DNA of 64,000 bases, taken from positions 1 through 64,000 of the forward strand of contig DAHUXD010000011.1 in assembly GCA_027307335.1 (NCBI GenBank). The letters are read 5' to 3'. The translations under genes were made by a program, and so were the position numbers. Each line of letters begins with the position of its first letter. The stretch's first letter is position 1. Positions 1 to 64,000 of the stretch are shown one piece after another. This DNA comes from Acidobacteriota bacterium. GTDB taxonomy: Bacteria > Acidobacteriota > Thermoanaerobaculia > UBA5066 > Gp7-AA6. A model generated the notes under the pieces. The model was not told where the DNA came from. It was given only the letters and a program-made list of their open reading frames with translations, and ran no database searches.

Positions 1-2
1 CG

Positions 3-569
3 CCGGGAGACGCGGCCGCCGAGCGCGCCGACGTGGCGGCCGCGAAGGCCGCGGCCTCGGCCGCCGAGGAGTCCGGCCGGGCGGCCGCCGCCGCGCGCTG
101 GCCGAGCCTCGTCGTCACCGGCCGCTACGAGGTCCACGCGCCCACGATCGACGGCCGCTACGGAAACATGGCGACCGTCTTCGCCGGAGTGCGCGTGCCC
201 CTCTTTACGTCCGGCGCGATCGATGCCCGCGTGGCGGAGGCCCGGGCGACCGCCCGGGCGGCCGACTTCGCCGCGAAGGAGGCGGGCCGGACGGCGCAGA
301 GCGAGATCGTACGGGCGCGGGCCGGTCTCTCGGCCGCACTGGCGCAGAGCGCCGCGTTCCGGGAGGCGGAGAGCGCCGCCTCCGAGGCCCGCCGGATCCG
401 CCAGGCGCGCTACGACGAGGGCGCCGCGCGCTTGACCGACCTGCTCGACGCGCGCGGGTCGGAGCTTCGCGCCCGGCTCGGAGTCGCCACGGCCACCGCG
501 CAGGCCGTGATCGCCCACGCCAATCTGCGGCTGGCCCTCGGCCGGCCGCCCGAGGGAGACGAACGATGA
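3..569 (+). CDS. TolC-family outer-membrane efflux protein, C-terminal part (5' end outside window)
   Basis: The reading frame is already open at the left edge, so only about the last 188 residues are seen. The protein is Ala/Arg/Glu-rich, with long helices, a central beta-like stretch (VTGRYEVHAP) and a second helical repeat ending in LRLALGRPP. This is the alpha-barrel and porin-strand pattern of the second half of TolC/OEP proteins. Such proteins form the outer-membrane duct of tripartite efflux pumps, and the stop codon overlaps the ATG of the adaptor gene (ATGA), which fits that role. The GTG at 33 is an internal codon, not a credible start. The family call rests on pattern and context; substrate unknown. 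Confidence 0.8.
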   Translation, partial: PGDAAAERADVAAAKAAASAAEESGRAAAAARWPSLVVTGRYEVHAPTIDGRYGNMATVFAGVRVPLFTSGAIDARVAEARATARAADFAAKEAGRTAQSEIVRARAGLSAALAQSAAFREAESAASEARRIRQARYDEGAARLTDLLDARGSELRARLGVATATAQAVIAHANLRLALGRPPEGDER

Positions 570-1612
570 AACGGCCCCTGACCCTTCTCCTGCTTCTCGC
601 CGCCGCCGCCGGCTGTTCGAAGAAGGCCGCCGAGCGCCCGGCCGCCGAGTCGCGAAAGTTCTCGACCGCTACCGTCGAACGGCGCGACGAGGCCGGAGCC
701 GTCGAGGTGGACGGCACCGTCGTCGGCCGGACCGAGGCGGTGCTTTCGAGCCGCCTCGCCGCGCCGGTCGCCGAGGTCCGCGCGGTGCCGGGCCAGTCGG
801 TCCGCGCCGGGGAGGTGCTCGTGCGGCTCGAGGAGCACGAGGCCGATCGCGCGTTCGACGGCGCGAGGGCCGCGGTCGCCGCCGCCTCGAGCGCGCGGGA
901 CATCGCCCGGAAGAACCAGGGGCGGTTCGAGAGGCTCGAGGGCCGCGGGGCGGCCGCCGCCGTGGAACTCGAGAAGGCCCGGCAGGACGAGGCCTCCGCC
1001 ACCGCCGCGCTCGCCGCGGCCGAGGCCGCCCTCTCGAGGGCCGAGACCGATCGCGGCCAGGCCGTGCTGACCGCGCCGTTCGACGCCGTGGTCGTCGAGA
1101 AGATGGTTTCCCCGGGCGACCTGGCCGCGCCGGGACGGCCCCTCGTGCGCCTCGCGTCGGCGAAGGGGCGGCGCGTCGAGGCGGCGCCGGGTGAGCGCGA
1201 GGCCGGGCGGCTCTCGCCGGGCGAGGACGTGGTCGTCGTCCTCGACGGGAGGACGCTGACGGGGAAGATCGCCGAGATCGTCGGCGCGGTGGACCCCTCC
1301 ACGCGGCGCCGCATCGTGCGCGTGGACCTGCCCCCGGACGTCGAGCCGACCGTGGGAACGTTCGCCCGGCTGCGCCTGCCCGGAGAGAAGGTGCCGAGGC
1401 TGGTCGCTCCCTCCCGCGCGATCGTCGCGCGCGGGGGCCTCGAGCTCGCGTGGGCCGTGGGCGCCGACGGCGCCGTCGCCCTGCGCTACGTCCGGACCGG
1501 GCCGCCGGCCGGAGAAGGGCTCGTCGAGGTCCGCTCGGGTCTCGAGGCGGGGGATCGCGTCGTGCTCGATCCGCCCGCCGATCTCCAGGCGGGCACGCGG
1601 GTCGCGTCGTGA
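566..1612 (+). CDS. RND efflux periplasmic adaptor (membrane fusion) lipoprotein
   Basis: 348 residues. The N-terminus has a lipoprotein signal peptide with a Cys after a Leu/Ala-rich core (AAAAGCSKK). A biotinyl-lipoyl-like half follows (LAAPVAEVRAVPGQSVRAGE), then an alpha-helical hairpin around residues 95-160, the second lipoyl half (LTAPFDAVVVEKMVSPGD) and a beta-barrel region. This is the normal HlyD/AcrA-like order. The adaptor links the inner-membrane pump to the TolC-like duct. It overlaps the upstream gene by ATGA and the downstream pump gene by GTGA, so the three are almost certainly one translationally coupled operon. Confidence 0.9.
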   Translation: MKRPLTLLLLLAAAAGCSKKAAERPAAESRKFSTATVERRDEAGAVEVDGTVVGRTEAVLSSRLAAPVAEVRAVPGQSVRAGEVLVRLEEHEADRAFDGARAAVAAASSARDIARKNQGRFERLEGRGAAAAVELEKARQDEASATAALAAAEAALSRAETDRGQAVLTAPFDAVVVEKMVSPGDLAAPGRPLVRLASAKGRRVEAAPGEREAGRLSPGEDVVVVLDGRTLTGKIAEIVGAVDPSTRRRIVRVDLPPDVEPTVGTFARLRLPGEKVPRLVAPSRAIVARGGLELAWAVGADGAVALRYVRTGPPAGEGLVEVRSGLEAGDRVVLDPPADLQAGTRVAS

Positions 1613-4600
1613 CGATCGATCCGGGCAAGCGCCTCTCCCTCGAGCGGGAGCGCCTCGGCCTCGCCGGACGGCTGGCGGCGGCGTTCATCGACTCGAAGCT
1701 GACGCCGCTGATGGTGGTTTTCGCCCTCGCCCTCGGGGCGATGGCGATCGTCGTCACGCCGCGCGAGGAGGAGCCGCAGATCAAGGTCCCGATGATCGAC
1801 GTGTTCGTGGCTCTTCCGGGCCGCGAGCCCGTCGAGGTCGAGCGGCAGATCGCCGCGCCGCTCGAGAAGGAGATGTGGTCGATCCCGGGCGTCGAGTACG
1901 TCTACTCGACCTCCTCGCCGGGCCGGGCGATGCTGATCGTCCGCTTCCTCGTCGGCGAGGACCCGGACCGGGCGCTCGTCCGCGTCCGCGCCAAGCTCGA
2001 CGCAATGGCGGCGAGCTGGCCGGCGGACCTGCCGCCGCCGCTGGTGAAGGCCCGCTCGATCGACGACGTGCCGGTCTGGGCCATGACCTTCTGGAGCCCG
2101 ACCCGGGACCCGGCGACGCTCCGTCAGGTCGCGGCCGAGGTCGAGAACGAGATCAAGACCATCCCCGACGTGTCGGACACCGCCCTCATCGGGGGCCTCA
2201 AGCGCGAGTTCCGGGTCGAGCTCGATCCGGCGCTTCTCGCGGCCCGGGGCCTCTCGCCGAGCGCGGTCCTCGGGGCCCTTTCGGCCGCGAACCGGCGGAC
2301 GGCGGCCGGCGCGATCGTGTCCGGCGACCGCGAGGTCCGCGTCGAGGCCGGGGGCTTCGTCCGGAGCGCCGGGGAGCTCGGCGCGGTCGTGGTCGCGGAG
2401 ACCGCGGGCAAGCCCGTCCATCTCTCCGACGTCGCCCGCGTCGTGGACGGCCCCGAGGAGCCGTCCTCCTACGTGTCGCACTCCGAGCGCGGCGGCGCGG
2501 GGCCGTACACCGCGGTCACGCTCTCCGTCAGCAAGCGCCGCGGCGCCAACGCCATCTCGGTAGTCCACGCGATCGACCGCAAGCTCGAGGCCCTGCGGCC
2601 CCGGCTCATCGCCTCCGGCGTCCGCACGACGGTCAGCCGGGACTACGGCGAGACTTCGGCGGAGAAGTCGAACGATCTCCTCAAGCACATGGGCATCGCC
2701 ACGCTCTCGGTGGCGCTCCTGATGGCGATCGCGCTCGGCCGCCGCGAGGCGGGAGTCGTCCTCCTGGCCGTGCCCGTGACGCTCGCGCTGACGCTCTTCG
2801 TCTTCTCGCTCCTCGGCTACACGCTGAACCGGATCACCCTCTTCGCGCTCATCTTCTCGATCGGAATCCTCGTCGACGACGCGATCGTCGTCGTCGAGAA
2901 CATCGTCCGGCACCTCCGGATGCCGTCCTCTCGCGGCCGTTCGCTCGCCGCCGTCGCCATCGAGGCGACCGACGAGGTGGGCAACCCGACGATCCTCGCG
3001 ACCTTCGCCGTCATCGCGGCGATCGTGCCGATGGGCTTCGTCGGCGGCCTGATGGGGCCGTACATGCGGCCGATCCCGATCGGGGCGTCGGCGGCGATGC
3101 TCTTCTCGCTGCTCGTCGCGTTCGCGGTCTCGCCGTGGGCCTCCCGCCGGCTCTTCCGCGGCGTGTCGGCCGACAAGCACGGCCACGGGGAGGGAGAGCG
3201 CGGGAAGCTCGCGGTCCTCTACCGGAAGGCCATGACGCCGCTCGTCCGCGAGGACGGCGGCCGCGCCCGGGCGATCTTCTTCTCCGTCATCGGCCTGCTG
3301 CTCGCGGCGGCGATCGCGCTCGTGCCGCTCGGCGTCGTCGTCGTCAAGATGCTGCCCTTCGACAACAAGAACGAGTTCCAGGTCGTCGTGGACTTTCCCG
3401 AGGGCACGACGCTCGAGACGACCCACCGCGCGCTCACGGAGATGGCGGCCGCCCTGTCGGCCATTCCCGAGGTGACCGGCACCGAGGTGTACGCGGGCGC
3501 CTCCGCCCCGTACAACTTCAACGGCCTCGTGCGCCACTATTTCCTGAGGTCGGAGCCTTACCAGGGCGACGTCCAGGTCTCGCTGCTCCCGCGCAAGGAG
3601 CGGCGGCGCTCCTCCCACGCGATCGCGAAGGAAGCCCGGCCGCTCGTCGATGCGGTGGGGGACCGGTACGCCGCGCGCATCAAGGTGGCCGAGGTCCCGC
3701 CCGGGCCGCCGGTCCTCGAGACCCTCGTGGCCGAGGTGTACGGACCCGACGACGCGGGACGCCGGGAGGTCGCGCGCAAAGTCAAGGACGTCTTCGCGCG
3801 GACCGAGGGCGTCGTCGACGTGGACTGGTACGTGGAGAGTCCCCGCACGAAGGCCGTCTTCCGGCTCGACCGCGAGAAGGCGGGGCTCGCCGGCATCCGC
3901 GAGGCGGATGTCGCCGCGACGCTCCGTCTCGCGCTCGGGCGGGACGCGGCGGGCGAGATCCAGCTTCCCGACGTGCGCGAGCGCATTCCCCTCGTCGTGA
4001 CGCTGCCGGCCGAGCGGCGCAACGACCTCGCGGCGCTCTCCGGGCTGAAGGTCCCGGCCGCCGGCGGCCGCCTCGTGCCGCTCTCGGAGATCGGCCGGTT
4101 CGTCGAGGAGCCCGAGGCGACGTCGATCTACCACAAGAACTTAAAGCCGGTCGTCTACGTGACCGCCGACGTCGGCGGCCGGAAGGAGGCGCCGGTCTAC
4201 GCGATCGGGAAGCTCGAGAAGGGCATCGCGCAGATCGCGGTTCCCGGCGGCTACTCGATCGAGACGCGCACGGCGACGGCGCCCTTCGACACGGCGCGCT
4301 ACGGCATCAAGTGGGACGGCGAGTGGCACGTGACGTACGAGGTGTTCCGCGACCTCGGCCTCGCCTTCGCCGCCGTGCTCGTCCTGATCTACGTGCTCGT
4401 CGTCGGCTGGTTCCGCAGCTTCACGGTGCCGCTGGTGATCATGGCGCCGATCCCGCTGACGCTCGTCGGCATCCTGCCGGCGCACGGCCTGTTCGGCGTC
4501 TTCTTCACGGCGACGTCGATGATCGGCTTCATCGCCGGAGCGGGCATCATCGTCCGGAACTCGATCATCCTGGTCGACTTCATCGACCTGCGCCGCCGGC

Positions 4601-4878
4601 AGGGCATGGAGCTCTCCGAGGCGGTGCTCGACGCGGGCGAGGTCCGCTTCCGCCCGATGCTCCTGACCGCCGCGGCCGTCGTCGTCGGCTCGGCCGTCAT
4701 GCTGCTCGACCCGATCTTCCAGGGGCTCGCCGTCTCGATGATGGCCGGCGAGGTCGCCGCGACGCTGCTGTCGCGGGCGGCCGTGCCGGTTCTCTATTAC
4801 ATGCTCAAACGCTCGGAGGACAGGCGCGCGGCGACGGTCGCCGCGGCCCCCGCCGGGCACGAAAGGAGTCTCGCATGA
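1609..4878 (+). CDS. RND-family efflux pump, inner-membrane permease
   Basis: 1089 residues. The start is taken as GTG 1609, which overlaps the adaptor stop; the open frame continues upstream but only antisense to plausible coding. The product is a proton-driven exporter with two repeats of six membrane segments and two large periplasmic loops. The first membrane segment is near residues 25-45 and the IAAPLEKEM porter motif follows. Adjacent acidic residues D423-D424 in GILVDDAIVVVEN form the proton-relay signature of segment 4. A second permease half ends near residue 1075. The Asp pair is typical of hydrophobe/drug (HAE-like) pumps, whereas the downstream PII-like gene is more often seen with heavy-metal pumps, so the substrate is open. 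Confidence 0.93.
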   Translation: MTIDPGKRLSLERERLGLAGRLAAAFIDSKLTPLMVVFALALGAMAIVVTPREEEPQIKVPMIDVFVALPGREPVEVERQIAAPLEKEMWSIPGVEYVYSTSSPGRAMLIVRFLVGEDPDRALVRVRAKLDAMAASWPADLPPPLVKARSIDDVPVWAMTFWSPTRDPATLRQVAAEVENEIKTIPDVSDTALIGGLKREFRVELDPALLAARGLSPSAVLGALSAANRRTAAGAIVSGDREVRVEAGGFVRSAGELGAVVVAETAGKPVHLSDVARVVDGPEEPSSYVSHSERGGAGPYTAVTLSVSKRRGANAISVVHAIDRKLEALRPRLIASGVRTTVSRDYGETSAEKSNDLLKHMGIATLSVALLMAIALGRREAGVVLLAVPVTLALTLFVFSLLGYTLNRITLFALIFSIGILVDDAIVVVENIVRHLRMPSSRGRSLAAVAIEATDEVGNPTILATFAVIAAIVPMGFVGGLMGPYMRPIPIGASAAMLFSLLVAFAVSPWASRRLFRGVSADKHGHGEGERGKLAVLYRKAMTPLVREDGGRARAIFFSVIGLLLAAAIALVPLGVVVVKMLPFDNKNEFQVVVDFPEGTTLETTHRALTEMAAALSAIPEVTGTEVYAGASAPYNFNGLVRHYFLRSEPYQGDVQVSLLPRKERRRSSHAIAKEARPLVDAVGDRYAARIKVAEVPPGPPVLETLVAEVYGPDDAGRREVARKVKDVFARTEGVVDVDWYVESPRTKAVFRLDREKAGLAGIREADVAATLRLALGRDAAGEIQLPDVRERIPLVVTLPAERRNDLAALSGLKVPAAGGRLVPLSEIGRFVEEPEATSIYHKNLKPVVYVTADVGGRKEAPVYAIGKLEKGIAQIAVPGGYSIETRTATAPFDTARYGIKWDGEWHVTYEVFRDLGLAFAAVLVLIYVLVVGWFRSFTVPLVIMAPIPLTLVGILPAHGLFGVFFTATSMIGFIAGAGIIVRNSIILVDFIDLRRRQGMELSEAVLDAGEVRFRPMLLTAAAVVVGSAVMLLDPIFQGLAVSMMAGEVAATLLSRAAVPVLYYMLKRSEDRRAATVAAAPAGHERSLA

Positions 4879-5102
4879 GCTGTGAACCGACCGTTGACAC
4901 CTGGCTGCGCGGCATCGCGGGGACGTTCGTCCTCCTCTCGGTCGCGCTCGGCTGGTTCGTCCACCCCGGCTTCTTCCTCTTCACCGCGTTCGTGGGCCTG
5001 AACCTCCTGCAGTCGGCCTTCTCGGGCTGGTGCCCGATGATGGCGATCCTGCGCAAGCTCGGCGTGCGGGACGCGGGCGTCCCGGCGGCGTCGCGGTCGT
5101 GA
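4875..5102 (+). CDS. Small DUF2892-type membrane protein
   Basis: 75 residues, starting at an ATG that overlaps the pump's stop codon (ATGA), with AAAGGAG just upstream. Two hydrophobic stretches (about residues 14-29 and 32-48) flank a short turn, followed by SGWCPMMAILRKLGV. This matches DUF2892 proteins and the YgaP membrane tail, where a Cys near the second helix is conserved. The family usually accompanies rhodanese or metal/sulfur-stress genes; here it is placed between an RND pump and a PII-like protein. The role is unknown; it may modulate the pump. Confidence 0.8.
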   Translation: MSCEPTVDTWLRGIAGTFVLLSVALGWFVHPGFFLFTAFVGLNLLQSAFSGWCPMMAILRKLGVRDAGVPAASRS

Positions 5103-5389
5103 GGCTTCTCCTTCTCGTCGTGCCGCGGGAGGCGCGCGACGAGGTCGAGGCCATCCTCGAGTCGGCGGCGGGGACGCTCGGCTTCACGGAGGTGCCCGGC
5201 GTGTACGGGGCGGGCGCCTCCGGTCCCCGCTTCGGCTCGCGGACCGCGCCCGGCGTCTCGGACATCGTCTTCGCGGTCGTGCCCGAGGAGCGGCTGGCTC
5301 CGCTCCGGACGGCGCTCCAGGCCGTCGAGGCGAGGCTCGGCCGGCGCCTGCGCGCCTTCGTCCTGCCGGTCCAGGCCGCCTGGGAGTGA
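5099..5389 (+). CDS. PII-like small signalling protein of the RND operon
   Basis: 96 residues, beginning at GTG 5099, which overlaps the upstream TGA (GTGA). The fold pattern is beta-alpha-beta repeats: RLLLLVVPREARDEVEAIL, a Gly-rich loop region, then VSDIVFAVVPEERLAPLRTALQAVEAR and a last strand LRAFVLPV. This resembles PII/CutA-like ferredoxin folds, particularly the DUF3240-like proteins found at the end of heavy-metal RND operons. The classical PII T-loop with its uridylylated Tyr is not visible, so nitrogen sensing is unlikely. A regulatory or sensing role for the pump is inferred from position. Confidence 0.7.
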   Translation: MRLLLLVVPREARDEVEAILESAAGTLGFTEVPGVYGAGASGPRFGSRTAPGVSDIVFAVVPEERLAPLRTALQAVEARLGRRLRAFVLPVQAAWE

Positions 5390-5482
5390 GCGTCGCGACA
5401 CGGGCCTGATGCGTCCGGATCTTGCGGGCGAGACCTCGGCCCGAAAGACTGAAGCCCTCGAAAACCGGGGAGGGAGATCGTC

Positions 5483-7978
5483 ATGAAGACGCGCAGAATC
5501 CGTCGGGCGTGGATCCTGGCCGCGGCCGCCGCGGCCTTCGGCATGGGGGCGACGCCCCTCGCCACGGGATGGAAGGTCGTCGGCTGGAACGACCTCGGGA
5601 TGCACTGCATGGACGCGGACTATTCCGTATTCTCGATCCTGCCGCCGTTCAACAACCCGCACGCGCAGGTGCTCGATCCCTCGGGCAGCCTCGTGACGGA
5701 CCCGGTCGCCGCCGGCGTCCACGTCACCTACGAGGCGATCGCCGATCCCGCGGGCTCGATCAACACCACCTCCTCCGGCAAGACGAACTTCTGGGACCAC
5801 GTGCAGGCCCTGTTCGGCGCCGCGCCTCCGGTCGACACCGGCCTCGCGGGCAACGCGATGCCCGGTTCCGCGAACGTCCCGCAGTCGATGGCGTTCGATC
5901 CCGCGTTCTCCTGGTTCGTCGCGGCCGGCGTGCCGATCACGCCGTATGACGACGCGCAACGCAAAAACCCGTACCCGATGATGCGCGTCTCCGTGCGCGA
6001 CGCCGGGGGCGCCGTGCTCGCGAGCTCCGACGTCGTGCTGCCGGTCTCGGACGAGATGGACTGCCGCGCCTGCCATGCCTCGGGATCCGGCGACGCGGCG
6101 AAGCCCGCGGCCGGCTGGATCTTCGACTGCGACGGCGACCGCGACTACAAGTTGAACATCCTGCGCCTCCACGACGAGAAGCAGGCGGCCGATCCGGCCT
6201 ACGCCTCGGCCCTCGTGGCAGCCGGCTACGACGCCGCCGGTCTCTTCGCGACCTCGACGGGCGGAACGTCCGTTCTGTGCGCGCGCTGCCACGCCTCGAA
6301 CGCACTCCCCGGAACCGGCCTCGCCGGGATCGAGCCGCTCACCCAGGCGGTCCACGCGCATCACGCCCCGGTCGACGATCCGGTCACCGGCCTGACGCTC
6401 GACGACACGACGAACCGCTCCGCCTGCTACCGCTGCCACCCCGGATCCGAGACGCGCTGCCTGCGCGGGGCGATGGGCAACGCGGTCGCCGCCGACGGGA
6501 CGCTCGCGATCCAGTGTCAGGGCTGCCACGGCTCGATGAGCGTCGTCGGCGCGGGCACGCGGCAGGGCTGGTTCGAGGAGCCCGTCTGCCAGAGCTGCCA
6601 CACGGGCACGGCGACGCACAACAACGGGCAGATCCGGTACACGAACGCGTTCGACACGAACGGCCAGCCGCGGATCGCCGTGGACCAGACCTTCGCGACG
6701 AACCCTGACACGCCCGCCTCCGGCATCTCGCTCTTCCGGTTCTCGAAGGGACACGGGAGTCTCCAGTGCGAGGCGTGTCACGGCTCGACTCACGCGGAGT
6801 TCCCGAGCTCCCACGTCAACGACAACGTCCGGGCGGTCGCCTTCCAGGGCCATGCCGGAACGCTCGTCGAGTGCGTCGCCTGCCACGGGACGAGCCCTGT
6901 CACGATTAGCGGCGGTCCTCACGGAATGCACCCCGTCGGACAGCCCTGGGTGGACGCGCACCCCGACGTCTTCGACGGCGGCAACGCGACGACGGCCGAC
7001 TGCGCCGTCTGTCACGGTACCGACTTCCGCGGGACGGTCCTCTCGCGCGCCGCGGCGGACCGCACCCTGACGACGTCCTTCGGGACGAAGCAGCTCTGGC
7101 GGGGCTTCGCCGTCGGGTGCTACGACTGCCACGACGGGCCGTCGAGCGACAACCCCAACCCGAACCACGCGCCCGCGGCGTCGAACGGTGCGGTGGCCGC
7201 GGCGGCGTACGGGTCCGCGCCGGTTCCTCTCGTTGCATCCGACGCCGACGGCAACCCGCTGACGTACCGCGTCGTGTCGCAGCCGGCGAACGTCACCGTG
7301 GCGCTCTCCGGCAGTCAGGCGACGGTCTACCCGATGCCGGGATTCGTCGGCGACGACGCCTTCACGTTCGGCGCCGCGGACGGCGACACCTGGTCGAACC
7401 TCGCCACCGTCACGGTGGCGGTCGACGGCAGCTTCGCCGACGTGCCGCGCGCGGCGCTCTTCGCCTCGATGATCGAGCGGCTCTACCACTCCTCGATCAC
7501 GGCCGGTTGCGGCGTCTCCCCCCTCGTGTACTGCCCGGCCGCGTCGGTCACGCGGGCGCAGATGGCGGTCTTCCTGGAGCGCGGCATGCGCGGCGCGACC
7601 TTCGTGCCGCCACCGGCGTCGGGCGTCTTCGGCGACGTCCCGACGACCTCTCCCTTCGCGCCGTGGATCGAGCAGCTCGCCCACGACGGCGTGACGGCGG
7701 GGTGCGGCGGCGGCAACTTCTGCCCGCAGTCTCCGGTCACGCGGGCGCAGATGGCGGTGTTCCTGACGAAGGCGCGGCACCCGACGGCGTGCACCTATCC
7801 GGCGACGGGCGCGGTGTTCACCGACGTACCGTCGAGCTACTGGGCCGGCGGCTTCATCGAGCAGCTCTGGCACGAGGGCGTCACCGGCGGCTGCGGCGGG
7901 GGCCTCTTCTGCCCCGACACGGCCGTCACGCGCCAGCAGATGGCGGCCTTCCTCGTCCGGGGATTCCGACTGCCGTAG
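5483..7978 (+). CDS. Secreted multiheme c-type cytochrome with Ig-like and S-layer-homology-like domains
   Basis: 831 residues, signal peptide at 1-27, RBS GGGAGGGAG before the ATG. Nine CxxCH heme-binding motifs run from C194 (CRACH) to C546 (CYDCH): CRACH, CARCH, CYRCH, CQGCH, CQSCH, CEACH, CVACH, CAVCH, CYDCH. The first ~190 residues carry the GWNDLGMHCMDADYSVF block known from other large multiheme proteins. After the hemes comes a cadherin/Ig-like module (about 555-650, ending GDDAFTFGAADG), then three S-layer-homology-like repeats (FADVP...ITAGCG...VTRAQMAVFL). Inference: an exported electron-transfer protein anchored at the cell surface. Heme attachment would require Ccm machinery, not in this window. 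Confidence 0.9.
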   Translation: MKTRRIRRAWILAAAAAAFGMGATPLATGWKVVGWNDLGMHCMDADYSVFSILPPFNNPHAQVLDPSGSLVTDPVAAGVHVTYEAIADPAGSINTTSSGKTNFWDHVQALFGAAPPVDTGLAGNAMPGSANVPQSMAFDPAFSWFVAAGVPITPYDDAQRKNPYPMMRVSVRDAGGAVLASSDVVLPVSDEMDCRACHASGSGDAAKPAAGWIFDCDGDRDYKLNILRLHDEKQAADPAYASALVAAGYDAAGLFATSTGGTSVLCARCHASNALPGTGLAGIEPLTQAVHAHHAPVDDPVTGLTLDDTTNRSACYRCHPGSETRCLRGAMGNAVAADGTLAIQCQGCHGSMSVVGAGTRQGWFEEPVCQSCHTGTATHNNGQIRYTNAFDTNGQPRIAVDQTFATNPDTPASGISLFRFSKGHGSLQCEACHGSTHAEFPSSHVNDNVRAVAFQGHAGTLVECVACHGTSPVTISGGPHGMHPVGQPWVDAHPDVFDGGNATTADCAVCHGTDFRGTVLSRAAADRTLTTSFGTKQLWRGFAVGCYDCHDGPSSDNPNPNHAPAASNGAVAAAAYGSAPVPLVASDADGNPLTYRVVSQPANVTVALSGSQATVYPMPGFVGDDAFTFGAADGDTWSNLATVTVAVDGSFADVPRAALFASMIERLYHSSITAGCGVSPLVYCPAASVTRAQMAVFLERGMRGATFVPPPASGVFGDVPTTSPFAPWIEQLAHDGVTAGCGGGNFCPQSPVTRAQMAVFLTKARHPTACTYPATGAVFTDVPSSYWAGGFIEQLWHEGVTGGCGGGLFCPDTAVTRQQMAAFLVRGFRLP

Positions 7979-8030
7979 GCGGAGGACCGAGGCGGGCGCG
8001 CCGCTATCATGGGCTCGAGAAGGAGTCCCC

Positions 8031-9443
8031 ATGACGGCACGCCCGCTTCCGCCGAAGGACTGTTTCGTCCGTCTCGCCGTCGCCCTCGCGCTCGCCGGCG
8101 GCGTCGGCTGTTCCCACCTCCCGTTGGTGAAAAGGGCGCAAGGGCCGGCGAACATCGCCGCGCAGGGGCGCGCGCCGCTCACGGTCTCGGAGCTCCAGTT
8201 CGAGAACCTGCGGTTCGCGGACAACTACTCGAACTCGGTCGCGCACGCCGCCGACCGCGTCTCGAAGGAGATCGGCTCTCGCGACGCGCAGGTCGAGGCG
8301 CTGAAGTGGAAGCTCGAGCAGGCGACCGCCGCGTACGTCGACGCGACCGGCCAGAATCCGCTCTGGAACGCGCTCGATCTCGTCGGCCTGGCCACGGTCT
8401 CGCGCATGGTCATCGAGGACGCGAAGTCGCGCGAGCTCTTCGGCGGCGACCTGGACGTCCTTCTCCAGACCCACCGCAGTCTGGAGACGACGGCGTGGAA
8501 CCTGGCCGATCAGTTCCTCGATCCTACCGAGCACAAGGAACTCGCCGATCTCTTCGACGAGTGGCGCCGGCAGAATCCGAACGAGCGGAGCGTGTCGGGC
8601 GTGCACTTCCGGGAGTTCGCGCTCACGCTCGGCAAGGGAAGCTCGCCCTCGACGGTCAAGGCGACGAGCATCTTCTCGCTCCTGTACCTCGACCCGTTCG
8701 CCGGCCTCGACCCGACCACCGTCGCGATCGAGCAGTCGCGCGAGCTCGCGGCGCGCACGGTCGCCTACGCCGAGCGCATGCCGACGCTCCTGCGCTGGCA
8801 GGCGGAGCTGCTCGCGCTGCAGGTCGCGCGGCAGCCCGATCCGCAGGAGCTCATGGCCGACGTCGACCGCGTCTCGCATTCCATCGAGAGCGTGTCGAAG
8901 ACCGTCGAAGGCGTGCCGGCGCTCGTCGACACCCAGCGCCGGGAGGCCATCGACCAGCTCTTCGCCGGCGTCACCGAGCAGCGGCAGGCGCTCCTCGCGG
9001 ACCTCGACGCGCGCGAGGGCAAGCTCCGGTCGCTCCTGGGCGAGACGAAGCAGACGCTCGACGCCGGCGCGCAGATGTCGGATTCCCTGAAGGGGACGAT
9101 CGGGGCGCTCGACGCCTTCGTGCACTACGTGTCGCCGCCGCCCGATCCGAAGGCGCCCCCGAAGCCCGCGGGAAAGCCCTTCGACCCGCTCGACTACGGC
9201 AAGGCGGCGAGCGAGGTCGGCGGCATGGCGCGGGACCTCTCGGCGCTGCTTTCCTCGGTGGACCGGACCGCGCCGCAGCTCGGCGTGCTGGGCGGGAAGA
9301 CCGCCGAAGAGCTGAAGGGCGTCGTCGACCGGGCGTTCTGGCGGGGAATCGTGCTGGTGCTGCTCTTCCTCGTGGGCGGCGTGTTCGCGGCGCTCGCTTA
9401 TCGGGCGCTCGCGCGGCGGCTCTTCACGAGGCCGGCCGCGTAG
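8031..9443 (+). CDS. Predicted lipoprotein with coiled coil and C-terminal membrane helix, function unknown
   Basis: 470 residues, good RBS (GAAGGAG) before ATG 8031. The signal sequence ends in LAGGVGCS, so C27 is a probable lipidated Cys. The middle is mostly helical, with heptad-like stretches (about 270-370, many Asp/Gln/Leu). A single strong membrane segment lies near 436-458 (IVLVLLFLVGGVFAALAY). A lipobox plus a C-terminal membrane helix is unusual. No catalytic motif seen and no family recognised. Its 3' end overlaps the convergent exonuclease gene by 20 nt. Confidence 0.75.
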   Translation: MTARPLPPKDCFVRLAVALALAGGVGCSHLPLVKRAQGPANIAAQGRAPLTVSELQFENLRFADNYSNSVAHAADRVSKEIGSRDAQVEALKWKLEQATAAYVDATGQNPLWNALDLVGLATVSRMVIEDAKSRELFGGDLDVLLQTHRSLETTAWNLADQFLDPTEHKELADLFDEWRRQNPNERSVSGVHFREFALTLGKGSSPSTVKATSIFSLLYLDPFAGLDPTTVAIEQSRELAARTVAYAERMPTLLRWQAELLALQVARQPDPQELMADVDRVSHSIESVSKTVEGVPALVDTQRREAIDQLFAGVTEQRQALLADLDAREGKLRSLLGETKQTLDAGAQMSDSLKGTIGALDAFVHYVSPPPDPKAPPKPAGKPFDPLDYGKAASEVGGMARDLSALLSSVDRTAPQLGVLGGKTAEELKGVVDRAFWRGIVLVLLFLVGGVFAALAYRALARRLFTRPAA

Positions 9444-10257
9444 GAGCGATCCGGGAGAGCCGCGGCTCGATCTTCCCGTCGCCGATCTTCGCCGCGAGGG
9501 CCGGGAACGCCGGCGTCGGACCGCGCCACTCGAGCGCGTCGACGCCGTCGAAGAGCGGCGCGTCGCTCACGAGCGTCGCGAGACGCTTGAAGAGGAGCGC
9601 GCGCTCCCGGTCGAGCCCGGCGCCCTCCGGAAAGTCCTCGATCGGACCGTATCGTGAGAGGAGCGACGCCGCCGTCTTGGGCCCGACCCCGGGAATTCCC
9701 GGGTAGCCGTCGGCCGCGTCGCCGACGAGCGCCAGGTAGTCGGGAATGAGCGCCGGCGGCACGCCGAACTTCTCGCGGACGCCGGCCTCGTCGCGGATGC
9801 GGCCGCTCCGTCGGTCCACCTGGACGACGCGGTCGGCCGCGACGCACTGCGCGAGGTCCTTGTCGGGCGTCCAGATGCAGACCTTCTCGACGCGTGAATC
9901 GGCGGCGGCGAGGCGCGCGGCGGACGCGAGCGCGTCGTCGGCCTCGAGCTCGACCATGGGCCACACGGCGACGCCCATCCCCGACAGCGCGTCCTCGAGC
10001 GGGCGGAACTGGGCCCGCAGCGCGCGCTCCATGCCCTCGGACGTCTTGTATCCGGGCCAGAGGTCGTTGCGGAAGGACTCGATCACGTGGTCGGTCGCGA
10101 CGCCGAGATGCGTGGCGCCGCCCTCGAGCATCTGGGCGACCGTGTGGAGGACGCCGGCGACGGCGCCGTACGGCGCGTCGACGCCCTTCGTCGCGCGCCG
10201 CGCGCCGTAGAAGTGGCGGAAGAGCTCGTACGTGCCGTCGACGAGGTGGACGATCAT
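9424..10257 (-). CDS. 5'-3' exonuclease (flap endonuclease type, PolI N-terminal-like)
   Basis: 277 residues, close to the size of stand-alone 5'-3' exonucleases. Metal-binding acidic positions of the family are visible: D7 (LVDGTYELFR), the EADDALA block, TPDKDL and GDAADGYPGIPGVG. The last is the helix-hairpin-helix motif (PGVGPKTA) that binds the DNA backbone. It is expected to remove 5' flaps or RNA primers in replication and repair. It is a stand-alone protein, not fused to a polymerase. Divergent from the methyltransferase gene; its tail overlaps the upstream convergent gene by 20 nt. Confidence 0.92.
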   Translation of the reverse strand: MIVHLVDGTYELFRHFYGARRATKGVDAPYGAVAGVLHTVAQMLEGGATHLGVATDHVIESFRNDLWPGYKTSEGMERALRAQFRPLEDALSGMGVAVWPMVELEADDALASAARLAAADSRVEKVCIWTPDKDLAQCVAADRVVQVDRRSGRIRDEAGVREKFGVPPALIPDYLALVGDAADGYPGIPGVGPKTAASLLSRYGPIEDFPEGAGLDRERALLFKRLATLVSDAPLFDGVDALEWRGPTPAFPALAAKIGDGKIEPRLSRIAPTRPAS

Positions 10258-10286
10258 GCGAGCGGCGAGCCTAGCAGGTAGAGTGG

Positions 10287-10961
10287 ATGGGCTTGTCCAC
10301 CCCCTTCTGGGACTCGCCCGAGAACGTCGAGCGGTTCGCCGCCCGCGAGCCCGACGTGCGCCTGATGGAGCTCGTGCGCGCGTTCCCCGAACCCTCGCGG
10401 GTTCGCGTGCTCGACGTGGGCTGCGCGGCCGGGCGCAACGCGGTCGCGCTCGCCGAACGCGGCTTCGCGGTCGAGGCGCTCGACGGGTCGGCGGCGATGG
10501 CCGCGCGCACGCGCGAGCGGCTCGCGCTCGTCCTCGGCGCCGAGGAGGCCGCGCGACGCGTCTTCGTCGGGCCGATGGACGACCTGTCCCGGTTCGCCGA
10601 CGGCCGCTTCGACCTCGTCGTCGCGCTCGGCATCTATCACTGCGCCCACAGCCGCGCCGAGTGGGACCGCGCGCTCTCGGAGTCCGCGCGCGTGCTCGCC
10701 CCGGGGGGGCGGCTGCTCGTCTCGGTGTTCACGCCCGAGACCGACCTGACGGGCGGCGGGATCCGCGCGGTCCCGGGCGAGCCCGGCGTGTACGAGGGGT
10801 TCGACAGCGGCGGACGCCACGTGCTCGTCCACGCGGACGAGCTCGACCGCGAGATGGCCCGCTTCGGCCTCGTTCCCGTCGCGCCGACGCGCACCGCGCG
10901 GCCGAAGGTCGAGACCGGGCGGCGCGTCTCGGCCAACGGGCTCTACGCCAGGACCGCGTGA
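10287..10961 (+). CDS. Class I SAM-dependent methyltransferase
   Basis: 224 residues. Motif I is clear at residues 40-50 (RVLDVGCAAGR), followed by an acidic end of strand 2 (VEALDGS). A third block (DLVVALGIYHCA) is followed by RVLAPGGRLLVSVF, the usual post-motif region of Rossmann methyltransferases. The substrate cannot be read from the sequence. Its stop overlaps the GTG of the glycosyltransferase gene (GTGA), so the two are translated together and may modify the same envelope glycan or lipid. Confidence 0.85.
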   Translation: MGLSTPFWDSPENVERFAAREPDVRLMELVRAFPEPSRVRVLDVGCAAGRNAVALAERGFAVEALDGSAAMAARTRERLALVLGAEEAARRVFVGPMDDLSRFADGRFDLVVALGIYHCAHSRAEWDRALSESARVLAPGGRLLVSVFTPETDLTGGGIRAVPGEPGVYEGFDSGGRHVLVHADELDREMARFGLVPVAPTRTARPKVETGRRVSANGLYARTA

Positions 10962-13003
10962 CGGACGGCGGCGAGGCGCCTCCGGACCTCCGGCGCGCGG
11001 CCGACCTCCGGGGAAACGCGTTCTTCGTCCTGTCTCTCCTCGTCTTCCTCGCCAGCCGGGTCGCGGGCCTCTCCGACTTCCCGATCTACTTCTTCGGCGA
11101 CGAGGCCGTGCAGAGCGTGCAGGCCGAGAACCTCCTGCGCAACCACGGGGAGGACCCGGAGAACCACCAGCTGCTCCCGACGTACTTCCGCAACGGCACG
11201 GCCTTCAACATCGGCGCGAGCGTGTACGCGCAGATTCCCGGGTATCTCCTCTTCGGCCACACGATCGCGACCACGCGGGCCGTCGGCGTCCTGTTCGGGC
11301 TCCTCGCCTCGGCGGCCGTGGCCCTGGTCCTCCGCGACGCGTTCGGCCTGCGGTTCTGGTGGGCGGGAGTGCTCCTCCTCGGGATCACCCCCGCCTGGTT
11401 CCTGCACTCGCGCACGGCCTTCGAGGTCGTGCCCGGCGTCGCGTTTTACGCGTGGTTCCTCTACTTCTATCTGCGCTACCGGCGCGGAAGCGGGCCCGCG
11501 CTGCTCGCGGCGGCGGTGTCGGCCGCGCTCGCCTTCTACTCCTACAACGCGATCCAGCCGGTCGTCGCGGCGACCGCTCTGCTGCTCCTCGTCTCCGACG
11601 CGACGTACCACGCGCGGCGGTGGCGCCGGGTCCTGCTCGGTTTCGCGGTCGCCGCCGTCTGCGCGGTCCCGTACGCGCGCTACCTCGCGGTGCGGCCGGG
11701 GGAGACCGCGCGGCGCCTCCAGGAGATCAACTCGACCTGGGTGCGGCGGGACCTCACGACGCGGCAGAAGCTCGAGGCCTTCGGCGACCGCTACCGGATC
11801 GCGATCTCGCCGGCCTACTGGTACGGGCGGGAGAGCGAGCGCGACGTGCTGCGACATCGCATGAAGGGATGGGGACACATCTGGTGGCCCACGCTGCCCT
11901 TCGCCGCGGCGGGGCTCGCGATCTGCGTCTGGCGGATCCGCGAGCCGGGTCCGCGCGCCGTTCTCCTGGCCCTCGCCGCCGCGCCCCTCGGCGCGGCCGT
12001 CGCGAGCGTGCTCGTCACCCGCGGCATGGCGGTCGTCGTCCCGGCGGCGCTGCTGACGGGAATCGGTCTCGACGCGGCCCTGCGCGGCGTCTCGAGAGTC
12101 GCGCCCGCCACGGCCGTCGCCGCCGTGGCGTTCGCCGCGCTCGCCGCCGTCCAGGCCGCGATGGCGGCCGACGCGCTGCGCCACGGGGCGCGGTGGTACG
12201 ACGACTACGGGCTCTACGGCATGCAGTGGGGCGCGAAGCAGGTCTTCGGCGAGCTCGTCGAGCGAAGCCGCGCGGCGCCGGCGCGGCCGATCGTGCTGTC
12301 GCCCGTCTGGGCGAACGGGGCGGACGATCTCGCGCAGTTCTTCCTGGGACGCGGCGCCGTCCGCTTCGCGGGCATGTCGGCAGTGGCGGCCGATCCCGCG
12401 TCGGCGCGTCCGGACGCGCTCTACGTCTTCCCGGAGGACGAGTACAAGCTCATCGCGGAGGATCCGAAGCTCCGGATCGGCATCGAGAAGACCATCGACG
12501 ACCCCGCCGGCCGTCCCGCGTTCCGGTTCGCCTCGATCGCGCCGGCGCCGAACTGGCGCGAGCTCCTCGCGGCCGAGGTCGCGGAGCGCCATCGCCTCGA
12601 GACGGAGGAGGTGCTCGTCGGAGGCGAGACGTGGACCGTCGCGCACTCGATCCTCGACATGGGGCCGCTCTCGAATCTCTTCGACCACGAGCCGTCGACG
12701 CTCGTGCGGACGAAGGACGTCGACCCGGCGGTGTTCGAGTTCACCTTCTCCAAGCCGAGGCCCGTCAAGACGGTCTCGGTGACGACGGAGACGGGAACGA
12801 TCGCGCTGACGCTGACGCGCACGGCGGCGGACGGCTCGAGGGACGAGCGCTCGAGGACGTGGAGCGGCCTCCCGCCCGACCCGACCGTCTCGCTCGAGTT
12901 TTCGGATTCACGCCCCGCGAAGAGCGTGCGCCTCGTCGTCGAGAACGTCGACAAGAAGGAGCCGACGCACTTGCACCTCCGGGAGATCCGCATCGAGCCC
13001 TGA
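10958..13003 (+). CDS. GT39/ArnT-like membrane glycosyltransferase with C-terminal beta-sandwich-like domain
   Basis: 681 residues. GTG 10958 overlaps the methyltransferase stop. The N-terminal half is a multi-spanning membrane protein with the first-loop acidic motif FFGDEA (D48-E49) characteristic of dolichyl/polyprenyl-phosphate-sugar-dependent transferases (GT39/GT83 clan). Hydrophobic helices continue to about residue 405. After this, a soluble part ends in FTFSKPRPVKTVSVTTETG and SKSVRLVVENVD-like strands, resembling discoidin/F5-8-type sugar-binding folds. The enzyme would transfer a sugar from a lipid carrier on the periplasmic side. The acceptor is unknown; the appended domain suggests it binds its glycan. 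Confidence 0.82.
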   Translation: MTDGGEAPPDLRRAADLRGNAFFVLSLLVFLASRVAGLSDFPIYFFGDEAVQSVQAENLLRNHGEDPENHQLLPTYFRNGTAFNIGASVYAQIPGYLLFGHTIATTRAVGVLFGLLASAAVALVLRDAFGLRFWWAGVLLLGITPAWFLHSRTAFEVVPGVAFYAWFLYFYLRYRRGSGPALLAAAVSAALAFYSYNAIQPVVAATALLLLVSDATYHARRWRRVLLGFAVAAVCAVPYARYLAVRPGETARRLQEINSTWVRRDLTTRQKLEAFGDRYRIAISPAYWYGRESERDVLRHRMKGWGHIWWPTLPFAAAGLAICVWRIREPGPRAVLLALAAAPLGAAVASVLVTRGMAVVVPAALLTGIGLDAALRGVSRVAPATAVAAVAFAALAAVQAAMAADALRHGARWYDDYGLYGMQWGAKQVFGELVERSRAAPARPIVLSPVWANGADDLAQFFLGRGAVRFAGMSAVAADPASARPDALYVFPEDEYKLIAEDPKLRIGIEKTIDDPAGRPAFRFASIAPAPNWRELLAAEVAERHRLETEEVLVGGETWTVAHSILDMGPLSNLFDHEPSTLVRTKDVDPAVFEFTFSKPRPVKTVSVTTETGTIALTLTRTAADGSRDERSRTWSGLPPDPTVSLEFSDSRPAKSVRLVVENVDKKEPTHLHLREIRIEP

Positions 13004-13018
13004 GGCCGAGCGCGGCGG

Positions 13019-15673
13019 CTACTTCGCGGCGGCGACGAGCTTCTGGAAGCGCGGGTCCTGGCGGAGCGGAGCGAAGTTGGGATCGATCTTCAGCCAGGCG
13101 GCGGTCACCATGTAGGGCATCTTCAGGAGCGCCTCGAGGTGGGTGAGCGCCCGGTCGGTCTCGCCTGCCGCGACCTCGATCCGGATGAGCTGGTGGAGAT
13201 TGTAGGGGCCGTTCAATGCGTCGATCGCGGGCCCCCCGAGCTTCACGCCGAGCTCGCCTTCGCGGATCGCCTCGTCCTTGCGGCCGAGGTACGCGAGAGC
13301 GAGTCCGCGAATGGAGTGCAGCTGCGGATCGTCGGGAGTCTCCCTGAGCTGTTTGTCGAACTCCGCGACCGCCCTCTCGGCCTCGGCGCGCGCGCCCGCC
13401 GCATTGCCCGCGAGGTGCTTCGCCTGGGCGCGGCAGATCGCCCACGCGGCGGCGTTGTCGTCGAAGTCCGCCGGCGTGAGGCCGTTCAGGATCTCGAGCT
13501 GTCCCGAGTCGAGGACCCAGGCGAGGTCCTGGTAGTTTGCCAGGAAGGCGACGAGCGTCGCCGGAGCGATGGGTTGCCCGTACTTCGCGAGCGAGGCGCG
13601 GGCGCCGGCGAGATCCCCTTCCGCGAGATGCGTGAGCGCGAGATTCTCGATGGCGAGGAGATTCGCGGGCGCGAGCCCGAGCGCCTGCTCGAAGACGGCT
13701 CGCGACTCGGCGGGCCGCCGCAGCTGCAGGAGCGTGGTGCCGACCGCGGTGACGTTGCTGGCGGAGCGGGGATCGAGGCGGGCCGCCTCCTGGAGATGCG
13801 CGAGCCCCTGCTCCCAGGCGCCGAGCTGCGTCTCGGTGAAGCCGAGGCCGCGGATGAGCTCGGGATTTCCCGGCACGAGCTTGAGCCCCTTCTCGAATTC
13901 CTCGCGCCCCCGCACGAAGTCGAACGTGACCAGGCGGTAGTAGCCTCCCAACGCCACGAAGCCATCCGCCTGGGCGGGAGCGAGGGAGACCGCCTTCTCG
14001 GCCGCCGCCAGCGCGGCATCGCGGAGTTCCTTCGTCGGGACGCCGTTGCTGTAGATCAGCGAATTCATCAGCGAGATCCGCGCCCACGCCTGCGCGAAGT
14101 TGGGATCGAGCTTCACCGCCTCCTCGTAGAAGGCGAGCCCGCGGCGGCGGTTCGCCATGTCGGTCCTCTCGAGCGTCAGCGCGTTGCCCTTGAGGAAGGC
14201 GTCGTACGCCGCGATGTTCTGGGTGGGCTTCTCCGAGAGCTGCTTCTCCTGGCCGGCGGCCATCGCGACGCCGAGGGCCTGCGCCACCTTCGATGCGATG
14301 TCCGATTGCACCTGGAAGACGTCGGTGAGCGAGGCGTCGAACGGCTGCTGCCACTTGGAGGCGGGCGGGCCGTCGGCACGGATCTCGACGAGCTCGGGCG
14401 AGACCTGGACGCGGTTGGCGCCGCCGCCCTTCTGCCACCGGACCGTGGCGGTGAGGAGGTAGTTCGCCGAGAGCTCCTTCGCGATCTCCTGCGGCGTCTT
14501 GGTCGACTTCTTGTAGGGCGTCGAGCTCCCGCGCGCGATGACCTCGACGCCGGGCAGCGACGTCAGCTTGCCTCGGACCTGGTCCGCGATCCCGTCGGCG
14601 AAGTAGTCGTCCTCCGGAGCGCCGAGGTTCTCGAACGGGAGCACGGCGATGCGCTTGACGGTGGCGCTCGACGCCGTTGTGGCGCCCGACTTCGGCCGCC
14701 GCGCGAGGAAGACGGCGGCGATCACGAGGAGGGCCACCGCCGCGGCAATCACTGCGAGCTTCTTCGTCGAGCGCGGCGCCGGGGCGGCGACGTGGCCGCC
14801 GCTCGTCACGGCCGCCGTCGTCGAGGAGGACGCCTCCGACAGCGCGAACGCGACGTCCTTGGCGGTCTGGAACCGGTTCTCGCGGTCCTTCTCCAGGCAG
14901 TGCCGGACGACGTGGTCGAGCGCGGGGGAGACGTTCCTCCCCGACTGCGTCAGCTCGGGAGGGTCCTCCTTCAGGATCGCGGCGATCGTGTCGCTCGACG
15001 TGTCGCGCTTGAATGCCTTCTTCCCCGACAGGAGCTCGTAGAGGATCGCGCCGAACGAGAAGATGTCCGAGCGATGGTCGACGGGAAGGCCGCGGACCTG
15101 CTCGGGCGACATGTAGCCCATGGTTCCCATGACGGTCCCCGGCTCCGTGTGGCCGGTGCCCGTCGGCGCGTTGGTTTCCGGCGACGCCTCGGCCTCCATC
15201 TTCTTCGCGAGGCCGAAGTCCAGGATCTTCACGTGGCCGTCGTTCGTGACGAAGACGTTCTCGGGCTTCAGGTCGCGGTGGACGACGCCGCGGGAGTGGG
15301 CGGCGGAGAGGCCCTTCGCGACCTGCAGGCTCCAGTCGACCGCCTGGCGCTGCGAAACGGCGCCCGCGTCGATCTTCTCGCGGAGGGTCTGGCCCTCGAG
15401 GAGCTCCATGACCGCGTAGGACACGGCGCCCTGAGTCCCGAAGTCGAAGATCGACAGGATGTTCGGATGCGAGAGCGCCGCGACCGCCTTCGCCTCGCGC
15501 TCGAAGCGGGCGAGCGCGTCCGGGCTGGCGGTCAGCTGCTCCGGGAGGACCTTGACCGCGACGTCCCGGTCGAGCTTCGTGTCCCGCGCCCGGTACACTT
15601 CACCCATGCCGCCGGCGCCGAGCGCTCCGACGATCTCGTACGAACCGAGGCGAGTTCCGGTTGAAAGGGGCAT
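13019..15673 (-). CDS. Membrane Ser/Thr protein kinase with TPR sensor/output domain
   Basis: 884 residues. The chosen ATG at 15673 gives the usual family start MPLSTGTRLGSYEIVG; the frame is open further upstream, but that part is not kinase-like. Kinase domain: Gly loop GAGGMGEV (19-26), K41, HRDLKPEN (D134), DFG at 152-154, SPEQ in place of APE. One membrane helix at 305-325 places the kinase in the cytoplasm and the rest outside. Past the helix, a TolB-N/FlgO-like block (AVLPFENLGAPEDDYFADGI) leads into many TPR helices (about 500-880). Typical Acidobacteriota eukaryotic-like kinase; targets unknown. Confidence 0.93.
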   Translation of the reverse strand: MPLSTGTRLGSYEIVGALGAGGMGEVYRARDTKLDRDVAVKVLPEQLTASPDALARFEREAKAVAALSHPNILSIFDFGTQGAVSYAVMELLEGQTLREKIDAGAVSQRQAVDWSLQVAKGLSAAHSRGVVHRDLKPENVFVTNDGHVKILDFGLAKKMEAEASPETNAPTGTGHTEPGTVMGTMGYMSPEQVRGLPVDHRSDIFSFGAILYELLSGKKAFKRDTSSDTIAAILKEDPPELTQSGRNVSPALDHVVRHCLEKDRENRFQTAKDVAFALSEASSSTTAAVTSGGHVAAPAPRSTKKLAVIAAAVALLVIAAVFLARRPKSGATTASSATVKRIAVLPFENLGAPEDDYFADGIADQVRGKLTSLPGVEVIARGSSTPYKKSTKTPQEIAKELSANYLLTATVRWQKGGGANRVQVSPELVEIRADGPPASKWQQPFDASLTDVFQVQSDIASKVAQALGVAMAAGQEKQLSEKPTQNIAAYDAFLKGNALTLERTDMANRRRGLAFYEEAVKLDPNFAQAWARISLMNSLIYSNGVPTKELRDAALAAAEKAVSLAPAQADGFVALGGYYRLVTFDFVRGREEFEKGLKLVPGNPELIRGLGFTETQLGAWEQGLAHLQEAARLDPRSASNVTAVGTTLLQLRRPAESRAVFEQALGLAPANLLAIENLALTHLAEGDLAGARASLAKYGQPIAPATLVAFLANYQDLAWVLDSGQLEILNGLTPADFDDNAAAWAICRAQAKHLAGNAAGARAEAERAVAEFDKQLRETPDDPQLHSIRGLALAYLGRKDEAIREGELGVKLGGPAIDALNGPYNLHQLIRIEVAAGETDRALTHLEALLKMPYMVTAAWLKIDPNFAPLRQDPRFQKLVAAAK

Positions 15674-15759
15674 CGACTTTGCGGAGGAGAATACCTCAGG
15701 GCGCGCCGCCGTTTTCGGAGGCGTCCCGAGGCGAAACCAGATGACGCGGAGATGAATCC

Positions 15760-16023
15760 ATGCGTTCCAGTAACAGAGGGATGACTCGGCGCAGCGACGC
15801 GGCCCTGGCGATCGCGTGTGGCGCACTCGCGTTCGGGGCAGGCGCGATCGGCGCCCTCGCGATCGGCGCGCTCGCCATCCGGCGCCTCGCGATCTCGAAG
15901 CTCGCGATCGGAGGCGCCGTCATCGGGGAGCTGAAGGTCGGACGCCTCCGGGTCGGGGACCTCGAGGTGACCAGCTCCGTCCGGATGCCACCGGCCGAGA
16001 CGCCGACCACACCCGGAATTTGA
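15760..16023 (+). CDS. Small repeat protein with LAIGALAI-type repeats, unknown function
   Basis: 87 residues, divergent from the kinase gene with 86 bp between them. GGAG is spaced 8 nt from ATG 15760; an alternative ATG lies at 15781. The middle is a tandem quasi-pentapeptide (AIGALAIGALAIRRLAIS KLAIGG), rising to more polar repeats (GELKVGRLRVGDLEV). Such short-period beta-like repeats occur in many small bacterial proteins without known function and suggest a regular beta-solenoid or membrane-associated strand. Placed just upstream of the DUF302 and lytic transglycosylase genes, it may be their first operon member. Confidence 0.6.
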   Translation: MRSSNRGMTRRSDAALAIACGALAFGAGAIGALAIGALAIRRLAISKLAIGGAVIGELKVGRLRVGDLEVTSSVRMPPAETPTTPGI

Positions 16024-16031
16024 GCCGCGGG

Positions 16032-16436
16032 ATGAACTCGGCGGTTCCCGGCCTCCTCGGTGTGCGGAGCGCCCTCGGGCCTCCGGAAACGGTCGCGCTT
16101 CTCGAGGGCGAAATTCGCGCCCGAGGTCTGACGGTGTTCGCGAAGATCGATCACTCGGGCGGTGCGAGCGCGGCCGGGCTGAAGCTCCGGTTCACGCAGC
16201 TCCTGATCTTCGGGAGCCCGCAGGGCGGCACGCCGCTGATGCAGAGCCGGCAGACGATCGGCATCGATCTGCCGCTGAAGATCCTGGTGTCCGAGGACGA
16301 GAGCGGCGGCACGCGGGTCTCGTGGGACGACCCGGCCTACCTCGCCGCACGCCACGGGATCGCGGACCGCCCGGACACGGTCGCGGCCCTGTCCCGTCTT
16401 CTCGCATCGCTCGCCGATTCGGTCGCGCCGCGATGA
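16032..16436 (+). CDS. DUF302-family protein
   Basis: 134 residues from ATG 16032, 8 nt after the preceding gene. The DUF302 core is seen: TVFAKIDHSGGA, then LRFTQLLIFGSPQGGTPLMQ, IGIDLPLKILVSED and VSWDDPAYLAARHGI. DUF302 proteins adopt a small alpha/beta fold of unknown biochemical role and occur alone or as periplasmic proteins. No signal peptide is evident here. The stop codon overlaps the start of the lytic transglycosylase gene (ATGA), which implies joint synthesis. Confidence 0.88.
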   Translation: MNSAVPGLLGVRSALGPPETVALLEGEIRARGLTVFAKIDHSGGASAAGLKLRFTQLLIFGSPQGGTPLMQSRQTIGIDLPLKILVSEDESGGTRVSWDDPAYLAARHGIADRPDTVAALSRLLASLADSVAPR

Positions 16437-17899
16437 GGCGCGAGCTCGCCGGCGCCGTCCTCGCGTTCGGGGCCCTGCTCGGGAGCGCGGCCGCGTCGGA
16501 ACGGGGAGCGCCCGACCCCGCGCCGTCCCTCGATCAGACGCTTCCGATTCCGATGGCTCCCTGGAAGGGTGACCTCGGCGGCATGGCGAAGCGTCGAGTC
16601 ATCCGCGCCCTCGTCGTCTACGACAAGATGTTGTACTTCGTGGACCGCGGGACGCAGCACGGCGCGTCCTACGAGGCGCTGCGGTTCTTCGAGAGATACG
16701 TCAACGAGACCCGCCGGACCGGCGACGTCCCGATCCGGGTCCTGTTCTATCCAGTGCGCCGGGACCAGATCATCCCGATGCTCCGCGACGGCCGGGGCGA
16801 CCTGGCGGCGGCCGACCTGACCGTGACCCCGGAGCGCCGCGCGCTCGTCGACTTCTCCACGCCGATCATCTCCGGCATCGACGAGATCGCCGTCACCGGC
16901 CCGGGCTCGCCGCCGATCGCGGCCGTCGACGATCTCTCCGGAAAGGAGGTCTTCGTTCGCCGCTCGTCCGGCGACTACGAGAATCTCGAGCGGCTCAACG
17001 AGCGGTTCGCGAAGGAGGGGAAGGCGCGAGTCCGGCTGCGCGCGGCGCCCGACGACTTGCAGGACGAGGACCTCCTCGAGATGCTGAACGCGGGTCTCGT
17101 GCCGATCGTCGTGTGCGACGACGACATCGCCCGTTTCTGGGCGAAGGTGTTCCCCCGAATCGCCCCGCATCCCGAGGTCGCGGTCGCCCGAGGCGGGGAG
17201 ACCGCCTGGATGTTCCGAAAGGACTGCCCGGAGCTGAAGCGGGCGGTCGACGGGCTCCTCGCGAAGTACCCGCAGGGCTCGCTCGTGCGCAACGAGCTCA
17301 TCGACGAGTACATGAAGAGCACGCAATGGGTGAAGGATGCCCGTTCGGAGGCGGGGCTCGCCCGGTTCCGCTTTACGGTCGAGCTCTTCCGGAAGTACGG
17401 CAGGAGCTACGACCTCGACTACCTGTTGATGATGGCGCAGGGCTACCAGGAGTCTCAGCTGAACCAGGACGCGCGCAGCCGCGTCGGCGCGATCGGCGTC
17501 ATGCAGCTGATGCCCGAGACCGGCCGCGCCATGGACGTCGGCGACATCCACGAGATCGAGGCCAACATCCACGCCGGCGTCAAGTACATCCGGTTCATGG
17601 AGGACAGGTACTTCGCGGACGCGCCGATGTCGGAGCTGAACCGAGGCCTGTTCGCCTTCGCCTCCTACGACGCCGGGCCCAATCGGATCGAGGAGCTCCG
17701 AAGGATCGCGAGAGAGCGCGGCCTGGACCCGAACGTCTGGTTCAACAACGTCGAGCTCGTCGCGGCCGCGACGATCGGCCGCGAGACCGTGCAGTACGTC
17801 GGCAACATCTACAAGTACTACATCGCGTACACGCTGATCGCCGAGGACGAGGCGGCGGAGAGGAAGACGCTGAAGGGGCTGGAGAAGAGGGCGCCGTAG
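16433..17899 (+). CDS. mltF: MltF-like membrane-bound lytic transglycosylase
   Basis: 488 residues, signal peptide at about 1-22. Two domains in MltF order: a family-3 solute-binding-like module (about 50-290, e.g. GDLAAADLTVTPERRALVDFS) and a C-terminal lysozyme-like SLT domain. In the latter, E340 in GYQESQLN is the catalytic Glu, and GAIGVMQLMPETG is the classical SLT signature. It cleaves the MurNAc-GlcNAc bond of peptidoglycan to give 1,6-anhydro ends, in the periplasm. ATGA-coupled to the DUF302 gene. The gene symbol reflects domain architecture, not proven orthology. Confidence 0.9.
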   Translation: MRRELAGAVLAFGALLGSAAASERGAPDPAPSLDQTLPIPMAPWKGDLGGMAKRRVIRALVVYDKMLYFVDRGTQHGASYEALRFFERYVNETRRTGDVPIRVLFYPVRRDQIIPMLRDGRGDLAAADLTVTPERRALVDFSTPIISGIDEIAVTGPGSPPIAAVDDLSGKEVFVRRSSGDYENLERLNERFAKEGKARVRLRAAPDDLQDEDLLEMLNAGLVPIVVCDDDIARFWAKVFPRIAPHPEVAVARGGETAWMFRKDCPELKRAVDGLLAKYPQGSLVRNELIDEYMKSTQWVKDARSEAGLARFRFTVELFRKYGRSYDLDYLLMMAQGYQESQLNQDARSRVGAIGVMQLMPETGRAMDVGDIHEIEANIHAGVKYIRFMEDRYFADAPMSELNRGLFAFASYDAGPNRIEELRRIARERGLDPNVWFNNVELVAAATIGRETVQYVGNIYKYYIAYTLIAEDEAAERKTLKGLEKRAP

Positions 17900-17903
17900 C
17901 GCC

Positions 17904-18656
17904 TCAGCGCGCCGCCGCCTGAACGATCAGGACCGCGCCGATCAGCACGAGCCCCCCATGGAGGAGGCGGATGAAGCGGTCGCTCCGGATGCGGCGGTTG
18001 AGCGTTCGTCCGAGGACGATGGCGACGGCGACTCCCGGGAGCGACCACAGGAAGTAGCGCGTGACGGCGGCGTCCCAGAGCCCGACGTACAGGTAGCCCG
18101 CGAGGCCGACCAGGCTGACCGGCAGGAAGTAGCCCTGGAGCGTCGCGCGGAACTGCTGGGGCGACCAGCGACGCAGCGCGCCGTAGACGGCGAGCGGCGG
18201 CCCGTTCATCCCGTACGCCCCGCCGAGGACTCCCGCGACGAAGCCGCAGACGGCGAGCCAGCCGGGATGGTCGCGCTCGAGGCGCCGGCCGCCGCCGAAC
18301 GTGAGCGCGTGGACGGAGAACCCGACGATGACCAGTCCGAGAATCAGGCGAACGAGATGGTCGTTCGTCTTCGCCAGCAGGAGCACGCCGAGCGGAATCC
18401 CGAGGAGCGAGAAGAGAATGAGCCCGCGGGCGCTCCGCATCTCGATGCGCCGCCAGTCCTGAGCGACGACCACGCCCGCGACGAGGATCGAAACCAGGAC
18501 CGCCAGCGGCGCCGCCACGGACACGGGCGCGCGCAGCGCGAGGAGCGGCACGGCCACGAGCGCCTCGCCGAAGCCGAGCGTCGAGCGGATGAGCGTGGCG
18601 AGGAAGATGACGGCCACCAGGTAGAGCGTGATCGGATCGAGGGCGGTGTGGGTCAA
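17904..18656 (-). CDS. TauE/SafE (TSUP) family sulfite/organo-anion exporter
   Basis: 250 residues, eight or so hydrophobic segments arranged as two related halves. Features include LIRSTLGFGEALVAVPLLAL near the N-terminus and GGAYGMNGPPLAVYGALRRW in the second half, both recurring TSUP patterns (the GxxGGxxGxxGPP motif). The family transports sulfite, sulfoacetate, taurine or related anions across the inner membrane. It lies 37 bp downstream of the hydrolase gene on the same strand, so it is possibly cotranscribed. Substrate not assignable. Confidence 0.88.
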   Translation of the reverse strand: MTHTALDPITLYLVAVIFLATLIRSTLGFGEALVAVPLLALRAPVSVAAPLAVLVSILVAGVVVAQDWRRIEMRSARGLILFSLLGIPLGVLLLAKTNDHLVRLILGLVIVGFSVHALTFGGGRRLERDHPGWLAVCGFVAGVLGGAYGMNGPPLAVYGALRRWSPQQFRATLQGYFLPVSLVGLAGYLYVGLWDAAVTRYFLWSLPGVAVAIVLGRTLNRRIRSDRFIRLLHGGLVLIGAVLIVQAAAR

Positions 18657-18693
18657 AGCGCGTCGATCCTCGTCGGCGGCGATCCCGAGAATG

Positions 18694-19590
18694 TCAGAGA
18701 AAATTCCGGAGGGCGTCCAGGGTTTCCTTCGGCTTCTCCTCCATGATCCAGTGCCCCGCTCCCGGAATCACGATGGATCGGCCGCCCGGGGAGATCAATT
18801 TCACCTGTTTGGCCAGAACTTCTCCGTTCGCCTTCTCGCCGCCGATCGTGAGAACGGGCATGGGCAGCCGGGTCTTCGCCAGGGCCGCGAAGTCGATGGC
18901 GGTCTGCGGGAACGACTCGAAGTAGGCGAAGCCGGCGGCCATGCGCCCCGGACGGGAGTAGGCCTCCGTGTAGGCCTGCCGATCGGCCTCCGGGATCGAA
19001 TGCGTTTTGTCTGCCGCGAAGTCGTTCCAGAAGTGTTCGAAGAAGATGCGCTCCCGTCCCTTCACGAGCGCCTCGGGAGTCGGTCCGTAGAAGCGGAAGT
19101 GCCAGATCGAAGGACTGTCGTACACGGGTTCCCATCCCTCGACTCCGGGAAGGAACGCGTCCATGAGGACGAGCTTCTCCGTCTCCCGCGGAAACTGCGC
19201 GGCATAGGCATAGGCGACCATCAACCCGATGTCGTGACCGACCACGCAGGCCTTCGAGACGCCGAGCGCCTTCGCGAGGGCATGGATGCGGACCGCCGAC
19301 GTCTTCATGTCCAGCCCGCTCGCGGGAATCGCCGAATCGCCGATGCCCGGGAGATCGGGGGCGATCACGGTGAACTTCTCGGCGAAGACCGGGATCACCG
19401 GGCGCCACATTCGCGAGGTCTCCGCGTAACCGTGCAGAAGGATCAGGGGCGTTCCGTGGCCGGCCGTCAGGTAGTGGAGGGCGACGCCGTCGACCTCCAG
19501 GGTCCGGGACGAGATCGCGGTCGGTTCCGCGGCTCGCAGCGACGCGGCGGCGGCGAACAGGATCAGGGCGGCTCGAACTCTCACCTTCAT
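18694..19590 (-). CDS. Secreted alpha/beta hydrolase of the epoxide hydrolase/haloalkane dehalogenase type
   Basis: 298 residues with a cleavable signal peptide (about 1-21). The oxyanion region is LLHGYAETSRMW. The nucleophile elbow GHDIG places Asp (D120), not Ser, at the catalytic position, as in epoxide hydrolases, haloalkane dehalogenases and fluoroacetate dehalogenases. A catalytic His lies near the end (GAGHWIMEE). It therefore probably hydrolyses an epoxide or C-halogen bond through an alkyl-enzyme ester. Export of such an enzyme is uncommon but known. Likely first gene of a two-gene operon with the TauE exporter. Confidence 0.87.
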   Translation of the reverse strand: MKVRVRAALILFAAAASLRAAEPTAISSRTLEVDGVALHYLTAGHGTPLILLHGYAETSRMWRPVIPVFAEKFTVIAPDLPGIGDSAIPASGLDMKTSAVRIHALAKALGVSKACVVGHDIGLMVAYAYAAQFPRETEKLVLMDAFLPGVEGWEPVYDSPSIWHFRFYGPTPEALVKGRERIFFEHFWNDFAADKTHSIPEADRQAYTEAYSRPGRMAAGFAYFESFPQTAIDFAALAKTRLPMPVLTIGGEKANGEVLAKQVKLISPGGRSIVIPGAGHWIMEEKPKETLDALRNFL

Positions 19591-19631
19591 GGAACCTCCG
19601 TCCGGCCGGACTCTATCCGTTGCGGCGGTTC

Positions 19632-19704
19632 GTGAATCCGGGGTGAACTCTCGTCTCCCGCCACGTTCAGATTTGCTTCACCCGGTCCAATCGTTCGGAT
19701 TCAC
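19632..19704. repeat. Widely spaced inverted repeat upstream of a secreted-protein gene
   Basis: GTGAATCC at 19632-19639 and its reverse complement GGATTCAC at 19697-19704 flank a 57-bp spacer, in the intergenic region between the hydrolase (divergent) and the secreted protein at 19822. It could be a pair of operator half-sites for one or both genes. Eight-base arms can arise by chance. Confidence 0.3.
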
Positions 19705-19821
19705 CCGCCCGCTCTACTCCGACGACGGGCCGGAAATCCCTCGACTCTGCATGATGTCTCGAGCCTCGATGGATGGCACAGGTCTTGATCGAGGACCGCT
19801 GGCAGAAGGGGTGAAACGGTG

Positions 19822-20547
19822 ATGAACCAACGAACGGCTGTCGGGATTCTCGTCTCCATGGTCATCGGCGCACTGAGCTGGGCGAGTCCGGCGGAGTCCC
19901 GGGCGCCCGGGACTTCCTATCCCGAGATGGCGCCGGTCGAGCAATACCTCATCCCCAGTCGCGCGGACGAAATCGCGCTGGCGCGCACCGCCGCGCCGCC
20001 GTCGATCTCGGGCGACGCCACGGTACTCGTCCTCGGCCGCCACGGGTACGAGACGGCGGTGAAGGGGAAGAACGAATTCGTCTGCTTCGTCGAGCGTTCC
20101 TGGACCGCGGGCTTCGACGATCGCCAGTTCTGGAACCCCAGGCTGCGCGCGCCGAACTGCTTCAACGCCCCGGCGGTACGCTCCGAGCTGCCCGTGGTCT
20201 TGAAGCGCACCGAGTGGGTGCTCGCCGGCGCCACGAGGCAGCAGGTCATCGAGAAGACGAAGGCCGCCATCGCGAGCCGCGAGCTCCGCCCGCCCGAGCC
20301 GGGCGCCTTCTCCTTCATGCTGTCGAAGAAGGGCTACGTCAGCGACGACGCGGACGGCCCGTGGCTTCCGCACATCATGTTCTTCCTGCCGCACGGCCAG
20401 GCCGCCGTCTGGGCCGCCGACGAGGACGGCTCGCCGATCCTCGGGAAGGACAGCAGCGAGATCGAAACGACGATCCTCTTCGTCCCGGTGCGCAGCTGGT
20501 CCGACGGCTCGCCGGCCCCGCCGCCGGCGCGGAAGCACGTGATGTGA
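19822..20547 (+). CDS. Secreted protein of unknown function
   Basis: 241 residues. ATG 19822 is preferred over the adjacent GTG 19819. A signal peptide ends after ALSWASPAESRA. The mature part is a mixed alpha/beta protein with FVCFVERSWTAGFDD and two Cys (in FVCFVE and PNCFNAP) that could form a disulfide. It closes with a proline-rich tail. I do not recognise the family. It stands alone between the hydrolase gene (divergent) and tRNA-Met. Similar secreted proteins of unknown role are common in Acidobacteriota. Confidence 0.7.
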   Translation: MNQRTAVGILVSMVIGALSWASPAESRAPGTSYPEMAPVEQYLIPSRADEIALARTAAPPSISGDATVLVLGRHGYETAVKGKNEFVCFVERSWTAGFDDRQFWNPRLRAPNCFNAPAVRSELPVVLKRTEWVLAGATRQQVIEKTKAAIASRELRPPEPGAFSFMLSKKGYVSDDADGPWLPHIMFFLPHGQAAVWAADEDGSPILGKDSSEIETTILFVPVRSWSDGSPAPPPARKHVM

Positions 20548-20569
20548 CGAGTCGGGGTCACGCGGAGGT

Positions 20570-20646
20570 TGGTGGCGGTGCAGGGATTTGAACCCCGGAC
20601 ACAGCGGATATGAGCCGCTTGCTCTGACCAGCTGAGCTACACCGCC
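20570..20646 (-). tRNA. tRNA-Met (CAT), elongator type most likely
   Basis: Read on the minus strand the gene starts GGCGGTGTAGCTCAG. It folds into a full cloverleaf: acceptor GGCGGTG/CACCGCC, anticodon stem AGCGG/CCGCT with loop CTCATAT (anticodon CAT), T loop TTCAAAT, discriminator A and an encoded CCA. CAT could also be tRNA-Ile2 if modified to lysidine; the GGCGG start favours Met. It is not the initiator: it has a normal paired first base. Confidence 0.92.
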
Positions 20647-20663
20647 CTCGAAACGGACGGCGG

Positions 20664-20691
20664 ATCATAGCAAAAGCATTCGGGGTGTCTC
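20664..20691 (-). promoter_or_regulatory. Probable promoter of tRNA-Met
   Basis: On the minus strand, -35 GAGACA (20686-20691), a 16-bp spacer and -10 TATGAT (20664-20669). Transcription would start about 10 nt before the tRNA 5' end at 20646. Confidence 0.5.
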
Positions 20692-20701
20692 GACCCCGGC
20701 C

Positions 20702-20713
20702 TATACTCTCTCC
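20702..20713 (+). promoter_or_regulatory. Extended -10 box directly before a probable leaderless start
   Basis: TATACT at 20702-20707 is followed by CTCTCC and then ATG 20714. The expected transcription start, about 7 nt after the -10 box, falls on or next to the ATG. There is no Shine-Dalgarno sequence. Confidence 0.45.
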
Positions 20714-20929
20714 ATGGCCGGTCTCGCGGATCACTGCGGGGTCTGCGGCACGGAGCTCTCCTTCGCGCTCCCGATCTGCCCCATCTGCAAGAAGGCCGTC
20801 TGCGAGTCGTGCGCGTTCCGCATGGGCGGGAGCGTCTTCTGCGGGAGCGCGTGCGCGAACGCGTTCTTCTTCGGGGGCCAGGAGGACGTCGAGGACGAGT
20901 CGGATCTGCGCCTGCTCGAGGAGGAATGA
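20714..20929 (+). CDS. Small zinc-ribbon protein
   Basis: 71 residues. Cys pairs CGVC (near residue 9), CPIC (near 22), CESC (near 30) and a later CGSAC make two probable zinc-binding sites. The tail is acidic (EDVEDESDLRLLEEE). The stop codon overlaps the ClC channel start (ATGA). A regulatory or assembly role for the channel is possible but not shown. Probably leaderless (see upstream -10 box). Confidence 0.72.
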   Translation: MAGLADHCGVCGTELSFALPICPICKKAVCESCAFRMGGSVFCGSACANAFFFGGQEDVEDESDLRLLEEE

Positions 20930-22989
20930 GCTCGTCGGCACCCACCCCGCCCGCGCGTCCCTCCCGCTTCGGCCGGCTCTTCTGGCGTGACCCCAACACC
21001 CAGTTCCTGATCCTCGCGGCCGCCGCGGGACTCCTCGGCGGGCTCGGCGCGATCGTCTTCCGCACGCTGACGCACTGGCTGACGTGGGCCCTCCACGGCA
21101 GCGAGGACATCCTGCGCGGGGTCGAGATGACGCGGCCCTACCTGCGGGTTCTCCTGCCGGCCGCGGGCGGTCTCGTGGGCGGGCTGATCGCGCAGTACTT
21201 CTTCATGGAGAAGGGGCCGAGCGGCATCTCCCACATGATCGAGGTGGTCTCGCTCGGCCGCCGGACCGTGCGCCTCCGCGCCTCGCTCGCGCGGGGCGCC
21301 TCCTCGCTCGCCGTGATCGCCTCGGGCGGATCGGAGGGCCGCGAGGGACCGATCATCCAGATCGGCGCCGCGTGCGCGTCCGCGCTCGCCCGCCGCTGGA
21401 AGGTCTCGCCGGAGCGCGTGCGGATCCTGACCGCGTGCGGCATGGCCGCCGGCGTGGCCGGCGCGTACAACACGCCGATCGCCGCGACGCTCTTCGTCCT
21501 CGAGGTCGTCGTCGGCTCGTTCGCGATGGCGCTCTTCGGCCCGGCGGTCGTCTCCGCCGTCGTCTCGACCCTCCTCGTCCGCTCGGTTCTCGGCGACGAG
21601 CCCGTCTACAACGTGGCGCCCTTCTCGGTCGCCTCCGTCTACGAGTACCTGCCTTTCGTCGCGATCGGCCTCGCCGCGGGGCCGGTCTCGGCGCTCTTCG
21701 TGCACACGCTCTCGGCCGCGAAGCGCCTCTACCGCTCGCTCGGATGGCCGACGTGGCTCACGATGACGTTGGGCGGCGCGATCGTCGGCACGATCGCGCT
21801 CGGGATGCCGGAGGTCTCCGGCAATGGATTCGAGGCGACCAACCGCATCCTCCACGGCAACCCGGCGGCCGTCTTCCTCGCGCTGCTCTTCGTCGGCAAG
21901 ATGGCCGCGACGTCGGCGACGATCGGATCCGGAGGCGTCGGCGGCGTCTTCACGCCGTCCCTCCTCATCGGCGCGACGGTCGGCGGCCTCGTGGCGCAGG
22001 CCGCGCACGCGATCGCCCCGCACCTCGACGCGCCGGTCGGCGGCTACGCCCTCCTCGGGATGGGCGGAATGCTCGCGGGGGTCACGCGCGCGCCGCTCCT
22101 CGCGGTCATCATGATCTTCGAGCTGACGCAGAACACCGCGGTGCTCCTGCCGATGATGGTCGTCTCGGTCCTCGCGGTCGCGACGGCGCACGTCCTGCAG
22201 AAGGACTCGATGTACGTCGAGAGCCTGCGGTCGGCCGGAATCGTCTGGGAGAAGACGCCCGAGGCGACGTCGCTCGCGAGCCTGAAGGTCTCGGACATCA
22301 TGCGCCGGGACGTGACGCTCATTCCTCGCACGACGCCGCTGCCCGAGATCGTTGCCGCGTTCCTGCGCTCGCGCAGCCTGTTCCTCTACGTCGGAGACGA
22401 GCAGGGAAGGCTCGAGGGCGTCCTCGACATCCACAACATCAAGGAGTCCTTCACCGAGCGCGAGCTGTCGGGCGTCGTCGTCGCGGCGGACCTCGTCACC
22501 GAGATCCCGTTCGCGACGCCCGACGAGCCGCTGACGTCCGTCAACGAGAAGCTCTGGTTCCGCGACGCGGGCCAGCTCCCCGTCGTGGACGGACCCGAGA
22601 CGCGGCGGTTCCTCGGCATCGTGACGCAGCGGGACCTCCTCGGCGCGTTCGACAGCGAGGTGCTGAAGCGCAGCCGCCTGCTCGCGCGCGTGCGGACCGT
22701 GGGCGAGGAGCAGGGCGAGGTCGAGTACCTGGAGCTTCCCGAGAAGCACCGGCTCGAGGAGGTGGCCGTTCCGGTCGAGATCGAGGGGCTCAGTCTCGCG
22801 GAGGCGGCGCTGCGCTCGCGGTACGGCGTCTCGATCCTCGCGGTGAAGAGGTTGACGCCCGACGGGCTCGAGAAGCGCTTCGTGCCGGCGCCGAACGACC
22901 GGTTCGCGCACGGCGACGTGCTCGTCGTGCTCGGGAGCGAGGACGCGATCGCGAGGCTGCGCGAGGGCGTGCCGATGCCGGCGGCGTGA
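20926..22989 (+). CDS. ClC-type chloride channel/antiporter with CBS pair and TrkA-C domain
   Basis: 687 residues; the start overlaps the zinc-ribbon stop. The family motifs are present in order: GPSGISHMI (ion-binding region 1), GSEGREGP with gating Glu E140, and GGVFTPSLLIGATVGG. The membrane core ends near residue 425. Two CBS domains follow (about 445-585), where nucleotides usually regulate gating, then a C-terminal RCK/TrkA-C-like domain (VPVEIEGLSLAEAALRSRYG). The Glu in GREGP favours a 2Cl-/H+ exchanger rather than a channel, by family knowledge. Confidence 0.93.
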   Translation: MSSSAPTPPARPSRFGRLFWRDPNTQFLILAAAAGLLGGLGAIVFRTLTHWLTWALHGSEDILRGVEMTRPYLRVLLPAAGGLVGGLIAQYFFMEKGPSGISHMIEVVSLGRRTVRLRASLARGASSLAVIASGGSEGREGPIIQIGAACASALARRWKVSPERVRILTACGMAAGVAGAYNTPIAATLFVLEVVVGSFAMALFGPAVVSAVVSTLLVRSVLGDEPVYNVAPFSVASVYEYLPFVAIGLAAGPVSALFVHTLSAAKRLYRSLGWPTWLTMTLGGAIVGTIALGMPEVSGNGFEATNRILHGNPAAVFLALLFVGKMAATSATIGSGGVGGVFTPSLLIGATVGGLVAQAAHAIAPHLDAPVGGYALLGMGGMLAGVTRAPLLAVIMIFELTQNTAVLLPMMVVSVLAVATAHVLQKDSMYVESLRSAGIVWEKTPEATSLASLKVSDIMRRDVTLIPRTTPLPEIVAAFLRSRSLFLYVGDEQGRLEGVLDIHNIKESFTERELSGVVVAADLVTEIPFATPDEPLTSVNEKLWFRDAGQLPVVDGPETRRFLGIVTQRDLLGAFDSEVLKRSRLLARVRTVGEEQGEVEYLELPEKHRLEEVAVPVEIEGLSLAEAALRSRYGVSILAVKRLTPDGLEKRFVPAPNDRFAHGDVLVVLGSEDAIARLREGVPMPAA

Positions 22990-23055
22990 GCGCGGACCGG
23001 GAGAACTCCGAGGCGGGATCCCCGCGGCATTCCGGGTGCTATCCTTTTGTAACCC

Positions 23056-24417
23056 TTGGCACACCTGGACAAAGATAAAGAGCGGCAGGCCGCCCTGGCC
23101 AAAGAGAAGCAGAGTGAGCTCGTCGCGCTCCGCGGCAAGTGGTTCAAGGAGCGTACGCGGCTGTACGACCGCGAGACGGGTCTCCCCACGGTGGCGGTCC
23201 TCGTCGACGATCTCCGCACGCAGCTCGAGCAGCGCGGCTCGATCTCGGTGCTGGTGTTCCGTCCGAGCTCCGAGGGCCACGTCGAGGAGGTGTGGGGCTG
23301 GGAGGCGTACGACGACCTGCTCCTCGACTTCGTCCGCCGCCTGAAGGCCTTCCAGACCGACGGGATCGTGCCGAGCGGCACGCTGTGCCTGCCGTACGTG
23401 CGCTCGGACGAGATCATTCTCTTCGTCAGCCCGGACGGCGGGGGACTGCCGGAGGGGCCGACGGCGCTCGGGCAGAAGGCCGCCGAGCTCGACCAGCTGA
23501 TCCGCGGCTACCTCGCCGAGCGGGCCGACGTCTCGGCCCGTTTCCGATCGTTCGTCGGCTCGTCGCGCATCCTCAAGGACCCGAAGCACCGCATCGAGCG
23601 GCTCGTGTACCGCGGCATCCAGGAGGCGCGCGACCAGGTCACGCGCCAGACGGTGCGCGCCGAGATCCGCGGCGGCGAGCTCCTCCAGGACGTCATCTCG
23701 CGGCGCGACATCCGGCCGGTGTTCCAGCCGGTCTTCGACCTCGCGACCGGCAACATGATCGGCATGGAGGCGCTCTCGCGCGGTCCGCGCGGCAGCGAAT
23801 TCGAGAGCGGCGAGACGCTGTTCTCGCTCGCCGACCGCACCGAGCTCCTCGTGCCGCTCGAGCGCGTGTGCCGCCAGCGCTCGCTCGAGGCGGCGGCCGA
23901 GGCGAACCCGCGGCGGCAGATCTTCCTGAACCTGTCGCCGGCGGCGGCGTCCGATCCCGAGTTCCTCGGCCCGGTGTTCCGCGACCAGGTGCGCTCGCTC
24001 GGCCTCGAGCCGGACCGCATCGTCCTCGAGATCACGGAGCGCACCTACGCCGTGTACGAGGGGCTCTTCCGCGAGGTGCTCTCGAAGTTCCGCTCGCAGA
24101 ACTTCCGCATCGCGGTCGACGACGTCGGCACGGGCTACTCGAACCTCTCCTCGCTCGCCGACATCGAGCCCGACTACCTGAAGTTCGACAACGTCTTCGT
24201 CCGCGGCATCGACCGCCGCCAGGTCAAGCAGGACCTCCTCGAGGCGCTCATGAGCTTCGCGCGCAAGATGCACACGAAGGTCATCGCGGAAGGGATCGAG
24301 ACGCGCGAGGAGCTGCGCGTCCTCCAGTCGCTCGGCGTGCCGTACGGCCAGGGATTCCTGCTCGCCCGCCCGATGCCGGTCGCCGAGATCGAGCGCTTCG
24401 CCAGCATAGCCATCTAG
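23056..24417 (+). CDS. EAL-domain c-di-GMP phosphodiesterase with degenerate GGDEF domain
   Basis: 453 residues from TTG 23056, the first possible start after an in-frame TAA at 23050; no clear RBS. The N-terminal ~200 residues resemble a GGDEF fold but the signature is replaced by RSDEIILF, so it is not a cyclase. The EAL domain has the full set of catalytic motifs: MEAL, FLNLSP, ITER, DDVGTGYSN, LKFDNV, AEGIET and QGFLLARP. It is therefore predicted to hydrolyse c-di-GMP to pGpG, in the cytoplasm; no membrane segment is seen. Confidence 0.9.
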   Translation: MAHLDKDKERQAALAKEKQSELVALRGKWFKERTRLYDRETGLPTVAVLVDDLRTQLEQRGSISVLVFRPSSEGHVEEVWGWEAYDDLLLDFVRRLKAFQTDGIVPSGTLCLPYVRSDEIILFVSPDGGGLPEGPTALGQKAAELDQLIRGYLAERADVSARFRSFVGSSRILKDPKHRIERLVYRGIQEARDQVTRQTVRAEIRGGELLQDVISRRDIRPVFQPVFDLATGNMIGMEALSRGPRGSEFESGETLFSLADRTELLVPLERVCRQRSLEAAAEANPRRQIFLNLSPAAASDPEFLGPVFRDQVRSLGLEPDRIVLEITERTYAVYEGLFREVLSKFRSQNFRIAVDDVGTGYSNLSSLADIEPDYLKFDNVFVRGIDRRQVKQDLLEALMSFARKMHTKVIAEGIETREELRVLQSLGVPYGQGFLLARPMPVAEIERFASIAI

Positions 24418-24459
24418 AGTCCAGCCGCGCGCGACGTCCCCGTCGCGCGCCTCCTTGAA

Positions 24460-24497
24460 GCCCTCTCCCTCCGGGAGAGGGTGGGGTGAGGGGCGTC
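24460..24497 (+). repeat. Intergenic hairpin repeat, family A, copy 1
   Basis: CCCTCTCCCTCCGGGAGAGG plus a GTGGGGTGAGGGGCG tail, 43 bp after the EAL gene stop. The first half is a stem with loop; the second half is a G-rich tail. A degenerate second copy follows at about 24515-24540. Further copies lie at 42033, 51031 and 51087. Confidence 0.85.
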
Positions 24498-24618
24498 CAA
24501 TTGCCACCGCAATCGAAGCCCTCTCGCTCCGGGAAGGTGATCCACCTGCATCTCGCGCGCTCTCCCGATCGCTGCCACGCTGATGCGGACCGAGGGTCCA
24601 TCCCTCGAGGAGGTGGGT

Positions 24619-25062
24619 ATGAAGCCTTATCGGAGGATTCTCTTCGCGACCGACCTCGCGCGCTCGTCCATGCCGGGATTCCGGGAAGCGGTGGCGCTCG
24701 CCAAGGAGAGCATGTCGGAGCTGCTGATCGCGTATGCCTATCAGCCCCCGAACCTGATCCAGGCGCAGTCGATCGCGCCGGCCGTTTACGACGAGTGGAA
24801 CCAGAATCTGCGTCAGGAGATTTCCGCGCGGCTCGAGCCGCTCGTGGCCGAGGCGCGGGAGCAGGGCCTTCGGGCGCGGCCGCTCTTAATCGAGGGATCG
24901 CCCGATGAGGTCATCGCGGAGACGGCGGCCCTCGAGCAAGCGGACCTGATCATCATGGGAACCCACGGTCGAACGGGAATCTCCCGGCTGATTCAGGGCA
25001 GCGTGAGCGCCCATGTGATCGCGGCGGCGAAGTGCCCGGTGATGACGGTACCGGTCGGCTGA
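24619..25062 (+). CDS. Universal stress protein (UspA family)
   Basis: 147 residues, the usual size of a single-domain Usp. Strong RBS (GAGGAGGTG) before ATG 24619. It begins KPYRRILFATDLARSS and has the ATP-binding block GTHGRTGISRLIQGSVS (G-2x-G-9x-GS pattern) near residues 112-128, then AKCPVMTVP. The nucleotide-binding type typically responds to starvation or oxidative stress in the cytoplasm. A free-standing gene. Confidence 0.92.
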   Translation: MKPYRRILFATDLARSSMPGFREAVALAKESMSELLIAYAYQPPNLIQAQSIAPAVYDEWNQNLRQEISARLEPLVAEAREQGLRARPLLIEGSPDEVIAETAALEQADLIIMGTHGRTGISRLIQGSVSAHVIAAAKCPVMTVPVG

Positions 25063-25093
25063 GGCCGGCGCGCCACCGCGACGCGAAGAGCCG

Positions 25094-26221
25094 TCACACG
25101 GGGAGCGGCTTGGCGACCTTGCGGTAGAAGAAGTCGTCGTCCGGATCGCCGGCGGAGTCGCGGCGGATGCGGCAGTGGAGACAGTCGAGTCCCGGCCGGC
25201 TGTCGGTGAACTCCCGCCGCAGCGCCGCGAACCTCTCGCCGTCCCAGATCTGGTCGAACGACTGGCGGAGCAGGTTTCCGGCCGCGGGCCGCGTCCAGGC
25301 CATGCACGGATAGACGTCGCCGTTGGCGTGGATCGCGACGTTCTCCCAGGGGGCCCGGCAGGGGCGCGACTCGCCGAACGGGTCGAAGAGCTCGATCCGC
25401 TGCGGCGTGTCGCGGAGATACCCCGCGTCCTCGATGCCCGTTCTCGCGCCGAATTCGGCGAGGCGGAGCCGCGCGTCGCGAACCTTCGACCAGAAGACCG
25501 GGTCATCCGTCTGCTGGATCGGCGCGTCGCTCATTCGCGAGACGGTGCGCACGCCGACCCGGTCGGGGCGGAGGCGCTCGACCAGTCCCAGGAACTCGCC
25601 AAAGTGATCGATGTTCGGCTCCGAGAGCACGTGGTTGATCCGAAGCTCCGGCAGGGCGAGGCCGCGCCGACTCCGTCTCTCCAAGAAGAGGTTCACGTTG
25701 GCGAGAACCCGGTCGAAGCACGCTCCGACGCGGATCGACTCGTAGACCTCGCGGGTGCCCCCGTCGATCGAGACGGTCAGGCAGCTGATCGCCGCGTCGA
25801 GCATGCGGTCCACGGATCGGGCGTCGAGCAAAGTCCCATTGGTGATGATCTCGCTGTACGGAATCCCGAAACGGCGGACGGCCTCGAGCCGGTCCGGAAA
25901 GTCCCGCGTCATGAACGGCTCGGTCAGGATGGAGAGAACGAGAAGGTTGGTCCTGGGGAAGATCTGCTCCGCGATCGAGTCGTACAGCGCGCGCGGCATG
26001 TCGTACTTGCGGAGCGCCGCTACGCGTTCGTCGCTGAATCCGCACATCCGGCACTTCAGGTTGCAGCGGTTGTTCTGGTCCATGAAGACGCTGAGAGGCC
26101 GGCCGTGAGAGGGGCCTTCCCCGCGCCAGAGCAGCTTTCGTTCGAGGTCGCCGCGCACCGGCTCGGGGGCGGCCGGCGGGCTGGGGGCCGCCGGATGCGC
26201 GCGACCGCGGAGATGGCGCAT
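25094..26221 (-). CDS. Radical SAM protein with SPASM-like domain
   Basis: 375 residues. CNLKCRMC (C53, C57, C60) binds the radical SAM [4Fe-4S] cluster. The C-terminal part has Cys residues around NGDVYPCMAWT and LDCLHCRIRR typical of SPASM/twitch auxiliary cluster domains (AHL-type enzymes). ISCLTVSIDGGTREVYESIR is the usual strand-4 motif. Members modify peptides, proteins or small molecules by radical chemistry; without a precursor peptide gene beside it, the substrate is unknown. The start may be a little downstream, since the first 40 residues are proline/arginine rich. Confidence 0.9.
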   Translation of the reverse strand: MRHLRGRAHPAAPSPPAAPEPVRGDLERKLLWRGEGPSHGRPLSVFMDQNNRCNLKCRMCGFSDERVAALRKYDMPRALYDSIAEQIFPRTNLLVLSILTEPFMTRDFPDRLEAVRRFGIPYSEIITNGTLLDARSVDRMLDAAISCLTVSIDGGTREVYESIRVGACFDRVLANVNLFLERRSRRGLALPELRINHVLSEPNIDHFGEFLGLVERLRPDRVGVRTVSRMSDAPIQQTDDPVFWSKVRDARLRLAEFGARTGIEDAGYLRDTPQRIELFDPFGESRPCRAPWENVAIHANGDVYPCMAWTRPAAGNLLRQSFDQIWDGERFAALRREFTDSRPGLDCLHCRIRRDSAGDPDDDFFYRKVAKPLPV

Positions 26222-26326
26222 CCGGGCTACGAGACGTTGGAGCGTGTCGGCCTCCTACCGGATCATACGGAGCGGCCGGATCGAGCGCGGAGAGGAGCGG
26301 CGCGCTCGGCTAGACTGATCGGGCGG

Positions 26327-26401
26327 GGGAGGTTAGCTCAGCGGTAGAGCGCCTGCTTTACACGCAGGATGTCGGGGGTTCGAAACCCTCACCTCCCACC
26401 A
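26327..26401 (+). tRNA. tRNA-Val (TAC)
   Basis: Complete cloverleaf: acceptor GGGAGGT/ACCTCCC, D arm TAGCTCAGCGGTAGAGC, anticodon stem CCTGC/GCAGG with loop TTTACAC (anticodon TAC), T loop TTCGAAA, discriminator A and encoded CCA. A likely -10 box TAGACT lies 11 nt before the 5' end. Confidence 0.96.
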
Positions 26402-26475
26402 GACATCCATTTCGCCTGCTCCGGGGCCGTCTTCGGGCGACCCGACAAAGCTAGTATCCGCGCAGCGGGTGATGC

Positions 26476-26541
26476 ATCACGCTCTCGGCGGGTAGCCGCC
26501 TCGGTCCCTACGAGATCCTGTCGCCCATCGGTGCCGGCGGG
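26476..26541 (+). other. In-frame upstream extension of Ser/Thr kinase 2 without an ATG/GTG/TTG start
   Basis: Between an in-frame TGA at 26470 and the ATG at 26542, the frame reads I-T-L-S-A-G-S-R-L-G-P-Y-E-I followed by LSPIGAGG. That is the standard N-terminus of this kinase family, including most of the Gly-rich ATP loop, but its first codon is ATC where relatives have ATG. GGGTGAT just upstream resembles a Shine-Dalgarno. Either a rare ATC start is used, or the start was lost by mutation or a sequencing error. Confidence 0.6.
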
Positions 26542-29037
26542 ATGGGCGAGGTTTACCGCGCCCGGGACGCGCGGCTCGGGCGCGAGGTGGCGATCAAGGT
26601 GCTGCCGGCGAACCTGGCGTCGGATTCCGAGCGCCTCAAGCGCTTCGAGAAGGAGGCGCGGTCGGCGTCGGCCCTGAATCATCCCAACATCGTCACCGTT
26701 CACGACATCGGATTCGAATCCGGCGTTTCGTACATCGCGATGGAGCTGGTCTCGGGGGAGACTCTGCGGACGCTCCTCGCCGCCGGCGCGCTCCCGATCA
26801 GGAAGCTTCTCGCGATCGCGATGCAAGTCGGGGAGGGCCTCGCCTGCGCCCACGAGTCGGGGATCGTGCACCGGGACCTGAAGCCCGAGAACGTCATGGT
26901 GACGAAGGACGGGCTGGTGAAGATCCTCGACTTCGGCCTGGCGAAGCTGACATCGACGAGGTCGGGTTCGGGAAGTGATGAAGGCTCGAACCTCCCGACC
27001 ATGACCGGCACGACACCGGGCGTGGTCGTCGGCACGGTCGGCTACATGTCGCCGGAGCAGGCGAGCGGCCGCACGGTGGACTTCCACACCGATCAGTTCG
27101 CCTTCGGCTCGATTCTCTATGAGATGGCGACGGGCAGGCGGGCGTTTCTAGGGAAGACGGCGGTGGACACGCTGGCGGCGATCCTGAACGAGGAGCCGGA
27201 GCCGATCGCGTCGATCACTCCAAAGGCGCCCCCGCCGCTGCGCTGGATGATCGAGCGTTGTCTGGCGAAGGAGCCGGAGAACCGGTACGCCTCGACCCGA
27301 GACCTCGCGCGCGACCTTCGGACACTCTCGGACCACGGTGCGGACCTCACTCTTGGCGGTGGCCCCGCACCGAGTGTGACGCCGTCCCGGCGTCGGGGCC
27401 CGCTTCCGGCGATCGTGGCCTCGGTGGTCCTCGTCGCCGTCGGAGTCCTGGCGGCCAGGCTCTGGCCGGGTTCGAGGGACGCCGCGGGGCCGCGCTTTCA
27501 GCAGGTGACCTTCCAGAAGGCGAGAATCGACACGGCGAGGATCGCTCCGGACGACCAGACGATCATCTACGGCACCTACCGTGCGGACGGCCGCCTCGAG
27601 CTCTTCCAGACGAGGCCGGGAAGCCGAGGATCCCGTTCGCTCGGAATCCTCGACTCCGAGATCGTATCCATCTCGACGTCCGGTGAGATGGCGCTGCTCC
27701 AGGAGGGCAAGGGCAATCCGGGAACCGATCTCGCGATCGCTCCGATCGGGGGAGGCGAGCCGCGCCCCTCGATTCAGGGGGTGGGCTGGGCGGATTGGGC
27801 GCCCGATGGAAAGAACATGGCCATCCTGCGGGGACCCTTCCAGCGGGCTCGCCTCGAGTTCCCGGTCGGCAACCTGCTCTACGAGCCCGCCTGGGGCCGC
27901 ATTCGGATCTCTCCCCGTGGAGACCGCGTCGTCTTCTCGGCCAGGCTTCGCGGGCTCCCCCGGCTCGCCGTCGTGGATCAGAAGAAGACACTGTCGGAAC
28001 TCACCGACGACGCGCACGAGTTCGCCTGGTCGCCCGGCGGCGACGAGGTGTGGTTCACGCGCATCGTGAACGGCTCGACCCATCTCTTCGGGAAGGTGCC
28101 CGGTGGTCGAGAGCGACTTCTGTACACCCTCCCGGGCGACTTCGTTCTGTGGGACGTGTCCGCAAAGGGTCGAGTGCTCTTCGAGCGAGGGTTCGACCAA
28201 TGGCAGGTGATCGGACGGTTTCCGGGAGACGAGACCGAACACCCGTACACGTGGCTCGACGCGACCGTGACCAGCGACCTGTCGTCCGACGGGAAGCTTC
28301 TTCTCTTCGCCGAAAAGGAGCCGGGCTGGTCCAAGGCGTTGTCATACCTCCGCAAGACGGACGGATCGCCTGCGGTGCCGCTGGCCGAGGGTTTCTGCCG
28401 TTCTCTCTCGCCCGACGCAAAGTGGGCGATCTGTCGCTCCGAGCTCATGGCACCGAGCCTCAAGCTCGTTTCCACCACCGGAGAGAGTCGCAACCTCCCG
28501 AACGGGGGCCTCCAGTTCCCGATGCGTTACGGCGTGGACTGGCTCCCCGACGCCAAGAGCGTCGTCTTCACGGCTCACGCGAGCGGCCGGCCGTCACGCC
28601 TGTATGTTCAGACCGTCCAGGGATCGGCCCCGGTGCCGATCACGGAAGAGGGGGTCGAGATGGTTTTCCTGGGCAAGGCCGTCTCGCCCGATGGAAGATT
28701 CGTCGTCGGCCTCAAGGACGGGCTGGCCGCCCTGTATCCCGTGAAAGGGGGACCGGCCTCGCCGATCGCTGGCGTCTCGGCCGGAGATCTACCGATGCAG
28801 TGGACCTCGGACGGCAAGTCCCTTTACGTCCAAAGAGATGAGGATCCGGGCAAGATCTGGCTCGTCGAGATCGCTAACGGAAGGAAACAACTCTTCCATC
28901 AGCTTCCGCCGTCGATCGGCCCCGGTCCGGGGAAAGGTAATTTCTTCAACTGCATGATCACGCCCGACGGACGGTCCTACGCGGCCACCTATCAGGGCTA
29001 CCTCGCGGATCTCTTCGTTCTCGACGGAATGAAGTGA
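26542..29037 (+). CDS. Membrane Ser/Thr protein kinase with extracytoplasmic beta-propeller
   Basis: 831 residues from the first canonical ATG, but the kinase fold begins upstream at about 26476. Visible: K19, HRDLKPEN with D112, DFG at 130-132, SPEQ (170-173), membrane helix at about 289-307. The external part (310-831) is a WD40/TolB-like propeller with repeats such as SPDGRFVVG and TSDGKSLYVQRDE. The architecture is typical of Acidobacteriota and Planctomycetota kinases that sense outside signals. If translated only from ATG 26542 the Gly loop is truncated and activity doubtful. It is followed by the TonB receptor. Confidence 0.88.
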   Translation: MGEVYRARDARLGREVAIKVLPANLASDSERLKRFEKEARSASALNHPNIVTVHDIGFESGVSYIAMELVSGETLRTLLAAGALPIRKLLAIAMQVGEGLACAHESGIVHRDLKPENVMVTKDGLVKILDFGLAKLTSTRSGSGSDEGSNLPTMTGTTPGVVVGTVGYMSPEQASGRTVDFHTDQFAFGSILYEMATGRRAFLGKTAVDTLAAILNEEPEPIASITPKAPPPLRWMIERCLAKEPENRYASTRDLARDLRTLSDHGADLTLGGGPAPSVTPSRRRGPLPAIVASVVLVAVGVLAARLWPGSRDAAGPRFQQVTFQKARIDTARIAPDDQTIIYGTYRADGRLELFQTRPGSRGSRSLGILDSEIVSISTSGEMALLQEGKGNPGTDLAIAPIGGGEPRPSIQGVGWADWAPDGKNMAILRGPFQRARLEFPVGNLLYEPAWGRIRISPRGDRVVFSARLRGLPRLAVVDQKKTLSELTDDAHEFAWSPGGDEVWFTRIVNGSTHLFGKVPGGRERLLYTLPGDFVLWDVSAKGRVLFERGFDQWQVIGRFPGDETEHPYTWLDATVTSDLSSDGKLLLFAEKEPGWSKALSYLRKTDGSPAVPLAEGFCRSLSPDAKWAICRSELMAPSLKLVSTTGESRNLPNGGLQFPMRYGVDWLPDAKSVVFTAHASGRPSRLYVQTVQGSAPVPITEEGVEMVFLGKAVSPDGRFVVGLKDGLAALYPVKGGPASPIAGVSAGDLPMQWTSDGKSLYVQRDEDPGKIWLVEIANGRKQLFHQLPPSIGPGPGKGNFFNCMITPDGRSYAATYQGYLADLFVLDGMK

Positions 29038-29264
29038 AGTCGTGAGCCTCGCCGCCGCGAAGTAAATCCGATTCACCGAGGTGGCTGGGTCCTGCACGTG
29101 GTGGGACCGGCTGCCGCCCTCGACCCTCTCGAGGCCTTCGGGCGCCTCTCCTGGTTTAGGATACGTTCATTCGCCCCGCCGTTCCCCGGCCCGGCGGGGA
29201 TGTGCAGAGGTCCCGAGAGCGTCGCCCTCGTTTCAGCCGTTTCGCTTCTTCTTCGGAGGGGTGA

Positions 29265-32200
29265 ATGAACGTCGCGCGCCGTGGCTCGCTCGCGGTCCTC
29301 GTCCTGTGGACTTTCTTTTCCCGGGGAACACTCTTCGCCCAAATTACGGGCACTATCGAAGGACAGGTCACCGAGCAGAGCGGCGCGGCGCTGCCCGGAG
29401 CGACGGTGGAGCTGACGGGCGCGCGACTTCAGGGAACGAAGACGGCCGTGACGGGTGCGGACGGACGCTATCGCTTCCTCTCGCTCGTTCCCGGCGACTA
29501 CACGGTCACCGCGCGGCTCGTCGGCTTCGCGCCGGCGCTGAAGAAGGCGACGGTGACCCTCGACGCGCTGACGACCGCGAACATCCCCATGACGGTCGCG
29601 GCCTCGGCCGAGGTGGTCGTCACGGGGGAGGCTCCACTGATCGACCGTTCCTCGACGACCGCCGGATCGAACTATGCGGGCAAGGTCATCGACAAGCTGC
29701 CTCTTCCGAGCCGCAACTACGCCGACATCGTGTTCACTCAACCGGGCGCCCAGGCAGACAACGGTGAGACGCAGGGCCGGTCGCTTGCGATCTCGATCTA
29801 CGGCTCCACGTCGGCCGAGAACTCGTTCCTGATCGATGGCGTCAACACGACCAACGTCATCAAGGGGATCCAGGGCAAGGACATCAACAACGAGTTCATC
29901 CAGGAGGTCGAGGTCAAGACCTCCGGCTACCAGGCCGAGTACGGCCGCAACACGGGCGGCGTGGTCAACGTGATCACGAAGTCGGGCGGCAACGAGTTTC
30001 ACGGCGGCATCTTCGGGTACTACAACAACCTCTCGCTGGCGGCCGACCAGAAGAACCTGACGACGGCGGCGTTCACCGAGCTCGGCAACGCGCAGTTCAC
30101 GACGATCACGACGAAGAACACCCGCTCGGAGGGCGGACTCGACCTCGGCGGCTTCGCGGTCAAGGACCGCGTCTGGTTCTTCGCGGCCTACGACCGGGTC
30201 ATCACGGGGACGGAGATCCAGCCGACGAGCGGTCAGACGGAGGGCGTGAACTTCCCGGCGACATACACCGAGAACAAGTACTCGCTGAAGCTGACGCTGA
30301 ACCTCGCCGCGAGCACCACGTTGCAGGGCGTCTACTTCTCCGACCGGCAGTCGCAGGTCGGGACCATCGCGGGCAACCCGCAGAACTTCAACCCGTACTC
30401 GTCGCAGGGGCGGATCGACGTCGGTGGACCGGATTACGGCGCCCGGTGGAATCAGCTCTTCGGCGCGAGCGGGATCCTGACGCTCGCTTACGGGCAGCAC
30501 TCCGACCGCTACCAGGTCAAGCCGACGGGCCTCGACGTCGTGCGCATCGTGGACACCACGACGGCGCCCACGAATGACGGCATCTCCGACGTCATCGGCG
30601 GATTCGGCAGCGTCCCCGGGCCCGTGCGGAACAATCAGTCCTCCCGCAATGCCTATGCCGCCTCCTACACCGGCTACCTCGGCAACCACGAGTTCAAGGT
30701 CGGCGGCGACTACGAGAGGGTGGACACCGCGGGATCGAGCTTCTTCACAGGGGGGCAGCGGGTCAACATTTTTGCGTGCGACCAGACTGCCAACAGGACC
30801 TGCGACCTCGACCAGGCGCCGCGCTGGACCAACTTCCAGGGCTTCACGTACCCCGTCTTCTACCAGCACATTTTCTATTCGGCCAACGGGGACCCCGCGA
30901 GCGTCCTTCGCGACGCGCCGTTCGACACGCCGACGAAGCGCTGGAGCGGCTATGTGCAGGACCAGTGGCGGATCGTTCCGTCTCTCACGCTGAACGTCGG
31001 TCTTCGATACGACTCGGAGACGCTCTACAACGGCTGCGCCGGGACGCCAAACATCCCATCGTGCTTAGGCCCCCCCGTCGTCGACCCGAAGGCCTTCTCG
31101 CTCACGAACGAATGGGCGCCGCGCCTCGGCGTCACCTGGGACTTCATCGGCGACGGCACGTCGAAGCTGTACGCATCGGCGGGCCGGTTCTATTACGCGA
31201 TCCCGACCGACCTGAATGTCCGGGTGTTCACGGCCAACACCACCCAGTTCACGGTCAACTACAGCCCGACGAGCCTCGCTCGAGGTCCGTCCGTGTGTTC
31301 TCCGGGCGATCCGACGCCCGGCTGCGTTCCGCAGGGCTCCTCCGTCCAGGTCGGCACGGTCTTCGGCGAGCCCGTGGACTCCGGCATCCGCGCTTCGTAC
31401 CAGGATGAGTTCACGATCGGTGTCGAGAAGGCGCTCGACCCGACGCTGTCGGTGGGACTGAAGGGCACCTATCGTTCCCTCGGCCGCACCATCGAAGATC
31501 GCTGCGACCTGAACTACGCGACCAATCCGACGCACTCCTCCTGCGCGCTCACGAACCCTGGTGCCACCGGTCCGGGGTTTCCGGGCGCCACGGGCGCGTA
31601 CGGTTCCTGCAACGGCTCGGCGAACCCGGTGACGAACCCGCCCGACGCCCCGACCTACAACCCGGACACCGGACAGTCGTGCACGGGCCCCGGGCAGGGC
31701 AATGCTCTCCCTGCCGCGAAGCGCATTTTCAAAGGCATCGAGCTCGTCGTCCGCAAGCAGTTCACCAACGAGCTCTGGGCCCAGTTGTCCTACCTCGGCT
31801 CGACGCTGACGGGCAACTATTCCGGCGCGATCCAGGAGGCGACGGGTCAGACCGACCCCGGGATCAACGCGGACTTCGACTATTACGACCTGACCGTCAA
31901 TGCCTCCGGACGTCTCGAGCTCGACCGGCCCAACCAGGGACGACTGGACGCGGTCTACAACGCCCCATGGGGACTCTCCGCGGGTCTCCAGTTCTACGTC
32001 CGAACGGGCGTGCCGACATCGATCGGGGGCTATTACAACGGCGGCTACTTCGACAACCTGTACCTCGCGCGCCGCGGCTATGCGGGCCGTTTGCCGACTG
32101 ACTACGAGATGAACCTCTCACTGGCGTACAACTTCAACGTCGGGCCCGTGACGATCACGCCGCAGGCGTATGTCTTTCAGCTCCTGAACCGCCAGACGTC

Positions 32201-32423
32201 GACGGCCACCGATACGTCCTTCAACCCTTACGGCACGTTCGTCACCGATCCGACGAGCCCCTTCGACGGCCAGGCGGGCGTGCAGCCCGGGACCACGGGT
32301 CCGAACAACAACCACTGTCCGGCGAGCGCACCCCACCCGTGCACGGACAACCCGAACTACAAGAAGACGACCGCGCAGGTCTCCCCGCGGCAGTTCCGGT
32401 TCGCCCTGAAGGTGACGTTCTAG
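29265..32423 (+). CDS. Oar-type TonB-dependent outer-membrane receptor
   Basis: 1052 residues, RBS GGAGGGG before ATG 29265, signal peptide ending at LFAQ. An N-terminal carboxypeptidase-regulatory-like beta-sandwich (ITGTIEGQVTEQSGAALPGA, about 27-110) precedes the plug (SSTTAGSNYAGKVIDKLP to VNVITKSGG, about 115-235), then a long beta-barrel ending in an aromatic residue (RFALKVTF). This is the acidobacterial OmpA/Oar subtype thought to import glycans, peptides or siderophores using TonB energy. The substrate cannot be read. 227 bp separates it from the kinase gene, with no other gene between. Confidence 0.93.
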   Translation: MNVARRGSLAVLVLWTFFSRGTLFAQITGTIEGQVTEQSGAALPGATVELTGARLQGTKTAVTGADGRYRFLSLVPGDYTVTARLVGFAPALKKATVTLDALTTANIPMTVAASAEVVVTGEAPLIDRSSTTAGSNYAGKVIDKLPLPSRNYADIVFTQPGAQADNGETQGRSLAISIYGSTSAENSFLIDGVNTTNVIKGIQGKDINNEFIQEVEVKTSGYQAEYGRNTGGVVNVITKSGGNEFHGGIFGYYNNLSLAADQKNLTTAAFTELGNAQFTTITTKNTRSEGGLDLGGFAVKDRVWFFAAYDRVITGTEIQPTSGQTEGVNFPATYTENKYSLKLTLNLAASTTLQGVYFSDRQSQVGTIAGNPQNFNPYSSQGRIDVGGPDYGARWNQLFGASGILTLAYGQHSDRYQVKPTGLDVVRIVDTTTAPTNDGISDVIGGFGSVPGPVRNNQSSRNAYAASYTGYLGNHEFKVGGDYERVDTAGSSFFTGGQRVNIFACDQTANRTCDLDQAPRWTNFQGFTYPVFYQHIFYSANGDPASVLRDAPFDTPTKRWSGYVQDQWRIVPSLTLNVGLRYDSETLYNGCAGTPNIPSCLGPPVVDPKAFSLTNEWAPRLGVTWDFIGDGTSKLYASAGRFYYAIPTDLNVRVFTANTTQFTVNYSPTSLARGPSVCSPGDPTPGCVPQGSSVQVGTVFGEPVDSGIRASYQDEFTIGVEKALDPTLSVGLKGTYRSLGRTIEDRCDLNYATNPTHSSCALTNPGATGPGFPGATGAYGSCNGSANPVTNPPDAPTYNPDTGQSCTGPGQGNALPAAKRIFKGIELVVRKQFTNELWAQLSYLGSTLTGNYSGAIQEATGQTDPGINADFDYYDLTVNASGRLELDRPNQGRLDAVYNAPWGLSAGLQFYVRTGVPTSIGGYYNGGYFDNLYLARRGYAGRLPTDYEMNLSLAYNFNVGPVTITPQAYVFQLLNRQTSTATDTSFNPYGTFVTDPTSPFDGQAGVQPGTTGPNNNHCPASAPHPCTDNPNYKKTTAQVSPRQFRFALKVTF

Positions 32424-32466
32424 CGGGACGTCAACCCTCCCGGCTCGACCCGCACGCCAGGCCAGC

Positions 32467-32605
32467 GGGGACATCGACCCGAGCGACGACTGCACGTTCT
32501 GGTACGTCAACGAGTTACTACACCGTCGAGGGCCAGGCGACGAGCACCGCCGGGTGGCAGACACGGATCGGCAGCTTCAAGTTCCCGGGCTGCGTGTCGC
32601 GGTAA
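32467..32605 (+). pseudogene. C-terminal remnant of a secreted BNR/propeller protein, frameshifted
   Basis: In one frame 32470-32514 reads DIDPSDDCTFWYVNE; after a one-base shift in GAGTTACTAC the next frame continues YYTVEGQATSTAGW and then QTRIGSFKFPGC before TAA at 32603. Together these form the conserved tail (DDCTFWYTNEYY...TRIGSFKFPSC) of large secreted sialidase-like propeller proteins of Acidobacteriota. Everything upstream of that tail is missing, so this is a decayed scrap left behind a deletion or rearrangement next to the TonB receptor. Confidence 0.7.
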
Positions 32606-32698
32606 CGCGCTCGAATCAGAGGGCCGGCGTGAGGACCGTCCTCCCGCCGGCCTCCTTCTCTCCGAAGCGCGGCGGCGCGGAAGTCGCGCCGTTGGCGC

Positions 32699-32905
32699 TC
32701 AGTGCGTCTTCTGGTTGCAGCCGCGGGGACAGCGCCACCAGGCGTGCGGGTCGTCGGCGAACGCCTTCCAGGGATCGATCTCGGCGCCGCAGCCGTCGCA
32801 GTACACCCGCATCGGTTCGTTCATCGTGCGGTGAAGCCCCAGCCGCTCAAACTGTTCGCGGCGAAAGTTGAAGGGGCCATTCACACGACGATCGAAGTTC
32901 TCCAC
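32699..32905 (-). CDS. Small putative zinc-ribbon protein
   Basis: 68 residues from GTG 32905, chosen because GCGGAGG lies 6 nt upstream. An upstream GTG at 32932 and an ATG at 32824 are alternatives. Cys pairs CDGC and WRCPRGC, 20 or so residues apart, form a probable single zinc site. The rest is basic and aromatic. Function unknown. The conserved palindrome at 32951-32966 lies 46 nt upstream of the GTG start, the same spacing as in three other genes here, which supports both the gene and this start. Confidence 0.55.
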   Translation of the reverse strand: MENFDRRVNGPFNFRREQFERLGLHRTMNEPMRVYCDGCGAEIDPWKAFADDPHAWWRCPRGCNQKTH

Positions 32906-32950
32906 GACAGCCTCCGCAAGTAATACTGGCACGCGCGCTTGAAGGTTTCA

Positions 32951-32966
32951 TGATCCAGGCGCATCA
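32951..32966. promoter_or_regulatory. TGATGC-N4-GCATCA palindrome (one mismatch)
   Basis: TGATCC-AGGC-GCATCA, 11 of 12 positions matching the perfect palindrome. 46 nt upstream of the GTG at 32905 on the minus strand. Confidence 0.6.
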
Positions 32967-33105
32967 ATTTCCTGAAGACTGCGCGTAGCCCCGGCGCGCC
33001 GCCGGCGTTCGTGGAAGTCGCCTCGTCGCGAGCTGGCTGCCCGCGCGGCGCGCCTCCCGCCTCGACCCCCTCGCCGCACGGCGAGCGGAGTGAGTCGCGC
33101 TCGAC

Positions 33106-34035
33106 CTAGTGGCAGGCGAAGGCGCCGGTGTCCTGGATCGGCGCGAGCGCCGTCCCCTGCGGGTTTTGATAGGTCTTGAGCGTCCCGGTCTGCGTGTCCC
33201 GGACGTTGAGCGTCACGGCGACGTTCGTGAGGCCGCCGGCGAAAACCCACTGGTGGCCGTTCGCCGCGCAGGCGTCGAGGACCTTCACAACCATCTCGAC
33301 GTTCGTCGCCGCGAAGAACCAGAAGTAGCCCGTGTCGGACGTCAGCGGCACCGCGTTGCCGTGTCCGTTCTCGCCGCTCGACTTCTGCCAGTCGGCCGAG
33401 ACCTGGAAGCGGCCGCCGTCGAGGCACATCGCCGTCGCGCTCGGGGTGCACGTCGCGGACGCCGCGACGACCTTCATCGCGCCGAGCATGTACTGGTTCT
33501 GGCCGGGGCCGCGCCCGACCCAGATCTGCATCGAGCCCCGCGTGAAGGTGGCCGGAACCATGAATCCCATGGCGCCGCCGATGAACATGCCCATCAGCGA
33601 CCCCGAGCCGGGAGCCGTCACCGTCTGAGCCATGAAGGGCATCGAGCTCGAGTCGTCATCGGCGATCGCGAGATAGCAGCCCGACGGTCCCGAGAAGGCG
33701 ACGTTGAAGGTATCGCCGGGCGCGGCCGGCACCCGCCAGACGTCGTAGGACATCCCGGGCATCCCACCGCCCATCATGGACGAGCCCGAGCCGGCCGCCG
33801 GCGGCGTGACGTCGCCGCCCCACCACGGAGACCGGCCGTCCGAGTACATCCCCATGGAGGGCAGGTCGCGGTCCTGGCAGCCGGTCATTCCCATGGGCCT
33901 TCCGCCCATGGCGCCGCCGGTCGTCATCACGCCGCCGGGCCCGAGGCCCTGCATCGCATCCGACATCTGCTGCATCTGGGCCCGGGCCACGCTGGCAGCC
34001 GCGAGCAGAGTCACGAGAGAAACGAGTTTGCGCAT
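33106..34035 (-). CDS. Secreted protein with a C-terminal domain found in acidobacterial exported proteins
   Basis: 309 residues, ATG 34035, signal peptide ending after SVARA. The first 100 residues are Met/Gly/Ser rich, a possible flexible or metal-binding segment. The C-terminal ~115 residues (CLDGGRFQVSADW to DTQTGTLKTYQNP) contain blocks such as SDTGYFWFFAATNVEMVVKV and NGHQWVFAGGLTNVAVTL. I recall this domain from secreted proteins of Acidobacteriota and other soil bacteria; its function is unknown. Several Cys suggest disulfides. The palindrome at 34084-34099 lies 48 nt upstream of the start. Confidence 0.75.
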   Translation of the reverse strand: MRKLVSLVTLLAAASVARAQMQQMSDAMQGLGPGGVMTTGGAMGGRPMGMTGCQDRDLPSMGMYSDGRSPWWGGDVTPPAAGSGSSMMGGGMPGMSYDVWRVPAAPGDTFNVAFSGPSGCYLAIADDDSSSMPFMAQTVTAPGSGSLMGMFIGGAMGFMVPATFTRGSMQIWVGRGPGQNQYMLGAMKVVAASATCTPSATAMCLDGGRFQVSADWQKSSGENGHGNAVPLTSDTGYFWFFAATNVEMVVKVLDACAANGHQWVFAGGLTNVAVTLNVRDTQTGTLKTYQNPQGTALAPIQDTGAFACH

Positions 34036-34083
34036 GACGACCTCCGAGGCCGTCATCGTGACACGGCGCAACTTTCCTAAATC

Positions 34084-34099
34084 TGATGCAGACGCATCA
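34084..34099. promoter_or_regulatory. TGATGC-N4-GCATCA palindrome (perfect)
   Basis: TGATGC-AGAC-GCATCA, 48 nt upstream of the secreted protein start at 34035. Confidence 0.7.
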
Positions 34100-34142
34100 A
34101 AATTAGCCCCCGCGCCGCGGAAAGTGCCTCGCTTGCCGGGGC

Positions 34143-35024
34143 TCAGATCGCCGGCGCGAGCTGCTCCAGGATGTCGGCCGTCGTGGCGAGGCCGCCGACC
34201 TCGTGCGCCTTCTTGCGGACCTCCTCGAGGCGCTCGACGAGCGAGGGCTGCCGCACCTCGTAGAGGACGCCGGTCGTCAGGACGTCGGTCTCGCGCGTGT
34301 AGCGGAACGCCGCGGTGCGGTCGGTCCGGTCGTGGGTCGGCGGCAGGAAGGCGAGCTTCGCCTTCAGCATCTTGAACTGCTCGTCGCCGCGCCAGGTCAC
34401 GCACGGGGACATCACGTTCAGGAACGCGAAGCCGGGATGCTCGATCGCAGCGACCATCAGGTCGACGAGCATCTTCGGGTCGCCGGAGAACCCCCGGGCG
34501 ACCCACGTCGCACCGAAGGAGATCGCGAGCTCGCACGGATCGACCGCGGCTTCCGGGTTGCCCCAGAGCGTGGACTTGGTCTTGTCTCCCGAGGGCGTCG
34601 TCGGCGCGGCCTGACCCTTCGTGAGGCCGTACACCTCGTTGTCCATCATGAAGTAGGCGACGTCGAGGTTACGCCGCGCGGCGTGGAGGAAATGGTTGCC
34701 GCCGATCGCGATTCCGTCGCCGTCGCCGCCGACCGCGACGACGGTCAGCTCGGGGCGCGCGAGCTTGACGCCGCTCGCGAGCGTCAGCGCGCGGCCGTGC
34801 ACGCCGTTGAAGCCAAACGTCGACACGTAGCCCGGCAGGCGCGACGAGCAGCCGATGCCCGAGATGACGACCGTGTTCCAGGGCTCGAGCTGGAGCTTGG
34901 CCATCGCCCGGTGGAGCGAGGCGAGCGCGCCGAAGTCGCCGCAGCCGGCGCACCAGACGGGCTTCAGGTCGGACTTGTAGTCGGCCGGCTGGAAGGCCGG
35001 GAGTTCGCCCATGGTCGTGCTCAT
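34143..35024 (-). CDS. korB: 2-oxoacid:ferredoxin oxidoreductase, beta subunit
   Basis: 293 residues. WCAGCGDFGALASLH near the N-terminus supplies Cys for a [4Fe-4S] cluster; GDGDGIAIGGNHFLHAARRN is the thiamine-diphosphate/Mg motif; NEVYGLTKGQ follows as in Kor/Por beta subunits. It oxidatively decarboxylates a 2-oxoacid with CoA, reducing ferredoxin, in the cytoplasm. Its start overlaps the alpha stop by ATGA, so the two are coupled. In this phylum the complex often serves as 2-oxoglutarate:ferredoxin oxidoreductase in the TCA cycle; substrate not proven. The kor symbol is tentative. Confidence 0.93.
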   Translation of the reverse strand: MSTTMGELPAFQPADYKSDLKPVWCAGCGDFGALASLHRAMAKLQLEPWNTVVISGIGCSSRLPGYVSTFGFNGVHGRALTLASGVKLARPELTVVAVGGDGDGIAIGGNHFLHAARRNLDVAYFMMDNEVYGLTKGQAAPTTPSGDKTKSTLWGNPEAAVDPCELAISFGATWVARGFSGDPKMLVDLMVAAIEHPGFAFLNVMSPCVTWRGDEQFKMLKAKLAFLPPTHDRTDRTAAFRYTRETDVLTTGVLYEVRQPSLVERLEEVRKKAHEVGGLATTADILEQLAPAI

Positions 35025-36799
35025 CCCGCCACCTCCACCCGCGCGGTGCGCGCCCGCACCTTCTCGATCTCGTCGCTCACCTCGGCCGCCGTCAGGTCCT
35101 TGCCGCCCGAGCGCTTGAAGACGTGCGTGCGGCCGGCGGGGAGGTCGAGGAAGGTCCTCAGGTACTTGTAGAACTGCGCCGTGTACGAGAGCTCGACGAT
35201 GAGGAGCTCGTCCACCGATTCGGCGAACCGCTCGAAGTCGCGTTTCGGGAACGGATACAGCATCTGCGGGACGAAGGCCGCGACGCTCTCGCCGCGCGCA
35301 TTGGCCGCGGCGACCGCCTCCTGGACCGGGCCCGCGGAGGAGCCCCAGCACAGGATGCCGACCTCGGCGCGCGTCGGCCCGAAGCAGCGGAACGAGTGGT
35401 AGCGGTCCCGGATCGGCCACATCTTCCGGTACCGCTTCGCGTTCATCGTCTCGTGCGTCAGGTAGAGCGAGTTCGGCCGCCCGTCCTCGCCGTGCTCGAG
35501 CCCGTTCGTCTGGTACATGCCCTTCTTCATGCCGGGGACGCTCATGGGGGACACCCCGGTCGGCGTGTCGCGGTAGCGCTCGTACTCCTCGAGCTCCTCC
35601 TCGGTCGGCTTGCGCCGGTCGCGCACCTCGTGGCGCATGTCGGCGCTCGTGATCGTCTCCTTGCGCTGGCCGACGGCCTGGTCGGAGAGGACGAGCACCG
35701 GGATCTGGAACTCCTCGGCGATGTTGAATGCCTCGACCGTCGCGTGGAAGCAGTCCTCGACGTCGGAGCACGCGAGCACCGCCTTCGGCGCGTCGCCGTG
35801 CGTGCCGAACAGGGACTGCAGGAGATCCGACTGCTCGCTCTTCGTGGGATTGCCGGTCGAGGGGCCGCCGCGCTGGACGTCGATGATGACGACCGGCACC
35901 TCGGCCATCGAGGCGAGGCCGATCATCTCGATCATCAGGGAGAGCCCGGGGCCCGACGTGGCGGTCATGGACTTCACGCCCGCGAAGGAGGCGCCGATGC
36001 AGGCGCCGATGGCCGCGAGCTCGTCCTCGGTCTGGAGGAAGGCGCCGCCCGCGCGCGGCATCCACTCGCCGAGGAAGTGCAGGATCTCGGAGGACGGCGT
36101 GATCGGATAGCCGGCGAAGAACCGGCAGCCCGCGTGGAGCGCGCCGATCGCCGCGGCCTCGTTGCCGGAGAGGAGCAGGCGCGAGGGGCCGGGCTCGTAG
36201 TCGAGGCGGCGGGACTCGAACGTCTTCCGCCGCGACTCGGCGAACTCGAGGCCCGACTGGAACGCGCGGCCGACCGCCTCGAGGACGGCGGCCTTCTTGC
36301 GGCCGAACTTGCGCGCGAGCGCGCGCTGGAGCTTCTCCGTCGGCAGGCCGAGGAGGCCGCCGAGGATCCCGAGCGCCACCACGTTCTTCGATCCGGGCGC
36401 GCCGGTCGCGGTCTTCGAGAGCTCCGCGAAGGGGACCTGGAGGAAGGTCAGGTCGTCGCCGCCGATCACGCCGAGATCCTCGGCCGACGGCGGTTCCTCG
36501 CTCGCCTCGCCGAGGATCACCGCGCCGGGCGCCACCGAGATCTCGCCGCGGAAGCGCTTGTAGTCGTTCCAGCTGAAGACGACGAGCACGTCGACCGCCG
36601 CCCCCTGCGAGTAGATCCGGCTCGAGGCGACGCGCACCGTGCACGACGACTCGCCGCCCCGGATCTGCGGCCCGTACGCCTCCGTCTTGATGACGTTGAG
36701 CCCCTCGTGCGCGGCGACCTGCGCGATCAGCTCGCCCAGCGTGACGACACCGTCCCCTCCCGACCCCACCACAGTGATCGTGACGTCTTTCGTAGCCAT
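35021..36799 (-). CDS. korA: 2-oxoacid:ferredoxin oxidoreductase, fused gamma-alpha subunit
   Basis: 592 residues from ATG 36799. The N-terminal ~180 residues form the gamma domain (VGSGGDGVVTLGELIAQ... RGGESSCTVRV). The alpha part follows from about 205 (GNEAAAIGALHAGCRFFAGY). YPITPSSEIL and TSGPGLSLMIEMIGLASMAE are conserved Kor/Por alpha motifs that position the 2-oxoacid and the thiamine. A gamma-alpha fusion is normal for KorA. The palindrome at 36838-36853, 39 nt upstream of the start, is the likely control site of the operon. Confidence 0.93.
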   Translation of the reverse strand: MATKDVTITVVGSGGDGVVTLGELIAQVAAHEGLNVIKTEAYGPQIRGGESSCTVRVASSRIYSQGAAVDVLVVFSWNDYKRFRGEISVAPGAVILGEASEEPPSAEDLGVIGGDDLTFLQVPFAELSKTATGAPGSKNVVALGILGGLLGLPTEKLQRALARKFGRKKAAVLEAVGRAFQSGLEFAESRRKTFESRRLDYEPGPSRLLLSGNEAAAIGALHAGCRFFAGYPITPSSEILHFLGEWMPRAGGAFLQTEDELAAIGACIGASFAGVKSMTATSGPGLSLMIEMIGLASMAEVPVVIIDVQRGGPSTGNPTKSEQSDLLQSLFGTHGDAPKAVLACSDVEDCFHATVEAFNIAEEFQIPVLVLSDQAVGQRKETITSADMRHEVRDRRKPTEEELEEYERYRDTPTGVSPMSVPGMKKGMYQTNGLEHGEDGRPNSLYLTHETMNAKRYRKMWPIRDRYHSFRCFGPTRAEVGILCWGSSAGPVQEAVAAANARGESVAAFVPQMLYPFPKRDFERFAESVDELLIVELSYTAQFYKYLRTFLDLPAGRTHVFKRSGGKDLTAAEVSDEIEKVRARTARVEVAG

Positions 36800-36837
36800 C
36801 GTGACCCCGAGTCTCCCCGGCGCAGGATCGCCGCGCA

Positions 36838-36853
36838 TGATGCGGTTGCATCA
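36838..36853. promoter_or_regulatory. TGATGC-N4-GCATCA palindrome (perfect)
   Basis: TGATGC-GGTT-GCATCA, 39 nt upstream of the korA start at 36799 on the minus strand. Confidence 0.7.
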
Positions 36854-36890
36854 CGGAGGCGCGAACTGCGACGCCGGGCCGCGAAAGGAG

Positions 36891-38633
36891 CTAGTACCGC
36901 CAGCTCGTCAGGTCGCCGCCCGGCGGCACGGTCTTCCGGATGCGCTCGAGGATCTTCCCGACGAAGAACTGGTGGTACCGCAGGCGGGAGACCGCGTTCG
37001 GACGGGTGTGGTCGCCGTTCCAGCAGTGCTCGGCGCGAGGCTCGTAGTCGATCTCGCCGCCGTAGGGCGGATTCTTCGCGCTCTTCAGGAACGCGTCCGC
37101 GAGATAGACCGCGTTGTTCAGGTAGTAGTTGTCCGCCTCGCCGACGTAGATGTGGAGCTTGCCCGCGAGCTTCGCGCCCAGGCCCTTCTCCCAGTTGCGG
37201 CGCAGGATGTCGACGAGGTCGTAGTGCTCCTTCCAGTACGCCGCGACCTCCTTGTCGATGACGCCGGTGCGCTTGTCCCAGATCGGCCGCGGGTAGCCGT
37301 TGGCGCCGACGGGGGAGAACACGGCCTCCCAGATGTCCCACTGTCCCCCCGAGCGGCTGTGCGCGCCGAGGACCATCTCGAGCCGGTTCGTCTGCTCCAC
37401 CGTCGCCTGGATGTGCCCGAGGTAGTCGCGGTGCGCGGGCGTCGCGACGCCGCCCCACGGGCCGCTCCACCGATACGCGTTCGCGTCGTCGTACACGTTC
37501 ACGACCCCGTACTGATGGAAGTCGATCGGATCCGGGCACGCTCCCCAGGCGCCGTTGTATTCGTCCGGGTAGAGGATCTGCGCGCCGAGGGCCTCCCAGC
37601 CGCCCGTCGAGCCGCCGTACATGAACCTGGCCCAGCCCGCGCCGATCGCGCGGTACTTCTTCTCGAGGTACGGAATGAGCTCGTACGTGATCGCATCGCC
37701 GTAGGGCCCGAGGTTCTCCGAGTTCACCGCGTACGAGTCGTCGTAGTACGGGTTCGCGTGCTGGATCTCGACGATCAGGTAGCGCGGGTAGTCCGGCGAG
37801 ACCCAGTCCTTGTAGAACTGCCACGCCTGCTGCTGCTCGATCCGGTTGTAGCCGTCGACGTGGAAGCGCTCGGAGTACACGGGCTTCAGGTCGGGATCGG
37901 GCGGCGTCTCGCGGAATCCTCCGATCGTCGCGGGGAAGTGGCCGTGGAAGATGACGAGCGGATAGTGCGCCTCGGGGTGGACGTCGTAGCCCTCGGGCAG
38001 CAGGACGTGCGCGCCGAGGTACATCGGCCGGCCCCAGAACTTCGTCAGGCGCTCGGACAGGATCCGCTCGTGCCGGACGTACTTCGTCTCGGACGGATCG
38101 GGGATCGGCGGGATCACCTGATCGAGCTCGATCGCGAAGGACGCCGGCTTCCCCTTCACGATCGTGATCGCGCGCGGCGTCGAGGTGAGGTTCCCCGGCG
38201 CCTTCGCCCACTGCTGGCCCTCGCCGCGGTCTATCGGGAGCTTCACGACGTGGCCGTCCGCGCGGTGGAACGTCTCGTAGCGGTGGAGCAGGGCCTGGAC
38301 CTGGTAGGTCCCCGGCGGCACGTCGGCGAGCCGGTCGATCGGGTATCCGAGCGTTTCGCCCGCGATCGTCGCCGGCGTCCCCGCCTTCCAGCCGTCGACG
38401 TCGACGCCGAAGACGAGCTGGCTCGTCAGCGGCGATTCTTTGATCTGCATGCGCGGCTCGGCGGACGGATCCGTCGACAGCATCAGGAGGAGGCGCCCGT
38501 CGAGCGGCGCCGCGCTCCCGGCGGCGGGGTAGGTGACGGTGAAGCGGGGGCCGCTGCGCGACGGCCTCGCCGAGAGTCCGGTCAGTGCCGCCGCCGCCGC
38601 GGCGATGGCGAGGGCACGGCCCGCGAGCTTCAT
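36891..38633 (-). CDS. Secreted esterase-D/enterochelin-esterase-like hydrolase
   Basis: 580 residues from ATG 38633, with a signal peptide (AAAAAALTGLSA). After an Ig-like N-terminal region (about 30-175) comes the hydrolase: YPLVIFHGHF (oxyanion strand), MYGGSTGGWEALG with nucleophile S342, then the acid and a His near AEHCWNGDHTR. This is the putative-esterase fold of enterochelin esterase and feruloyl esterases, working on secreted or extracellular esters. Substrate unknown. The hydrolase region is long, with an extra helical insert. Confidence 0.85.
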   Translation of the reverse strand: MKLAGRALAIAAAAAALTGLSARPSRSGPRFTVTYPAAGSAAPLDGRLLLMLSTDPSAEPRMQIKESPLTSQLVFGVDVDGWKAGTPATIAGETLGYPIDRLADVPPGTYQVQALLHRYETFHRADGHVVKLPIDRGEGQQWAKAPGNLTSTPRAITIVKGKPASFAIELDQVIPPIPDPSETKYVRHERILSERLTKFWGRPMYLGAHVLLPEGYDVHPEAHYPLVIFHGHFPATIGGFRETPPDPDLKPVYSERFHVDGYNRIEQQQAWQFYKDWVSPDYPRYLIVEIQHANPYYDDSYAVNSENLGPYGDAITYELIPYLEKKYRAIGAGWARFMYGGSTGGWEALGAQILYPDEYNGAWGACPDPIDFHQYGVVNVYDDANAYRWSGPWGGVATPAHRDYLGHIQATVEQTNRLEMVLGAHSRSGGQWDIWEAVFSPVGANGYPRPIWDKRTGVIDKEVAAYWKEHYDLVDILRRNWEKGLGAKLAGKLHIYVGEADNYYLNNAVYLADAFLKSAKNPPYGGEIDYEPRAEHCWNGDHTRPNAVSRLRYHQFFVGKILERIRKTVPPGGDLTSWRY

Positions 38634-38693
38634 GGTCCCTCCCGCGTTGACCGCAGGATATCGGATGCGCCGTTCAGGCAGCGCGGTCAACGG

Positions 38694-39089
38694 CTACGCC
38701 AGGGCGTTGCGGACCCGGAGGGGAGAGATCTTCGCGAGCACCTCGAAGTCTCGATCGTGGTGGAGCACGGTCAGATCGTGGCGCAGGGCGCAGGCGGCGA
38801 TCAGACAGTCGACCGAGGATCGGATCATGAGTCCCGTTCGTCGCCCGGCGCGGTAGAGCGCGACGGCCTCCCCGACGACGTCGAGGTGAAGAGGAGATTC
38901 CACGATGGGAAGCGCGAGCATCGCCTCCCGGGCCTTCCGGAATGCGTCCTCCTGCCGAAAGCCTTGAAGCGCTTCCTGCAGCACCGGCAGGCACGTCGCG
39001 ACTTCCTCGAGATCGAGGATGTCGGTCAGCCGAAGGCGGCTGGGCCTCTTGAAAACCTCGATCCAGACCGACGTGTCAACGAGGGACAC
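38694..39089 (-). CDS. vapC: VapC-type PIN-domain toxin
   Basis: 131 residues from GTG 39089 (VSLVDTSVWIEVFK); another in-frame GTG lies at 39104. The first acidic residue is in LVDTSVW, a central Glu/Asp pair follows, and SVDCLIAACALRHDLTVLHHDRDF carries the downstream acidic residues of the PIN active site. Such enzymes cleave RNA (tRNA or rRNA) with Mg/Mn and are held inactive by the antitoxin. The gene overlaps the antitoxin's 3' end by 14 nt, typical toxin-antitoxin coupling. Symbol by family only. Confidence 0.88.
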   Translation of the reverse strand: MSLVDTSVWIEVFKRPSRLRLTDILDLEEVATCLPVLQEALQGFRQEDAFRKAREAMLALPIVESPLHLDVVGEAVALYRAGRRTGLMIRSSVDCLIAACALRHDLTVLHHDRDFEVLAKISPLRVRNALA

Positions 39090-39315
39090 GAGCGCGCGCC
39101 CCACGAGGACGGCGGAGGGGCCGGTCGCCGCGCATCTCGGCCAGGTTTCCTTCCCAGAGGCCACTGCCGGCGAGCTCGAGAATGCGCCCTGCCTTGAGCC
39201 GCCGGACGTAGTCCTCGAGCGCCCGTTCGACGGTCCGCGAGAAGGTGCGCTCTCCGCTCAACCGGGTCGCTTCCTCGAGGAGCTTCTCATCGAGCACAAG
39301 ATTTGTGCGTTTCAT
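39076..39315 (-). CDS. vapB: VapB-type antitoxin (DUF2191-like)
   Basis: 79 residues, beginning MKRTNLVLDEKLLEEATRL, the ribbon-helix-helix-like N-terminus of VapB antitoxins, and continuing with FSRTVERALEDYVRRL and the toxin-binding tail GSGLWEGNLAEMRGD. It binds the toxin through its C-terminus and represses the operon through its N-terminus. The TTGACA and TATACA boxes just upstream are spaced 22 nt apart, too far for a standard promoter, so the true promoter is uncertain. Confidence 0.85.
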   Translation of the reverse strand: MKRTNLVLDEKLLEEATRLSGERTFSRTVERALEDYVRRLKAGRILELAGSGLWEGNLAEMRGDRPLRRPRGARARVPR

Positions 39316-39358
39316 GTGTATAGGGTGGTTGCCGATTCGGAGGGTGTCAAGCGCGCCC

Positions 39359-40051
39359 TCACGGCAGCGGATGCCCCTCGAAGAACTTCCAGATCTCCCT
39401 GTCGAGGCGGTCGGCGACCTGCTCGTAGTGGTGGTCGTGTCCCTCGATCTCCTCGTACTCGATCGGAAAGCCCGCCTGCTTCAGCCGGTCGCGCGTCCAG
39501 CGGACGCCGGCGAGGGGGACGAGCGGGTCGCGGTCGCCGATGAAGATCGCGATCGGGATCTTGCGCGTGGCCTTCCCGATGATCGACTCGTATTCCGGGT
39601 CGATCGCGGCCGCGTGCACGGCGACGGCGGCGAAGTATTCCGACTGGAACATCGCCGCGTCGTACGCGAGGTAGCCGCCCATCGAGTTGCCGACGATGAA
39701 GATCCGCCTGGGATCGACGGGCGCGACCTTCCGCGCATCCTCGACCACGCAGCGGAACACCGCCGGCGCGATGGGCTCGAAGGACCGCTGGTTCGTGAGC
39801 TCGGGGGCGATCAGCACGACGTCGTGCGTCTCGGCGAAGCTCTGCCAGGGAACGAGGAGGTCGTGCGCGTGGCCGCCGGCGCCGTGGAGGAGCAGGATCG
39901 CCGGTTTCGGCCGGTGACCGGGCGGCGTCTCGAGGAGATACGTGTACGAGCCTCCCTCGCAGGGAACCGTCCGGAGCGTCACGGCGGAGGCCGGGGGCGC
40001 GAGCGTGAGCAGCGCCAGGCTCGCCCCGAAGTAGAATCCGGCCCGCTTCAC
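39359..40051 (-). CDS. Secreted alpha/beta hydrolase (PHB-depolymerase/dienelactone-hydrolase-like)
   Basis: 230 residues with a signal peptide (about 1-23). LLLHGAGGHAHD is the oxyanion region; VGNSMGGYLAYDA has nucleophile S123; the acid is likely in GDRDPLVP and the His in EGHDHHYEQVADR. The last motif is typical of esterase/PHB-depolymerase-like proteins. It acts outside the cytoplasm on an ester. Divergent from the CocE-like hydrolase with only 26 bp between starts. Confidence 0.85.
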   Translation of the reverse strand: MKRAGFYFGASLALLTLAPPASAVTLRTVPCEGGSYTYLLETPPGHRPKPAILLLHGAGGHAHDLLVPWQSFAETHDVVLIAPELTNQRSFEPIAPAVFRCVVEDARKVAPVDPRRIFIVGNSMGGYLAYDAAMFQSEYFAAVAVHAAAIDPEYESIIGKATRKIPIAIFIGDRDPLVPLAGVRWTRDRLKQAGFPIEYEEIEGHDHHYEQVADRLDREIWKFFEGHPLP

Positions 40052-40077
40052 TTCTTTCGACTCATGAGGAGATCTCG

Positions 40078-42027
40078 ATGACGCTCCGCCGCAGGATATC
40101 CGTGCTCTCCGGAGGCCTCTGCTTCGGCGCTTCGCTCGCGTTGGCCCAGGCGCCCGCGCCGGCGCCGAAGTACCCGAACTACCCGAGCGAGATGCCGGCG
40201 AGGGTCCAGCCCGCGACGCCCGGCTTCGAGTACGCGCGCCGTGAGGTCATGATCCCGATGCGCGACGGCGTGCGGCTGCACACCGTCATCCTGACGCCGA
40301 AGGGGGCGAAGGGCGCGCCGATCCTGCTGACGCGCACGCCCTACGACGCGAACGCGCTCACGACCCACGCGCAGAGCCCGCACCTGGCGCCGACACTCTA
40401 CGGCTACGACAACGCGACCGACGTGATCGTCGACGGCGGCTACATCCGCGTCGTCCAGGACGTCCGCGGCAAGTACGGCTCCGAGGGCGACTACGTCATG
40501 AACCGGCCGCTCGCCGGTCCGCAGAACCCGACGCCCGTCGACCACGCGACCGACACGTACGACACGATCGACTGGCTCGTGAAGAACCTGAAGGAGACGA
40601 ACGGCAAGGTCGGGATCATCGGCATCTCGTACGACGGCTTCCTGCCGCTCATGGCGCTCTTCCACCCCCATCCGGCGCTCAAGGTCTCCGTGCCGATGAA
40701 CCCGATGGTGGACGGCTGGATGGGCGACGACTGGTTCCACTACGGCGCGTTCCGCCAGCAGGGAATCCAGTACATCTACGAGCAGGAGGCGACGCGCAAG
40801 AACGACGAGAAGTGGTGGCGCAGCGACTACGACGACTACGACATGTTCATGAACGCCGTCTCGGCCGGCGAGCTCGGCCGGATCCACGGCGCCGAGCAGG
40901 TCGGCTTCTGGCGCCAGATCCTCGCGCACCCGAGCTACGACGCGTTCTGGCGGGACCAGGCCGTCGACAAGCTGCTCGCGAAGGAGCCGCTCGCGGTGCC
41001 GGTGATGCTCGTCGCCAGCCTCTGGGACCAGGAGGACATCTACGGCGCCATCGCGGTGTACAAGGCCATCAAGCCCAAGGACACGAACAACGACATGGTC
41101 CGTCTCGTGCTGGGCCCCTGGCGCCACGGCCAGTCGATCGGAGAGGGATCCTCGCTCGGCGCGATCAAGTTCGACAGCGACACCGCGCTGACCTTCCGCC
41201 GCGAGGTGCTCGGGCCCTTCCTCGCGCAGTACCTCAAGGACGGCGCACCGAAGGCCGACGTCGCGCCGGTCACCGCGTTCGAGACCGGGACGAACGCCTG
41301 GCGGCGGCTCCCGGCGTGGCCCGCCGGCTGCGCCAGCGGCTGCACCACGAAGGCGACGCCGCTCTATCTCGCCGCGGGAGGGAAGACGTCTTACGGCGGA
41401 CCCGCCGCGGGCGGCCGCGAGTACACGGAGTACGTCTCCGATCCGGCGCGGCCCGTGCCGTACCGTCCCCGCCCGGTCGACGCGAGCGCCGAGGGCTGGA
41501 TGAAGTGGCTCGTCAGCGATCAGCGCGAGTCGTCGGGCCGCACCGACGTCGCCGTTTTCACCTCCGACGTGCTGACGGCGCCGGTGAAGATCAGCGGCCA
41601 GCCGGTCGCGAACCTGATCGCGTCGACGAGCGGCACGGACTCCGACTGGGTCGTCAAGCTGATCGACGTCTACCCGCCGGAGGTCGCGGGCGACGCGCCG
41701 ATGGGCGGATATCAGCTGATGGTCGCGGCGGACATCTTCCGCGGCCGCTATCGCGAGAGCTTCGAGACGCCGAAGGCGATCGAGTCCGGCAAGCCGCTGC
41801 TCTACAAGTTCCTGCTGCCGACGGCGAACCACGTGTTCCTGCCGGGCCACCGGATCGTGGTGCAGGTGCAGTCGAGCTGGTTCCCGCTCTACGACCGCAA
41901 CCCGCAGACGTTCGTGCCGAACATCTTCTGGGCCAAGCCCGAGGACTTCCGCGCGGCGACGCAGCGGGTGTGGCACGCTCCGGGCAACGCGAGCTTCGTC
42001 GAGCTGCCGATGGTGACGACGCCTTAG
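40078..42027 (+). CDS. Secreted CocE/NonD-family hydrolase
   Basis: 649 residues, RBS GAGGAG before ATG 40078, signal peptide ending near ALAQA. The N-terminal hydrolase has MRDGVRLHTVILTP, VVQDVRGKYGSEG and GISYDGFLPLMAL, with nucleophile S184. The C-terminal jellyroll (from about 430, e.g. VAVFTSDVLTAPVKISGQP) is the X-Pro dipeptidyl-peptidase C domain. Relatives hydrolyse acyl esters or X-Pro peptides. It sits at the start of a convergent pair with the ECF42 gene. Confidence 0.9.
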   Translation: MTLRRRISVLSGGLCFGASLALAQAPAPAPKYPNYPSEMPARVQPATPGFEYARREVMIPMRDGVRLHTVILTPKGAKGAPILLTRTPYDANALTTHAQSPHLAPTLYGYDNATDVIVDGGYIRVVQDVRGKYGSEGDYVMNRPLAGPQNPTPVDHATDTYDTIDWLVKNLKETNGKVGIIGISYDGFLPLMALFHPHPALKVSVPMNPMVDGWMGDDWFHYGAFRQQGIQYIYEQEATRKNDEKWWRSDYDDYDMFMNAVSAGELGRIHGAEQVGFWRQILAHPSYDAFWRDQAVDKLLAKEPLAVPVMLVASLWDQEDIYGAIAVYKAIKPKDTNNDMVRLVLGPWRHGQSIGEGSSLGAIKFDSDTALTFRREVLGPFLAQYLKDGAPKADVAPVTAFETGTNAWRRLPAWPAGCASGCTTKATPLYLAAGGKTSYGGPAAGGREYTEYVSDPARPVPYRPRPVDASAEGWMKWLVSDQRESSGRTDVAVFTSDVLTAPVKISGQPVANLIASTSGTDSDWVVKLIDVYPPEVAGDAPMGGYQLMVAADIFRGRYRESFETPKAIESGKPLLYKFLLPTANHVFLPGHRIVVQVQSSWFPLYDRNPQTFVPNIFWAKPEDFRAATQRVWHAPGNASFVELPMVTTP

Positions 42028-42032
42028 ACCCA

Positions 42033-42070
42033 CTCCCTCTCCCTCCGGGGGAGGGCCGGGGTGAGGGGAG
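42033..42070 (+). repeat. Intergenic hairpin repeat, family A, copy 2
   Basis: CCCTCTCCCTCCGGGGGAGGG followed by a GGGGTGAGGGG tail, 6 bp after the CocE-like gene and just before the convergent ECF42 stop. Confidence 0.85.
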
Positions 42071-42074
42071 TTGT

Positions 42075-43310
42075 TCAGCCGCCCACCTTGACCAGCTCCC
42101 GCTCCAGGAACCGCCGCTCGGCGTCGTTGCCAACGAGCGCGAGCGCGCGTCGGTACGCCGCCGCGGCCTCGGCATCGCGGCCGAGGCGAGCGAGCAGCCG
42201 TCCGCGCGCGGCGGGCAGGAGGTGGTAGTCCGGCAGATCCCCGCTCCGTTCGAGCGCATCGAGGAATTCGAGACCCGCCGCGGGGCCGCAGGCCTCCGAA
42301 ACGGCCGCCGCGTGGTTCAGCGCGATGACCGGCGACGGAAAGCGCGCGAGGATCTCGCGGTAGAGCGCCGCGATCTGCGGCCAGTCGGTTTCTCCGGCGG
42401 AGGGCGCCTGGGCGTGCAGCGCGGCGATCGCCGCCTGCAGGGCGTAGAAGCCGGGGCCGCCCTCGCGCAGCGCCGTCTCCGTCAGGGCGACGCCTTCGCG
42501 GATCGCGGCGGCGTCCCAGCGCGAGCGGTCCTGCTCCTCGAGGCGGACGAGGTCTCCGCCGGCGGAAACGCGGGTCTCGCGGCGCGAGTCGTGGAGGAGC
42601 ATGAGCGCGAGGAGCGCGCGCGCCTCGGGCCGGCCCGGCAGCAGCGCCGCGACGAGGCGGGCGAGGCGGATCGCCTCGGCACAGAGGTCCCGCCGCACGA
42701 GCTCGGCGCCGGCCGTGGCGGCGTAGCCCTCGTTGAAGACGAGATAGAGGGCCGCCAGCACGCCCTCGAGCCGTTCGGCGAGCTCCTCGTCGGGCGGCAC
42801 GCGATAGGGGATGCCGGCGCCGCGGATCTTCTGTTTCGCGCGCACGAGCCGCTGCGCCATCGTCGGGACCGGCACGAGGAAGGCGCGGGCGATCTCCTCC
42901 GTCGTGAGGCCGCCGAGCGTGCGGAGGGTCAGCGCCACGCGGGCCTCGAGCGCGAGCGCCGGATGGCAGCAGGTGAAGATCAGCCGCAGCCGGTCGTCGG
43001 CGATGCGGCCGTCGGCCGCGCCCGCGAAGTCGGGGGCGGCTTCCTCGGCGAGGGCCGCCCAGTGCGCGAGCTCCTCCTGCTTCGTCCGGAACCGCGCGTC
43101 GCGGCGAAGGCGATCGATCGCCTTGTGCCGCGCGGTCGAGACCAGCCACGCCCGCGGGTTGTCGGGAACGCCGTGCCCCGGCCACTGCTCGATGGCCGCC
43201 GCGAACGCGTCGTGCATGACCTCCTCGGCGAGATCGAAGTCGCCGATCAGTCGGATCAGCGTGGCGAGGATCCGGCCCGACTCGTCGCGGTAGAGGCTCT
43301 CGATGGACAT
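42075..43310 (-). CDS. ECF42-type RNA polymerase sigma factor
   Basis: 411 residues: sigma region 2 ([32 protein letters not shown]), sigma region 4 ([31 protein letters not shown]), then a long C-terminal extension with TPR-like helices (AEALER and EALALVGND types). The extension and the adjacent YCII/DGPF gene are the hallmarks of group ECF42, which usually lacks an anti-sigma factor. It directs RNA polymerase to a small regulon, often linked to stress or carbon signals. The DGPF gene lies just upstream on the same strand, probably in one operon. Confidence 0.92.
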
Positions 43311-43347
43311 CTAGTGTCCGATCCCGGTCCTGGCAGGCCCGGCTCCG

Positions 43348-43399
43348 GTAGGGGCGGCCCTTGCGGCCGCCCGCGGGCGGGGACAAGCCCCGCCCCTAC
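43348..43399 (-). repeat. 52-bp cruciform repeat, family B, copy 1
   Basis: Begins GTAGGGGCGG and ends CCGCCCCTAC, with two GC-rich hairpins inside and a CCCGCGGG centre. It lies between the ECF42 start and the DGPF gene's stop, in inverted orientation relative to copy 2 at 45485. Confidence 0.9.
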
Positions 43400-43435
43400 C
43401 GTTCCGGGCGGATTGAGATCGACCCTGACGAAACC

Positions 43436-43786
43436 CTAGCCCACCTCCATCACCGGCCGGACCTCGATCGAGCCGAACTTCGCCGACGGCACGCGCGCCG
43501 CGATGCCGCGGGCCTCGTCCAGGTTCGACGCGTTGATGATGTAGTAGCCGCCGAGCTGCTCCTTCGTCTCCGCGAACGGGCCGTCCGTCGTCGTCGGCTT
43601 GCCGTTGCGGACGCGGACGGTCGTGGCCGTCGCGATCGGCTGCAGGGGATCGCCCGCCAGATGGTGGCCGCTCTTCTTGATCTGGTCCGTGAACGTCATG
43701 TACTCGTGGTAGAGCTGCCCCCTCTCCTGCTCGCTCATCGAGTTCCACTGGGACTCCGCGTCGTAGATCAGAAGCATGTATCGCAT
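43436..43786 (-). CDS. YCII-related (DGPF-motif) protein
   Basis: 116 residues, RBS AAGGAGAGG before ATG 43786. The start RYMLLIYD and TTDGPFAETKEQLGGYYII carry the DGPF signature of the YCII-like fold. Genes for such proteins stand beside ECF42 sigma factors in many genomes and are targets or partners of them. Fold: ferredoxin-like dimer; enzymatic role unproven. Probably cotranscribed with the downstream sigma-factor gene. Confidence 0.92.
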   Translation of the reverse strand: MRYMLLIYDAESQWNSMSEQERGQLYHEYMTFTDQIKKSGHHLAGDPLQPIATATTVRVRNGKPTTTDGPFAETKEQLGGYYIINASNLDEARGIAARVPSAKFGSIEVRPVMEVG

Positions 43787-43889
43787 CGGTTCCTCTCCTT
43801 TCCTCCTTGAGTCGAACGGGCGGGGCCGGAATCGACAGTCCGGGTCCCGGGGATTCCGCACGGGTTAATCTTCCGCGGAGGAGGTCGGC

Positions 43890-45488
43890 ATGAAGTCGAA
43901 GGTCCGGGTGATCGGGGCGGCCCTGCTGGCGGTGTTCACGGTCGGCGCGCCCCTTCGCGGCCAGACGGCCGGGCTCGGCCGGACGGATTTCCCGGCCTCC
44001 GGGTCGGCGGCCGCGATGCCGCACTTCCTGAAGGGGCTCCTCCTCCTGCACAGCTTCGAGTACGCGGACGCGGCGGAGGAGTTTCGGGCGGCGGAGAAGG
44101 CCGATCCGGGCTTCGCGATGGCGTACTGGGGCGAGGCGATGACCTTGAATCACCCGCTCTGGATGCAGCGCGACCGCGAAGCCGCCATGAAGGCGCTCGA
44201 GCGCCTCGCGCCGACGCGGGAGGCGCGGCTCGCGAAGGCGCCGACCGAGCGCGAGAAGATGTACCTCGACGCGGTCGAGGAGCTCTGGGCGGAGGGCGAC
44301 AAGGCGGAGCGCGACCGCGCCTACGCCGACGCGATGCGGCGCCTGCACGAGAAGCATCCGGAGGACCTCGACGCCGCGGCGTTCTACGGGCTCGCGCTCC
44401 TCGGCACCTGCGAGGACAGGCGCGACGTCAAGGTCTACATCGAGGCCGCGGCGATCGAGGAGGACGTCTTCGCGAAGAACCCGCAGCATCCGGGCGCCGC
44501 GCATTACCTGATCCACTGTTACGACGATCCCGTGCACGCGCCGCTCGGGATGCGGCCGGCCCGCGTCTACGCACAGATCGCACCGGCCGCGGTGCATGCG
44601 CTCCACATGCCGTCGCACATCTTCTTCGCGTCCGCGATGTGGGAGGACGCCGTCGCCTCGAACGAGGCCTCGTGGAAGGCGTCGGTGGACCGGGCCGAGA
44701 GAAAGTCGCTCGGGCCCGGCGAGCACAGCTTCCACGCGCTGTCCTGGCTCGAGTACGCGTACCTGCAGCTCGGGCGCTGGAAAGAGGCGCGGGCGGACCT
44801 CGCGACGATGGAGAAGGACCAGAAAGCGGCGCCGACCGCGACGACGACGAGCGCCCTGTCCGCCATGCGGGCGGCGTGGATCGTCGACACGCGCCGCTGC
44901 GAGGACGTCGAGCCGCCGGCGGAGGCGACGGCGCCGCGCGATCACTTCGTGCGCGGCCTCTGCGCGCTCGAGCGGGGCGACGCGAAGGCGGCCGAGGGTT
45001 CCCTCGCGGCGCTCAAGACGGGCGGCGGCGCCGAGGAGCCAGGCCACTCGCACGGCCGCGTGCCGGGGGCCTACGCCGGACGCGACACGACCGTGTCGAA
45101 GATCTTCCAGGAGGAGCTCTCCGCGCTGCTCGCGCTCTCCCGGGGCGACAGGGAGGAGGCCGTGCGCCTCGCGAAGGAAGCCGCCGAGCTCGAGGACGGA
45201 CTCTCGTTCGACTTCGGGCCACCCGCCGTCGTGAAGCCGGCGCACGAGCTCGCCGGGGAGGTCCTCCTCGCCGCGGGGAAACCGGCGGAGGCGTCGAAGG
45301 AGTTCGAGAAGTCGCTCGACACGGCGCCCGGCCGAGCGCTCTCCCTCCTCGGTCTCGCGAAGGCGCAGGCGGCGGCGGGACAGACGGCGGCATCGAAGGA
45401 GACCTACGCGAAGCTCGCGAAGCAGTGGAACCGCGCGGACACGGACCTGCCGGGGCGGGCCGAGGTGGTCGCGCAGGCATCCCCGTAG
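43890..45488 (+). CDS. Exported TPR-repeat protein
   Basis: 532 residues, RBS GCGGAGGAGG before ATG 43890, signal peptide about 1-25. TPR-like helical pairs run through the protein: KGLLLLHSFEYADAAEEFRAAEKADPG near the start, HHAEAALYY-like blocks in the middle and EFEKSLDTAPGRALSLLGLAKAQAAAG near the end. A HxxHxxxHx-type patch (HMPSHIFF) lies at about 232. Role: scaffold or periplasmic protein complex; substrate unknown. Its stop codon TAG (45486-45488) lies inside repeat copy 2. Confidence 0.85.
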   Translation: MKSKVRVIGAALLAVFTVGAPLRGQTAGLGRTDFPASGSAAAMPHFLKGLLLLHSFEYADAAEEFRAAEKADPGFAMAYWGEAMTLNHPLWMQRDREAAMKALERLAPTREARLAKAPTEREKMYLDAVEELWAEGDKAERDRAYADAMRRLHEKHPEDLDAAAFYGLALLGTCEDRRDVKVYIEAAAIEEDVFAKNPQHPGAAHYLIHCYDDPVHAPLGMRPARVYAQIAPAAVHALHMPSHIFFASAMWEDAVASNEASWKASVDRAERKSLGPGEHSFHALSWLEYAYLQLGRWKEARADLATMEKDQKAAPTATTTSALSAMRAAWIVDTRRCEDVEPPAEATAPRDHFVRGLCALERGDAKAAEGSLAALKTGGGAEEPGHSHGRVPGAYAGRDTTVSKIFQEELSALLALSRGDREEAVRLAKEAAELEDGLSFDFGPPAVVKPAHELAGEVLLAAGKPAEASKEFEKSLDTAPGRALSLLGLAKAQAAAGQTAASKETYAKLAKQWNRADTDLPGRAEVVAQASP

Positions 45489-45536
45489 GGGCGGGGCTCG
45501 TCCCCGCCCGCGGGCGGCCTCGAGGGCCGCCCCTAC
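45485..45536. repeat. 52-bp cruciform repeat, family B, copy 2; contains the stop codons of both flanking genes
   Basis: GTAGGGGCGG... CCGCCCCTAC, near-identical to the reverse complement of copy 1 (differences only in the hairpin loops). The first TAG (45486-45488) ends the TPR gene and, on the other strand, the last CTA (45533-45535, read TAG) ends the GH172-like gene. Confidence 0.92.
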
Positions 45537-47527
45537 GATTTCTTTTCGATTCTCTCGATCGCGCGCGAGGCGGCCCACGCCGGGGTCAGGTCGATGATGC
45601 CGCCGACCTCCGGAATCGGGTGCGCGGCCACTTCTTTGAGCGCCGGGAGCGCCGACGCGGCGGCGGGACCGATCCTGCCGAGCGCGGTCGCGGACTCGCG
45701 TACGACGTGCAGGGACTGGTCCGGCGCGCGCAGCGCGGCCACGAGGGCCGGAACCGCCGACGCGGCCCCCGCGCCGATCGCGCCGATCGCGATCGCCGCC
45801 TCCGCGCGGACGATCGGATCGGGGTCCTGGAGGCGCGCGGCGAGCGCCGACGAGGCGGGCGATGCCGCGGGACCGAGCCTCGAGAGCTCGAGGGCGGCGA
45901 GGCCGCGCACCACGGGGTCGGGGTCGGAGAGAGCCGCCGTCAATCCGGAAACTCCCTTCGGCACCGCGGGCGCCTTCACCGCGTCCGCCTTCCTCCATCC
46001 CGCCGGGCCGGTCTGCGCGAGGATCAGGTCGTCGACGCCGAGCGCGTAGCCGGTCGACGCCGCGTTCTTGCCGAGGCAGACGAACGTCACGGTGTGCCGG
46101 CCCTTCGTCAGCCGCGGCCAGCCGATCTGATCGTCGAGGCCGACGTAGGTCTCGTACGCGTAGCCGTCGAACGAGAGCTGGGGCCGCACGTCCGCGCCCG
46201 GCTCGTGCTCGAGGACCGGCGCGACCGGGGGCTTCCCGTCGAGCAGCACGCTGTAGATCCCGTAGTCCGAGCCCTGCGCGACCTGCGTGTAGAGCTCGTA
46301 GTCGCCGGCCTCGGCGACGTCGAACGGGATCGTCAGGCGCGCGCCCGGGCCCTCCGCCCGGAAGAGGACCACGTCCTTGGCCCAGAAGAGGTCCTTGACG
46401 ACCTCCGTCTTGCCCTTCTCGGCGGCGATGCCGTCCATGGCCGTCTCGACCTCGAACTGCACGGCGTTGCCCTGGGGCAGCCTCGCCGACCCGTACGGCA
46501 CCGGGGGAAGGCCGGTCGCGATGCCGTCCTGATACCAGTACGAGACCGACGACATCAGGTCGTTGCGCGGGCCGAAGGCCGACTTGATCGAGCCGTCCTG
46601 GTTGTAGGTCCAGCCGAGATGCTCGATGTCGAAGTGGAGCGACTTCGAGAACGGGATCGGATCGAGAATGTGCCAGCGGTAGCCGGTCATCCGCGACCCG
46701 AGGCCGGTGCCATCGGCCACGGTGACGCCCGCGTACAGCCCGCTCGTGACGTGGAGTCCCCAGGCGTCGGTGAAGTAGTCCTCGGAGCCCGTTCCCTTCA
46801 GCGAGGGCTCCGGCTCGCCGTCGACGAAGAAGCGGTCGTCGCCCTCGCCGAACCAGCCGGCCTCGGGCTGCACCACGGAGAGCACCGTCCCGACGTAGAA
46901 GCCGCGGCCCTTCACGTCGAGGAAGACGTAGGGTTTCCCGTCGTCCGGCGCGGGCAGCTCCTGGCGATAGCGGGCATGGAAGTACGCGACGTCCGGCGGG
47001 AGCGACGGGACCTTGTCCCAGTCGACCTGGAAGTAGAGATGGTCGACGCGGCGGCGGCCCTCGTTCGTCAGCGTGACGCGGCACGACCTGCGGAACGGCA
47101 TCGGCCAGTAGCTGTTGCGGGCGCGGCCGTCCGAGCTCGCGCGGATCATGGACGACTCGACCGGTCTCTCGAAGCCGTGCCCGACGCCGAAGAAGTCGCC
47201 GAGCGGCGCGTCGACCGACGGCTCCGGGCTCCCGTCGTAGTAGACGCGCAGGCGCAGCAGGCGCGGCCAGCCGTACTCGTTGGCCGCGATCGTGATCCAG
47301 AGGTGGGTGACGACGCCGGGCCCCTGAAGGTCGGCGAGCGTCGCCTCCTCGCCCGGGATCATGTACCAGCGGTCGTTGTTCGAGTCCGGGATGGGGCTCG
47401 TCGAGGACGAGCGGTGCGCCGTGAAGTCCTTCAGCTTCGCGAACTCGAGCGGGTCGGTCGCCTGGGCGCGTAAACGCGCGGCGACCACGGCCGCGGCGAG
47501 GGCGAGAACGGGCGTCCGGAATCGCAT
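45533..47527 (-). CDS. Secreted DUF2961 (GH172-like) protein with C-terminal HEAT repeats
   Basis: 664 residues from ATG 47527, with a signal peptide. The DUF2961 core has SLKGTGSEDYFTDAWG, the GTGxEDYF signature of GH172 proteins (alpha-D-fructofuranosidase/difructose dianhydride synthase-like); its Glu is one of the expected catalytic residues. A second beta-sandwich follows (VVLFRAEGPGARLTIPFDVA). The final ~150 residues are four or so PBS-lyase-type HEAT repeats (DPDPVVRGLAALELSRLG). The HEAT fusion is unusual. Function: probable glycoside hydrolase acting outside; substrate unproven. Its stop codon lies in repeat copy 2. Confidence 0.85.
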   Translation of the reverse strand: MRFRTPVLALAAAVVAARLRAQATDPLEFAKLKDFTAHRSSSTSPIPDSNNDRWYMIPGEEATLADLQGPGVVTHLWITIAANEYGWPRLLRLRVYYDGSPEPSVDAPLGDFFGVGHGFERPVESSMIRASSDGRARNSYWPMPFRRSCRVTLTNEGRRRVDHLYFQVDWDKVPSLPPDVAYFHARYRQELPAPDDGKPYVFLDVKGRGFYVGTVLSVVQPEAGWFGEGDDRFFVDGEPEPSLKGTGSEDYFTDAWGLHVTSGLYAGVTVADGTGLGSRMTGYRWHILDPIPFSKSLHFDIEHLGWTYNQDGSIKSAFGPRNDLMSSVSYWYQDGIATGLPPVPYGSARLPQGNAVQFEVETAMDGIAAEKGKTEVVKDLFWAKDVVLFRAEGPGARLTIPFDVAEAGDYELYTQVAQGSDYGIYSVLLDGKPPVAPVLEHEPGADVRPQLSFDGYAYETYVGLDDQIGWPRLTKGRHTVTFVCLGKNAASTGYALGVDDLILAQTGPAGWRKADAVKAPAVPKGVSGLTAALSDPDPVVRGLAALELSRLGPAASPASSALAARLQDPDPIVRAEAAIAIGAIGAGAASAVPALVAALRAPDQSLHVVRESATALGRIGPAAASALPALKEVAAHPIPEVGGIIDLTPAWAASRAIERIEKKS

Positions 47528-47550
47528 GGCCCTCCTTCGGCACGGCACGC

Positions 47551-48903
47551 TCACGCGAGGAGCGCCTCGACGCTCTCGCGGAAGACGCGCGTGTGAAAGT
47601 CGATGTCCTCTTCGGTCGTCTGCGGCGCGACGAGCGCCATGTTGTGGAAGGGCGTCATCAGGATCCCGCGGTTCAAGGCCGCCAGATGCATGTAGCGGTC
47701 GAGCTCGGGGTCGATCGAGGCCGCGGCCTCGGCGCCGTTTCTCGGCGGCGTCGCGCGGAACCAGTACTCGGCGCGGCAGCCGAGCCGCGCGACGTGCCAG
47801 GGAAGGCGATGCTCGGCGATCACCGTGGCCGCTCCCTCGGCGAAGCGCTCCGCGAGGGGGATCGTCCTCGCGTAGGCATCGTCCGTGAGGACCCTCTGGA
47901 GCGTCGCCCGCATCGCCGCGAGAGACAGCGCGTTGCCCGCGAGGGTGCCGCCGATTCCGCCGGTGTCGGCGGTCGCGAGATCGGTCCCGCTCCGGACCCG
48001 CTCGGCCACCTCGGCGGAGAGGCCGTAGACGGCGGCGGGGAGGCCGCCGGCGAGCGGCTTGCCGATCGTCAGGATGTCCGGCGAGAGACCGTGCGCGCCC
48101 GTGCAGCCGCCCGGACCCGCGCAGATCGTGTGCGTTTCGTCGAGGATCAGGAGGGTCCCGGTCCGGCGCGTCGCCTCGCGGAGGGCGTCGTGAAAGCCGG
48201 GCTCGGGATGGACGATCCCGATGTTCGTCATCACCGGTTCGGCGAGGACGCAGGCGACGTCGCCGTGCGCGAGCTCGCGCTCGAGCGCCGCGACGTCGTT
48301 GAACTCGACCACGCGCGTCGTGACCGACGGGTCGACCGGCGGACCCAGGTTGCCGCCGCGGGCCACGACGCGGCCGCCGTCGTCGAGCGTGGCGAAGGTC
48401 TCGTCGACCGTGCCGTGATAGCACCAGTCGAAGACGAGGATCTTCGGGCGCTTCGTCACGTGGCGCGCGAGCCGGATCGCGAAGCGGTTGGCGTCGGTCG
48501 CGGTGAGGGTCGTCTGCCAGTAGGGCAGTCCGAAGCGGCGCGCGAGCTCCTCGCCGACGCGGATCGCGTCCTCCGTCGGCAGCATGAACGTGATGCCGCG
48601 CCGCGCTCGTTCTTCGATCGCCTCGACCGAGGCCGGAGGGGAATGGCCCGTCATCGCTCCGGTGTCGCCGAGGCAGAGGTCGAGGTAGCGGTGTTCGTCG
48701 ACGTCCGTGAAGTGAGCGCCCTCGCCGTGCGCGACGAAGATCGGGAACGACCCCGCCCAGCGCACCATCCAGTTCATGGGGACTCCGCCGAGGAGGCTCC
48801 CCCGGGCGCGCTCGAACAGCATGCGCGAGCGCGGGTGGGCTTCCTCGAAGCGGCGCAGCTCCTCCGCGAGGCGGTCCTTCAGCCGGGCTCGGTCGATCGT
48901 CAT
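47551..48903 (-). CDS. Class III pyridoxal-phosphate aminotransferase
   Basis: 450 residues from ATG 48903. PLP lysine K282 in DILTIGKPLAGG; D255 in LILDETHT binds the pyridine nitrogen; MTGHSPPA and TDANRFAIRLARHVT are the phosphate-binding and substrate segments. Overall similarity is to glutamate-1-semialdehyde aminomutase-like and omega-amino acid transaminases, but GSAM identity is not secure. Cytoplasmic. Lies 23 bp upstream of the GH172-like gene on the same strand; transcriptional linkage is possible. Confidence 0.9.
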   Translation of the reverse strand: MTIDRARLKDRLAEELRRFEEAHPRSRMLFERARGSLLGGVPMNWMVRWAGSFPIFVAHGEGAHFTDVDEHRYLDLCLGDTGAMTGHSPPASVEAIEERARRGITFMLPTEDAIRVGEELARRFGLPYWQTTLTATDANRFAIRLARHVTKRPKILVFDWCYHGTVDETFATLDDGGRVVARGGNLGPPVDPSVTTRVVEFNDVAALERELAHGDVACVLAEPVMTNIGIVHPEPGFHDALREATRRTGTLLILDETHTICAGPGGCTGAHGLSPDILTIGKPLAGGLPAAVYGLSAEVAERVRSGTDLATADTGGIGGTLAGNALSLAAMRATLQRVLTDDAYARTIPLAERFAEGAATVIAEHRLPWHVARLGCRAEYWFRATPPRNGAEAAASIDPELDRYMHLAALNRGILMTPFHNMALVAPQTTEEDIDFHTRVFRESVEALLA

Positions 48904-48990
48904 GATCGGGCGGGCGCATCTTAATGCCGCTCGACCTTCCGGCCGAATCGGCCGTATAACTCGCCTGTCGTTTTTCGAGAAGGAGAATCC

Positions 48991-51012
48991 ATGCGCGTTT
49001 TCCGGCCGCTCCTCGCCGCCCTCGCCGCCGCCCCCGTCCTCCTCGCCCAGGATGCCCTCAAGGGCCCGGAGGCGGCGGACATGGACAAGGGCGTCGAGGC
49101 GTGCACCGACTTCTTCGAGTTCTCGAACGGGGCCTGGCGCTCGGCGAACCCGATTCCCGCGGAGCAGCCGCGCTGGAGCCGGCGCTGGAAGGCCGGCGAG
49201 GAGGCGAAGGACCGGCTGAAGGAGATCCTCGACGAGGCGGCGGCGGTCAAGAACGCGCCGAAGGGCTCGACCGAGCAGCTCATCGGCGACTTCTACGGGG
49301 CCTGCTTGGACGAGGCGGAGGTGGACCGGCTGGGCGCGAAGCCGATCGAGGGCTGGCGCGGCGACATCCGCGCGATGAAGACGAAGGACGACCTCGCGAA
49401 GATGATCACGAGGTTCCAGGGCTACGGGGTCTTCGTGCCGTTCGCCATCTTCGGAAGCTCCGACAACCACAACCCGAACGACGTCATCGCGCAGGTCGTC
49501 GCCTCGGGGCTCGGGCTGCCGGACCGGGACTACTACATCAAGACCGAGCCCCGCTTCGTCGAGGCGCGGGAGAAGTACGTGGCGCACGTCGCGAAGACGT
49601 TCGAGCTCGCGGGCGCGACGCCGGCCCAGGCCAAGGCGGCGGCCGCGACCGTCATGCGCATGGAGACCGACCTGGCGAAGGCGTCTCTCGACAACATCGC
49701 GTTGCGCGACCCGAAGGCGACCGACCACAAGATGACCATGGCGGAGCTGCAGAAGCTGACGCCGAAGTACGACTGGACGGCGGCGTTTCGGGCGCTCGAC
49801 GTCCGGCCGGGCGACGTCAACGTGGCCGAGCCGAAGTTCCTCGAGGAGGTCGAACGGCAGCTCGGCGCGTCTTCGATCGCGGACTGGAAGACCTACCTCG
49901 ACTGGCAGCTCCTCGACTTCGCGTCGCCGTCGCTGTCGAAGCCGTTCGTGGACGAGAACTTCGCGTTCAACGGCGCCTACCTCGCGGGCCAGAAGCAGAT
50001 CAAGCCGCGCTGGAAGCGCTGCGCCGAGCAGGCGGACCAGCTGCTCGGGGAAGCGCTCGGGAAGAAGTACGTCGAGAAGTACTTCCCGCCCGAGGCGAAG
50101 GCGCGGATGCAGGAGATGGTCAGGAACCTGCGCCTCGCGATGCAGGAGACGATCGAGGGGCTCGACTGGATGAGCCCGGAGACGAAGAAGAAGGCGCTCG
50201 AGAAGCTCTCGACCTTCAATCCGAAGATCGGCTATCCCGACCGGTGGAAGGACTACAGCCGCGTCGCCGTGACGCGAACCTCGTACTGGAGCGATGTCCT
50301 CGCGGGCCGGAAGTTCGTCACCGACGACAACCTCGCCACGATCGGCAAGCCCGTGGACCGCGGACGCTGGGGCATGACGCCGCCGACCTCGAACGCGTAC
50401 TACAACCCGCTCTTGAACGAGATCGTCTTCCCGGCGGGAATCCTCCAGCCGCCCGCCTTCAGCCTCACCGCGAACGACGCGGTCAACTACGGCGGGATCG
50501 GCGTCGTCATCGGCCACGAGATCAGTCACGGCTTCGACGACCAGGGCGCCCAGTACGACGCGCTCGGCCGCCTCGAGAACTGGTGGACTCCCGAGGACCT
50601 GAAGAAGTTCCAGGAGAAGACGGCGTGCGTCGTCCGGCAGTTCGACGCCTACGAGGTCGAGCCGGGCATCCACGAGCAGGGCAAGCTCGTCGCGGGCGAG
50701 TCGATCGGCGACCTCGCGGGCGCCCGGATCGCGTACCGCGCGTTCCAGATCGCTCAGCGGGGCAAGCCGCCGATGCCGACGATCGACGGCTTCACGCCCG
50801 ACCAGCAGTTCTTCATCGCGTGGGGCCAGTTCCGCGGCGACGCGACCCGGCCGGAGACCGCGCGGCTGATGGCGCAGGGCGACCCGCACCCGATCGGCAA
50901 GTTCCGCGTGATCGGTCCGCTGTCGGACCTTCCGGAGTTCGCGAAGGCGTTCGGCTGCAAGCCGGGTCAGCCGATGGTGCGGCCGGAGGCGGAGAGGTGC
51001 GACGTCTGGTAG
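48991..51012 (+). CDS. M13-family zinc metallopeptidase (neprilysin-like)
   Basis: 673 residues, RBS GAAGGAGAA before ATG 48991, signal peptide. Zinc site H509-E-I-S-H513 in VIGHEISHGFDD, with the third ligand Glu in GESIGDLAGARIAY further on. The peptidase-M13 N-terminal helical domain covers about 30-440; NAYYNPLLNEIVFPAGILQ and the C-terminal WGQFRGDATR / PIGKFRVIGPLSD blocks are family hallmarks. It cleaves small peptides, exported to the periplasm or beyond. Confidence 0.95.
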   Translation: MRVFRPLLAALAAAPVLLAQDALKGPEAADMDKGVEACTDFFEFSNGAWRSANPIPAEQPRWSRRWKAGEEAKDRLKEILDEAAAVKNAPKGSTEQLIGDFYGACLDEAEVDRLGAKPIEGWRGDIRAMKTKDDLAKMITRFQGYGVFVPFAIFGSSDNHNPNDVIAQVVASGLGLPDRDYYIKTEPRFVEAREKYVAHVAKTFELAGATPAQAKAAAATVMRMETDLAKASLDNIALRDPKATDHKMTMAELQKLTPKYDWTAAFRALDVRPGDVNVAEPKFLEEVERQLGASSIADWKTYLDWQLLDFASPSLSKPFVDENFAFNGAYLAGQKQIKPRWKRCAEQADQLLGEALGKKYVEKYFPPEAKARMQEMVRNLRLAMQETIEGLDWMSPETKKKALEKLSTFNPKIGYPDRWKDYSRVAVTRTSYWSDVLAGRKFVTDDNLATIGKPVDRGRWGMTPPTSNAYYNPLLNEIVFPAGILQPPAFSLTANDAVNYGGIGVVIGHEISHGFDDQGAQYDALGRLENWWTPEDLKKFQEKTACVVRQFDAYEVEPGIHEQGKLVAGESIGDLAGARIAYRAFQIAQRGKPPMPTIDGFTPDQQFFIAWGQFRGDATRPETARLMAQGDPHPIGKFRVIGPLSDLPEFAKAFGCKPGQPMVRPEAERCDVW

Positions 51013-51030
51013 CCATACAAAGAACGACAC

Positions 51031-51070
51031 CCCTCTCCCTCCGGGAGAGGGGGTAGGGGTGAGGGGCGTC
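51031..51070 (+). repeat. Intergenic hairpin repeat, family A, copy 3
   Basis: CCCTCTCCCTCCGGGAGAGG with a GTAGGGGTGAGGGGCG tail, just after the M13 peptidase stop. Confidence 0.85.
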
Positions 51071-51086
51071 CGGCGGCGATTGTCTT

Positions 51087-51124
51087 CCCCCTCTCCCTCC
51101 GGGAGAGGGCCGGGGTGAGGGGCG
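51087..51124 (+). repeat. Intergenic hairpin repeat, family A, copy 4
   Basis: CCCCTCTCCCTCCGGGAGAG and a CCGGGGTGAGGGGCG tail, in tandem with copy 3, 32 bp before the -35 box of arsR. Confidence 0.85.
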
Positions 51125-51155
51125 CCCCAGCGCCGTCGTCCGATGTTTACGTCTC

Positions 51156-51183
51156 TTGACAAATCAATTTTGATTGATATGTT
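51156..51183 (+). promoter_or_regulatory. arsR promoter and ArsR operator
   Basis: -35 TTGACA (51156-51161), 16-bp spacer, -10 TATGTT (51178-51183). In the spacer lies the perfect inverted repeat AATCAA-TT-TTGATT (51162-51175), matching the spacing of ArsR/SmtB operators, so the repressor would block polymerase directly and regulate itself. Confidence 0.7.
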
Positions 51184-51190
51184 GCCGCCG

Positions 51191-51514
51191 ATGCCCGAGA
51201 GCCGCCGCGCCCGCAGCCCGAAGCCAGCGCCCGACGCCGGCGCCGTCGCTCGCTGCTGCCACGCCCTCTCCGACGAGACGCGCCTCGCCATCCTCGAGTG
51301 CCTCCGCGGCGGGGAGGAGTGCGTCTGCAATCTGACGGGCGCCCTCGAGTCCGCGCAGTCGCGGCTCTCCTTTCACCTGAAGGTGCTGAAGGACGCCGGG
51401 CTCGTGCGCGACCGAAGGGATGGCCGCTGGATCCACTACTCGATCGACACGGAAGGCCTCGACACGATCCGGGAGTTCATCGATCGCATCGACCCGAGAA
51501 GGAGAAAACCATGA
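51191..51514 (+). CDS. arsR: ArsR/SmtB-family arsenic-responsive repressor
   Basis: 107 residues from ATG 51191, chosen because it falls 7 nt after the -10 box; in-frame alternatives at 51143 and 51179 lie inside the promoter. Winged helix: [20 protein letters not shown], then the recognition helix [19 protein letters not shown]44-V-C46 in ECVCNL matches the CVC metalloid site of ArsR. As(III) binding would release it from DNA. The mRNA is probably leaderless. The stop overlaps the arsM start (ATGA). Confidence 0.93.
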
Positions 51515-52335
51515 CCGAGCCGACCGTCACCGAAGTCGTCCGCGAGAAGTACGGGAACGCCGCGAAGCGGGTCTTCACCGGCAAGACCTCATGCTGCGGG
51601 ACCGCACCGTCCGCATCGGGCCTCTCGGGCGATCCGATCACGTCGAATCTATACGGCATCTCACAGATCCGCGAGATTCCCGAGGACGCGTTCAAGGCGT
51701 CGCTCGGTTGCGGCAACCCGACCGCGCTCGCGCAGCTCGAGCCCGGTGAGACGGTGCTCGACCTCGGCTCGGGCGGCGGCATCGACGTGCTCCTCTCCGC
51801 GAGGCGCGTCGGACCGTCCGGCAAGGCCTACGGGCTCGACATGACGGACGAGATGCTCGAGCTCGCGCGGAAGAACCAGCGCGAGTCCGGTTTGACCAAC
51901 GTCGAGTTCCTGAAGGGTCAGATCGAGGCGATCCCGCTGCCGGACGACACCGTGGACGTGATTCTGTCGAACTGCGTCATCAACCTCTCGGCCGACAAGA
52001 GCAGGGTGCTGCGCGAGGCGTTCCGGGTGTTGAAGCCGGGCGGCCGCTTCGCGGTCTCCGACGTCGTCGTCTCGGGAAAGCTCCCGACGGCCCTGCGAGA
52101 CAACATGCTGCTCTGGGTCGGCTGCGTCGCGGGCGCGCTCGCGGAGGACGAGTACCGCGAGAAGCTCGAGGCGGCCGGCTTCGTCGACGTGACCCTGGAG
52201 CCGACCCGGGTCTACTCGGCGAACGACGCGCGGGACTTCCTCACCTCCGCCGGCATCGACGTGGACGCGCTCGCGCCGGAGGTCGACGGGAAGATCCGCA
52301 GCGCGTTCATCCGGGCCGTCAAGCCGCGCGCCTGA
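51511..52335 (+). CDS. arsM: Arsenite S-adenosylmethionine methyltransferase
   Basis: 274 residues; ATG 51511 overlaps the arsR stop. Motif [15 protein letters not shown] binds [16 protein letters not shown] follows. Cysteines C67 (SLGCGNP), C155 (LSNCVINLS) and C205 (LWVGCVAG) match the three As(III)-binding Cys of ArsM; C28-C29 add an N-terminal pair. It methylates arsenite to mono- and dimethylated forms in the cytoplasm. Regulated by the upstream arsR. Its last 124 bp overlap the convergent MBL gene. Confidence 0.95.
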
Positions 52336-53387
52336 CCGCGGCCGGCCTCGGACGGAAACGGCACGTCCGTCCACTGCCCGTTGTCGAGGATCACGACGCG
52401 GTCCGCGAGATCGGGAGAGGCGGCCACCGCGTCGACGAGGCCCGAGACGGCCTCGCCCTCGGCCTCCTCGCCGTTGCGGAACGTCCCGAAGTGCATCGGG
52501 ATCATGTTCGCGGCGCCGAGCTCGCGCATCGCGGCCAGGGCGTCCTCCGGACCGATATGCTGCGAGCGCTGGTACCAGACCGGCTTGAACCCGCCGATCG
52601 GCAGCATTGCGAGCCGGAGGTTCGGAAAGCGCGCGCCGATCTCGGAAAAGTGCGAGCCCCATCCCGTGTCCCCGGCGAAGTACACCGAGCCCGAGGGGCC
52701 GCTCACGACGAAGCCGCACCAGAGCATACGGTCGTCGTCGAAGGCGCTTCGGTTGGCGTGGTGCCGCGCGGGGACGGCCGTAACGGTCAAGCCCCGGGCG
52801 ACGGACGTCGACTGCCACCAGTCGAGGTCGTGAGCGCCGGGGATGCCTTCCCGGTCGAGGAAGGCGCGGCTCCGGAGACCCACGTAGATCGCCGGATGGA
52901 ACGTTCGCGTCAGGCGGCGCAGCGTCGGCAGGTCCATGTGGTCCTGGTGATTGTGGGAGACCAGCACGACGTCGATCGGCGGAAGCTCGTCGAGCGACAG
53001 TCCCGCGGGGCGGCGGCGCTTCGCGCCGACGACCGGCACCGCGCGCGGCGCCCACGTCGGATCGGTCAGGATGTTGACGCCATCCATCTGGACGAGCAGC
53101 GTCGAGTGATTGATCAGGGTGACGCGGAGCTCGCCGTCGCAGACCCGGTCCGGAGGCGGGTCGCCGAGGGGCGTCGCGATGAACTTCGGCCAGTGGCCGC
53201 GCTGGCTGTGCAGGCGTCGCCGGATCCAGTCGCCGAGGCGGACTTCCCGCGGCTCGGGCGAGCGGAAGCGCGTGCCGTCGAACGTCGCCGATTCGGCCGG
53301 AACCACCGCGGATGACGCGGCGGCGCCGGCGGGACCGGGTGTCCACAGGGAGAGCAGAAAGATGAGGAAGGCGTGGATTCCGGTCAT
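52212..53387 (-). CDS. MBL-fold hydrolase, NAPE-PLD-like, secreted
   Basis: 391 residues, signal peptide about 1-23. The zinc-binding motif SHNHQDHMD (H145, H147, D149, H150) and later FAGDTGWG and IPMHFGTFR are those of NAPE-PLD/UlaG-type metallo-beta-lactamase hydrolases. LLVQMDGVNILTDPTWAPRA is the usual start of the fold. The last ~40 residues (after ARGLTA) are encoded antisense to arsM and look like read-through rather than native protein, suggesting its original stop was lost. Substrate unknown. Confidence 0.88.
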   Translation of the reverse strand: MTGIHAFLIFLLSLWTPGPAGAAASSAVVPAESATFDGTRFRSPEPREVRLGDWIRRRLHSQRGHWPKFIATPLGDPPPDRVCDGELRVTLINHSTLLVQMDGVNILTDPTWAPRAVPVVGAKRRRPAGLSLDELPPIDVVLVSHNHQDHMDLPTLRRLTRTFHPAIYVGLRSRAFLDREGIPGAHDLDWWQSTSVARGLTVTAVPARHHANRSAFDDDRMLWCGFVVSGPSGSVYFAGDTGWGSHFSEIGARFPNLRLAMLPIGGFKPVWYQRSQHIGPEDALAAMRELGAANMIPMHFGTFRNGEEAEGEAVSGLVDAVAASPDLADRVVILDNGQWTDVPFPSEAGRGQARGLTARMNALRIFPSTSGASASTSMPAEVRKSRASFAE

Positions 53388-53419
53388 GGCGCCAGTGCTC
53401 CGAGGCTCCCTCCAACCCG

Positions 53420-53447
53420 TTGACTGCGGGCACTATTCCGGTATGAT
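53420..53447 (+). promoter_or_regulatory. Promoter of tRNA-Asp
   Basis: -35 TTGACT (53420-53425), 16-bp spacer, -10 TATGAT (53442-53447). Transcription would start about 10 nt before the tRNA 5' end. Confidence 0.65.
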
Positions 53448-53462
53448 GCGCCGTTCCTTCGC

Positions 53463-53539
<77 letters not shown>

Positions 53540-53557
53540 CTTCAGGGACAACGACGC

Positions 53558-53606
53558 GACTCGCGTTCCCAACCGGAGGGTTGTCGGTTCGAGCCCTGCC
53601 TGGAGC
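53558..53606 (+). other. Decayed 3' half of a second tRNA
   Basis: A TTCCCAA anticodon-like loop, then GGTTCGAGCCC (T arm) and GGAGCCA (acceptor 3' end plus CCA), right after tRNA-Asp. The 5' half is missing and the T stem has a mismatch, so this is not a functional tRNA. It may be an attachment-site duplicate or a decayed gene. Confidence 0.4.
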
Positions 53607-53724
53607 CATTGCTCTCTCCCGCGCCTCTTCTCTCGGAGCCTCGATGTAGAGTTCGGACGGTCGGATGACGCTCAGCCGGAACACGTTTGCGTTCCCGCCA
53701 CGTTGAAGCGAACGGAGGACGGGG

Positions 53725-53988
53725 GTGCCGCGAATTGGCATCACCGTTCCGGACACGAACGAGAAAGGGAACAAGCCGCTGGAGCCCGTTGACCGAGGTG
53801 AGCGGCAACCGCCACGGACGAATATCGCCGATACGCTTTCCTCTCTCGGCTCCAGCCGCGAATCCGGTCTGACCAGCGCCGCCGCGTCGGCGCGGCTCCG
53901 GCAGGACGGCGCCAACGATGTTCCTGAACCAGAATCCCATCCCTTCCTGAGCTTTGCCCGCAAGTTCTGGGGCTGTCGGCGTGGATGA
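53725..53988 (+). pseudogene. N-terminal fragment of a proton-pump-type P-type ATPase
   Basis: Up to SFARKFWG, the frame encodes the cytoplasmic N-terminal block (ESGLTSAAASARLRQDGAN) of a P-type ATPase. The frame then ends; the protein continues in the +1 relative frame at 53985 with MIELIAVLSFML. One missing base near 53972 (CTGGGGCTGTCGG) would rejoin them as FWG-LSAW-MIEL. The start is probably GTG 53725. Together with the next entry it forms one broken gene. Confidence 0.75.
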
Positions 53989-56240
53989 TCGAATTGATCG
54001 CCGTCTTGTCCTTCATGCTCGGCAAGCGCGCCGATTTCGCCGTTGCTCTCGCGCTTCTGACCGTGAATGCCGCACTCAGCTTCCTTCAGGAGGAGCGCGC
54101 CTCGGCGGCGGTGGCGGCGCTGCGCAGCCGATTGCAGGTTTCGGCGCGGGTGTTGCGGGATCGGATCTGGAATGCCCTGCCCGCGCGCGATCTCGTCCGC
54201 GGAGACGTCATCCGGGTGCGAACCGGTGATTTTGTCCCGGCCGACGCTCAGGTCATTGACGGGACCCTGCAGGTCGACCAGTCGGCGCTGACCGGCGAAT
54301 CGCGCGAACTCGAAAAGGCGGCTGGCAATCCGCTCTACTCGGGATCGACCGTGAAGCAGGGCGAAGCGACCGCCGTGGTGACGGCGACGGGAGTCCAGAC
54401 ATTTTACGGCCGAACGACCCAGCTCGTCGAAAGCGCTCGTCCGAAACTGCATATCGACGAGGTCGTCACGAGGGTCGTCCGATGGCTTTTCCTGATCGTT
54501 GGCGTACAGGTCGCGATCGCCGTCGCCCTGGCGCTCAGCGAAGGAACGTCGCTCGTCGAGATCCTGCCGCTCTCGCTCGTGTTGCTGATGAGCGCGGTCC
54601 CCGTGGCACTCCCCGTGATGTTCACCGTCAGCATGGCGGTGGGCTCCGTCGAACTGGCGCGGCACGGCGTGCTCGTCACCCGGCTGAGCGCGGCCGAAGA
54701 TGCGGCAAACATGGATGTTCTGTGCGCCGACAAGACGGGCACGTTGACGATGAACCGGCTTTCGTTCGCCGGGGCGTTGCCGCAACCGGGTCTTACCGAG
54801 GACGATGTGGTTTGCGACGGGGCCGCCGCGTCGAACGAATCCAATCAAGACGCCATCGACCTTGCCTTCCTGCGCGTGGCGAAAGAGCGCGGGCTGCTCG
54901 AGGAGGCGGCGAACACTCTTTCGTTCGTTCCGTTTTCGCCGACGACGCGTCGGACGGAGGCTGTCGTCGAGAGAAACGGCCGACGTGTCCGCGTGATCAA
55001 AGGTGCTCTGCGGACCGTGGCAGCGGCGGCAGGACTGGGTGAGACTGCCATCGCTGCCCTGGAAGCCGGCGCCAGCGGGGAAGCGCGGAAAGGCTTTCGC
55101 AGCATCGCCGTGGCGCGCGCCGATGGCGACGGGCCGTTCGGGCTCGTAAGCATCGCGCTCCTCGCCGACGCGCCACGCCCGGATTCCCGTCAACTCATTG
55201 ACGAGCTGCGCTCCCTCGGCGTTGCCGTAAAGATGCTGACCGGCGATTCCCTCGCCGTTGCGCGCAGGACGGCCGGCACGCTGGGATTGGGAGAGGTCGT
55301 CCGAGCCCCCGACTTGCGGGAAGCGGAGAGCTCATCCGAATCCCATGCCCGCGAACTCGTCCGCGATTCCGGGGGGTTTGCCGAAGTGTATCCGGAAGAC
55401 AAATTCCTCGTCGTCAGGAGCCTGCAAGCCGCCGGCCATGTCGTCGGCATGACCGGCGATGGCGTCAACGACGCCCCCGCTCTCCGTCAGGCCGAAATCG
55501 GCATTGCGGTGAACAGCGCAACCGATGTCGCCAAGGGCGCCGCCAGCGTCGTGCTGACGACCGAAGGGCTCAAGGGAATCGTCGATCTGGTGAAAAACGG
55601 ACGCGCCATCTATCAGCGGGTCCTCACGTGGATCATCAACAAGATCAGCAGGACGATCCTCAAATCCGGGTTCGTGGTGATCGCGTACCTCGTCACCGGG
55701 AAATTCGTCATCTCCGCGCTCGGGATGGTGCTGCTCGTGTTCATGACCGACTTCGTGAAGATCGCGCTATCGACGGATCGCGTGCGGCCGTCCCGGAAAC
55801 CGGAGAGTTGGAACATCGGCCCTCTCGTGCGCGTCGCCGCGTTTCTCGGTCTGCTCATGCTGGTCGAGGCTCTGGGTTTGCTCGCCATCGGCTGGCATCG
55901 GTTCGGCCTCTCGGCCAGCGATGGCCGGACGCAGACATTCACCTTTCAGACACTGTTGTTCTTCGCACTGTTGTCGCTCGTGTCGATCCGCGAGCGCCGG
56001 GCATTCTGGGCCTCGCGGCCAAGTGCCGTGCTCGCGATCGCGCTGTTCGTCGATGCCTGTGCGGGAGTCTTGATCGGGATCAACGGTCTGGCCGAGATGC
56101 GGCCCTTGCCGGTGGGCCAAACTCTCTTCATCGTCAGCTACGCGATCGTCTGCTCGCTGGGCGTCAACGATCTGGTCAAGAGGGCTCTCGTCGTGCCACA
56201 CGGGCCCGCTCAAACGGAGCCCGCGGCCCTTCCGGGGTGA
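53985..56240 (+). CDS. P-type ATPase (IIIA, H+-export-like), main part; frameshifted
   Basis: 751 residues in the open frame. Actuator motif LTGES, phosphorylation motif DKTGTLT with D249, hinge MTGDGVNDAPALRQAE, and PVALPVMFTV in segment 4 are all present. PVALPV and the lack of CPx or Ca2+-binding acidic residues favour the H+-ATPase (type IIIA) group. It would use ATP to pump protons or a related ion across the inner membrane. Lacking its first ~70 residues unless the frameshift is bypassed, it may be inactive. Codons have more A/T at third positions than neighbours, suggesting transfer. Confidence 0.85.
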   Translation: MIELIAVLSFMLGKRADFAVALALLTVNAALSFLQEERASAAVAALRSRLQVSARVLRDRIWNALPARDLVRGDVIRVRTGDFVPADAQVIDGTLQVDQSALTGESRELEKAAGNPLYSGSTVKQGEATAVVTATGVQTFYGRTTQLVESARPKLHIDEVVTRVVRWLFLIVGVQVAIAVALALSEGTSLVEILPLSLVLLMSAVPVALPVMFTVSMAVGSVELARHGVLVTRLSAAEDAANMDVLCADKTGTLTMNRLSFAGALPQPGLTEDDVVCDGAAASNESNQDAIDLAFLRVAKERGLLEEAANTLSFVPFSPTTRRTEAVVERNGRRVRVIKGALRTVAAAAGLGETAIAALEAGASGEARKGFRSIAVARADGDGPFGLVSIALLADAPRPDSRQLIDELRSLGVAVKMLTGDSLAVARRTAGTLGLGEVVRAPDLREAESSSESHARELVRDSGGFAEVYPEDKFLVVRSLQAAGHVVGMTGDGVNDAPALRQAEIGIAVNSATDVAKGAASVVLTTEGLKGIVDLVKNGRAIYQRVLTWIINKISRTILKSGFVVIAYLVTGKFVISALGMVLLVFMTDFVKIALSTDRVRPSRKPESWNIGPLVRVAAFLGLLMLVEALGLLAIGWHRFGLSASDGRTQTFTFQTLLFFALLSLVSIRERRAFWASRPSAVLAIALFVDACAGVLIGINGLAEMRPLPVGQTLFIVSYAIVCSLGVNDLVKRALVVPHGPAQTEPAALPG

Positions 56241-56282
56241 AACTGCGTTCGTGCGGCACGGATCCGCCACGGATGCTCTGAG

Positions 56283-56306
56283 GGCCCCCGCCCCTCCGGG
56301 GGGGCC
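56283..56306. terminator. GC-rich hairpin after the ATPase gene
   Basis: GGCCCCC (56283-56289) pairs with GGGGGCC (56300-56306). There is no T-run after it, so at most a weak or Rho-assisted terminator. Confidence 0.3.
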
Positions 56307-56374
56307 GGGAGCCTGGTGCCGTTCGCGCCGTGTCGGGGCGCCGCGTGCAGGGACTATGTCCGAGGGGGGGGAGG

Positions 56375-56596
56375 CTACTTCTTGATCGCGGAGCGATCCT
56401 TGATGAGCCATTGGACTTCGCTGAACGAGTAGGAGCGCCCACAGGAGCAGAGGAATCGCTCATGGGCCTTCATGTTTCGCGGCGAGTTCAAGGGATGCGG
56501 TTTCCCGTCCGGGCACGTCGCTTCGACGAACTCCTTGGTATCCGGTTCCATGTTCATCAGCCCCATCTTAGCGCACCCGTCGTGCTCTGACTTCAT
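56375..56596 (-). CDS. Small protein of unknown function with a Cys pair
   Basis: 73 residues from ATG 56596; ATGs at 56566 and 56557 are also possible, and no clear RBS supports any. CSCGRSYSFSEVQW near the end, with an earlier TCPDG, could form a zinc site. Charged, no membrane segment. Not recognised. Same strand as the permuted-papain-like gene's direction, but upstream of it is a long non-coding gap. Confidence 0.5.
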   Translation of the reverse strand: MKSEHDGCAKMGLMNMEPDTKEFVEATCPDGKPHPLNSPRNMKAHERFLCSCGRSYSFSEVQWLIKDRSAIKK

Positions 56597-56692
56597 GAGT
56601 CGCGACCGGGACGAGAAGGGGGAGATGCGAGGACCGCCGGGCGGGAGGCGCGGCTTGCACTCGTTCCGGCTGACGTCCGCCCGATCCTCGTC

Positions 56693-57316
56693 TTACGGGA
56701 TTCGACCCTTGCTCGTTCCGGGCGGCGGGGGAGTGACCTTGAAGTACCTGGCGAGGTCGGCAGGCATGATGTGGGACGGGCTTCGGTTGAAGATCGCGTT
56801 GGTCCGCTCCAGGGCCCGCGACACCAGCCCGGAGCAGATCGCCTGCCCATCGAAGCCGAAGGTGAACTTGCCTCCCATGACGAGGCCCAGCGCGATGCTG
56901 GCGATGTTGAACCACCCGTAGCTCTCGCCGAGGCTCCAGGTGGCGAAACGAACGGCCTGCTCGCGATCCTTCGGGTCCGCGAGCTTGCCGAGCTTGACGA
57001 GGTGGTACTCCGTCTCACGGTACTTGGTGAGATGGGCCCGGCCAACGCCGGCACCCACGGCCTCGATCAGGTCGCCGTTCGGAGACGTGATGATGGCCGT
57101 GTGACTCCACCAGGCGTACCGGGCGTCCCGCCCCCGGAACCGGAGCCGCTGCCCCAAGCGGATCAGGTAGCTGAAGAAGCTGGAGGCGTGGGTGAGGATG
57201 AAGTCGCCCGGTTCGTACTGGTCGGGCCGGGCCTCCTCTCCGGGAGCGAATCGGATGCAGTGCGGTGCGGCGGCCTCCTCCCGCTCGACGATGGGCTGGA
57301 AGGGTTGCTGAGGCAT
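56693..57316 (-). CDS. Permuted papain-like (YiiX/NlpC-P60-type) hydrolase
   Basis: 207 residues. YEPGDFILTH near the N-terminus, then WWSHTAIITS with H72 and later AICSGLVSRALE with C161: His before Cys is the circularly permuted order of YiiX/LRAT-like enzymes. The family hydrolyses amide or thioester bonds in peptidoglycan, proteins or lipids. No signal peptide is seen, so the target is probably cytoplasmic or the enzyme is released by another route. In the low-GC3 stretch near tRNA-Asp. Confidence 0.75.
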   Translation of the reverse strand: MPQQPFQPIVEREEAAAPHCIRFAPGEEARPDQYEPGDFILTHASSFFSYLIRLGQRLRFRGRDARYAWWSHTAIITSPNGDLIEAVGAGVGRAHLTKYRETEYHLVKLGKLADPKDREQAVRFATWSLGESYGWFNIASIALGLVMGGKFTFGFDGQAICSGLVSRALERTNAIFNRSPSHIMPADLARYFKVTPPPPGTSKGRIP

Positions 57317-57423
57317 CTGCCACCTCGATTCGATCTCGCCGCCAGGGCGGGTCTCCCGTCAACGACCGGCGAGTGGAGCGTCAGCGGCTCCGAAGGCGAT
57401 CAGCCGCGCCGCTGAATGACAAC

Positions 57424-57891
57424 CTATTTCGCGGCGTATTCGATGGGTGCGGAGCGACCGATGACGACCGAGTCGTTCGGTCCAAGTCGCTCCAGGACGC
57501 AAAACCATATCTTCAAGGGTTTCCTGAGCTTTGCATTGCCCCAGACGCGAGCGAGCGGATACGTGACGACGACCGATCCCTTCGCCGCTGTCAGGATGGG
57601 GTGATCCGCCAGCCGATGACCGCTCTCGCTCTCGACCGACCCGCCGCCGGTGTCTTCGACCTGCGTCAACAGATAGTAGGTCTCGCCCTTCAGCTTGAAC
57701 TTCTCGATCGTGAACTGCACCGTGGCCTCGATCACGGACGACGGCTGCACCTCCGAGCCTGCAACCGGGGTGATCGCGGTGACCACGACTTCGGCGGTCG
57801 ACGCGTTCTCTGCGCTCGAGCCGCCCGTGGCGCAGCCGGTCAGCGCAGCGATGACCCCCAACATCAGTACCCTCACGCCGCCTCCCCTCAT
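57424..57891 (-). CDS. Small lipoprotein, unknown function
   Basis: 155 residues from ATG 57891 (MRGGGVRVLMLG). The lipobox ALTGC places a lipid-anchored Cys near residue 19. The mature part is beta-rich (VVVTAITPVAGSEVQPSSVIEATVQF), a likely single immunoglobulin-like or OB-like barrel. Not recognised. Confidence 0.65.
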   Translation of the reverse strand: MRGGGVRVLMLGVIAALTGCATGGSSAENASTAEVVVTAITPVAGSEVQPSSVIEATVQFTIEKFKLKGETYYLLTQVEDTGGGSVESESGHRLADHPILTAAKGSVVVTYPLARVWGNAKLRKPLKIWFCVLERLGPNDSVVIGRSAPIEYAAK

Positions 57892-58124
57892 TCGAGCCGT
57901 CACGACCGGGGCCTCATCGCATGTCGATGCAACGGCTGGCTGCTCCACGACAGTTCACCGAAATGATATGCCCGGCCTTCTTCCCGCAGGCTCCTTCGGC
58001 AGACCGTGGTCGGACCCCGGGGCGCAACCCGCCGCCGATCCGAACGGTCTGCCTCGGTAGTGAGGGGTCGGGGAATCGTGCGGGGCGCAGCGGCCTCCGA
58101 AGCCGCCGCACCCCGCGCCCATTC

Positions 58125-59222
58125 CTAGCGCTCCTCGGACCACTCCTCGAGCATGCTCGTATTGTCGTCGACGGCCGCGAACAGGACCTGGCCGTCGGTC
58201 GCCTCCACCGCGAGCCCGAAGGCGGACCCGATGACGGGGTCGATCTGGAACCAGGACACGAACCGGCCGTTCTTCGTGAACTCCACGTAGTAGCTCACGT
58301 GGCTGTCGTCCTCGTTGACGGCATCGCCGTTGGCGGTGAGCAGATGGCCATTCGGGGCGAGCGCGAGGGCGAGCGGTCCGTGCAGGTGCGCGTCGTCCTG
58401 GTACACGAGACGCCCCTTGCCCCGGTCGCTCTTCCGGTGGACGGCGTCCCTCACGACGAAGGTTGCATTGTCGTCGGTCGACGCCACGTAGAGAGAGTCT
58501 CCGTCGAGGGCGAGGCCGGTCGGGCCGACGACGACGGCCGCGGCGCTGCAATCCGTCTTGTAGCCGGACGCGATCTGCGTCTCGCTCTCGGCGATGGGAT
58601 TGCCCCCGTCCGGGATCCGGAGGTCGATGCGCGTGACGGTGCCGCTCAGGACGTTCGACACGAACACCTGCGCCCGGTCGCCGCGATCGCGAATCGTCAG
58701 GTCCCACGGCCCGTCGAGAAGCTGGCTGTCGGAAAGAGTATCGACCAGGTTGCCGTTGCGGTCGATGATCAGGAGCTCTCCCGCCGAGACCGTGTTGCAG
58801 GTGCCGTCCGTCGTCGGCACGCTGCCCGCGATGACGAAGCCCTTCTCGAGGACGCCAAGAGCGGTCGTCAGGCCGAGGGGCGGTGTTCCCTGAAAGAAGA
58901 CGGACGCGACGCCCGCCTGCGTGATCCGGATGATCGAGGTGCCGGTGCCCTGAAAACCGGAGGGCCCGTTGAAGTTCGAAACGACGAGATCGCCGGGCGA
59001 GAGCATTCCGTCGGTGGGGAAGCGCTCGGGGACGAACGCGACGCCGTAGGGGTTCGAGTCGCCGGTCATGGTGGTGGCCACGGAGAGGATCGGAGTCGGT
59101 GGTGGTGGGAGCACGTTGTCGGAACCGCGATGGTCGCCCTCCTTCGCGAGCGCGACGGTGCCGGAGGCGAGGAGCACGAGGGACACGAGAAGTGGCTTGA
59201 GACGAGCGGTCGGAGGCAGCAC
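58125..59222 (-). CDS. Secreted beta-propeller (NHL-like) protein
   Basis: 365 residues from GTG 59222, preferred because AAGGAG is spaced 7 nt from it; an ATG at 59306 gives a longer, less likely N-terminus. Signal peptide ends at VALA. Repeating blocks such as PYGVAFVPERF, GELLIIDRNGNLVDTL, PTGLALDGDSLYVAS and PLALALAPNGHLLTANGDAVN are NHL/six-bladed propeller repeats. No catalytic residues visible; it probably binds a ligand or partner outside the cell. Confidence 0.8.
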   Translation of the reverse strand: MLPPTARLKPLLVSLVLLASGTVALAKEGDHRGSDNVLPPPPTPILSVATTMTGDSNPYGVAFVPERFPTDGMLSPGDLVVSNFNGPSGFQGTGTSIIRITQAGVASVFFQGTPPLGLTTALGVLEKGFVIAGSVPTTDGTCNTVSAGELLIIDRNGNLVDTLSDSQLLDGPWDLTIRDRGDRAQVFVSNVLSGTVTRIDLRIPDGGNPIAESETQIASGYKTDCSAAAVVVGPTGLALDGDSLYVASTDDNATFVVRDAVHRKSDRGKGRLVYQDDAHLHGPLALALAPNGHLLTANGDAVNEDDSHVSYYVEFTKNGRFVSWFQIDPVIGSAFGLAVEATDGQVLFAAVDDNTSMLEEWSEER

Positions 59223-59770
59223 GGGAGATCTCCTTTCGCCGCCCCGCGCGCCGTGCGAGGGATTCGCGCAGCGATTGCGGCAGCGCCGCCCGTGGCATGC
59301 AATCAAACAGCCAGTGAAACGGGGACCTCGCGCGCTTCGCCGCTACCTCTCGACGGGTGAACGCGTTGCATCACCTAAGAGTTGGATTAGAACGAAGCCT
59401 TCGCTCTATCGTTCATGAATCTGCCGGGAACTCCAAGCACATACCGCGCGCTGCCGGACACCAGGGCTCGACGAGCTGCCGATCCGCGCGGAAGGCGGGA
59501 ACCCTCGGCTCGGGGCCGCGAAGCGGCTTTTTTCGGTCGCGGAGCTCGGACTGATCGATTCTTCCCAGTTCGGCCGTGCCCATCGACGTGGCGAGCGATG
59601 GGCGCTTCCTGGCCGGGCGGCGCGCGAGCGCGGATCCGAGGGTGGGCCTTCTCGTGATCGAGAACCGGGCGCGAGAGTTTCAGAGGCGATAGGAATCGGC
59701 CGCTCCGCCATGGTGCAACTGACCCATGCGCCTTCCGGTCCGGCGGCTTAGTCTCAGTCCGGAGGAATTC
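59223..59770. other. Gene-free gap with a putative small transcript
   Basis: 548 bases without a credible protein gene. A degenerate form of the palindrome (TGAACG-CGTT-GCATCA) lies at 59358-59373, a -35/-10-like pair (TTGCAT 59366, TAGAAC 59388, spacer 16) overlaps it, and an intrinsic terminator follows at 59515-59533. A transcript of about 130 nt is possible. Confidence 0.35.
59515..59533 (+). terminator. Intrinsic terminator without an obvious gene
   Basis: GCCGC (59515-59519), loop GAA, GCGGC (59523-59527), TTTTTT (59528-59533). On the + strand there is no annotated gene upstream that it could end. Confidence 0.6.
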
Positions 59771-60208
59771 ATGATTCGACACAAGTCATCCGTCGCGCTG
59801 ATGAGCCTGTTCCTCGCGAGCGTCGCCGTCGGCCAGCAGTCCCCGGCCATGGATCCCGAAGCCTGTGCCAAGCACTGTCGCGAGATGGCCGCGTCCCGGG
59901 AGAAGGCGGCCGCGGAACGGCAGGCGGCGTGGAAGGAAATCGAAGCGCAGCTTCAGGCGGCGAAGAACGCGCCGGGCGAGAAGAAGATCGCGGCGCTCGA
60001 GTCGGTCCTCGAAAAGCTCGTCGCGTATCAGGCCTCGACGCATGCCGGGCCGGCCGGCTGCCCGATGGCGAGTCCCGCGATGGCCTGCTGCGGCGGCGAC
60101 GCGAGGAGCGCCCACGGCCACGGGATGATGGGACATGCGGGCCACGAGCAATGCCCGATGATGAAGGGCACGAACGCACCACCGGAGGCGCCGAAGCCGT
60201 CGAACTGA
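59771..60208 (+). CDS. Secreted Met/His/Cys-rich protein, possible metal (copper) binder
   Basis: 145 residues, RBS GGAGG before ATG 59771, signal peptide about 1-21. The mature N-terminal part has C32 and C36 (CAKHC) and a long helix with heptads. The C-terminal half is loaded with metal ligands: C97-P-M, C106-C107, several HGHGMMGH and EQC128PMM clusters. This looks like a Cu(I)/Cu(II)-binding protein, but no family is recognised. No partner genes lie next to it in the window. Confidence 0.7.
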   Translation: MIRHKSSVALMSLFLASVAVGQQSPAMDPEACAKHCREMAASREKAAAERQAAWKEIEAQLQAAKNAPGEKKIAALESVLEKLVAYQASTHAGPAGCPMASPAMACCGGDARSAHGHGMMGHAGHEQCPMMKGTNAPPEAPKPSN

Positions 60209-60362
60209 GGCTTCCCGCGGAGGTCATTCCCTCGTGCCCTCGGGGCGGCGTGACATTTCGACCCGCCCAGGGGCAGGCGTGGAACTTCCTCGCTCCCGCT
60301 TCGCCGATTCCTGATAAGAAGAATTTCCGAGCTTCCGTTTCGCTCGGAAAGGAGTTCTGACG

Positions 60363-60839
60363 ATGGCCGGCAAAGTCAAGGCGATTCCCGACGAGTACCC
60401 GCGCGTGACGCCCTACCTGCTGGTGGAAGGCGCCGCCGCCGCGATCGACTTCTACACGCGCGTCTTCGGCGCGAAGGAGCGCATGCGGATGCCGGGGCCC
60501 GACAACAAGATCGGGCACGCCGAGATCCAGATCGGCAATTCGATGGTCATGCTCGCCGACGCCAACCCGCAGATGGGACACAAGAGCCCGAAGACGCTCG
60601 GCGGCACGCCGATCTCGCTCCTCCTCTACGTCGAGAACGCGGACGACACCGTGAAGCGCGCGGTCGCCGCCGGCGGCAAGGTGGTGCGGCCCGTGGAGAA
60701 CCAGTTCTACGGCGACCGCATGGGCGGCGTGGAGGACCCGTTCGGCCACCTCTGGTACGTCGCGACGCACGTCGAGGACGTTTCGCCCGAGGAGATGAAG
60801 CGCCGCATGGCCGCGATGGCGCCGGCCGGCGCCGCGTAA
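60363..60839 (+). CDS. VOC-family protein (PhnB/glyoxalase-like)
   Basis: 158 residues, RBS AAAGGAG before ATG 60363. Begins VTPYLLVEGAAAAIDFYTRVFGAKERMRMPG, then IGHAEIQIGNSMVMLADA and TPISLLLYVENADDTVKRAVAAG, ending with DPFGHLWYVATH. This is a PhnB/glyoxalase-bleomycin-resistance-fold beta-alpha-beta dimer of the VOC superfamily. Activity (dioxygenase, isomerase, resistance or none) cannot be read from sequence. Confidence 0.9.
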   Translation: MAGKVKAIPDEYPRVTPYLLVEGAAAAIDFYTRVFGAKERMRMPGPDNKIGHAEIQIGNSMVMLADANPQMGHKSPKTLGGTPISLLLYVENADDTVKRAVAAGGKVVRPVENQFYGDRMGGVEDPFGHLWYVATHVEDVSPEEMKRRMAAMAPAGAA

Positions 60840-60874
60840 GTCCCGAGCCCGCGCGGGCGGGGGAGACTGTGGGA

Positions 60875-60886
60875 TATCTTGCCGGC
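60875..60886 (+). promoter_or_regulatory. -10 box directly before the serine hydrolase start
   Basis: TATCTT (60875-60880), then GCCGGC and ATG 60887. Same layout as at 20702 and 51178, consistent with a leaderless transcript. Confidence 0.4.
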
Positions 60887-62845
60887 ATGCGCAAGCTCGC
60901 CGGTCTGCTCCTCTTCCTCGTTCTCTCCTCGCCCGCGCTCGGCCAGGCTCCGGCCGCGGCCCTCGCCGCGGACACGCCCTCGACGACCGTCGCGGGCAAC
61001 GCGTTCATCGCCCCCTCCGGTTGGACGGTCTCGGTGAGGGGTCCGGCGACGATCCTCGCCTCGCCGGAGGGCGACTCGTGGATCGCGCTCGTCGACGTCG
61101 AGGCGAAGGACGCCGACGCCGCCGTCGCCGCCGGGTGGGCGGCGTACAAGCCGGATCACCCGTGGCCCCTGAAGGTCGCCAACGACGCGCCGGACCGGGA
61201 CGGCTGGTCGAAGCAGAGGGTCTACGAATACCAGACGTCGCCGAACGAGAAGCGCGGCGTCGAGGCGGTCGCGCGCTTCGCGAACGGCCGCTGGAACGTC
61301 GACATCATCGATCTGAGCGACCCGGTCGCCGAGAAGCGCGGCGCGCAGGTCGCGCTCATCTTCGGCCGGCTCCTGCCGAAGGGCTACGTGCGCGAGTCCT
61401 TCGCGGGCAAGAAGGCGAACCCGCTCGACCCGGCGCGGCTCGCCGAGCTCTCGCGGTTCGTCGAGACCGGCATGAAGGAGCTGAAGGTCCCCGGCGTCGC
61501 GGTCGGCATCGTCCAGGGCGGCAAGGTCGTCTTCGCGGACGGATACGGGGTGAAGGATCTCGGGAAGCCCGCGAAGGTCGATGCCGAATCCGACTTCATG
61601 ATCGCGTCGAACACGAAGGCGCTGACGACGCTCCTCCTCGCCCGGCTCGTCGCGGAGAAGAAGCTGACGTGGGACACGCCGGTGACGAGCGTGCTGCCCT
61701 CCTTCAGGCTCGGAGACGCCGAGACGACGAAGCAGGTGAAGATCCGGCAGCTGATCTGCGCGTGCACGGGCCTGCCGCGGCAGGACCTCGAGTGGCTCTT
61801 CCAGTTCCAGGGAGTGACGCCGGAGGCCGCGATGGCGACCCTCGCGACGATGCAGCCGACCACGAAGTTCGGCGAGATGTTCCAGTACTCGAACCCGATG
61901 GCAGGCGCGGCCGGGTTCACCGCCGGGCACGTCCTGTATCCGAACCTGGAGCTCGGGGCCGCCTACGACAAGGCGATGCAGACGCAGGTCTTCGACCCCC
62001 TCGGCATGAAGACGACGACCTTCGACTACGCGAAGGCGCTCGCCGGCGACCACGCCGACCCGCACGCGCCCGACATCGACGGGAACACGAAGCCGGCGGT
62101 CATGGCGCTCAACTACGCCGTCATCCCGCTCCGTCCGGCGGGCGCCGCCTGGAGCAACGTGCGCGACATGCTGCACTACGTGCAGATGGAGCTCGACAAG
62201 GGAAAGCTCCCGGACGGGAAGACGTACATTCCCGAGGAGCCGCTCCTCGAGCGGCGCGCCGCGCAGGTGCCGATCGGCAAGGACGAGACCTACGGCATGG
62301 GCCTGATGGTCAACACCACGTACGGCGTGACCGTGGTCCATCACGGCGGGGACATGATCGGGTACCACAGCGACATGATGTGGCTGCCGGTTCAGGACGT
62401 CGGCGCGGTCATCCTGACCAACGCGGACCCCGGATGGATCCTGCGCACCGTGTACCGCCGCAAGCTCCTCGAGGTGCTGTTCGACGGACATCCCGAGGCC
62501 GACGCGCAGGTCGCCGCGCAGGCGAAGACGTTCTACGACGAGCTCGCGGCCGAGCGGAAGCTCCTCACGGTCCCGGCGGACCCCGCCGAGAGCGCGAAGC
62601 TCGCGCCGCACTACGTCAACGCGGCGCTCGGCGACATCACGGTCACGCATCCGGGATCGGAAACGGTGTTCGACTTCGGCGAGTGGAAGACCCCGGTCGC
62701 TTCGCGGAAGAATCCCGACGGCACGATCTCGTACCTGACGATCGCGCCCGGAGGCCAGGGCTTCGAGTTCGTCGTGGGGAGCGGCCCGGCGAAGACGCTC
62801 ATCATCCGCGACGGCCAGCACGAATACGTGTTCGAGGCGAAGTAG
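60887..62845 (+). CDS. Secreted class C beta-lactamase-fold serine hydrolase
   Basis: 652 residues from ATG 60887, signal peptide ending at ALGQA. Catalytic motifs: S241-N-T-K244, Y335-S-N337 and HGG at 487-489. The N-terminal ~180 residues form a separate beta-rich domain before the hydrolase fold. Related proteins are esterases, peptidases and D-aminopeptidases. Acts outside the cytoplasm. Probably not an antibiotic-resistance enzyme. Confidence 0.88.
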   Translation: MRKLAGLLLFLVLSSPALGQAPAAALAADTPSTTVAGNAFIAPSGWTVSVRGPATILASPEGDSWIALVDVEAKDADAAVAAGWAAYKPDHPWPLKVANDAPDRDGWSKQRVYEYQTSPNEKRGVEAVARFANGRWNVDIIDLSDPVAEKRGAQVALIFGRLLPKGYVRESFAGKKANPLDPARLAELSRFVETGMKELKVPGVAVGIVQGGKVVFADGYGVKDLGKPAKVDAESDFMIASNTKALTTLLLARLVAEKKLTWDTPVTSVLPSFRLGDAETTKQVKIRQLICACTGLPRQDLEWLFQFQGVTPEAAMATLATMQPTTKFGEMFQYSNPMAGAAGFTAGHVLYPNLELGAAYDKAMQTQVFDPLGMKTTTFDYAKALAGDHADPHAPDIDGNTKPAVMALNYAVIPLRPAGAAWSNVRDMLHYVQMELDKGKLPDGKTYIPEEPLLERRAAQVPIGKDETYGMGLMVNTTYGVTVVHHGGDMIGYHSDMMWLPVQDVGAVILTNADPGWILRTVYRRKLLEVLFDGHPEADAQVAAQAKTFYDELAAERKLLTVPADPAESAKLAPHYVNAALGDITVTHPGSETVFDFGEWKTPVASRKNPDGTISYLTIAPGGQGFEFVVGSGPAKTLIIRDGQHEYVFEAK

Positions 62846-62901
62846 CCGAGTCCCGCGGGAGTCGAGAAACCGAGTCGCCCGGGGCCTTCCATTGCGCGCT
62901 T

Positions 62902-62917
62902 TGATGCATTTGCATCA
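62902..62917. promoter_or_regulatory. TGATGC-N4-GCATCA palindrome (perfect, extended)
   Basis: TTTGATGC-ATTT-GCATCAAA spans 62900-62919, the longest copy. 48 nt upstream of ATG 62965. Confidence 0.75.
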
Positions 62918-62964
62918 AAGGAGCCGCCTCGGCTCGCGGGAGCATGGGCCCCAGGGAGGGACCG

Positions 62965-63351
62965 ATGGCGATCATGAGCCGAGGGACGGAAGGACACCAT
63001 CTCGCCCCGCGCCTTTCGATCGATACGAGCGATGAGGGAGCTCGCGACGGCCGCTCGACCGGGACCGCGATGCTCCGCCTGGAGCTCGACGCGCGCGCGC
63101 CCGAGCGGCTCGACGCGCTTCGGACGGTGCGGCGGGCGATGATCCGCGAGGAGTGGACCCGCGGTCTCGAAGAGGGCGAGCCGTCGCTGCTCGACGCCGA
63201 CTTCAGCCGCGCCGGCATCCTCTGGGAGCTGCCCCTGGGCCAGATCCCGCGCGGCCGCGCGAAGCTCGGCGCCCTCGTGCGGCGCGCGAACACGCTGCTG
63301 AAGCCCGAGCGCGACGCGGCCCGCGCCGCCGGGGAGGCCCGGATCCAGTAG
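62965..63351 (+). CDS. Small protein of unknown function
   Basis: 128 residues from ATG 62965, supported by GGGAGGGA just upstream. Arg/Ala/Glu-rich, mostly helical, with WTRGLEEGEPSLLD and SRAGILWELPLGQIPRG. No recognisable domain. Palindrome 48 nt upstream. Convergent with galK, 6 bp apart. Confidence 0.55.
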   Translation: MAIMSRGTEGHHLAPRLSIDTSDEGARDGRSTGTAMLRLELDARAPERLDALRTVRRAMIREEWTRGLEEGEPSLLDADFSRAGILWELPLGQIPRGRAKLGALVRRANTLLKPERDAARAAGEARIQ

Positions 63352-63357
63352 TCCGGC

Positions 63358-64000
63358 CTACTCGGAGGCCATCGGAAGGAGCACGGTCGCCACGCGTCCC
63401 GACAGCGCCCGGTAATCGCGGGCGACCGCGTCGGCGGCGGCCCGAGCCGCCCCGCGCGCCGCGAGGAGGAGAACCGAGCCGCCGAAGCCGCCTCCGGTGA
63501 GCCGCGCCCCGTACACGCCCTGCCGACGGTCCGCCAGCGATACCAGCAGCTCGACCTCGGGCGTCGACACCTCGAAGTCGTCCGCCAGCGAGCGGTGCGC
63601 CTCGCGCACGAGCGTCCCCATGCGCACGAGGTCGCTCGCCCGCAGCGCGGCGAGCGCCTCGAGCACCCGCCGGTTCTCCGTCAGCACGTGGCGGACCCGC
63701 CGCGAGAGCGGCTCCGGCAGGCGGCGCGCGACGGCCTCCGGGTCCTCGCCGGAGAGATCGCGCAGCTCGCGGACGCCCAGGCGCCGCGTCGCCTCCTCGA
63801 CCTCGGCCCGCCTCGTGCGATAGCCGCCCCGGGCGTGCTCGTGGGGGAGCCCCGAGTCGATCACTCCGATCTCGGCGCCTTCCGGGATCGGCACGGTTTC
63901 GTGAGCGAGCGATCGCGTGTCGAGGAAGAGGGCCGCCCCCTCGGGCGCGAGGCTTGCGGCCATCGGATCCATGATGCCGACGGGAGCGCCGACGAACTCG
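63358..64000 (-). CDS. galK: Galactokinase, C-terminal part (start outside window)
   Basis: About 213 residues are seen; the frame continues past the right edge. FVGAPVGIMDPMA near the left of the fragment is the GalK motif before the active site, and LTGGGFGGSVLLL is GHMP motif 3. A region EAHRSLADDFEVSTPEVELL matches the family. It phosphorylates galactose at C1 with ATP in the Leloir pathway. Confidence 0.93.
   Translation of the reverse strand, partial: EFVGAPVGIMDPMAASLAPEGAALFLDTRSLAHETVPIPEGAEIGVIDSGLPHEHARGGYRTRRAEVEEATRRLGVRELRDLSGEDPEAVARRLPEPLSRRVRHVLTENRRVLEALAALRASDLVRMGTLVREAHRSLADDFEVSTPEVELLVSLADRRQGVYGARLTGGGFGGSVLLLAARGAARAAADAVARDYRALSGRVATVLLPMASE

Follow-up and report, generated by a model that had tools for sequence, protein, structure and literature searches.

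In the 64,000-nucleotide stretch of DNA analysed here (the window), which belongs to an uncultured diderm acidobacterium of the class Thermoanaerobaculia (genome G000; 4.37 Mb, 96.5% complete), an intact open reading frame with an ATG start occupies positions 5483-7978 of the forward strand and encodes a protein of 831 amino acids. The first-pass annotation had read it as a nine-heme CxxCH block followed by an Ig/cadherin-like module and three repeats resembling SLH domains, and all three parts were borne out. Nine CxxCH motifs are present (residues 194, 266, 315, 345, 369, 429, 464, 507 and 546), whereas shuffled versions of the protein contain 0.03 on average and one at most, which rules out a chance origin. 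Four Pfam families score above their cut-offs: SLH (62.4 bits, cut-off 20.8), Cytochrome_C7 (42.6 bits, cut-off 24.8), Big_9 (PF17963; 38.4 bits, cut-off 23.6) and Mtrc-MtrF_II-IV (PF22113; 34.6 bits, cut-off 30), the last of which covers part of the heme region only. Two of the SLH repeats pass the PF00395 cut-off singly, residues 650-825 are matched by the three-SLH stretch of NF033190 (E = 1.2e-12), and a phmmer search matched the SLH domains of B. anthracis Sap (6bt4 and 3pyw) to the tail with E-values of about 1e-5. Direct reading finds a TR motif in all three repeats, of which the first is the weakest, its recognition being based on the NF033190 stretch and on matches of the tail (residues 641-828) within the same genome. 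The features of the gene are as follows.

5483..5560, + strand: probable Sec signal peptide MKTRRIRRAWILAAAAAAFGMGATPL, residues 1-26, recognized by eye from a basic n-region and an Ala-rich h-region
5561..6052, + strand: heme-free, beta-rich N-terminal domain with the GWNDLGMHCMDADYSVF block, residues 27-190, from AlphaFold2 and the alignment
6053..7153, + strand: nine-heme domain, residues 191-557, from the nine CxxCH motifs and from Cytochrome_C7 and Mtrc-MtrF_II-IV above their Pfam cut-offs
6062, 6278, 6425, 6515, 6587, 6767, 6872, 7001 and 7118: nucleotide positions of the nine CxxCH motifs
7163..7417, + strand: cadherin/Ig-like module Big_9, residues 561-645, from PF17963 (38.4 bits) and a fold match
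7433..7591, + strand: SLH repeat 1, residues 651-703, Cys pair C676/C684, motif VTRAQ
7628..7756, + strand: SLH repeat 2, residues 716-758, Cys pair C741/C747, motif VTRAQ, PF00395 33.3 bits
7817..7945, + strand: SLH repeat 3, residues 779-821, Cys pair C804/C810, motif VTRQQ, PF00395 34.1 bits

Alignments with homologues begin only at about residue 28, after the putative signal peptide. The protein is best read as an exported c-type multiheme cytochrome, export being suggested by the signal-like N-terminus and by the other proteins that carry the same tail, and the host possesses genes for cytochrome c assembly (three PF01578 matches). A chimera of core and tail created by the assembly is unlikely, because the codon GC3 is uniform along the gene (0.92-0.96), Big_9 directly follows the core in all 10 of the homologue tails scanned, and Big_9 and SLH occur together in other proteins of the host genome (matches to residues 571-830).

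Upstream of the cytochrome, at 566-5389 on the same strand (+), the window contains RND efflux adaptor and permease genes followed by a gene for a transporter-associated small protein of the PG0541 family (39.1 bits, cut-off 45); these end 94 bp before the cytochrome and are possibly co-transcribed with it. The RND genes were rejected as operon partners, since, apart from a single fragment at 34%, they are not neighbours of the cytochrome in relatives. The gene at 8031-9443 (+), starting 53 bp after the cytochrome, encodes 470 amino acids; the N-terminus of the product resembles a lipobox (GGVGCSH), a hydrophobic segment lies in its C-terminal part, and it matched no family over cut-off. Porin-cytochrome or S-layer genes had been proposed as neighbours to be sought in relatives. 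In counts based on a gene finder that is a simple length and GC3 heuristic, the surroundings of the gene are not conserved among the homologues, outside Rhodocyclaceae no family of neighbouring genes is widely shared, and the surroundings lend no support to any pathway.

The nine-heme core family

Residues 28-557, approximately, form one conserved unit with 50-68% identity to homologues in Acidobacteriota, Planctomycetota, Verrucomicrobiota, Lentisphaerota, Myxococcota, Thermaceae and Betaproteobacteria (Thiobacillus, Rhodocyclaceae and Zoogloeaceae). No model in Pfam or NCBIfam covers the whole unit of about 530 residues, no plasmid-borne relatives were found, and, judged by sequence comparison, the family is an unnamed and highly conserved one found in several phyla. 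Across 36 aligned homologues from several phyla all nine CxxCH motifs are invariant, as are nine further His residues (H41, H230, H291, H294, H424, H437, H480, H483 and H493) and two extra Cys residues outside the heme motifs (C42 and C326). The GWNDLGMHCMDADYSVF block, which had been described as common to other multiheme proteins, is real and nearly invariant within the core family, with W35, N36, L38, G39, M40, H41, C42 and D44 invariant in the alignment.

The numbers of further invariant His residues and of CxxCH motifs are equal, giving one candidate distal ligand per heme, and every heme may therefore be bis-His ligated. This count of conserved His residues, as distinct from any heme geometry, suggests bis-His ligation throughout and suggests that the core serves electron transfer rather than catalysis. 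An enzyme would, however, fit conservation as strong as this (50-68% across phyla, with two extra Cys residues invariant), and a multiheme reductase or oxidase in place of a carrier has in its favour the high cross-phylum identity, the invariant C42 and C326, the invariant heme-free domain and the precedent of NrfA-type enzymes, which likewise join many bis-His hemes to one active site. We nevertheless think an enzyme rather unlikely, as the extra invariant His residues are as many as the hemes, so that none need stay open, and the NrfA, HAO and MccA families gave no match to the window protein at reporting thresholds. OcwA of Thermincola potens, a nine-heme protein of the cell surface, is by its fold a member of the NrfA/c554/octaheme family, with a distal water at its active-site hemes 2 and 5 (PMC6703420). 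The window core, with nine candidate distal His residues, would differ from it in this respect, and no OcwA chain was matched at E <= 1 in a PDB profile search. That search returned only marginal matches in the CxxCH region, the best of them (E = 0.0012) to a reaction-centre cytochrome.

The AlphaFold2 model of the core is fair (pLDDT 81.7, pTM 0.83), and the heme-free domain of residues 27-190 has pLDDT values mostly above 90 in two models; its matches to Ig-like folds are weak, with a best Z of 5.6, which is under the caution level of the tool. The modelled Big_9 module resembles cadherin EC domains (Z 9-10 over about 90 residues), in keeping with the earlier assignment. The SLH part of the full-length model is of low confidence because it was built without homologue rows covering that part. 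In the Foldseek/VIA-align comparisons the lists were filled by cadherin-like matches for the first model and by weak Ig-like matches for the core model, so that the heme domain was barely tested; known multiheme folds are absent from these lists filled by beta-domain matches. Like members of the MtrC/OmcA family, the window protein unites heme domains with beta domains in a single exported chain and partially matches PF22113; the MtrC/OmcA model TIGR03507 (NCBIfam) gave no match to it at E <= 1.

C-terminal tails as genome-wide tags

The host genome contains 75 PF00395 matches, as against 0-11 in 12 relatives, and dozens of secreted proteins, among them a reprolysin-type (M12-type) metalloprotease, a glucose/sorbosone dehydrogenase and beta-propellers, have the SLH repeats at their C-terminus or close to it. 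When the cytochrome was compared with the proteins of its own genome, all matches fell on the SLH/Big_9 end and none on the heme core. Nearly all of the 129 SLH repeat units profiled from this genome have the Cys pair and the TR motif, the R of which is over 90% conserved. The SLH tail is absent from all other core homologues (about 52 distinct ones). As far as these comparisons reach, the tail is the generic C-terminal tag of the host genome and is not special to the cytochrome.

A CsaB-like pyruvyltransferase fused to glycosyltransferase-like regions is encoded 5-14 kb from three SLH proteins, two of them of the reprolysin type by sequence similarity; this 1287-aa fusion (L103:14778-18641, + strand, contig C16 of G000) scores 167 bits, under the 213-bit cut-off of the CsaB equivalog model. 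SLH proteins also run in adjoining open reading frames on contig C21 (L104; about 90.3-93.3 kb), apart from the set of tails analysed here.

A tally of full cores, 54 distinct ones including a remote relative with 33% identity, shows diverse C-termini. In a quick tree of 52 rows, the deep support of which is mostly weak, the tail classes (of which 'ASVID', 'TP-rich' and 'PKD' are regular-expression labels) need 19 changes. Genome-wide counts were made for three tags, DGFE, Soli_cterm and SLH. Where the cytochrome ends in DGFE[ST]G, this motif occurs in 14-91 copies per genome (control, 0-1), whereas genomes in which the cytochrome is without it contain 0-2 copies. The short C-terminal tag DGFE[ST]G...W recurs in G048, G070, G078, G091, G107 and G122 (for example, at L058:3020-3085), being repeated in several Thermoanaerobaculia and nearly absent in others. 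The cytochrome of L062 carries TIGR03437 (Soli_cterm; 208.6 bits), of which its Acidobacteriia genome has 101 copies; a counter-example is L094 of Solibacteraceae, with 65 Soli_cterm domains in the genome, in which the cytochrome stops after Big_9 and bears no tag. Soli_cterm is a family separate from SLH, and resembles the host tail in being a paralogous C-terminal tag shared by dozens of proteins that are otherwise unrelated. Passenger-type, PKD or BACON modules are carried by some homologues, and those of Verrucomicrobiota and Lentisphaerota have passenger-type repeats or BACON modules at the position of the tail.

Of the tags found on the cytochrome and its homologues, three (SLH, DGFExG and Soli_cterm) are each the abundant tag of the genome using them. 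What is conserved is the nine-heme core together with Big_9, and the tail changes from lineage to lineage. On the simplest reading, the core would be portable, and the tail would serve each lineage as its own tag for anchoring or sorting. It is quite possible, if short of probable, that the core and beta domain constitute an undescribed and widely transferred electron-transfer family, the place of which in the envelope is set by the C-terminal tag of the host lineage (SLH, DGFExG, Soli_cterm and perhaps others). In that case, the Cys-pair SLH triplets of Acidobacteriota would serve generally for sorting to the surface or the wall and would match the DGFExG and Soli_cterm tails in role. One conserved nine-heme unit borne on at least three unrelated genome-wide C-terminal tags amounts to a natural experiment, and, if the tags are equivalent anchors, the cytochrome would be a heme-stainable reporter for SLH, DGFExG and Soli_cterm tails in uncultured Acidobacteriota.

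Place in the envelope and possible role

Most multiheme cytochromes outside Geobacter and Shewanella are without an assigned place in the cell. For the window protein, the explanation that we favour, and hold to be fairly probable, is that it is exported, transfers electrons and is held at the envelope by an anchor that differs from lineage to lineage. The heme-free beta domain and the nine-heme domain would act as a single unit of about 530 residues that carries electrons, and the cadherin-like spacer would join this unit to the three-repeat SLH tail, which may attach the protein to a glycan of the envelope; modified peptidoglycan or a pyruvylated polymer is the probable ligand. The tag would set the position and the core the function, other lineages putting other tags on the same heme unit. 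The most likely task of the protein is to pass on electrons at the envelope, perhaps between an MtrCAB-like conduit, for which genes lie elsewhere in the genome, and outside acceptors. The domain architecture, its conservation, the exchange of tails and the presence of the conduit genes are observed directly; the bis-His ligation, the export, the ligand of the SLH repeats, the electron-relay role and the partner are all read from sequence and are to be taken as predictions.

The first-pass annotation placed a heme wire directly on the cell wall or surface layer; the envelope anchor stands as the best reading, but the surface layer does not follow, since SLH domains of diderms can be periplasmic. 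In diderm Terrabacteria their ligands, reached from the periplasmic side, are pyruvylated polymers or polyaminated peptidoglycan, and OmpM, which has an N-terminal SLH domain and a C-terminal barrel, is reported to be absent from Gracilicutes (PMC10628300). Like OmpM and the triplets of the Sap/SpaA type, the window protein has three SLH repeats with a TR motif; unlike OmpM, it carries them at the C-terminus of a soluble cytochrome, without a barrel domain, and each differs from those of OmpM, Sap and SpaA in having a conserved Cys pair of the CGGGxxC type. Because the peptidoglycan to which diderm SLH domains can attach lies below the outer membrane, the SLH tail alone does not place the hemes outside. 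A periplasmic carrier tethered to peptidoglycan, with the SLH repeats binding the wall below the outer membrane, is an alternative that we rate as rather unlikely, and equally so the role that would go with it, in which the hemes link inner-membrane cytochromes to an outer-membrane conduit or to a periplasmic reductase. It is consistent with the known SLH ligands of diderms, which are wall-linked and periplasmic (PMC10628300), with the presence of the CsaB relative, and with the fusions of inner-membrane multiheme and cytochrome b parts on contig C19. However, the adhesion- or autotransporter-type repeats on homologues suggest that the core acts beyond the outer membrane in some lineages at least.

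The statement that no partner oxidoreductase or porin gene lies in the window proved right for the window, and a cluster of MtrC, MtrA and porin types was found on contig C19 (about 12.5-31 kb; L122:1824-6966 and L121:7468-19296, both - strand). The genes of this multiheme cluster are all on one strand and encode an MtrC/OmcA homologue (TIGR03507; 505 bits, cut-off 209), an adjoining decaheme protein of the DmsE/MtrA type (184 bits, just under the cut-off of 192), a porin candidate of 651 residues with a Porin_4 match above cut-off, proteins of 19 and 12 hemes with cytochrome b-like parts, a NapC-like protein, a nine-heme region and Rieske/cytochrome b. By its predicted gene content the cluster looks like a locus for extracellular electron transfer. 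MtrC was found over cut-off in 11 of the 21 core-bearing genomes of the class as against 27 of the 128 others (odds ratio 4.1, p = 0.005, kinship ignored), and the 10 core-bearing genomes without it indicate that the core is not a fixed partner of MtrCAB. Extracellular electron transfer, as proposed earlier, is plausible for the window protein in so far as it is compatible with the MtrCAB-like cluster, whereas the occurrence of MtrC in only about half of the core-bearing genomes tells against it.

The same evidence bears on the view that the protein is a surface-exposed heme wire on an S-layer, dedicated to extracellular electron transfer, a Gram-negative counterpart of OcwA or of the S-layer cytochromes of ANME archaea. 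The MtrCAB-like genes, the enrichment for MtrC and the passenger-type, PKD and BACON modules of some homologues, which are typical of exposed proteins, all argue for such a wire. We find it somewhat doubtful, however, given that this organism has no sign of an S-layer, that diderm SLH domains can act in the periplasm, that half of the core-bearing genomes are without MtrC over cut-off, and that the SLH tail, as a generic one, has no particular link with electron transfer. A search for the term found no mention of an S-layer in the text on OcwA (PMC6703420). MHC-A and MHC-B of ANME contain DUF1608, the Methanosarcina-type S-layer domain of archaea; a heme lies within their linker, and transmembrane helices are found at the C-terminus (PMC9012536). 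The window protein resembles them in combining a multiheme cytochrome and an envelope-associated domain on one chain; unlike them, it has bacterial SLH repeats and ends in these, and DUF1608 gave no Pfam match to it at E <= 1. Of the known systems, OcwA and these ANME proteins come nearest, and neither proved a match to the family in the comparisons made here. In the literature searched, mostly without subscription journals, papers on ANME and Carboxydocella were found and no SLH-fused bacterial multiheme cytochrome. If the tags are equivalent anchors, Gram-negative bacteria would also have a means, independent of porins, of keeping a chain of hemes at the wall.

Another possible redox protein on the same anchor is encoded at L108:2331-4382 (+ strand); its SLH repeats lie in the middle of the protein, as an exception to the C-terminal rule, and its C-terminus is a plastocyanin/azurin-like domain.
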